Source: Gammaproteobacteria bacterium (lineage in GTDB: Bacteria > Pseudomonadota > Gammaproteobacteria > Steroidobacterales > Steroidobacteraceae). Taken from it: a DNA stretch of 37,057 bases. The stretch lies in assembly GCA_010027845.1 (NCBI GenBank), contig RGUL01000017.1, positions 1 through 37,057 of the forward strand. The letters are read 5' to 3'. Position 1 is the stretch's first letter; each line of letters begins with the position of its first letter. The notes beneath the pieces are model-generated. The model ran no database searches. It was given only the letters and a program-made list of their open reading frames with translations, and was not told the origin of the DNA. The position numbers and the translations under genes are program-made. Positions 1 to 37,057 of the stretch are shown here, in pieces.

Positions 1-3386
<3,386 letters not shown>

Positions 3387-3749
3387 TTAGGCGATGCCGA
3401 GGGCTGCCTTGACCTTGGTCGCGAGCGCGCCAAACGCCGCCGCATCGTGCACCGCGATGTCCGCGAGCATTTTGCGATCGATGTCGATCTGCGCGAGCTT
3501 GAGGCCGTTGATCATGCGGCTGTACGAGAGACCGAAGCCTCGCGCGGCCGCGTTGATGCGTTGGATCCATAGCGCACGGAAGTCACGCTTCTTCAAGCGA
3601 CGACCTTTGTACGCGTACTGCCCGGCTTTGATGACGGCTTGCTTAGCCGTGCGGTAGACCTTGCGACGGGCGTTGTAATAGCCCTTCGCCTTGCCGAGAA
3701 CTTTCTTGTGACGGCGCCCAGCGGTGACGCCACGTTTCACTCTTGCCAT
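3387..3749 (-). CDS. rplT: 50S ribosomal protein L20
   Basis: Assembly protein of the large ribosomal subunit. It binds 23S rRNA early and, in enterobacteria, represses translation of rpmI-rplT by binding its own mRNA. The protein has 120 residues, begins [19 protein letters not shown], and has the basic N-terminal extension and globular C-terminal domain ([22 protein letters not shown]). Length and sequence match the family closely. It sits 24 bases after rpmI and 9 bases before pheS in the infC-rpmI-rplT-pheS-pheT string. Confidence 0.97.
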
Positions 3750-3773
3750 GTTCGTTTACCTCGGTGTGTGGCG

Positions 3774-3974
3774 TTAGGCGTGCGGCAGCAATTGGTCGAG
3801 ACGACCGACATCGCTCTCGTGCACGAGGCTCGAACCGCCCGAGCGCAATTGACGCTTGGTCTTACGCGGCTTGTGGCCGAGGTTGTGACGGCGGCCGGCG
3901 GAATAGGACTTGTAGCCCTTCGCCGTTTTGCGAAAACGCTTCGCTGCCGCCCGATTAGTTTTCAACTTGGGCAT
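3774..3974 (-). CDS. rpmI: 50S ribosomal protein L35
   Basis: Small basic protein of the large subunit: 66 residues, starting MPKLKTNRAAAKRFRKTAKG, with the conserved RKTKRQLR segment and ending RLDQLLPHA. The start ATG has an A-rich purine Shine-Dalgarno (AAAAAAAGGAG) ending nine bases upstream. Together with rplT it is normally under L20 feedback control. Its start context GAGTCGATGAAATGCC recurs exactly at the presumed thrS start (see findings). Confidence 0.96.
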   Translation of the reverse strand: MPKLKTNRAAAKRFRKTAKGYKSYSAGRRHNLGHKPRKTKRQLRSGGSSLVHESDVGRLDQLLPHA

Positions 3975-4091
3975 TTCATCGACTCCTTTTTTTGGCCCCG
4001 ATCACAAGGTTCTGACGAACCCGCTCTCGGGCGGGACCGCGTTCGACTTGCGCCGCGCGCGGACCACTTGTTGCACGACCCTAAGGTCGCG
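3975..4091 (-). other. infC-rpmI intergenic leader, candidate L20 control region
   Basis: The 117 bases between infC and rpmI hold short inverted repeats. One is CGACC/GGTCG at 4076-4080 and 4085-4089, just after the infC stop. Another is a CCCG/CGGG pair near 4020. No stem followed by a T tract is present, so transcription should run on into rpmI-rplT. In E. coli the L20 operator lies in this position. Assigning that role here is inference from position only. Confidence 0.25.
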
Positions 4092-4613
4092 TTACTTCTT
4101 CTTCGGCGATAACACCATCACCATTTGCCGGCCTTCCATCAGCGGGTTTTGTTCGACCGACGCTTGTGTCGCGAGGTCTCCCACCAACCGATCGAGCAAC
4201 CGGCGACCGATTTCTTGGTGCGCCATTTCTCGGCCACGGAACCGCAAGGTCACCTTGGCCTTGTCACCTTCGGCCAGGAAGCGGATGAGATTACGCAATT
4301 TGACTTGGTAATCCGCCTCTTCCGTACCGGGGCGAAACTTAACTTCTTTGACTTGCTGCTGCTTCTGCTTCTTCTGCGCCGACTGCGTTTTCTTCTTCTG
4401 TTCGAAGAGGAACTTGCCGAAGTCCATGATGCGCACCACCGGCGGCTCAGCCATCGGCGACACTTCGACGAGATCGAGTTCGCTACTTTGAGCGAGCTGC
4501 AGGGCGTCGAAGCGGGTCATGATTCCGGCTTGCGAGCCGTCTGCGGCAATCACGCGCACTTGCGGTGCCGTGATGTCGTCGTTGCGCCGGATGCGCTTTG
4601 TTGCAGTCGAGAT
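4092..4613 (-). CDS. infC: Translation initiation factor IF-3, AUC start codon
   Basis: IF-3 binds the 30S subunit, prevents premature 50S joining and rejects non-canonical start codons. The frame reads (M)[27 protein letters not shown], then the DLVEVSP...[15 protein letters not shown] linker region and the C-domain. It ends MVLSPKKK, 173 residues in total. The first conventional start in frame is GTG at 4559, but that would remove the conserved [12 protein letters not shown] segment. ATC at 4611-4613 lies seven bases after a strong GGAGGA and gives the normal length. E. coli infC likewise uses a rare AUU start for autoregulation. The gene begins three bases after the thrS stop. Confidence 0.93.
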
Positions 4614-4626
4614 ACGTCAATCCTCC
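4611..4626 (-). promoter_or_regulatory. Ribosome binding site and AUC initiation codon of infC
   Basis: GGAGGA at 4621-4626 is followed by seven bases and then ATC at 4611-4613. The Shine-Dalgarno lies in the last thrS codons and the thrS stop TGA (4617-4619) is in the spacer, so the two genes are coupled. A strong SD in front of a rare start codon is the arrangement expected for IF-3 feedback control of its own translation. Confidence 0.7.
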
Positions 4627-5654
4627 AAAGTTCGGCGCCCACGGCTATCGAGCTCGACGCGCAGCCGCTCGACGAAAGTCTGCGGAGACATCTGGCCCAG
4701 ATCCTTGCCGCTGCGGGTACGCACGGACAGAAGCTGCGCTGCTACTTCCTTGTCGCCTGCCACCAACATGTAGGGCACGCGCTGCAGCGTATGTTCGCGA
4801 ATCTTAAAGCCGATTTTCTCGTTGCGCAAGTCGGTTTCGACCCGAACCCCATGATTTTTAAGGAATTGGGCCGTCTCGCGCAGATAAGCGTCTTGCCGAT
4901 CGGTGATGTTCATCAGCACCACTTGAGTCGGGGCGAGCCAGGTCGGCAGCTTGCCGGCGTGGTGCTCGATCAGGATGCCGAGGAAACGCTCCAGCGAGCC
5001 GAAGATCGCCCGATGCAACATGACCGGGGTTTGCCGCTGACTGTGCTCGTCGATGTAATGCGCACCCAAGCGACCCGGCAGATTCAGATCGACCTGCAGC
5101 GTGCCGCACTGCCAGTCCCGACCGATCGCATCGCGCAGCACGAACTCGAGCTTGGGACCGTAAAACGCGCCCTCACCGGGGTTGAGCGAATAGTCGATGC
5201 CCGCCTCGCGTGCCGCTTCCTGAAGTGCCGATTCGGCTTTGTCCCAAATGTCGTCCGACCCAACACGCTTCGGCGGGCGATCGGAGAACTTGATGCGTAG
5301 GTCGTCGAAACCGAAGTCGCGATAGATCTCGAGGATCAGTTTGGTGACCGCAACCGACTCGGCGGTGATCTGCTCGGGGCTGACGAAGATGTGCGCATCG
5401 TCCTGCGTGAACGCGCGCACGCGCATCAACCCGTGCAAGGCGCCGGAGGGCTCGTAACGGTGCACTTTGCCGAACTCCGCATATCGCAACGGCAAGTCGC
5501 GGTAACTGCGCAGCCCTTGCTTGAAGATCTGCACGTGACCCGGGCAGTTCATCGGCTTGATCGCGTAGACGCGCTCGTCGGGCGTCTGCGTCGTGAACAT
5601 GTTTTCGCCAAATTTTTCCCAGTGACCAGAAGCCTCCCACAGGCTGCGGTCCAT
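4617..5654 (-). CDS. thrS: Threonyl-tRNA synthetase, C-terminal part (frame-broken gene)
   Basis: This is the C-terminal half of ThrRS: part of the catalytic core and the anticodon-binding domain. It begins [20 protein letters not shown]. It contains the zinc-ligand motif MNCPGH, motif 2 ([21 protein letters not shown]), and the [21 protein letters not shown] motif 3 region. The HGCP-type anticodon domain runs from [12 protein letters not shown] to the end. The residues joining it to the N-terminal half are in another frame: one base is missing from the GGGG run at 5660-5663. Restoring it gives the expected [17 protein letters not shown]. As written, this ORF lacks the N-terminal half and could not work alone. 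The stop precedes infC by three bases. Confidence 0.9.
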
Positions 5655-6415
5655 GAGTTGGGGCCGTTCACTTCTTGGAAGCCGGCGTCGCGCTGCTTAT
5701 CGCGCATGTAGGCGATCAAAGATTGGAACACCGTCCAACCCTTCGGGTGCCAGAACACCGCGCCGGGCGCCTCTTCCTGCATGTGAAACAGATCGAGCTC
5801 GCGACCGATACGGCGGTGGTCGCGCTTCTCGGCTTCCTCGAGCCGATGTAAATAATCTTTGAGGTCCTTTTCGTTCGACCAAGCCGTGCCGTAGATGCGT
5901 TGCAGCATCTCGTTGCGCGAATCGCCGCGCCAATACGCGCCTGCGACCTTCATCAATTTGAATACTTTGAGTTTGCCCGTCGACGGCACGTGCGGCCCCC
6001 GACAGAGGTCGACCCACTCGCCTTGGCCGTAGAGACTGATCGGCTCGTTCGAGGGAATGCTGGCGATGATCTCGGCTTTGTAATGCTCGCCGAGATTTTT
6101 GAAGAAAGTTACGGCTTCGTCGCGCGGCATCTCGCGCCGCGACACGGCGAGATTCGCCTGCGACAACTCCGTCATCTTCGCTTCGATGGCCGCGAGGTCT
6201 TCAGGCGTGAACGGCCGCTTGTACGCGAAGTCGTAGTAAAAGCCGTCCTCGATCACCGGACCGATCGTGACCTGCGCATCGGGGAACAACGACTGCACCG
6301 CTTGCGCGAGCAGGTGTGCGGTCGAGTGGCGAAGGACCTCGAGCGCGTCGGGGTGCTTGTCGGTGACGATTTCGAGCGCCGCATCGTCGGCGAGGCGGAA
6401 GCTGGTATCGACCAA
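5549..6415 (-). CDS. thrS: Threonyl-tRNA synthetase, N-terminal part (frame-broken and truncated)
   Basis: Carries the ThrRS editing domain with the HSTAH (HxxxH) site and the [10 protein letters not shown] segment, plus the start of the catalytic domain ([14 protein letters not shown]). Sequence after EVNGP near 5660 is out-of-frame read-through caused by the missing base. At the other end, the frame continues upstream of the TTG at 6415 as [19 protein letters not shown], the end of a TGS domain. It then meets TGA with no ATG or GTG. The likely real start is ATG at 6471, 16 bases after tRNA-Val, which is in another frame. About 24 codons of TGS appear lost between the ATGCC and the GCCATC. 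The gene therefore carries two independent lesions. Confidence 0.88.
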
Positions 6416-6487
6416 CCGGCCACCAACTTTGCCTGCGAGCGCCGCCTTGGCGAGACCCGCACCGATGGCATTTCATCGACTCTGAAT

Positions 6488-6562
6488 TGGTAGGCGCGAG
6501 TGGGATCGAACCACCGACCACCACCATGTCAAGGTGGTGCTCTACCACTGAGCTACGCGCCT
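6488..6562 (-). tRNA. tRNA-Val, anticodon GAC
   Basis: A complete cloverleaf can be drawn on the minus strand. The acceptor stem is AGGCGCG/CGCGCCT. The D arm is GCTCAGTGGTAGAGC. The anticodon stem is CCACC/GGTGG with loop TTGACAT (anticodon GAC). The T arm contains GGTTCGATCC, and the CCA end is encoded (75 nt). The 3' end lies 16 bases before the presumed thrS ATG, so it may be cotranscribed with thrS. Its first ten bases overlap the end of the upstream oxidoreductase gene, whose TAG stop is at 6553-6555. Confidence 0.96.
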
Positions 6563-8841
6563 GCAGAAAGGTCGCGAACGATACCCGAGAGTCCGCGTAG
6601 CGGCAACTTTCGCAGGCGTTTTGCCGACAATACGGCGAGCGCATTGGCCACCGCGGGCGCCAACGGCGGCACCGCCGGCTCGCCGACACCACCGGGGGGC
6701 GCCGTGCTCGGCAGAATATGGGTTTCGACCCGCGGCGCCTCAAAGAGTCGCAGCACTGGATAGTCGTCGAAATTCGCAACCTGCGGCGCCCCCGCGGCGA
6801 ACGGCACCTCGCCGTCGAGGGCGGCGGTCAACCCGAACACCACCCCGCCCTCCGTTTGCTGCGCGATCAGGCCGGGGTGGATCGGCGTGCCGCAGTCGAT
6901 TGCGACCACCACCCGATGCACGCGCGGCCGACCCTCCGGGCCGATCGACACCTCGGCGACCTCCGCGACCACGCTGCCGAAGGAGGCGACCAGCGCGATC
7001 CCGCGCGCGACCGGCGCCCCGTCGGGGGCGGGTGCGAGTGCCGTGCCCCACCCCGCTGCCTCGGCAGCCTTCCGCAACACGGCAAGATGCCGCGGTCGAT
7101 TTGTGAGGTGGCGGGCGCGAAACTCGACCGGGTCGACGCCCGCGAGCGCGGCGAGTTCGTCGACGAAAGTCTCGACGAAGAAACCTTGATAGGAGTGACC
7201 GACCGAACGCCAATAACCGACCGGCACGGGCAAATCGACGTTGCGATGCGCGACACGCAGTTGCGGGATTTCGTAGGCGACGTCGTACGCGCCCTCGACG
7301 GTAGTTTTATCGGGCCCGCCCAGCGGCAGACCAAAAGTTCGCTGCATCGCTTGCACGGTGATCGATTGCCCGGCGGAGCGGCCATGCCACGCGACGATGC
7401 GTCCCTGCGCATCGACACGCGCCTGCAACCGCGCACGAATCGCCGGTCGATAGAAGTCTTGTCGCAGATCATCCTCGCGACGCCATTGCACTTGCACGGC
7501 CCGGTTGGGTAACTCGCGAGCGATCGCCGCCGCTTGCACGACGAAATCGTGATCGAGACGACGCCCGAAGGCACCGCCGATCGGCGTTTGCTCGAAACGC
7601 ACTTGCTCGAGTTTCAAACCGAGCTGCTTCGCGACAGCTGCACAGGCGGCATCCGGAATTTGCACGCCGGCGACGACCCGTGCCGCATCGCCGGTATAGT
7701 GAATCAAGCACGATGGTGGTTCGAGCGCCGCGTGCGCGAGATAGGGCACCGAATATTCCGCCGACAGCGTGCGCTCGCCGCTGCGAGCGTCGGTCGCCAA
7801 AACTTTGCGCGCATCGCCGTCGTTGCGATAGCCGAATCCATCGTCCGCATCGCTCAGACCCGTCTGCAACGCGCGCTCGATCGTGCGCTCGTCGAATGCG
7901 CCGGCGGGTCCGACCTGCCAATCGACCTGCAGCACCTCGCGCCCGCGCAACGCGGCATGGCGGGTCGCCGCGATCACGACCACCGCAGCCGCTGCGCCAC
8001 CGGTTGCCGGGATCGCGAACACGCGTTCGACCCCTTTGATGGCGGTCGCGCGCGCCGCATCGATCTTCTGCGGCGTCGCATCGCGTTGCGGGGCGAATTC
8101 GAGCGTCGCGTAGCACATGCCGGGCTCACGAAAATCGGCGGCAAACCGCGCGCTGCCGTCGACCTTGGACGGCGTATCGAGACGCATCGGCGAGCGGCCG
8201 AGTAAATTTCTTTGGGCGGGCGTTTTGAGACGCTCTGCCGCGGCGCTCATGCCTCGCGGCACGAGCTCGTCCGGGTTGCGACCGCGCAGCGCGGCGATCA
8301 ACTCGCCGAAACGCAATCGTCCGTGGGTCGCGTGGACGACAGCACCCCGCTCGACCGAGCACGCCGCCGCGTCGACCTGCCAACGCTCGGCGGCGAGCCC
8401 GAGCATCACGGCGCGCGTATAGGCACCCGCTTCGCGCAGCGGCATCCAAAGATCAGCGAGACTGCTCGATCCGCCGGTGATCATCACGCCGATGTGCCGC
8501 ACGACTTTGTCGGTCAGATGCACGGCGGCGCGCCGACCGACACCACGATCGTCCGGTTGGAACGGCAAGCCCGCCGAAGCGACCGCGAGGTTGTTGTAGA
8601 CCGAATCGAAGGGCGCAAATTCGATACGCACGCGCGCCCAATCGGCATCGAGCTCTTCGGCGACCAGCATCGCGAGGCCGGTCTGCGCGCCTTGTCCCAT
8701 CTCGACGCGGGGCATGATCACCGTCACGGTGTCGTCGGCATCGATTTTCAGCCAAGCGTTCGGCGCACGTGGGCTGGGCGGTGCTGCCGGTCGGTCAACG
8801 ACAGCGCCGACGCCCGCCAACAAGATCGTGCGACGTTTCAT
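6553..8841 (-). CDS. Molybdopterin-binding oxidoreductase large subunit (isoquinoline 1-oxidoreductase beta / aldehyde dehydrogenase type)
   Basis: Member of the xanthine dehydrogenase superfamily that binds the Mo-cytosine-dinucleotide cofactor and hydroxylates an organic substrate; the substrate cannot be read from the sequence. Supporting segments are [27 protein letters not shown] near the N-terminus, [60 protein letters not shown] and the C-terminal [20 protein letters not shown]. Such proteins usually carry a Tat signal. Here MKRR plus about eleven hydrophobic residues runs quickly into APNAWLKID, so the signal and linker look roughly 15-20 residues short. The usual 2Fe-2S small-subunit gene is not in the window. 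The start overlaps the uvrB stop as ATGA, and the TAG stop lies inside tRNA-Val. Confidence 0.85.
6578..6606 (-). promoter_or_regulatory. Candidate sigma70 promoter for tRNA-Val
   Basis: On the minus strand TTGCCG (6601-6606) and TATCGT (6578-6583) are separated by 17 bases. They are followed by a GC-rich discriminator (TCGCGACC), as in stringently controlled stable-RNA promoters. The predicted start is about ten bases upstream of the tRNA. Each hexamer matches consensus at four of six positions. The site lies inside the end of the upstream coding sequence. Confidence 0.4.
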
Positions 8842-10937
8842 CCGGCGCGCGTCGTCGGCAAGCCGAATGCGCCGCGCTTCATGCGTTCGATTTCGTCGCG
8901 TAAGCGGGCGGCTTCTTCGAATTCGAGATTACGCGCGTGCTTGAACATCTCGGCCTCGAGTTGTTTGATGCGGCGGAGTGCTTGCTCGGGTGCGAGCGCG
9001 ACCGCTGCCTCGCCGCTGGCCGATTTTTTCGCACCCCGCGAATCGGGTGCTTTACGCCCTTTGCCGCGCGCCGCCGCGATCGCACCGGCGAGGGTCGCCG
9101 GACCTTCGGCGCGCGCACCTTCCATCACGTCGGTCACCGCCTTGACGATGCCGCGGGGGACGATGCCGTGCACGCGATTGAACTCGAGTTGTTTTTGGCG
9201 ACGGCGATCGGTCTCGGCCATGGCGCGCTGCATCGAGCCGGTGATCTTATCGGCGTACAAAATCGCTCGGCCGTGCAAATTACGTGCTGCACGACCGATG
9301 GTCTGAATCAAAGAATTCTCGCTGCGCAAGAAACCCTCTTTGTCGGCATCGAGGATCGCGACCAGTGCGACCTCGGGCATGTCGAGACCTTCGCGTAACA
9401 GATTGATGCCGACCAGCACGTCGAATACGCCGAGCCGCAGATCACGGATGATTTCGCTGCGCTCGACGGTTTCGATATCGGAGTGCAAATAGCGCACCTT
9501 CACACCGTGCTCGTCCAAATATTCGGTCAAATCTTCCGACATGCGCTTGGTCAGCGTGGTGATGAGCACCCGCTCTTTACGTTCGACACAGCGCTGAATC
9601 TCCGACAACACGTCGTCGACCTGCGTGCGCACCGGGCGCACTTCGACTTCTGGATCGACGAGCCCGGTCGGTCGCGCCACTTGCTCGACGATCGCCGAGG
9701 CGTGACGTGCCTCGTAAGGCCCGGGCGTCGCCGAGACGAAGATCATCTGCGGCGCCAAAGTCTCCCACTCTTCGAACCGCAGTGGGCGGTTGTCGAGCGC
9801 CGAAGGCAGACGAAACCCGTACTCGACCAAGGTCTCTTTGCGCGAGCGATCGCCTTTGTACATCGCACCGAGCTGCGGCAGCGTCTGGTGACTCTCGTCG
9901 ACGATCAGCAGCGCGTTGTCGGGCAAGTAATCATAGAGACACGGCGGCGGCTCACCGGGTTCGCGACCCGACAGATACCGCGAATAATTTTCGATGCCGG
10001 CGCAATAGCCGACTTCTTTCATCATCTCCATGTCGAACATGGTGCGCTGCTCGAGTCGCTGCGCTTCGACCAACTTGTCGGCGGCGCGCAGTTCGGCGAG
10101 CCGCAGTCGCAGCTCTTCGCGGATTTTGTCGATCGCGCCGAGTAGTCGGTCTTTGGGGGTGACGAAGTGCGTACCCGGATAGACGGTGTAGCGCGGCACG
10201 CGCCGCAAGATTTCCCCCGTCAAAGGATCGAAAGTCGCGAGCGACTCGATGGTTTCGTCGAACAGTTCCAGGCGCAGCGCTTCGCGCTCGGATTCGGCCG
10301 GAAAAATGTCGATCACGTCACCCCGCACGCGATAGGTGCCTTGGGTCAGATCAATCTCGTTGCGGGTGTATTGCATATCGGCCAGCCGCCGCAGCAATTT
10401 GCGCTGGTCGAGAATCTCGCCACGCACGAGATGCAACACCATCGCGAGATAAGTTTGTGGATCACCGAGACCGTAGATCGATGACACGGTCGCGACGATG
10501 ATCGCGTCCTTGCGCTCGAGTAAGGCTTTGGTCGCCGACAGACGCATCTGCTCGATGTGCTCGTTGATGGACGCGTCTTTTTCGATGTAGGTGTCGCTCG
10601 AGGGTACGTAAGCCTCGGGCTGGTAGTAGTCGTAATACGAGACGAAATACTCAACCGCATTGTTCGGGAAGAACTCGCGGAACTCGCCGTAGAGCTGCGC
10701 GGCGAGCGTTTTGTTGTGTGCGAGAACCAACGTCGGCCGTTGCACCTGTTGGATGACGTTGGCGATCGTGTAAGTTTTGCCACTGCCCGTGACACCGAGC
10801 AGCGTCTGATGCGCAAGGCCCTGCTGCAAACCGTCGACCAACGCCGCGATCGCCGCCGGCTGGTCACCGGCGGGCGCATAGTCGGACTCGAGTCGAAACG
10901 TCGCCTCGGTCGCGGCAGTCGGATCGGCAGCACTCAT
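8838..10937 (-). CDS. uvrB: Excinuclease ABC subunit B
   Basis: Damage-verification helicase of nucleotide excision repair. It is loaded by UvrA and recruits UvrC. 699 residues from the ATG at 10937. Walker A is GVTGSGKT, the damage-probing beta-hairpin is [14 protein letters not shown], the Walker B region contains DESH, and helicase motifs V and VI include [14 protein letters not shown] and QTIGRAARN. The UvrC-binding UVR domain is at the C-terminus ([19 protein letters not shown]). A TTG eleven codons further upstream is possible, but the candidate -10 element lies inside that extension. Divergent from aspC, as in many gammaproteobacteria. Confidence 0.97.
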
Positions 10938-10946
10938 GGGATGGCT

Positions 10947-10953
10947 TAATATA
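10947..10953. promoter_or_regulatory. AT-rich element in the uvrB/aspC divergent region, candidate -10
   Basis: The 56 bases between the two starts are GC-rich apart from TAATATA. On the minus strand this gives TATATT (10948-10953), a good -10 for uvrB, starting transcription very close to the ATG. The plus strand gives TAATAT, a weaker candidate for aspC. No convincing -35 is visible on either strand, and no LexA box was seen. Confidence 0.3.
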
Positions 10954-10993
10954 GCGGTCCCCGCGTTCAACCGCTCGAAACTTCGGTATTTCA

Positions 10994-12181
10994 GTGTCCC
11001 AACCCATCGCGCGACGCGTGCAGCGCGTCAAACCCTCGCCCACCATGGCTGCCACGGCACGCGCTGCGCGACTACGCGCCGAGGGGCGCGACATCATTAG
11101 CTTGACCGCCGGCGAGCCCGACTTCGACACGCCGACGCACGTCGCGGATGCCGGTGTGGCGGCGATCCGCAACGGTCAGACGCGCTACACCGACGTCGGT
11201 GGCACTGCCATGCTCAAAGACGCGATCATCGCGAAGTTCGCGCGCGATAACGGCCTCACTTACGAGCGCGCGCAAATTTTGGTGTCCTGCGGCGCCAAAC
11301 AAACGCTGTTCAATCTTTGTATGGCGGTGCTCGACCCGGAAGACGAGGCCGTGATCCCAGCGCCCTATTGGGTGAGCTATCCCGATATGGTGATGCTCGC
11401 CGATGCGCATCCGGTGATCCTGCGCACCGATGCCGAGCAAGGCTACAAGATCACCCCGCATCAACTCGAGACCGCCATCACTCCGAAGACGCGATTGCTC
11501 TTGCTGAACTCGCCCAGCAATCCGACCGGCGCCGCGTACACCCGTGCCGAACTCGCCGCGCTCGGCGAAGTGCTGCTCGCGCATCCACGAGTGCTGATCG
11601 GCACCGACGACATGTACGAACACATTTGGTGGGCGCCCGAGCCGTTTTCGACCATCGCGCAAGTGGTCCCGGGTCTTTACGAGCGCACCATCACCATCAA
11701 CGGCGTTTCCAAAAGTCACGCCATGACCGGCTGGCGTATCGGCTATTGCGGCGGACCTAAAGCGATCATCGCCGCGATGGCGACCATCCAAGGCCAGAGC
11801 ACCTCAAATCCTTCGAGCATCTCGCAGCATGCGGCGATGGTCGCGTTGAGCGGCGATCAAAGCTGCGTCGCGACCATGAACGCTGCGTATCAATCACGAC
11901 ACGATTTTTTGGTCGCCGGACTCGCCGCACTACCCGGCGTGCGCTGTCGGCCAGGCGAAGGCACGTTCTATGCGTTCGCCGATATCGGCGGTGCGATGCA
12001 GACCCTCGGCTTCCACGACGACGTCGCATTTTGCGACGCGTTGCTCGAGCGTGTCGGTGTCGCGGTCGTGCCCGGCAGCGGCTTCGGCGCGCCCGGCCAC
12101 ATGCGCCTCTCGTTCGCGACCGACATGCACTCGCTCGAGCGTGCCCTCGGGCGACTACGTGAGTTTCTCAGCGCCGCTTGA
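10994..12181 (+). CDS. aspC: Aspartate/aromatic aminotransferase, class I PLP enzyme
   Basis: Transfers the amino group between aspartate (or a similar amino acid) and 2-oxoglutarate. 395 residues, subgroup I-gamma type judging by VQRVKPSPT and [13 protein letters not shown]. The NPTG motif is at 176-179, and the Schiff-base lysine is K240 in [15 protein letters not shown]. The C-terminal substrate-binding arginine is in HMRLSFAT. The GTG start is supported by alignment of the N-terminal [11 protein letters not shown] segment; no strong Shine-Dalgarno is seen. It is divergent from uvrB and directly upstream of tRNA-Asn. Substrate range is inferred, and aspC is used as the customary name. Confidence 0.9.
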
Positions 12182-12206
12182 CGGACCGGGGCGCTTTACA
12201 GACAAT
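12178..12206 (+). promoter_or_regulatory. Candidate promoter for tRNA-Asn
   Basis: TTGACG (12178-12183) and GACAAT (12201-12206) have an exact 17-base spacer and are followed by the GC discriminator GCGCGG. The -35 overlaps the aspC stop codon (TTGA). A GGCCTTC/GAAGGCC hairpin at 12211-12227 then falls in the short leader ahead of the tRNA; it has no T tract, so it is not a clear terminator of aspC. Confidence 0.5.
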
Positions 12207-12233
12207 GCGCGGCCTTCGCTGAAGGCCTCCCGT

Positions 12234-12309
12234 TCCCCGGTAGCTCAGTCGGTAGAGCGTCGGACTGTTAATCCGCAGGTCCCTGGTTCGAGTCCAGGCC
12301 GGGGAGCCA
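12234..12309 (+). tRNA. tRNA-Asn, anticodon GTT
   Basis: 76-nt cloverleaf with encoded CCA. The acceptor stem is TCCCCGG/CCGGGGA with discriminator G. The D arm is GCTCAGTCGGTAGAGC, and the anticodon loop CTGTTAA (anticodon GTT) sits on a CGGA/TCCG stem. The T arm is CTGGTTCGAGTCCAG. It is very similar to the E. coli tRNA-Asn. It lies convergent to ppa with a 30-base gap. Confidence 0.97.
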
Positions 12310-12339
12310 CCCTTTAGACTCTCTTCGAACTGCGGCCGT

Positions 12340-12888
12340 TCAGAAATGCGGCTTATCCGGCTCCGCATTGAAGCGCTTGACCGCTTCGTTGATGATCGTG
12401 CGTGCACGCGCTGCGTCGCCCCAGCCGGTGATCTTCACCCACTTGCCCGCCTCGAGATCTTTGTAGTGCGTGAAGAAATGGCCGATGCGATCGCGCCAGT
12501 TCTTCGACACCTGCTCGATCGAGTGTACGTTGGCGTAGCCGTCGAATACTTTGTCGACCGGCACCGCCAGGATCTTCTCATCCGAACCGGCCTCGTCTTG
12601 CATTTCGAGTACGCCGACGGGCCGCACGCGAATCACGGAACCGGGCACGAGCGGCAGCGGCAGGATCACCAGCACGTCGGCGGGATCGCCATCCCCACAT
12701 AGCGTGTGGGGGATGTAGCCGTAATTGCAGGGGTAACGCATCGGCGTCGACAGGATTCGATCGACGAAGATCGCACCGGTCGCCTTGTCGACCTCGTATT
12801 TGACCGGGTCGGCATCCTTCGGGATTTCGATGATGACGTTGACTTCCGCGGGCACGTCCCTGCCCGTCGACACTAAATCGAGGCCCAT
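12340..12888 (-). CDS. ppa: Inorganic pyrophosphatase, family I
   Basis: Soluble Mg-dependent enzyme that hydrolyses pyrophosphate to two phosphates and so drives biosynthetic reactions. 182 residues, normal length. The metal-binding signature DGDPAD is at residues 66-71, preceded by YPCNYGYIPHT. The later catalytic segment KVFDGYANVHSIEQV and the lysine-rich FFTHYKDLEAGKWVK are present. A consensus AGGAGG precedes the ATG. It is the last gene of the galU - acyl-CoA dehydrogenase - ppa run, 22 bases after the dehydrogenase. Confidence 0.96.
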   Translation of the reverse strand: MGLDLVSTGRDVPAEVNVIIEIPKDADPVKYEVDKATGAIFVDRILSTPMRYPCNYGYIPHTLCGDGDPADVLVILPLPLVPGSVIRVRPVGVLEMQDEAGSDEKILAVPVDKVFDGYANVHSIEQVSKNWRDRIGHFFTHYKDLEAGKWVKITGWGDAARARTIINEAVKRFNAEPDKPHF

Positions 12889-12910
12889 CCGTGTTCCTCC
12901 TATGGTTGAT

Positions 12911-14056
12911 TCAAACCGCGCGCGAAATCAGTTCCTTCATGATTTCGTTGGTGCCGCCGTAGATGCGCTGTACCCGCGAGTCGGCGAACATCCGGCACAC
13001 TAGATATTCGTTCATGTAGCCATAGCCACCGTGTAACTGCACGCACTCGTCGAGCACTTGTTGCTGCGCATCGGTAACCCAATATTTTGCCATCGATGCA
13101 GTTTCATTATCGAGTTTCCCGACCATCAACTTTTGAATGCAATCGTCGACGAACACGCGCGCCACGCGGGTGACCGTCGCTGCTTCGGCAAGTTTGAAGC
13201 GAATGTGCTGCATTTGGCCGATCACTTGCCCGAACGCCTTGCGCTCTTTGACGTATTGCGACGTCGCTGCAACGGCACCTTCCATCGCGCCGACACCGCA
13301 CAAAGCGATGACGAGACGCTCGTAAGGCAGATCGCCCATCAATTGATACATGCCCTGGCCTTCTTCGCTGCCGAGCAGGCAGTCGGCCGGCACGCGTACG
13401 TCCTCGAAGAACAACTCGGCCGTGTCCTGCGCCGGCATGCCCATCTTGTCGAGCACGCGACCGACGCGATACCCGGGCAAATTCTCGGTCTCGACCATGA
13501 TCAAAGAAAGGCCGCGCTTGCGCTCGTTCGGATCGGTTCGAGTCACGAGCATCAACAACGAGGCCTGACCACCGTTGGTGATGAAGATCTTCGAGCCGTT
13601 GATGCGATAGTGATCGCCTTCGCGCACCGCGCGGGTGCGAATGCCTTGCAAGTCGGAACCCGCGCCGGGCTCGGTCATCGCGATCGCGCCGATCAATTCG
13701 CCCTTCGCCATGCGCGGCAACCACCGCCGCTTTTGTTCCTCCGAGCCGTAGTTCCAGACGTAGTGTGCGCACATGCTATGCACGCCCTGACCGAAACCGG
13801 AAATCGCACGCCGCGACAATTCTTCGTACAACACGGCTTCGTGGCGAAAATCGCCACCGCCACAACCATATTCGGCCGGCAAATCGAGACACAGCAAGCC
13901 CATCTCACCCGCCTTGCGCCAAATTTCTTTGCCGACGCCGTGTTGCGCGCGCCACTTGGCGTCGTTGGGCACCATCTCGGTCTCGACGAAACGCGCGACG
14001 TTCTCGCGGAAGAGTCGCAGATCGTCGTCCATCCAAGGTGATTCGTAGGGAAGCAT
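12911..14056 (-). CDS. Acyl-CoA dehydrogenase family protein
   Basis: FAD flavoenzyme that oxidises an acyl-CoA to the 2-enoyl-CoA and passes electrons to ETF. 381 residues from the ATG at 14056, which follows GGAGA at good spacing; a longer upstream ORF is not supported. FAD/substrate segments are IAMTEPGAGSDLQGI (126-140), FITNGGQA and the C-terminal QLHGGYGYMNEY...VQRIYGGTNEIMKE. The C-terminal position used as catalytic base in short and medium-chain enzymes is G (YGGT). The long-chain/isovaleryl-type glutamate is present instead, E246 in LPYERLVIA. So a long-chain or branched-chain substrate is more likely, but this is inference. Confidence 0.9.
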   Translation of the reverse strand: MLPYESPWMDDDLRLFRENVARFVETEMVPNDAKWRAQHGVGKEIWRKAGEMGLLCLDLPAEYGCGGGDFRHEAVLYEELSRRAISGFGQGVHSMCAHYVWNYGSEEQKRRWLPRMAKGELIGAIAMTEPGAGSDLQGIRTRAVREGDHYRINGSKIFITNGGQASLLMLVTRTDPNERKRGLSLIMVETENLPGYRVGRVLDKMGMPAQDTAELFFEDVRVPADCLLGSEEGQGMYQLMGDLPYERLVIALCGVGAMEGAVAATSQYVKERKAFGQVIGQMQHIRFKLAEAATVTRVARVFVDDCIQKLMVGKLDNETASMAKYWVTDAQQQVLDECVQLHGGYGYMNEYLVCRMFADSRVQRIYGGTNEIMKELISRAV

Positions 14057-14078
14057 GTAATCTCCGCAAGGCGCTCGA

Positions 14079-14999
14079 TCAGCGTCGCTTAGCAGCCGAT
14101 CGCGCCGCGCCGTTGGTCTTGGTGGCGTTGATGATTTTTTTGAGATGCGCACGAAACGGTCGACCGAGTTCCGGATGCGCGAGCGCGTAGGCAACCGTCG
14201 CTTCGAGATACCCTAACTTGTTACCGCAATCGTAGCGCTCGCCTCGAAACCGATAAGCGTATACGGGTTCCTCGACGAGCAAACGAGCGATGCCATCGGT
14301 CAATTGAATTTCTCCGCCGGCACCGCGACCGATCCGCGCGAGATGCTCGAAAATGCGCGGCGAAAGTAGATAGCGACCGACCACGGCGAGATTGGATGGC
14401 GCGACCGCCGGCTTCGGCTTCTCGACGATGCTTTCGATGCGTAGCGTATCGCCGCTGCCGCTCGTCGCGACGATGCCGTACTTGTCGGTGTCGCTGCGCG
14501 GCACGGTTTCGCAACCGATGATGCTCGCTTGCTTGGTCGTAAATACACGCCCCATTTGCGCGAGCACGGCCTCTTCGGCGGCGATCAAGTCGTCGGCGAG
14601 GTGCACGAAGAACGGTTGATCGCCGACCGCTGGCGCTGCGCACAACACGGCATGACCGAGCCCGAGCGGTGCCGGCTGACGGATGTAGATGCAGGTGGCG
14701 TAAGACGGCAGCACACCACGCAGCTGCTTCAAAAGTTCGGACTTGCCCTGCGACTGCAGCATGTTCTCGAGTTCACGATCGGAGTCGAAGTGATCTTCGA
14801 TCGCACGCTTCGAAGCGCCGGTGATGAACACCAAGCGCCGCGCGCCAGCCTCTAGGGCCTCCTCGACGGCGTATTGGATCAGTGGCTTGTCGACCACCGG
14901 CAGCATTTCCTTGGGGCTCGCCTTGGTGGCAGGCAGAAAACGCGTGCCACGACCCGCGACGGGAAAAACGGCCGTTTCGATGGGATGCCGGCGGGACAT
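14079..14999 (-). CDS. galU: UTP-glucose-1-phosphate uridylyltransferase
   Basis: Makes UDP-glucose from UTP and glucose-1-phosphate for envelope polysaccharides and trehalose or galactose metabolism. 306 residues with the nucleotidyltransferase signature [30 protein letters not shown] cut into its usual parts near the N-terminus. Further matches are [21 protein letters not shown], the VEKPKP segment and [13 protein letters not shown]. Length and motifs match GalU rather than GlmU or RmlA. It is followed after 22 bases by the acyl-CoA dehydrogenase gene. Confidence 0.95.
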
Positions 15000-15053
15000 C
15001 CCCGAATGTTAAACGAAACGGCCGCGAGCCGTGTGCGGACGAACCCGCGCGGT

Positions 15054-15392
15054 CTAACGTGTGCGCGGCGATGGCGGTGCGGACGGCGGGGCGCCGCTGA
15101 TGCGCAACCGCGCGCGATTCAGTTCGATGGTGCGTTGGCCGATGCCCTTCACGAGCGCGAGATCGTCGATGCTGCGGAACGGGCCGTTTTTGGTGCGGTA
15201 GTCGACGATCGCGCGCGCCTTGGCCGGGCCGATGCCGACGAGGTCGCGCGCCAGGGTCGTCACATCGGCGCTGTTGAGGTTCACGATGGTCGTCTGCGAA
15301 ATCGCTGAGGATGCTGCGGCCGCAGGCGGTGCAGCGGTGGCGAACGGCGCACCGAGCAACGCCATCAAAGAGACCAGAAGGGGCAAGGACAT
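15054..15392 (-). CDS. ComEA-like helix-hairpin-helix protein with signal peptide
   Basis: 112 residues. The first 21 form a signal peptide (MSLPLLVSLMALLGAPFATAA). A helix-hairpin-helix domain of the ComEA type follows at about residues 37-97: VNLNSADVTTLARDLVGIGPAKARAIVDYR, then FRSIDDLALVKGIGQRTIE. Such proteins bind double-stranded DNA in the periplasm during natural uptake, but single-domain versions are widespread and often unassigned. GGAGG five bases before ATG sets the start. The tail is proline-rich. The 138 bases upstream contain no gene and no promoter I would defend. Confidence 0.85.
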   Translation of the reverse strand: MSLPLLVSLMALLGAPFATAAPPAAAASSAISQTTIVNLNSADVTTLARDLVGIGPAKARAIVDYRTKNGPFRSIDDLALVKGIGQRTIELNRARLRISGAPPSAPPSPRTR

Positions 15393-15530
15393 GATGACCT
15401 CCGACGGGCAAAGACAGCGACAGGCTGCGGTCGGAAGATTAGGCGCCGCACGGACTGCACGGCAGAGTCTGAAAAGGGTGCGTTAACCCGGGAATTCGGA
15501 TCTCGAGTGATCGCTCAACCGCGATGGTCG

Positions 15531-15833
15531 TCAATCGCGAATCGGATGAATGATGCTCTCGTTGACCCGCTCGCGCAGATCTTTACCCGGTTTGAAGTGC
15601 GGTACGTATTTACCGGCGAGCGCGACGGCTTCGCCCGTTTTGGGATTGCGACCCTGTCGCGGCGGACGGAAATGCAAAGAAAAACTACCGAAGCCGCGAA
15701 TCTCGATGCGCTCTCCGGCAGCGAGGGCGTCACTCATGATTTCGAGCATTTGCTTCAGCGCAAGCTCGACATCCTTCGCCGGCAGATGCTTCTGCTTGGC
15801 GGTGATGAGTTCGATGAGTTCGGATTTGGTCAT
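15531..15833 (-). CDS. ihfB: Integration host factor beta subunit
   Basis: Nucleoid protein that, with IHF-alpha, bends DNA sharply at specific sites. 100 residues from the ATG at 15833, beginning [36 protein letters not shown] purine run in front supports this start over upstream in-frame codons. The beta-arm with its intercalating proline is present ([15 protein letters not shown]), as is the C-terminal [11 protein letters not shown]. It lies after rpsA, the usual place for ihfB, with a very strong hairpin in the gap. Confidence 0.95.
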
Positions 15834-15849
15834 ACCCTGCCCCTCGACA

Positions 15850-15880
15850 CGCCGCGCCTCCGTCTGCCGGAGGCGCGGCG
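15850..15880 (-). promoter_or_regulatory. Perfect 13-bp hairpin between rpsA and ihfB
   Basis: CGCCGCGCCTCCG and CGGAGGCGCGGCG pair perfectly around a five-base loop (15863-15867). No T tract follows on either strand, so it is not a standard intrinsic terminator. In the minus-strand transcript it lies 9 bases after the rpsA stop and 16 bases before the ihfB ATG. It could protect the rpsA mRNA 3' end, set the rpsA/ihfB ratio or restrict ribosome access to ihfB. Confidence 0.5.
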
Positions 15881-15889
15881 CCCGAAAGA

Positions 15890-17578
15890 TCAACCCTTAT
15901 CGGCGTCCGAGCGAATCTGCGCTTTGAGCAGTTCGCCGAGGCTGGTGCCGGCCGAGGAACCGCCCTGCTCGGTGCGGTAGCTCTGCACGGCTTCAGCTTC
16001 TTCCGAAACTTCCTTGGCCTTGATCGACAAAGAAATCGAGCGCGTCTTGCGATCGACACCCATGAACTTCGCGTCGATCTCGTCGCCCACTTTGAGGAAC
16101 TGACGCGCATCTTCGACGCGGTCACGGCCGAGTTCGGAGGCGCGCAACTGACCCTCGATGCCGTTGCCGAGGTCGATGATCGCGCCACGCGCGTCGACTT
16201 CTTTAACGACGCCGCGCACCACGCTGCCCTTCGGGTTGTCGGCGATGTAGCCGGCGAACGGATCTTTGGCGAGCTGCTTGATGCCCAAGCTGATGCGCTC
16301 ACGCTCGGGATCGATCGCGAGCACCATGGCTTCGACCGTCTGGCCTTTCTGGAAGTTACGCACGGCTTCTTCGCCGGCAACGTCCCAAGAAATGTCGGAC
16401 AAGTGCACGAGGCCGTCGATGTTGCCCGAGAGGCCGATGAAGATGCCGAAGTCGGTGATCGACTTGATCTGACCGGACACCTTGTCGCCGCGATTGTAGT
16501 TCTCGGCGAATTCGCGCCACGGGTTCGACGCGCACTGCTTCAAGCCCAAGCTGATGCGGCGACGCTCTTCGTCGCAATCGAGCACCATGACTTCGACTTC
16601 CTGACCGGTCTGGACGACCTTCGCCGGATTGACGTTTTTGTTGGTCCAGTCCATCTCGGACACGTGCACCAAACCCTCGACGCCGTCCTCGATTTCGACG
16701 AACGCGCCGTAATCGGCGATGTTCGTGACCTTGCCGAACACGCGGGTGTTGGGCGGATAACGGCGAGCGATGTTCTCCCAAGGATCAGCGCCCAATTGTT
16801 TGAGGCCGAGACTGACACGCGAACGCTCGCGGTCGAATTTGAGGATGCGCACTTCGACTTCGTCGCCGACTTTGACGACTTCCGACGGGTGCTTGACGCG
16901 CTTCCACGCCATATCGGTGATATGCAACAGACCGTCGATGCCGCCGAGATCGACGAACGCACCGTAGTCGGTGAGATTTTTGACCGTGCCGCGCACCACC
17001 GAACCTTCTTGCAGGTTGTCGAGCAGTGCGCTGCGCTCGGCCGAGAACTCTTGTTCGACCACCGCACGCCGCGAGACCACGACGTTGTTACGCTTTTGAT
17101 CGAGCTTGATCACTTTGAATTCGAGCGGCTTGTGCTCGAGGTACGAGGTGTCGCGCACCGGTCGCACATCGACCAGCGAACCGGGCAGAAACGCGCGCAC
17201 GTGTTCGATTTCGACCGTGAAACCGCCTTTGACGCGGCCGGTGATGATGCCGGTGACGATTTCACCCTTGCCGAATGCGTCTTCGAGACGCGTCCAGGTG
17301 CGGGCTCGCTTGGCCTTCTCGCGCGAGAGGCGCGTTTCGCCGGTGCCGTCTTCGACGGAATCGAGGGCCACTTCGACTTCGTCGCCGACCTTGACCTCGA
17401 CCTCACCGCGCTCGTTCTTGAACTGTTCGACGGGAATGACGGCTTCGGACTTGAGGCCGACGTTGACGATGACCATGTCGGGCGTCACGTCGACGACGAG
17501 TCCCGAGAGGATCATGCCGGGACGAATGCGTTGATTCGCCAAGCTTTGTTCGAACAGTTGTGCAAATGATTCGGTCAT
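15890..17578 (-). CDS. rpsA: 30S ribosomal protein S1
   Basis: Binds mRNA and brings it to the 30S subunit. 562 residues from ATG at 17578 ([13 protein letters not shown]). Six S1/OB repeats can be followed: two divergent N-terminal ribosome-binding repeats, then four RNA-binding repeats recognised by [59 protein letters not shown] and [19 protein letters not shown]. No consensus Shine-Dalgarno precedes the ATG, only GAAAGAA. That is characteristic of rpsA, which is translated by a structured AU-rich leader and autoregulated by S1. It lies between cmk and ihfB, the classical order. Confidence 0.97.
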
Positions 17579-17592
17579 TTCTTTCACTCGAT

Positions 17593-17608
17593 GCGGCGTA
17601 CGCGCCGC
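17593..17608 (-). promoter_or_regulatory. Hairpin in rpsA leader
   Basis: GCGGCG and CGCCGC pair perfectly around the tetraloop CGTA (TACG on the plus strand), 14 bases upstream of the rpsA ATG. In E. coli the rpsA leader uses successive hairpins in place of a strong Shine-Dalgarno. This stem is in an equivalent place, but a matching function is inferred. Confidence 0.35.
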
Positions 17609-17683
17609 GCGTTGATCCCGAAGCCCAGGTTCCGTAGGCCAAGGGGGTTGCCATACCAGCCACGCGTCCGTGCGCAGCCGCCC

Positions 17684-17707
17684 AAAAAAACGATCGAAGG
17701 AACTTCG
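17684..17707 (-). terminator. Weak terminator-like hairpin after cmk
   Basis: On the minus strand CGAAG-TTC-CTTCG begins four bases after the cmk stop. It is followed by four bases and then seven T residues (17684-17690). The five-base stem is short, so it would stop only part of the transcription into rpsA. This fits rpsA having its own promoter in the 133-base gap, although I could not pick that promoter confidently. Confidence 0.35.
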
Positions 17708-17711
17708 TGAG

Positions 17712-18359
17712 TCAGCGCCAGAGGGCGCGCGCGCGTCCGAGTTCGATCACCCGTTCGAGCACCGCTTCGACCGTGACCCCGGTCGAATCGACGACGAACG
17801 CGTCGGACGCGGGCCGTAGGCGCTCGGCTATCTCCCGCGAAAGGGCGGCAAGACTAGCAGCGGAATCCTTGTCTTTCAACTGGTTATAGCGTCTTTTGGC
17901 CCGTTCTTCCGCGCTCGCCGTGAGGAAGATCTTGAGTGCGGCATCCGGAAACACCACCGTCCCCATGTCGCGGCCGTCGGCGATCAGCCCCGGAGCCCGG
18001 GCGAAATCACGCTGACGTTGCATCAGCGCGTCGCGGACGGCAGGCCATGCCGCCACCCGTGAAGCACCCTGTCCGGTCGTCTCCGCACGCACCTCGCCGG
18101 TCACGTCGCTGCCGTCGAGCAAAATTCGCTCGCCGCCATCGTCCCGGACCGTGAATTCGACCCGCATGACGCTCGCCAGCCCGGCGTGCCCCGCAATATC
18201 GTCTTGATCGAGGCGGGCGTGGCGACCGGCAAGCGCGACCACGCGATATAGCGCACCACTATCGAGCAAATGCCAACCCGCTCGTCGCGCCAGCAAACGG
18301 CTGATCGTGCCCTTCCCGGAACCCGAAGGCCCATCGACGGCGACGACCGGCACGCTCAT
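17712..18359 (-). CDS. cmk: Cytidylate kinase
   Basis: Phosphorylates CMP and dCMP to the diphosphates using ATP. 215 residues. Walker A is GPSGSGKGT near the N-terminus, followed by [13 protein letters not shown] in the CMP-binding region. [20 protein letters not shown] contains the conserved nucleotide-binding segment, with lid residues AKRRYNQL. The ATG overlaps the aroA stop as ATGA, showing coupling. Placement between aroA and rpsA is typical of gammaproteobacteria. Confidence 0.95.
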
Positions 18360-19681
18360 GGCGTCGCGGCCTCGGCCTCCACGATCGACAAACCGATCGC
18401 ATTGGCGAGTGCGGCAAATCCGGGGAACGAGGTCGCGACGTTCGCGACGTCGTCGATCGTGATGGCAGCAGCGGCCCGCAACGAGGCCACCGCAAATGAC
18501 ATTGCGATTCGATGATCACCGTGACTATCGATCGTACCGCCCCGGAACGCTGCGCCGTCGGGACGACCGACGATGCGCATGCCGTCGGGTAACAACTCGT
18601 GCTCGACACCGAGTGCGGCGAGACCGGCCGCCATGACGGCCAAGCGATCGCTTTCTTTGACGCGCAACTCTTCGGCGCCGTGCAACACCGAAACGCCATC
18701 GGCACTCGCCGCGGCGATGAAAAACACCGGGAACTCGTCGATCGCGATCGGCACCAAATGTCGCGGCACGGCAATACCGCGCAAACGCGCCGGTAGAATC
18801 TTCAGATTCGCCACCGGTTCCGGACCCGACTCGTCGACCAGTTCGACGCGGATGTCGGCACCCATGGCGCGCAAGATCTCGAGCAAACCGTTGCGGGTCG
18901 GGTTCATACCGACTCGCTCGAGCACGAGCTCACCCTCGCGCGCAATGCTGCCAGCCACCATGAAAAACGCCGCCGAGGAAAAATCGGCAGGCACCGCGAC
19001 CTGCCCCGCGCGCAAGTTTTGGCCGCCGGGCAAAGAAATCGTCGCGCCCTGGCGCTCGATTCGTACACCGAACCCGCGCAGCATGCGTTCGGTGTGATCG
19101 CGAGTGGTCGCCGGTTCGGTGACGCGGGTGACGCCGTCGGCAAACAAACCGGCGAGCAACACCGCGGATTTGACCTGCGCACTCGCCACCGGCATGGCGA
19201 AATCGATGCCATGCAATCGCCGGCCGCCGCGGATCCGCACCGGAGGCTTACCATCGGCCGTTTCGATCAGCGCGCCCATCTGCCGCAACGGCCCCGCCGC
19301 GCGCTCCATGGGGCGCTTCATCAATGAGGAATCCCCGACTAGGGTCGAGTCGAACTTTTGGCCGGCGAGCAAGCCCATGAACAGCCGCATCGCCGTACCG
19401 GCGTTGCCCATGTCGAGCGGTCGATCGACGCCCCGCAAGCCGTGCAGACCGACCCCCTCGACTCGCACCGTGTGCGCCGACGGCCGTTCGATCGTCACGC
19501 CCATCGCCCGCAACGCAGCGAGCGTGGCGAGACAGTCTTCGCTGTCGAGAAATCCTTCGACGGTGGTCGTGCCGACTGCGAGCCCACCCAACATCAGGGC
19601 ACGATGCGACACCGATTTGTCACCCGGTACGCGTAGCGAACCGGCGACACGCGCAGCGGGCGTGACTTGCCAGCGCTTCAA
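18356..19681 (-). CDS. aroA: 3-phosphoshikimate 1-carboxyvinyltransferase (EPSP synthase)
   Basis: Sixth step of the shikimate pathway, joining PEP to shikimate-3-phosphate. 441 residues. Signatures are LRVPGDKSVSHRALML, the PEP-binding LDMGNAGTAMRLFMGLL, and RVKESDRLAVMAAGLAALG near the C-terminus, followed by SHGDHRIAMSFAVASL. I place the start at the TTG at 19681, which overlaps the pheA stop (TTGA) and follows AAGGCGG. The ORF extends further upstream in frame, but that stretch is pheA coding sequence in another frame. The sequence around the PEP loop has GNAGTAMR, so it is class I-like. Confidence 0.95.
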   Translation of the reverse strand: MKRWQVTPAARVAGSLRVPGDKSVSHRALMLGGLAVGTTTVEGFLDSEDCLATLAALRAMGVTIERPSAHTVRVEGVGLHGLRGVDRPLDMGNAGTAMRLFMGLLAGQKFDSTLVGDSSLMKRPMERAAGPLRQMGALIETADGKPPVRIRGGRRLHGIDFAMPVASAQVKSAVLLAGLFADGVTRVTEPATTRDHTERMLRGFGVRIERQGATISLPGGQNLRAGQVAVPADFSSAAFFMVAGSIAREGELVLERVGMNPTRNGLLEILRAMGADIRVELVDESGPEPVANLKILPARLRGIAVPRHLVPIAIDEFPVFFIAAASADGVSVLHGAEELRVKESDRLAVMAAGLAALGVEHELLPDGMRIVGRPDGAAFRGGTIDSHGDHRIAMSFAVASLRAAAAITIDDVANVATSFPGFAALANAIGLSIVEAEAATP

Positions 19682-20799
19682 AGCACCGCCTTGGGATACG
19701 AGCCGAGCACTCGGCACAGCGATGCGCGGGTTTTGAGTTTCGCAAGCGCTCGCGCGACCGGCGGATCTTCGATGTGTCCTTCGAGATCCATGAAGAATAC
19801 GTAGTCCCATTTACGGCGTTGCGACGGTCGCGACTCGATACGCGTCAAACTCACTTTATTTTGCGCCAGCGGCTCTAGCAGTCGATAGAGCGCACCCGGC
19901 GATTCGGTATGGCCGGTGGACACCAGCAGCGTAGTGCGATCGTTGCCGCTCGGACCGAAGTTGCGGCGACCGACGACCAAGAAGCGCGTCGAATTATCGG
20001 GACGATCTTCGATCTCGTTGGCGAGAATTTTGAGCCCGTAGACCTCGGCAGCGGTGACCCCGGCGATCGCCGCGGTGCCGCGTTCGTCGCGCGCGCGGCG
20101 CGCCGCCTCGGCGTTACTCGACTCGGGGATGCGTTCGGCATCGGGAAGATTGGCGTTCAGCCACTGCCGGCACTGCGCGAGCGACTGCGGGTGACTGCAA
20201 ACCCGCTTCACATCGCGCAACGAGCCGACGTTACCCATCAAATTTTGATGGATCCGCAATTCCACTTCACCACAGATGTGCAGCGGCGAATTTAGAAAGC
20301 GATCGAGAGTGTGATTGACGCTGCCCTCGGTCGAATTCTCGATCGGTACGACGCCGAAGTCGGCTCGGCCCGCCTCGACCTCGTGGAACACCTCGTCGAT
20401 CGATGCGAGCGACAACGCCCGCACCGAGTGCCCGAAATGTTTGTGGACGGCCGTTTGCGAGAACGTACCCTCGGGGCCTAAGAAGCCGACCTTGAGCGGC
20501 TCTTCCTGCGCCAAACACGCCGACATGATTTCGCGAAACAAGCGGGCGATTTCCTCGTCTCGCAGCCCACCCTTGCCACGCAGCTCGGCATTGCGCTCGA
20601 GTGCCAGTCGCAGCACTTCCGCCTCGCGTTCGGGGCGGTAAAAATCGACCAAGTCGCCGGCTTTGCTCTTCGAAATGCCGACCTCGCGCGCAAGTCGCGC
20701 GCGCTCGTTCAACAAGGCGTGCAGTTCACGATCGACCCGATCGATCCGGCCCCGTAATCCGCCGAGTTTTTCTTTGCCGCCCTTGCGTTTCGCTGCCAT
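19678..20799 (-). CDS. pheA: Bifunctional chorismate mutase / prephenate dehydratase (P-protein)
   Basis: Converts chorismate to prephenate and then phenylpyruvate. 373 residues. The AroQ-type mutase domain covers about 1-95 (LRGRIDRVDRELHALLNERARLAREVG). The dehydratase domain runs about 100-280 (VGFLGPEGTFSQTA, VVPIENSTEGSVNHTLDRF, NSTRFLVVG). A C-terminal ACT domain binds phenylalanine (GALYRLLEPLAQ, ESRPSQRRKWDYVFFMDLEGH), giving allosteric feedback. GGAGGC precedes the ATG. Twelve bases separate it from serA. Confidence 0.96.
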   Translation of the reverse strand: MAAKRKGGKEKLGGLRGRIDRVDRELHALLNERARLAREVGISKSKAGDLVDFYRPEREAEVLRLALERNAELRGKGGLRDEEIARLFREIMSACLAQEEPLKVGFLGPEGTFSQTAVHKHFGHSVRALSLASIDEVFHEVEAGRADFGVVPIENSTEGSVNHTLDRFLNSPLHICGEVELRIHQNLMGNVGSLRDVKRVCSHPQSLAQCRQWLNANLPDAERIPESSNAEAARRARDERGTAAIAGVTAAEVYGLKILANEIEDRPDNSTRFLVVGRRNFGPSGNDRTTLLVSTGHTESPGALYRLLEPLAQNKVSLTRIESRPSQRRKWDYVFFMDLEGHIEDPPVARALAKLKTRASLCRVLGSYPKAVL

Positions 20800-20811
20800 G
20801 AGTCGCCTCCG

Positions 20812-21981
20812 TCAGAGGAGTCTAGCCGACAGAACCCCTTCGATGCCGCGAATCCGCTCGAGTAGCGACTCGGCGACGACCCCTTCGACATCGATTAGCG
20901 TGTAAGCGAACTCGCCGCGCGACTTGTTCAGCAGATCGGCGATGTTGATACCCTCGCCCGCTAGCAAGGTTGAAATCTGACCGACCATGTTGGGCACATT
21001 GGAGTTGGCGATCGCGATGCGCGCCGCGCCCGCGGTTCGCGGCAACGCTGCGTCGGGAAAATTCACCGAGTGCCGGATGTTGCCGTTTTCCAGATAGTCG
21101 CGCAGGGTGTCGGCGACCATCACCGCGCAATTTTCCTCGGCCTCGCCCGTCGATGCGCCGAGGTGCGGCAGCGTGACGACTTTAGGGTGATCTTTGAGCT
21201 TGCTCTTCGGGAAATCGCAGATATAGGCATGCAGCTCACCGGCATCGAGTGCGGCGAGCACCGCGGCGTCGTCGACGATGGGCGCACGCGAGAAATTCAA
21301 GATCACGCCGTCCTTCGGCATCGACCGTAGCCGCACGGCATTAACGAGGCCGCGCGTCGACTCGACGAGCGGCACGTGCACGCTCACGAACTGCGAGCGT
21401 GCGAACAAGTCGTCGAGCGACACCGCTTGTTCGACGCTGGAGGACAACTGCCACGCGCGTTGCACGGTCAATTGCGGATCGAAACCGATCACCCGCATGC
21501 CGAGTCGCTCGGCAGCGTTTGCGACCTCGACACCGATCGCCCCAAGCCCGATCACGCCCAACGTCCGACCGGGCAACTCGAAACCGACGAAATTTTTCTT
21601 ACCCTGCTCGGTCGCCGCGTCGATCGCAGGATCGTCGCCGCTAAGCCCACGCGCGAAATCCCAAGCGAAGCAAATATTTCGTGCCGCCAAAAACAAGCTC
21701 GCGATCACCAATTCTTTGACCGCATTGGCATTCGCACCCGGCGCGTTGAACACCGGCACACCGCGCTTCGAGAGCGCCGCAACCGGCACGTTGTTGGTGC
21801 CCGCGCCTGCGCGGCCGACCGCGAGCACGCTCACCGGTATTTCCATGGCGTGCATGTCTGCGGAACGGACGAGGATCGCGTGCGGATCAAGCAGCTTCGA
21901 GGCGACCTCGAATCGGTCCCGCGGTAAACGTTCTAGACCTTTGAGGCTGATGTTATTCAGCGTCTGAATGCGATAACCCAC
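20812..21981 (-). CDS. serA: D-3-phosphoglycerate dehydrogenase, short ACT-domain type
   Basis: First step of serine synthesis, NAD-dependent oxidation of 3-phosphoglycerate. 389 residues from the GTG at 21981. The Rossmann motif GVIGLGAIGVEVANAA lies near residue 140. Catalytic segments are NFSRAPIVDD (arginine) and LPHLGAS (histidine). A C-terminal ACT domain (IANSNVPNMVGQISTLLAGEGINIADLLNKSRGEFAYTLIDVEG) probably binds serine. It starts ten bases after serC, so consecutive steps of the serine pathway are adjacent. In many relatives pheA follows serC directly; here serA is inserted between them. Confidence 0.94.
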   Translation of the reverse strand: MGYRIQTLNNISLKGLERLPRDRFEVASKLLDPHAILVRSADMHAMEIPVSVLAVGRAGAGTNNVPVAALSKRGVPVFNAPGANANAVKELVIASLFLAARNICFAWDFARGLSGDDPAIDAATEQGKKNFVGFELPGRTLGVIGLGAIGVEVANAAERLGMRVIGFDPQLTVQRAWQLSSSVEQAVSLDDLFARSQFVSVHVPLVESTRGLVNAVRLRSMPKDGVILNFSRAPIVDDAAVLAALDAGELHAYICDFPKSKLKDHPKVVTLPHLGASTGEAEENCAVMVADTLRDYLENGNIRHSVNFPDAALPRTAGAARIAIANSNVPNMVGQISTLLAGEGINIADLLNKSRGEFAYTLIDVEGVVAESLLERIRGIEGVLSARLL

Positions 21982-21990
21982 GCGCCGCCC

Positions 21991-23070
21991 TCAACCGTGG
22001 CGACGCTGGAAATCGCGCATGAAAGCAACCAAAGCCTCGACACCGGCGATGGGCATCGCGTTGTAGATCGATGCACGCATACCGCCGACCGAGCGATGCC
22101 CTTCCAAATTCGTGAGGCCCGCGTTGGACGCCTCGGCGACGAAGGTCTTCTCCAACTCGGGGCGCGGGATCGTGAACGGCACGTTCATCCACGAGCGGCA
22201 ATCGCGCGCCACCGGATTTTTGTAGTAACCGGACTGATCGATGGCATCGTAAAGCAGCGTCGCCTTACGTCGATTGGTTTCACCGATCGCTTCGATGCCA
22301 CCCTGACCCTTCAACCACTTGAAGATCAGGCCGGCCATGTAGATGCCGAACGTCGGCGGCGTGTTCAACATCGAACCTTCTTTGGCCATCGCCTCGTAGT
22401 CCCAAATCGGCGGCGTGCCGGGGCGCGCACGACCGATTAGATCGTCGCGAACGATCACGACACACAGACCCGAGGGCCCGATATTTTTTTGCGCGCCCGC
22501 GTAGATCAAACCGAACTTCGATACGTCGATCGGCCGCGACAAGATCGACGACGAAAAATCCGCCACGACCGGCACGTTGCCGCTCGCCGGGATGTACGGG
22601 AACTCGACACCGCCGATGGTCTCGTTCGGCGTGTAGTGGAGATAGGCGGCGTTCGCCGGCACCCGCAAGCTCTCGAACGCGGGCACGGTAGAATAGTTGG
22701 AGGCGACCTCGTCGGCGATCACCTCGACTTTGCAATGCCGCTTGGCCTCGACGATCGCCTTTTTCGACCACTGCCCCGTGTTGAGGTAGGCGGTCGTCGA
22801 ATCGGCCGTCGTCACGTTGAGCGGGATCGCCGTGAATTGCCCGGTCGCACCGCCTTGCAGAAACAAAACTTTGTAGTTCGACGGAATACGCATGAGGTCG
22901 CGTAAATCGTTCTCGGCGTCTTGGGCGACCGCGACGAACGCTTTGCTGCGATGACTCACTTCCATCACCGACATGCCGCTGCCCTGCCAATCGGTCATCT
23001 CGTCCCGGGCTTGCTCGAGGACTGCGAGGGGCAAAGTGGCCGGCCCCGCGGCGAAGTTAAAGACGCGCAA
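21991..23070 (-). CDS. serC: Phosphoserine aminotransferase
   Basis: PLP enzyme making phosphoserine from phosphohydroxypyruvate and glutamate; it also serves pyridoxine synthesis in this class of bacteria. 359 residues starting MRVFNFAAGPATLPLAVL. The start is TTG at 23070 with GAGG eight bases upstream; this matches family length, whereas the longer ORF extends into gyrA. SVMEVSHRSK and FLQGGATGQFTAIP are typical. The Schiff-base lysine is in YAGAQKNIGPSGL, and the substrate-binding HRSVGGMRASIYNAMP is near the end. It lies 46 bases after gyrA. Confidence 0.95.
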   Translation of the reverse strand: MRVFNFAAGPATLPLAVLEQARDEMTDWQGSGMSVMEVSHRSKAFVAVAQDAENDLRDLMRIPSNYKVLFLQGGATGQFTAIPLNVTTADSTTAYLNTGQWSKKAIVEAKRHCKVEVIADEVASNYSTVPAFESLRVPANAAYLHYTPNETIGGVEFPYIPASGNVPVVADFSSSILSRPIDVSKFGLIYAGAQKNIGPSGLCVVIVRDDLIGRARPGTPPIWDYEAMAKEGSMLNTPPTFGIYMAGLIFKWLKGQGGIEAIGETNRRKATLLYDAIDQSGYYKNPVARDCRSWMNVPFTIPRPELEKTFVAEASNAGLTNLEGHRSVGGMRASIYNAMPIAGVEALVAFMRDFQRRHG

Positions 23071-23116
23071 GTGGAATGCCTCGCTGAAGTGTGCTGAATT
23101 CTTTGGCGCTGCGGCG

Positions 23117-25471
23117 TCAGCCGCCGCTGGTCGGGGCGTCGCCGACGGCGGAATCGTCGACCGGTGCATCACTCGACGAATCGAGTGACGCATCGTCTTC
23201 TTCCGCGCCCAACGAGCCGACCGCTTCGACGCCCGCCAAACGTTCACCGTCGTCGAGTCGGATCAAGCGGACACCCTGTGTGTTGCGACCGACGATCGAA
23301 ATTTGTGCGACGGCGGTACGCACCAGCGTGCCGTTCGAGCTGATGAGCATGATTTCGTGGTCGGTGCCGACCTGCAGCGCCGCGACCGTGCGGCCGTTAC
23401 GCTCGGTGGTTTGCAAAGCGATGACGCCCTGACCACCGCGACCGTGCACCGGAAAGTCTTCGAGCGGCGTGAGCTTGCCGTAGCCGAACTCGGAGGCGGT
23501 GAGAATCAGTCCATCGCCGACCACCACCAAAGAAATGACTTCCTGGCCTTCGGCGAGTCGAATGCCGCGCACACCGGTCGCATCGCGACCCATCGGCCGC
23601 ACCTCTTCCTCAGCGAAGCGGATCGCTTTACCGCCGTTCGAGCAAAGGATGATGTCGCGCTTGCCGTCGGTCAGACCAACACCGACCAAACGATCGCCGT
23701 CGCGCAGATCGACGGCGATGATGCCCGACGGTCGCGGCCGCGAGTATGCCGACAAAGGCGTCTTTTTGACGGTGCCGTGGCTGGTCGCCATGAACACGAA
23801 GTGCTCGTCGTCGAATTGTTTGATGGGCAAAACGGCGTTGATCCGTTCGCCCTCTTCGAGCGGCATCAAATTCACGAGCGGCTTACCGCGCGCACCACGA
23901 CCGGCCTGCGGCAACTCGAACACTCGCAACCAATAGACTTTGCCGTGACTCGAGAAACACAACAGCGTGTCGTGGGTGTGGGCGACGAACAACTTTTCGA
24001 CGAAGTCCTCGTCTTTTACGGCCGTCGCCGCCTTGCCACGACCGCCGCGCCGCTGGGTTTGGTATTCGGTGAGCGGTTGACTCTTGGCGTACCCCGCGTG
24101 CGATAGCGTGACGACCACGTCTTGCGGCTCGATCAAATCTTCGGTCGCGAGATCGATGTGATCGCGGTTGATTTCCGTGCGACGTTCGTCGCCGTATTCC
24201 TCGCGCACTGCCACGAGTTCCGCGCGCACGACTTCGGTCAGACGTTCCGGGCGCGCCAAAATGTCTGATAGGTCGATGATTTGCGCGAGCAACTCGGCGT
24301 ATTCCGCGACGATCTTGTCTTGCTCGAGCCCCGTCAGGCGATTGAGGCGCATATCGAGGATCGCCTGCGCCTGCACCTCGCTGAGCCGGTAACCATTCGC
24401 TTCGCGCGCGAGCCCGAGCTCGGCGGCGAGATCTTTCGGCCGGGTCGACACGTTGCCGGCCCGCGCCAGCATTTCAGGCACTGCGCCCGCGCCCCACACG
24501 CGGGCGAGCAACGCCGCCTTCGCCTCCGGCGGCGTCGGCGAAGCTTTGATGAGTGCGATCACTTCGTCGATGTTGGCGAGCGCGACGGCAAGACCTTCGA
24601 GCACGTGGGCACGGTCACGCGCCTTGGCCAAATCGAACACCGTGCGTCGCGTGACCACTTCGCGCCGATGGCGGATGAACGCCTCGAGCATTTCTTTGAG
24701 CGACAACAGCCGCGGCTGGCCATCCACCAGCGCGACCATGTTGATGCCGAACACCGTCTCGAGCGGCGTCTGCGCATAGAGGTTGTTGAGCACGACTTCG
24801 GCGTTCTCGCCGCGCCGTAACTCGATGACGATGCGCATACCGTCCTTATCGGACTCGTCGCGCAAGCCGTCGTTGGCGATACCCTCGATTTGTTTCTCGC
24901 GCACGAGATCGGCGATGCGCTCGATGAGCCGGGCTTTGTTGACTTGATACGGCAGTTCCGTGACGACGATCGCTTGGCGGTCTGCTTTGCCGACGTCCTC
25001 GAAATGCGTGCGCGCCCGAATCGATAGTCGGCCACGACCGGTTTTGTAGGCGGTGGCAATTTCTTGGGCGCCGTTGATGATACCGGCGGTCGGAAAATCA
25101 GGGCCCGGCACGTGCTGCATCAATCCCGCGAGCGAAATCTCGGGGTCGTCGATCACCGCCAAGCAGGCGTTCACGACCTCGGTCAAATTGTGCGGCGGAA
25201 TGTTGGTCGCCATACCAACCGCGATTCCGGATGAACCGTTCACGAGCAGATTCGGGATACGCGACGGCATGACCGCCGGTTCCGACAGCGACTCGTCGTA
25301 GTTGGGCACGAAATCGACCGTTTCGCGATCGATATCGGCGAGCAGTTCGCCCGCCATGCGCGACATGCGCACTTCGGTGTAACGCATCGCCGCCGGCATG
25401 TCGCCATCGACCGAGCCGAAGTTACCTTGGCCGTCGACGAGCAGATAGCGCATCGAGAACGGCTGCGCCAT
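23117..25471 (-). CDS. gyrA: DNA gyrase subunit A, main part (internally deleted gene)
   Basis: Breakage-reunion subunit of gyrase. This ORF starts at a methionine equal to E. coli residue 92 ([16 protein letters not shown]). It holds the catalytic tyrosine ([11 protein letters not shown]31 here, E. coli Y122). The tower and coiled-coil follow, then the GyrA box as QRRGGRGK, which distinguishes it from ParC, the beta-pinwheel repeats and an acidic tail (EEDD...DDSAVGD). In-frame sequence upstream reads [13 protein letters not shown], including the quinolone-resistance positions S83 and D87. It then joins the true N-terminus out of frame at 25511-25514. About residues 21-78 are missing, including the DNA-binding helices, so the gene as written cannot make gyrase. 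Confidence 0.92.
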
Positions 25472-25511
25472 GCGGACGATGGCGTCGTAGACCGCCGAGT
25501 CGCCGTGGGGG

Positions 25512-25574
25512 TTAGGACTGGCGCATCTCGTCTTCGAGGTTGACGGGGAGAATTTCGCGCGCGACGTCGGACAT
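25512..25574 (-). pseudogene. gyrA: DNA gyrase subunit A, N-terminal fragment
   Basis: ATG at 25574 starts [20 protein letters not shown], the unmistakable first 20 residues of GyrA, followed at once by TAA. The next expected residue is the tyrosine of SYLDYAMSVIVGRALPD. Instead the sequence jumps to the codons for PHGDSAVYD in another frame. This is the 5' end of the gene above. Confidence 0.9.
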
Positions 25575-25671
25575 TCGGAGCAGCTGTTTTACGGTCGATT
25601 TCGAATGAAAAATAGTACCATAGTCGGACGTGTTTCGCCGGCTTTCCGGCGCCCTTTTCAGGAGCAGTTTC

Positions 25672-26379
25672 TTGGCCTCCACCACCCCTCTCGACGATGC
25701 GGCCGAGATTGCGAAATTCGATGCGTTGTCGCACCGATTTTGGGATCCCGCGGGCGAGTTTCGCCCACTGCATCTGCTAAACCCGGTGCGGGTGGAATTC
25801 GTCGCCGCGCGCGCACCACTCACTGGCGTGCGTGCGCTCGACGTCGGCTGCGGCGGCGGACTACTCGCCGAGGCACTTGCGCGCGCCGGCGCGACGGTCG
25901 TAGCCGCCGATCTAGCGCCAGGGATGATCGAAGTCGCACGCTTGCATGCCGCGGGCGCAGGACTTTCGATCGACTACCGGCTCGCGAGCGCACGGCAACT
26001 CGCCGCGAGCGAGCCGGCCGGTTTCGATGTCGTCACGTGCATGGAGATGCTCGAGCACGTGCCCGAGCCCGCCGCGCTATTCGACTCGTTCGCCAGCCTA
26101 CTCAAAAGCGGTGGCTCGCTCTTCGTGTCGACGCTGAATCGGAATTTTCGCGCCTTCGTGGTCGCGATCGTCGGCGCCGAATATCTCACGCGCTTCTTGC
26201 CCGCTGGCACGCACGAATACGAACGCTTCATCAAACCGTCCGAACTCGCTGCGTTCGCGCGCGCCGCGGGCCTCGAATTGCAGGATCTTGCCGGTCTCGA
26301 ATTCGACCCGCTCACCGCGCAAGCGCGACTCACGCGCGATCCGCGCGTCAACTACCTCGCGCACTTCCGCAAACCTTAG
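25672..26379 (+). CDS. ubiG: Ubiquinone biosynthesis O-methyltransferase
   Basis: SAM-dependent enzyme for both O-methylations of ubiquinone. 235 residues. The family N-terminus AEIAKFDALSHRFWDPAGEF is present, with SAM motif I LDVGCGGG (residues 56-63), post-motif CMEMLEHVPEP and STLNRN. I place the start at TTG 25672, seven bases after AGGAG (25660-25664). An earlier in-frame start at 25630 would add 14 residues without an SD. It is divergent from gyrA with about 97 bases between starts, the arrangement known in Pseudomonas and E. coli. Confidence 0.93.
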   Translation: MASTTPLDDAAEIAKFDALSHRFWDPAGEFRPLHLLNPVRVEFVAARAPLTGVRALDVGCGGGLLAEALARAGATVVAADLAPGMIEVARLHAAGAGLSIDYRLASARQLAASEPAGFDVVTCMEMLEHVPEPAALFDSFASLLKSGGSLFVSTLNRNFRAFVVAIVGAEYLTRFLPAGTHEYERFIKPSELAAFARAAGLELQDLAGLEFDPLTAQARLTRDPRVNYLAHFRKP

Positions 26380-26390
26380 ACGCGCGCATC

Positions 26391-27094
26391 ATGACCCACG
26401 ACGACTTCGATCCACGCCGCGTCGCCAACACGGCCGACGCACTCGAGGGCCGCGTGATCGCCATCACCGGTGCGACCGGTGGCTATGGCCGTGCGCTCGC
26501 ACTCGACTGTGCAAGACACGGCGCCGAGGTGATCCTCATCGGCCGTAACGTCAAAAAACTCGAGGCGGTACACGCCGAGATCGTCGCGGCTAAGCGCGGC
26601 GACGGATGCGCGACGCCCGAACCGGTGATCGCGCCCCTCGATCTAGAAAAGGCGATCGCCAAAGATTTCGATACGCTCGCGGATGCGATCGCCGCTCGGT
26701 TCGGTCGGCTGGACGGTCTGGTACACAATGCTGCGATGCTCGGCGAGGTGTCGCCGATCGCTCACCAAGACGTGCCGACCTGGGTACGCGTGGCCGCGTG
26801 GTGTTCATCACCTCAGGGTTGGCTTCGGCCGCCCGCGCCTACTGGGGCGCGTATGCCGTGTCGAAACACGCCTTAGAGGGGTTTGCCGGCGTGCTCGCCG
26901 ACGAACTCGAAAACACCAACGTCCGAGTCAATACTTTGAATCCGGGCCGAATGCGCACCACGATGCGCCGTGCCGCCTATCCTTCGGAAGACGCAGAGAC
27001 GCTACCGATGCCGGAAGTTGCCACCGGTGCGTGTATCGCGCTACTCGGCCCCGTCGCCAGCGGCATCACGGGCCGCCGGTTCGACGCGCAGTGA
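26391..27094 (+). pseudogene. yciK: YciK-type short-chain dehydrogenase, internally deleted and frameshifted
   Basis: The first frame (from ATG 26391) has the NAD(P) motif TGATGGYGRALAL (the usual TGxxxGxG), LIGRNVKKL and the NNAG-like HNAAMLGEVSPI. It continues to TWVRV, then goes out of frame near 26790. The second frame resumes with VVFITSGLASAARAYWGAYAVSKHALEGFAGVLADE, containing the catalytic YxxxK, and ends GRRFDAQ at 27094. By comparison with YciK about 25 residues between them are missing (the VNV...LLPLL helix). The join lies between two copies of CGCGTGG at 26787-26793 and 26795-26801. Identity as YciK comes from order after ubiG and the FDAQ ending. The last 54 bases overlap rluB on the other strand. 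Confidence 0.85.
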
Positions 27095-27841
27095 CGCGGC
27101 CTCTTCGCTCGAAAGCGGGCGAAAGTGGCCGCGATTCAGATCACGCGTCAAAGTGAGTGGCCCGAGGCGCGTCCGCTGCACGCGACTCACAAGGGCTCCA
27201 TGGCGCTCGAACAAGCGCCGTACGTCCTTGCCGCTCGCGCCGATCGCGATGAGTTGATACCAACGATTAGCGCCTTCGGCCTCGTGCTCCGCACCGACGA
27301 CGTCCTCGATCTGCACGCGACGTCCGTCGTCGAGCACGCCGCTACGTAACGCGAGCAATTGCGGCTCTGGCAGCTCACCGCGCACGCGCACCAAAAATTC
27401 CACCGGCCAGCGGCGTACGCGGCGCTGCAGACGTTCGGCGAGCGCGCCGTCGGTGGTGACGAGTTCGAGCCCACCGTCGATTTGCGGCATTGGCGACACG
27501 GCGAGAAAGCGCTTACCGGCGCGACGCGGCAGGCGCTCGAGCAGTCCCTCGCGTAACGCTTCGCCCGGCGAACGATGACAAAGAAACGACGACTGCTCGG
27601 CTTTCAGTCGCGAGGCATCCCGTGATCGCCGCACGATACGGCCGTCGATGCGCAATTCGTCGCGCCCCGCGACGCGCATACCGAGTTCGGCGACGACGCC
27701 GTTGACCGTGACCCGACCGGCACGAATCCATTCTTCGGCTTCGCGACGCGAGGCCAGCCCCGCCTGCGCCAAAACTTTTTGCAGCCGATCGCCGCTATCG
27801 TCGGTCGGCGGGCGCGCTCCGCTACGACGTCGTGCGGTCAC
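27041..27841 (-). CDS. rluB: RluB/RsuA-family pseudouridine synthase with atypical active-site motif
   Basis: 266 residues. An S4 RNA-binding domain occupies about 18-65 (LQKVLAQAGLASRREAEEWIRAGRVTVNG). The RsuA-type domain follows, ending RLGPLTLTRDLNRGHFRPLSSEEAASL. The usual catalytic GRLDxxTxGLLL is replaced here by VSPMPQIDGGLELVTTDG at residues 115-132. In an ungapped alignment the catalytic aspartate position is proline; a shifted aspartate at 122 may take its place. The preceding YxKP-type segment is also poorly conserved (SSFLCHRSPGE). It may modify 23S rRNA or be an inactive rRNA-binding relative. The GTG start overlaps the scpB stop. Position after scpA-scpB is typical of rluB. Confidence 0.8.
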   Translation of the reverse strand: MTARRRSGARPPTDDSGDRLQKVLAQAGLASRREAEEWIRAGRVTVNGVVAELGMRVAGRDELRIDGRIVRRSRDASRLKAEQSSFLCHRSPGEALREGLLERLPRRAGKRFLAVSPMPQIDGGLELVTTDGALAERLQRRVRRWPVEFLVRVRGELPEPQLLALRSGVLDDGRRVQIEDVVGAEHEAEGANRWYQLIAIGASGKDVRRLFERHGALVSRVQRTRLGPLTLTRDLNRGHFRPLSSEEAASLRVEPAARDAAGDGAE

Positions 27842-28464
27842 GTCGCGCCGACGGTCACCGGTTCGTCACCCGCTCCCTCGAGCAGCGGACCGTCCTCGTC
27901 GGTGCTGACCGGAAGATCGAGCTGCGGGTTGAGGTCAGCCATGGATTTCAACTCGGCGAGCGGCGGTAACTCGTCGATGCTGCGCAGCCCGAAGTAATCG
28001 AGGAACTCGCGGGTCGTACCGAGCAATTCCGGACGGCCCGGGACGTCGCGGTGACCGACGACACGCACCCAATTACGTTCCATCAAGGTCTTGACGATGT
28101 TCGGATTCACGGCGACGCCACGCACGGATTCGATTTCGGCGCGGGTGATCGGCTGTCGATAAGCGATGAGTGCGATGGTCTCGAGCAAGGCACGCGAGTA
28201 ACGCTGCGGACGCTCGGGCCACAACCGCGACACTTCGCGCGCGAGCGGCGCCCGTACGCTGATGCGCCAGCCGCTCGCTGTCTCCCGTAACTCAATGCCA
28301 CGACCTTCGTATTCGCTCGCGAGCCCGGCGAGCGCCGCCTTCATCTCGGCGGTCGACGGGCGCGCATCCTCGTCGAAGAGTTGCACGAGTTCGGCCACCG
28401 ACAACGGCTTGCCCGCTGCCAACATCGCCGCCTCAATCACGTTGCGCAGATGGTTATCGCTCAT
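27838..28464 (-). CDS. scpB: Segregation and condensation protein B
   Basis: Winged-helix dimer that binds ScpA in the SMC-ScpAB condensin. 208 residues: LRNVIEAAMLAAGKPLSVAEL at the N-terminus, then YSRALLETIALIAYRQPITRAEIESVRGVAVNPNIVKTLMERNWV and the conserved GRPELLGTTREFLDYFGLRSIDELP. Overlaps both neighbours by four bases (ATGA with scpA, GTGA with rluB), so the three are translationally coupled. The partner smc is 8 kb away in this window. Confidence 0.95.
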   Translation of the reverse strand: MSDNHLRNVIEAAMLAAGKPLSVAELVQLFDEDARPSTAEMKAALAGLASEYEGRGIELRETASGWRISVRAPLAREVSRLWPERPQRYSRALLETIALIAYRQPITRAEIESVRGVAVNPNIVKTLMERNWVRVVGHRDVPGRPELLGTTREFLDYFGLRSIDELPPLAELKSMADLNPQLDLPVSTDEDGPLLEGAGDEPVTVGAT

Positions 28465-29417
28465 GCTGATCCTTCGTCGTCCACATCATCGAAACTGGTG
28501 TCGTCCACGAACCCGTCGTTGAACGTCACGGATTCATCGGGTGTCTCGACATCCGTGCCGGCGACGAGTCGCAGACCGGAATTGCCGCCACCGGCGCGCA
28601 CGTGCAGCGACCCGTAAGTCTCGGTCTGCACGAGCTCCAACAATCCCTCGCGCACGAGTTCGAGGATCGCGACGAACGTCACGGTGACGCCCATACGGCC
28701 CTCCTCGGGCTTGAATAGACGACCGAACTCGACGAACGCACCGCCGGCGACCGCCGCTAGCACGTCAGTCATGCGCTCACGCACCGATAAGCGCTCACGC
28801 TGCACGTGATGGTGCGCAAACATCGCCGAGCGCGCGACGACTTCGCGAAAAGCCAGAATCATTTCTTTGAGCGTGACGTCGGGCAAATTTTCGCGCGGCG
28901 CCCGATGGGCGTTCTCGGCGCTGGCGATCCACACGTCGCGATCGAGCCGTGGGATATGGTCGATCGATTCGGCTGCCTGCTTGAAGCGCTCGTACTCCTG
29001 CAAACGACGCACGAGATCGGCACGCGGATCGACCTCTTCCGCGCTCGCCTCGCTCGAGCGCGGCAATAACATGCGCGATTTGATCTCGGCGAGCGTCGCT
29101 GCCATGACGAGATATTCGCCGGCGAGCTCGAGCTGCATGTCCTGCATAAGCTCGATGTAATTCATGTACTGCTTGGTGATCTCGGCAAGCGGAATGTCGA
29201 GAATGTCGAGGTTTTGCCGCCGGATCAGATAGAGCAAAAGATCGAGCGGCCCCTCGAATGCCTCGAGAAACACCTCGAGCGCCTGCGGCGGAATGTAGAG
29301 ATCGCGCGGCAGTTGCGTGACCGGTTCGCCCTGCACCACCGCAAACGGCATTTCGCCTTGCTGCGGCGCGGTATCGGTAGCGGGGTCGCCGACGAGATGT
29401 AGATTTGGGGTGGACAT
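28461..29417 (-). CDS. scpA: Segregation and condensation protein A (kleisin)
   Basis: Kleisin that bridges the SMC heads. 318 residues. The N-terminal kleisin segment is FEGPLDLLLYLIRRQNLDILDIPLAEITKQYMNYIE, followed by YLVMAATLAEIKSRMLLPR. The C-terminal winged helix is near TFVAILELVREGLLELVQTE. A 45-residue N-terminal extension and an acidic tail (DDTSFDDVDDE) go beyond the core. It lies 21 bases after trpS and overlaps scpB. Confidence 0.95.
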   Translation of the reverse strand: MSTPNLHLVGDPATDTAPQQGEMPFAVVQGEPVTQLPRDLYIPPQALEVFLEAFEGPLDLLLYLIRRQNLDILDIPLAEITKQYMNYIELMQDMQLELAGEYLVMAATLAEIKSRMLLPRSSEASAEEVDPRADLVRRLQEYERFKQAAESIDHIPRLDRDVWIASAENAHRAPRENLPDVTLKEMILAFREVVARSAMFAHHHVQRERLSVRERMTDVLAAVAGGAFVEFGRLFKPEEGRMGVTVTFVAILELVREGLLELVQTETYGSLHVRAGGGNSGLRLVAGTDVETPDESVTFNDGFVDDTSFDDVDDEGSA

Positions 29418-29438
29418 CGTCTCGAGTTCTCCGGCGCG

Positions 29439-30653
29439 TCAGTCGCCGCGCAGATGCATGGCGCGGCGCACGTCGTCGAGCGTCTCACGCGCGGCATCGC
29501 GCGCCTTCTCGGCGCCTTCGTTGAGAATGTTGCGAACGAGCTCGGGACTGTCTTCGTACTCCTGAGCGCGCTTGCGCATCGCAGTCGCGTCATCGACGAT
29601 CTTGTCGATCAACGGTTTCTTGCATTCGAGACAACCGATCCCGGCACTGCGACAGCCTGCATCCACCCACTGGCGTGTGCTCTCGTCAGAATATACTTCG
29701 TGCAGTTGCCGCACCGGGCATTTGCTCGGATCGCCGGCATCGGTGCGTCGAACACGCGCCGGATCGGTCTGCATGGTCTTCAATTTTTTGGCGATCGAGT
29801 CGGGCTCTTCGCGCAAACCGATGGTGTTCGCATACGACTTCGACATCTTGCGACCGTCGAGGCCCGGCAGCTTCGGCGTCGGCGTGAGCAGCACTTGCGG
29901 CTCCGGTAAGATCGCGACGCTCGTGCCCTCGAGAAAGCCCAACAGGCGATCGCGATCGGCCACGGTGATGCGACTGTTACCCTGCACGAGCGCACGCGCT
30001 TTTTCCAGCGCCACCGTGTCCCCGGATTCTTGGAATTTGCGCCGCAGCTCGCGATAGAGCGAACTATTACGACCGCCGAGTTCTTTGACCGCCTTCTCGG
30101 CCTTGGCTTCGAACTCGGCCTCGCGACCGAAGAGATGATTGAACCGCCGCGCGACTTCGCGCGTGATTTCGACGTGTGCAACTTGATCTTCGCCGACCGG
30201 CACATACTGTGGACGGTAGAGCAAAATATCCGCGGACTGCAGCAAGGGGTAGCCGAGAAAGCCGTAGGTCGCGAGATCTTTTTCTGCGAGCTCCGCTTGT
30301 TGATCTTTGTAGGTCGGCACGCGCTCTAGCCACGACAGCGGCGTGACCATCGACAACAACAAGTGCAGTTCGGCGTGTTCAGGGACGTGCGACTGCACGA
30401 ACATGGTCGCAACGCCCGGGTTGAGTCCCGCGGCCAACCAGTCGATCACCATCTGCTGCGTGTATTCGGGCAGTTTCGAGGTGTCTTCGTAACCGGTGGT
30501 CAGCGCGTGCCAGTCGGCGACGAAGAAGAAACACGGGTACTGGTATTGCAACTCGACCCAGTTCCGTAGCGCACCGTGATAGTTACCAAGGTGCAGTTGC
30601 CCCGTGGGCCGCATGCCGGAGAGCACGCGACCTGCCTGCTGCGCGGTGCTCAA
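29439..30653 (-). CDS. trpS: Tryptophanyl-tRNA synthetase
   Basis: Class I synthetase charging tRNA-Trp. 404 residues. The HIGH-type motif is TGQLHLGNYHG, the KMSKS motif is GRKMSKSYAN, and the conserved YPLLQSADILLY and VPVGEDQVAHVEITREVARRFN are present. Length exceeds the 330-residue E. coli form because of an insertion (about residues 185-250) seen in other gammaproteobacterial versions. Start is TTG at 30653 preceded by GGAGAGGCAGG. It heads trpS-scpA-scpB-rluB. Confidence 0.95.
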   Translation of the reverse strand: MSTAQQAGRVLSGMRPTGQLHLGNYHGALRNWVELQYQYPCFFFVADWHALTTGYEDTSKLPEYTQQMVIDWLAAGLNPGVATMFVQSHVPEHAELHLLLSMVTPLSWLERVPTYKDQQAELAEKDLATYGFLGYPLLQSADILLYRPQYVPVGEDQVAHVEITREVARRFNHLFGREAEFEAKAEKAVKELGGRNSSLYRELRRKFQESGDTVALEKARALVQGNSRITVADRDRLLGFLEGTSVAILPEPQVLLTPTPKLPGLDGRKMSKSYANTIGLREEPDSIAKKLKTMQTDPARVRRTDAGDPSKCPVRQLHEVYSDESTRQWVDAGCRSAGIGCLECKKPLIDKIVDDATAMRKRAQEYEDSPELVRNILNEGAEKARDAARETLDDVRRAMHLRGD

Positions 30654-30716
30654 CCTGCCTCTCCGCTCGAACGCTGCATGTCCCCGTCCCTATCCCAGCC
30701 CGCGGGCGAAGCAGCC

Positions 30717-30722
30717 ATTATA
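30717..30722 (-). promoter_or_regulatory. Consensus -10 element for trpS-scpA-scpB-rluB
   Basis: A perfect TATAAT on the minus strand lies in the 103-base gap between yciO and trpS, giving a leader of about 55 bases. No good -35 is present at 16-18 bases (best TCGGCG), so an activator or extended promoter contacts may be needed. Confidence 0.45.
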
Positions 30723-30756
30723 GCGGCTAGCGCCTGCGCCGCCGACGACTGATCGC

Positions 30757-31377
30757 TCAAAGCCCGAACGGCGCGACACTGCCGCGCCCAACGCGCACCA
30801 CCGCCGGCGGCGTGGCCGCCAGGTCGACGACCGTGGTCGGCTCCAAACCGCAAGCGCCGCCATCGAGAATCGCATCGAGCTGCGCGCCCAGTCGACTTTC
30901 GATCTCCGCGGCATCATTCAGCGGCAACTCGTCGCCCGGCAACATCAGCGTCGAGCTCATGATTGGCTCACCGAGCTCCTCGAGCAGCATGCGCGGCACC
31001 GGATGATCGGGCACGCGGATCCCGATGGTGCGGCGCTTTTCATGCTGCAGTCGTCGCGGCACCTCGCGCGTCGCCTCCAGCAAAAACGTGTACGGGCCGG
31101 GTGTGCAGGTCTTCAACAGTCGAAACTGCGGCGTGTCGACACGGGCATATTTGGCGATCTCGGTCAGATCGCGACACACCAGCGTGAAGTGATGGTGACG
31201 ATCGGCGTCCCGGATGCGGCGAATGCGCTCGAGGGCGTCTTTGTCACCGATGTGACAACCGAGCGCGTAACACGAATCGGTCGGATACGCGATCACGCCA
31301 CCACCACGCACGATTTCGGCGGCCTGCCGCACGAGACGCTGTTGCGGGTTTTTCGGGTGGAGTTCGAAGCGTTGCAC
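30757..31377 (-). CDS. yciO: YciO/Sua5-YrdC family protein (L-threonylcarbamoyladenylate synthase-like)
   Basis: 206 residues from the GTG at 31377, the same length as E. coli YciO. The YrdC fold is shown by RGGGVIAYPTDSCYALGCHIGDKDALERIRRIRDADRHHHFTLVCRDL, the TCTPGPYTFLLEAT segment and KRRTIGIRVPDHPVP. It ends SSTLMLPGDELP...DGGACGLEPTTVVDL. YciO proteins resemble TsaC, which makes threonylcarbamoyl-AMP for the t6A tRNA modification, but YciO itself is reported to be weak in that role. Adjacent to trpS as in many relatives. The start is 20 bases from the divergent yciB start. Confidence 0.88.
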   Translation of the reverse strand: MQRFELHPKNPQQRLVRQAAEIVRGGGVIAYPTDSCYALGCHIGDKDALERIRRIRDADRHHHFTLVCRDLTEIAKYARVDTPQFRLLKTCTPGPYTFLLEATREVPRRLQHEKRRTIGIRVPDHPVPRMLLEELGEPIMSSTLMLPGDELPLNDAAEIESRLGAQLDAILDGGACGLEPTTVVDLAATPPAVVRVGRGSVAPFGL

Positions 31378-31385
31378 GATACGGC

Positions 31386-31392
31386 TATCATA
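31386..31392. promoter_or_regulatory. Shared palindromic -10 between yciO and yciB
   Basis: The 20-base divergent gap is centred on GCTATCATAGC, a perfect inverted repeat. It offers TATCAT to the plus strand (31386-31391) and TATGAT to the minus strand (31387-31392). For yciB the predicted +1 is the A of the ATG at 31398. For yciO the GTG is at most a few bases from +1. Both mRNAs would therefore be leaderless or nearly so. The -35 matches (TTCGAA and CTCGAG) are poor. Confidence 0.45.
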
Positions 31393-31397
31393 GCGCG

Positions 31398-31958
31398 ATG
31401 CAGACCCTGCTCGAGTTCGCGCCGCTGATCGCGTTTCTGATCGCTTACCAACTCGCCGACATCTACGTCGCCACGACAACGCTGATGATCGCGATGGTGG
31501 CGCTGCTCGGGTTCGATTTCGCGCGTACGCGACGCATCCCGCCGATGCACGGCATCAGCGCAGGACTCGTGTTGTTGTTCGGCAGCGCGACGCTGCTGTT
31601 ACACGACGAGCGCTTCATCGTCTGGAAGCCGACGGTCTTTTTTTGGGCGCTCGGCGTTGCGTTTTTGGGCAGCATGTTCGTCGGCGAACGAACGCTCGCC
31701 GAACGCTTCATGAGCGCCGCTTCGCCGGACGCCTTCGCACGCATCGCAGCGCCCGCGTGGAGTAAGGTCAACGCCGCCTGGGTCGCGTTCTATGCCGCGA
31801 TGGGCGGTGCGAATCTTTGGGTCGCCTTCAATCTACCGCAAAACATTTGGGTGCAGTTCAAAGTGTTCGGGATCACGCTCGCGACTCTGGTGTTCGTGGT
31901 CGCGCAATCGATCTACCTCGTACGCCACCAAACACCGGCACCGGACGAAGCCGCATGA
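31398..31958 (+). CDS. yciB: Septation protein A / YciB inner-membrane protein
   Basis: Inner-membrane protein linked to cell division and envelope synthesis. 186 residues with about five hydrophobic segments: PLIAFLIAYQLADIYVATTTLMIAMVALL, SAGLVLLFGSATLLL, FFWALGVAFLGSMFVG, AAWVAFYAAMGGANLWVAF and GITLATLVFVVAQSIYLV. The family segments HDERFIVWKPTVFFW and the QNIWVQFKVFG stretch near the C-terminus are clear. No Shine-Dalgarno is available because the start is 6 bases after the candidate -10. It is followed after 10 bases by bolA. Confidence 0.93.
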   Translation: MQTLLEFAPLIAFLIAYQLADIYVATTTLMIAMVALLGFDFARTRRIPPMHGISAGLVLLFGSATLLLHDERFIVWKPTVFFWALGVAFLGSMFVGERTLAERFMSAASPDAFARIAAPAWSKVNAAWVAFYAAMGGANLWVAFNLPQNIWVQFKVFGITLATLVFVVAQSIYLVRHQTPAPDEAA

Positions 31959-31968
31959 TCGAGGCACG

Positions 31969-32232
31969 ATGAGCGAAGGAAGAATCGAACGCTTGCGCAC
32001 CTGCCTGGAAACCGCGTTGCAACCGACCTGGCTCGAGTTGCACGACGACAGCGCGCTACACGCCGGGCACGCCGGCGCCCGCGAGGGGGGACATTTTCGG
32101 GTCGGCATCGCCTCGGAACGATTTAGGGGTCTCGCCCCGCTCGCTAGGCACCGGCTGGTGTACGAGGCCGTTGCGGATTTGATGGGCAAAGACGTTCACG
32201 CTCTGTCTATCGACGCCCGCTTGCCGGCATAA
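31969..32232 (+). CDS. bolA: BolA family protein
   Basis: 87 residues. The BolA fold is identified by HAGHAGAREGGHFRVGIASERFRGLAPLARHRLVYEAVADLMGKDVHALSIDA, matching the family's HAGH...THFKV...F.G...V.RHR.VY pattern. BolA proteins partner monothiol glutaredoxins in iron-sulfur handling and act as morphology and stress regulators. Paralogues exist, so the precise member (BolA versus IbaG) is not settled; the RHR.VY and ALS motifs favour BolA. GAGG precedes the ATG. It lies between yciB and the prolyl isomerase. Confidence 0.9.
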   Translation: MSEGRIERLRTCLETALQPTWLELHDDSALHAGHAGAREGGHFRVGIASERFRGLAPLARHRLVYEAVADLMGKDVHALSIDARLPA

Positions 32233-32266
32233 TGCGTCTTTCCCACAGCAGAGCTGAGACAACCTC

Positions 32267-33094
32267 ATGAAGATTTCGCGTTTCCTGACTTTGGCGGTCG
32301 TATTCGTCGCGCTCGCCGCTTGCAAGCCGAAGGGCGCCGGCGCTGCCGACGGCGACGGCAAAGATGCCGGACTGCAACCGGTCGCGGTCGTGAACGGCCA
32401 GGCCATCACGCGCGCCACGTTCGATTTTTACGTGCAAGCCGCCACGGGCCAACCGTCCGCCTCGCTCAACGCCGAGCAAAAGCAGCAAGCACTCGATGCG
32501 TTGATCCGATTGCAGTTGGTCGCCGCCAAGGCCGAGAAGGACGGTCTGTCGAAGGGTGAAACCGCTGCGGCCATCGAGTTGTCGCGTCTCGATGCGTTAC
32601 AGCGTGCGGCGACCGAATCCTATCTCAAAGACAAGACGCCGACCGAACAAGAATTGAAGACCGAGTACGACACGCAAGTGGCGCAGATGCCGCGTAACGA
32701 GTACCGTGCGCGTCACATCCTGGTGCAAACCAAAGAATTCGCCGATCAGATCCTTGCGCGGCTCGCTAAAGGCGAGAAGTTCGAGGCACTCGCCAAAGAT
32801 TCGCTCGACTCCTCGCGCGACAAAGGCGGTGATCTCGGTTGGTTCGGCCCGCAGGCGATGGTCAAGCCGTTCGCCGACGCGGTGATGGCGCTCAAAAAGG
32901 GCGAAACGACGGCCAAGCCCGTGCAGACGCAGTTCGGATTCCACATCATCCGCCTCGACGACGTGCGCGAAGTCCAACCGCCGCCGTTCGAGCAAGTCAA
33001 ACCGCAGCTGACGCAAGTCGTGCTGGCGAAGAAATTTCGCGCTTACGGCGACGAACTCGCCAAAGCAGCCAAAGTCGAGAAAAAGTTGCAGTAA
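32267..33094 (+). CDS. Parvulin-type peptidyl-prolyl isomerase, lipoprotein
   Basis: Periplasmic chaperone and isomerase. 275 residues. The signal ends with the lipobox LAAC (cysteine 19). The next residue is K, not D, so outer-membrane targeting is expected. A SurA-like N-terminal helical region (VAVVNGQAITRATFDFYV...) is followed by a rotamase domain at about 143-240. Its segments are EYRARHILVQTKEFADQILARL, GGDLGWFG, MVKPFADAV and PVQTQFGFHIIRLDDV. It resembles PrsA/SurA-type proteins but is not SurA itself, which has two rotamase domains. A strong terminator follows. Confidence 0.9.
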   Translation: MKISRFLTLAVVFVALAACKPKGAGAADGDGKDAGLQPVAVVNGQAITRATFDFYVQAATGQPSASLNAEQKQQALDALIRLQLVAAKAEKDGLSKGETAAAIELSRLDALQRAATESYLKDKTPTEQELKTEYDTQVAQMPRNEYRARHILVQTKEFADQILARLAKGEKFEALAKDSLDSSRDKGGDLGWFGPQAMVKPFADAVMALKKGETTAKPVQTQFGFHIIRLDDVREVQPPPFEQVKPQLTQVVLAKKFRAYGDELAKAAKVEKKLQ

Positions 33095-33120
33095 GTTTCT
33101 GCCGACTACGATCGATCTTG

Positions 33121-35210
<2,090 letters not shown>

Positions 35211-36053
35211 TCAGATGCTCTGACTCGCTCGCGCCGCTTCGCGTCGCAACTCGGCGATGCGCGCGTCGGAAAGCGGCGTACCGCGGGCATCAAGCAATTC
35301 AGCACGCAGCCGCTGCGAAATTCTTCGTGCGCTGTCGACCATCCGCTCGAAGGTCTCCTCTCCCGCCAAAACTCCGGGCAACACGGCGAACAAGTTCAGT
35401 CCAAGATAAAGCTGCGAATCCATGTGCTCGAGATCGAAGCTACCCGGTCGAGTGAGACTCGCGGCCGAGAACACCACCCGCCCGTCGGCGAGCGGTCGAT
35501 GGAAAATATCGAGTTCACCGTAACGGAAACCCTCGCCGAGCAAGGCCTGCCGCAGGCTGCCGCCGGTCAACTTTTCGCCGTTCTGCCCGACGATGCGCAA
35601 ACCCACGATGGTGCGACGATCTTCGGGCGGCCACACGAGTTGCAACGGCGGCGCCTCGAGCGCGACGTCGACATCGCGCGTGACGTCGGGGTCGCTCGCG
35701 ACATCCTGCGCGGCATCGCCGTGGGGTGCATCGTCGACGTCAGTACTGCTGACGATCGGAATTTCGCGACCACCTTCCACGGCCCGCGCCTCTTCGACCC
35801 GCACCACGGGAGGTTCGCGTAGCGGCTCGCGAGCCGAAGCCACATCCAAAGATATCGAAGGCTCGACGCGAACACGCGCGGCCGATACCCCCTCGTCCAC
35901 GCCATCGAGATCGAGCAGCGGATCGGCGATCGGTCCCGTGACGAAATCACGTTCGACGCGGCGTGCCGCCCGACGTTGGTACCACTCCCAGCCGACGAGC
36001 GCGGCCACGAGCAACACACCGATGACGAGCAGCGCGAGGCGCAACTCGTTCAT
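35211..36053 (-). CDS. zipA: Cell division protein ZipA
   Basis: Anchors FtsZ polymers to the inner membrane. 280 residues. One N-terminal transmembrane helix (about 5-22, LRLALLVIGVLLVAALVGW) precedes a basic patch (WYQRRAARRVERD). A long acidic, proline-poor linker follows. The C-terminal FtsZ-binding domain begins near residue 135 (RTIVGLRIVGQNGEKLTGGSLRQALLGEGFRYGELDIFHR...FDLEHMDSQLYLGLNLFAVLPG). The ATG overlaps the smc stop (ATGA). The smc-zipA-ligA order is common in gammaproteobacteria. Confidence 0.93.
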   Translation of the reverse strand: MNELRLALLVIGVLLVAALVGWEWYQRRAARRVERDFVTGPIADPLLDLDGVDEGVSAARVRVEPSISLDVASAREPLREPPVVRVEEARAVEGGREIPIVSSTDVDDAPHGDAAQDVASDPDVTRDVDVALEAPPLQLVWPPEDRRTIVGLRIVGQNGEKLTGGSLRQALLGEGFRYGELDIFHRPLADGRVVFSAASLTRPGSFDLEHMDSQLYLGLNLFAVLPGVLAGEETFERMVDSARRISQRLRAELLDARGTPLSDARIAELRREAARASQSI

Positions 36054-37057
36054 GCGTTACCGCCTCCCTGTGCCGCCATCCGCACGGCCTCATCGACGTC
36101 GACCGACACGAGCCGCGACACGCCGGGCTCACTCATGGTCACACCGAGTAATTGCGAGGCCAGTTCCATGGTCGATTTATTGTGCGTGATGAAGATGAAC
36201 TGCACACGCTGCGCCATTTCACGCACGATGTCGCAGAACCGACCGACGTTGTTCTCGTCGAGTGGTGCATCGACTTCGTCGAGCAAGCAGAACGGCGCAG
36301 GATTGAGCTCGAAGATTGAAAACACCAACGCGACCGCGGTGAGCGCCTTCTCGCCACCCGACAACTGCGAGATCGTCACGTTACGTTTGCCCGGCGGTCG
36401 CGCCATCACCGACACACCCGCCGTCAGCGGATCATCACCGACCAACTCCAAATAGGCATGTCCGCCGCCGAACAATCGCGGGAACTTTTCCTGCAAGCCG
36501 GCGTTGATGCGATTGAAGGTATCGTCGAATCGGGTGCGCGTCTCGCGATCGATCTTGAGCATTGCCTCTTCGAGCGTCGCGAGCGCGGAAGTGAGATCTT
36601 CGAATTGGCGGTCCAAATATTCTTTGCGCTGCGTGTTTTCCGCCAGTTCATCGATCGCCGCGAGATTGACCTGACCGAGCTTCTCGATGTCGTGACGCAC
36701 TGCACCGAGATCGGTTTCCCAAGTCTCGATCTGCGCATCGGGTGCGAGGCTCTGCAAGATTTCCTCGAACTCGAATTTTGTCGCAGCGAACTGCTCGGCA
36801 ATCGACTCGCGGCGTACGCGGGTTTCCTGCGCCGCCAGTCGCGCTTGCTCCATCGACTCGCGCGCTTCGTTGACGGCGCGCTCGGCGAGCTGTCGTCGCT
36901 CATCGAGCGTCCGCAACTCCGCGTCGGCCGCCTCGAGCGTGCGGCGGGCTTGCGACAGATCTGCTTCGATTTCGAGTCGGCGGGACAGCATGCCGTTGAG
37001 CACGCCCTCGAGTTCCAGAATCGGCGCATCGCCGCCCGACAACTCCATTTCCAACTG
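36050..37057 (-). CDS. smc: Chromosome segregation protein SMC, C-terminal part (5' end outside window)
   Basis: The window holds the last 335 residues of the condensin ATPase. They comprise the returning arm of the coiled coil (about residues 1-190 here, rich in heptads) and the C-terminal half of the ABC head. The signature motif is QLSGGEKALTAVALVFSIF, Walker B is FCLLDEVDAPLDENNVGRF, and the switch histidine is in FIFITHNKSTME. This is an SMC, not MukB. Its partners scpA and scpB are also in the window. It is cut by the edge, not truncated in nature. Confidence 0.95.
   Translation of the reverse strand, partial: QLEMELSGGDAPILELEGVLNGMLSRRLEIEADLSQARRTLEAADAELRTLDERRQLAERAVNEARESMEQARLAAQETRVRRESIAEQFAATKFEFEEILQSLAPDAQIETWETDLGAVRHDIEKLGQVNLAAIDELAENTQRKEYLDRQFEDLTSALATLEEAMLKIDRETRTRFDDTFNRINAGLQEKFPRLFGGGHAYLELVGDDPLTAGVSVMARPPGKRNVTISQLSGGEKALTAVALVFSIFELNPAPFCLLDEVDAPLDENNVGRFCDIVREMAQRVQFIFITHNKSTMELASQLLGVTMSEPGVSRLVSVDVDEAVRMAAQGGGNA

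Follow-up and report, generated by a model that had tools for sequence, protein, structure and literature searches.

A probable assembly deletion in a yciK-type reductase gene of a gammaproteobacterial draft genome

A short-chain dehydrogenase/reductase (SDR) gene that keeps both its cofactor-binding and its catalytic parts, yet lacks the stretch that joins them, raises a simple question: was the segment lost from the organism, or from its sequence? The gene lies in a window of 37,057 nucleotides (the whole stretch of DNA that was analysed), which is one entire contig (C69) of genome G000, whose assembly comprises 182 contigs and 2.60 Mb and is 91% complete. Two copies of the heptamer CGCGTGG straddle the join, and a preliminary description of the locus had proposed a deletion between them.

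The reductase gene in the window and in its congeners

The upstream frame of yciK starts at ATG 26391 and keeps its homology as far as TWVRV (GTG 26790-26792). Homology picks up again at 26795 with RVVFITSG, in a frame that differs from that of the upstream part. By direct reading of the sequence, CGCGTGG occupies 26787-26793 and 26795-26801, with the single base C26794 between the copies. The features are:

26391 to 27094, forward strand: yciK-type gene, 73 nucleotides missing at 26792/26795 and the frame shifted
26391 to 26792, forward strand: first part of the yciK-type SDR, 134 residues, with the cofactor motif TGATGGYG and HNAAMLG, up to TWVRV
26787 to 26801, forward strand: the join, reading CGCGTGG, C, CGCGTGG, where 73 nucleotides of the congeners are missing
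26793 to 26876, forward strand: out-of-frame run-on of the first part past the join, with its stop at 26874-26876
26795 to 27094, forward strand: second part in the other frame, RVVFITSG to RRFDAQ, with YAVSK kept

The preliminary description had drawn much of this picture: homology ending at TWVRV and resuming at RVVFITSG, the two heptamers at these positions across the join, and an intact catalytic YxxxK and C-terminal FDAQ. Reading both frames bears it out, and both YAVSK and RRFDAQ are present in the downstream part.

Each part finds its best NCBIfam match in NF006509 (the YciK family, 248 positions), the first frame covering positions 7-121 and the second 145-245. Against Pfam PF00106 the corresponding ranges are 2-104 and 126-191. 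Scored separately and unjoined, the two parts reach 111.5 and 107.9 bits, short of the curated NF006509 cut-off of 269 bits. The N-terminal cofactor-binding half of the SDR fold is thus present (NF006509 7-121; PF00106 2-104), as are the active-site Ser and the YxxxK motif, found as ITSG...YAVSK in the second part (NF006509 145-245). Gone from the window are the MHVN segment and the helix that follows, both present by spacing and reading frame at 21 of 21 congener loci. The congener sequence of the lost segment resembles MHVNVTAPFALTQVLLPQLQASPDA; in a congener orthologue it aligns to MHVNVNATFMLTRALLPLLKRSEDA of 3i1j, the MHVN segment being aligned with MHVNVNATF. The Asn of MHVN is presumably the one in the Asn-Ser-Tyr-Lys tetrad of SDRs. 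A protein translated from the window's sequence as it stands would be unable to work as an SDR.

How do related genomes arrange this gene? The genus set comprises 24 genomes including the window's own, and yciK was matched in 21 of the 23 others. At all 21 loci the gene is a single open frame across the position of the join. The homology blocks are separated by 78 nucleotides at every one of these loci versus five in the window, so that 73 nucleotides are missing; most DNA alignments to congeners give the same offset. This amounts to 24 1/3 codons, in agreement with the earlier estimate of about 25 absent residues and a frame shift. One of the 21 loci, in congener G013, lies on a contig that ends past the join. 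The window's join occurs in none of the 21; nor does any of them combine that join with a conserved two-ORF structure, the arrangement that the preliminary description had named as the one to look for against its own reading.

The surrounding gene order (gyrA, ubiG, yciK, an rluB-like gene, scpB, scpA) is common to 16 of 16 congener loci. A second difference lies just upstream of yciK:

26380 to 26390, forward strand: gap of 11 nucleotides between ubiG and yciK, where a further gene stands in 16 of 16 congener loci

The congener gene has a weak match to PF00494 (squalene/phytoene synthase; E 0.00065, below the cut-off). It is absent from the window with clean borders, and a search of the rest of the genome gave zero matches. 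This absence may be a true gene loss.

Two observations concern the neighbouring genes. In the rluB-like gene that adjoins yciK (27044-27841, reverse strand), the Pfam match is to the S4 domain only (three genomes tested), and SPMP or SPLP replaces the GRLD of E. coli RluB in 17 of 17 sequences (the window and 16 congeners, aligned to 4lab). We take GRLD to be the site of the catalytic Asp; judged by sequence, the gene looks like a genus-wide RluB homologue that lacks this residue. The genome holds four PF00849 matches, none on the window's contig. Separately, the record JAHREJ010000037.1 (L062), titled Bacillus subtilis, has a UbiG that is 56% identical to the window's, among Stenotrophomonas and relatives; the record is probably contaminated or mislabelled.

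An intact yciK elsewhere in the genome was also sought. A search of the assembly with a congener YciK returned the two window parts and otherwise SDRs of at most 36% identity. The undeleted segment, sought in the genome as the degenerate pattern W-x-(R/K)-V-M-H-V-N with up to two mismatches, gave no match, the pattern being uncalibrated on a congener.

The two parts carry no further stops. Their mean pN/pS against congeners is 0.40 and 0.43; the corresponding values are 0.44 and 0.35 for the nearest congener, G006, and 0.23 to 0.39 for nine others. A long decay of yciK is therefore unlikely, because a purifying pattern has been kept and extra stops are lacking. The C-terminal half does rank first among the 11 genomes in mean pN (0.273, the runner-up having 0.232) and in pN/pS (0.43, the runner-up having 0.36), a possible hint that selection on yciK is relaxed.

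Breaks in other genes and the cause of the join

No bacterium of this kind is known to manage without gyrase A or threonyl-tRNA synthetase. The genes for both, identified through the congener protein, are broken on the same contig:

25514 to 25515, reverse strand: join of a 170-nucleotide deletion in gyrA, with residues 1-20 at 25574-25515 and residue 78 onward from 25513
5654 to 5663, reverse strand: one-nucleotide deletion in thrS (4620-6469), shifting the frame

In gyrA, 1.3 kb from yciK, the frame changes after the deletion and a TAA arises at the join; the gene is continuous at this position in 16 of 16 congener loci. Searches of the assembly found no second gyrA, the other gyrA-like match being ParC by model score (TIGR01062, 1070.6 bits), and no second thrS, the other match being a 30%-identical stretch on contig C116. 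Elsewhere in the genome, dnaK (contig C128; L211 about 8450) has a deletion of 38 nucleotides, with zero further dnaK matches in the assembly, and bchZ (contig C1; L197 about 16289, reverse strand) has one of 11. The name bchZ comes from TIGR02014 by way of congener G001; its presence suggests bacteriochlorophyll genes in the genus.

Two counts place these breaks in context. Beyond the window, 40 further 20-kb stretches of the genome were screened against the ORFs of congener G001, which gave 153 comparable genes outside the window (42 + 23 + 88) and 183 covered in all. Two of the 153 are clearly broken (dnaK and bchZ), versus three of 30 in the window (Fisher p = 0.032), gyrA having been added to the latter by inspection. 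When the window's genes were scored in all genomes with one script, three of 29 were broken in the window versus three of 295 in the congeners (Fisher p = 0.011). The counts are of frame breaks, in-frame deletions within one alignment lying outside the screen. Of the three congener breaks, one is in scpA of G008, where a run of 20 Ns marks a gap openly; one is in trpS of G003, whose frame is shifted by about 20 nucleotides; and one is a flag in G018. The trpS case (L129 about 17350, reverse strand, G003:C31) is a like break in an independent assembly, and one without Ns. Confirmed breaks exclude the G018 flag and two truncated matches outside the window. Not counted among the breaks are several further lesion flags, judged false or uncertain: a 5' extension of uvrB and an ORF antisense to gyrA, both in the window; the N-terminal part of an ORF in the nuoC region; a 1148-residue ORF with a 43% N-terminal piece, judged from the numbers alone; and a 290-residue ORF.

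As the sole copies found of gyrA and thrS are broken like yciK, the sequence is most simply taken to be wrong at these sites. The same most likely holds for the yciK join, where a draft, MAG-like assembly would have lost bases locally by error. A cell without gyrA, thrS and dnaK presumably could not live, so these deletions would be absent from the living genome, and the yciK deletion would share their cause. In the organism, then, the yciK-type reductase gene downstream of ubiG is most probably whole, and 73 of its nucleotides were left out of the assembled sequence. Technically, contig ends may have been abutted where a gap had no coverage, reads may have been chimeric, or the consensus may have been faulty. 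The evidence consists of intact orthologues at 21 of 21 congener loci, together with like breaks in gyrA, thrS and dnaK, genes presumed to be essential. The preliminary description had called the loss "recent or artefactual"; this holds, and the gyrA and thrS breaks nearby favour the second term.

Some observations count against an artefact. None of the five joins retains the long overlap that a plain k-mer overlap join would leave behind. Ns, which would be a direct trace of scaffolding, are absent (none in 837,057 bases of the window's genome). Beyond the window, 153 genes showed only two confirmed breaks, too few to call the assembly error-ridden. The pN and pN/pS of the C-terminal half of yciK are high.

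The strongest competitor is a genuine recent deletion of 73 bp, repaired by a process like non-homologous end joining or by polymerase slip with CGCGTGG unused, that left yciK a pseudogene. The gene yciK is not known as an essential one, and several features accord with such an event: apart from its single lesion, yciK is well conserved in both parts; searches turned up no further copy (the best remaining SDR has 36% identity, and the pattern for the undeleted segment had zero matches); the gene that should stand between ubiG and yciK is missing as well, its clean borders resembling a real loss in this operon; and pN is slightly raised in the C-terminal half. Breaks of the same type in gyrA, 1.3 kb away, and in thrS would be impossible in a living cell, however, and a shared cause for all the breaks is simpler. 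We regard a genuine deletion as unlikely.

It is considerably less probable still that the sampled cells themselves carry all the deletions. Short blunt deletions would then be frequent, yciK and the gene between it and ubiG would be on their way to being lost, and the gyrA and thrS breaks would belong to part of the population or to dominant DNA from dead cells.

The CGCGTGG repeats

When a segment is lost by slippage or recombination between direct repeats, a single copy stays behind. At this join both CGCGTGG copies survive, and a repeat-mediated deletion fails on this point. At 91 of 37,017 window positions a 7-mer is repeated 7-20 nucleotides downstream, and direct repeats of at least 7 nucleotides straddle 328 of 6,000 random blunt joins made in the same genome (5.5%). 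In three of the 21 congeners (G006, G001 and G023) the left hexamer CGCGTG is present, simply as codons for Arg-Val with an A after them; at the right-hand site, CGCGTGG is seen in none of the 21.

The other joins of the genome allow a broader comparison. A straddling 7-mer occurs at two of the five, yciK and dnaK (TCACCAA), and the repeats at gyrA, bchZ and thrS are three, four and four nucleotides long; at four of the five, the repeat is absent or of a length met at chance frequency. By our own arithmetic, at least two of five joins would have a 7-mer by chance about 3% of the time, so joins may have a weak tendency towards direct repeats. The CGCGTGG pair is thus only mildly unusual, a bystander and at most a weak hint; because both copies remain and 5.5% of random joins show such repeats, it is no indicator of mechanism.

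The deletion between repeats put forward in the preliminary description, whether by slipped strands or by recombination, is accordingly not supported. Two heptamers do flank the yciK join, and the dnaK join is straddled by a direct repeat of the same length. Against this stand the second copy where one should be left, the short repeats at gyrA, bchZ and thrS, the random background, and the missing right-hand site in the congeners. That the repeats made the join is highly improbable. The chance of a working two-part or recoded gene, translated as two polypeptides or through a programmed frameshift, is next to nil: neither part is interrupted, and GTG 26798 would offer the second a start, but 21 of 21 congener genes are single open frames, and a frameshift cannot restore the missing 24-25 residues, the MHVN Asn and its helix among them.

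Relation to known systems

By itself, the yciK finding carries little weight. It matters for the reading of draft genomes: a broken gene in this one does not show that a gene was lost, given that the contig also carries broken copies of gyrA and thrS, and counts of pseudogenes or lost functions from such assemblies call for a check of essential genes first.

Many putative pseudogenes in bacterial assemblies stem from assembly errors, according to the abstract of a recent study (Cooley and Wright 2024, PMC11017572). The window resembles those spurious pseudogenes in having frame-broken core genes in a draft genome with intact orthologues in relatives. That abstract deals with pseudogene counts, assembler, platform and coverage, whereas the window's cuts are blunt deletions of 11-170 nucleotides and a one-nucleotide loss. 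Closer to home, the breaks in trpS of G003 and scpA of G008 are likewise short losses within core genes, although the scpA of G008 carries a run of 20 Ns and the window's join has none.

As a protein, the reductase belongs with the YciK family oxidoreductases (NF006509 / PRK08945; solved relatives 3i1j, 3iah and 3f1k/3f1l), which both window parts match best. A congener orthologue aligns to 3i1j over residues 18-260 (E 9.6e-68), with YciK entries of the E. coli type ranking lower. From this family the window's version differs in lacking the residues at profile positions 122-144, in its broken frame, and in the score of each part, which lies far under the cut-off.
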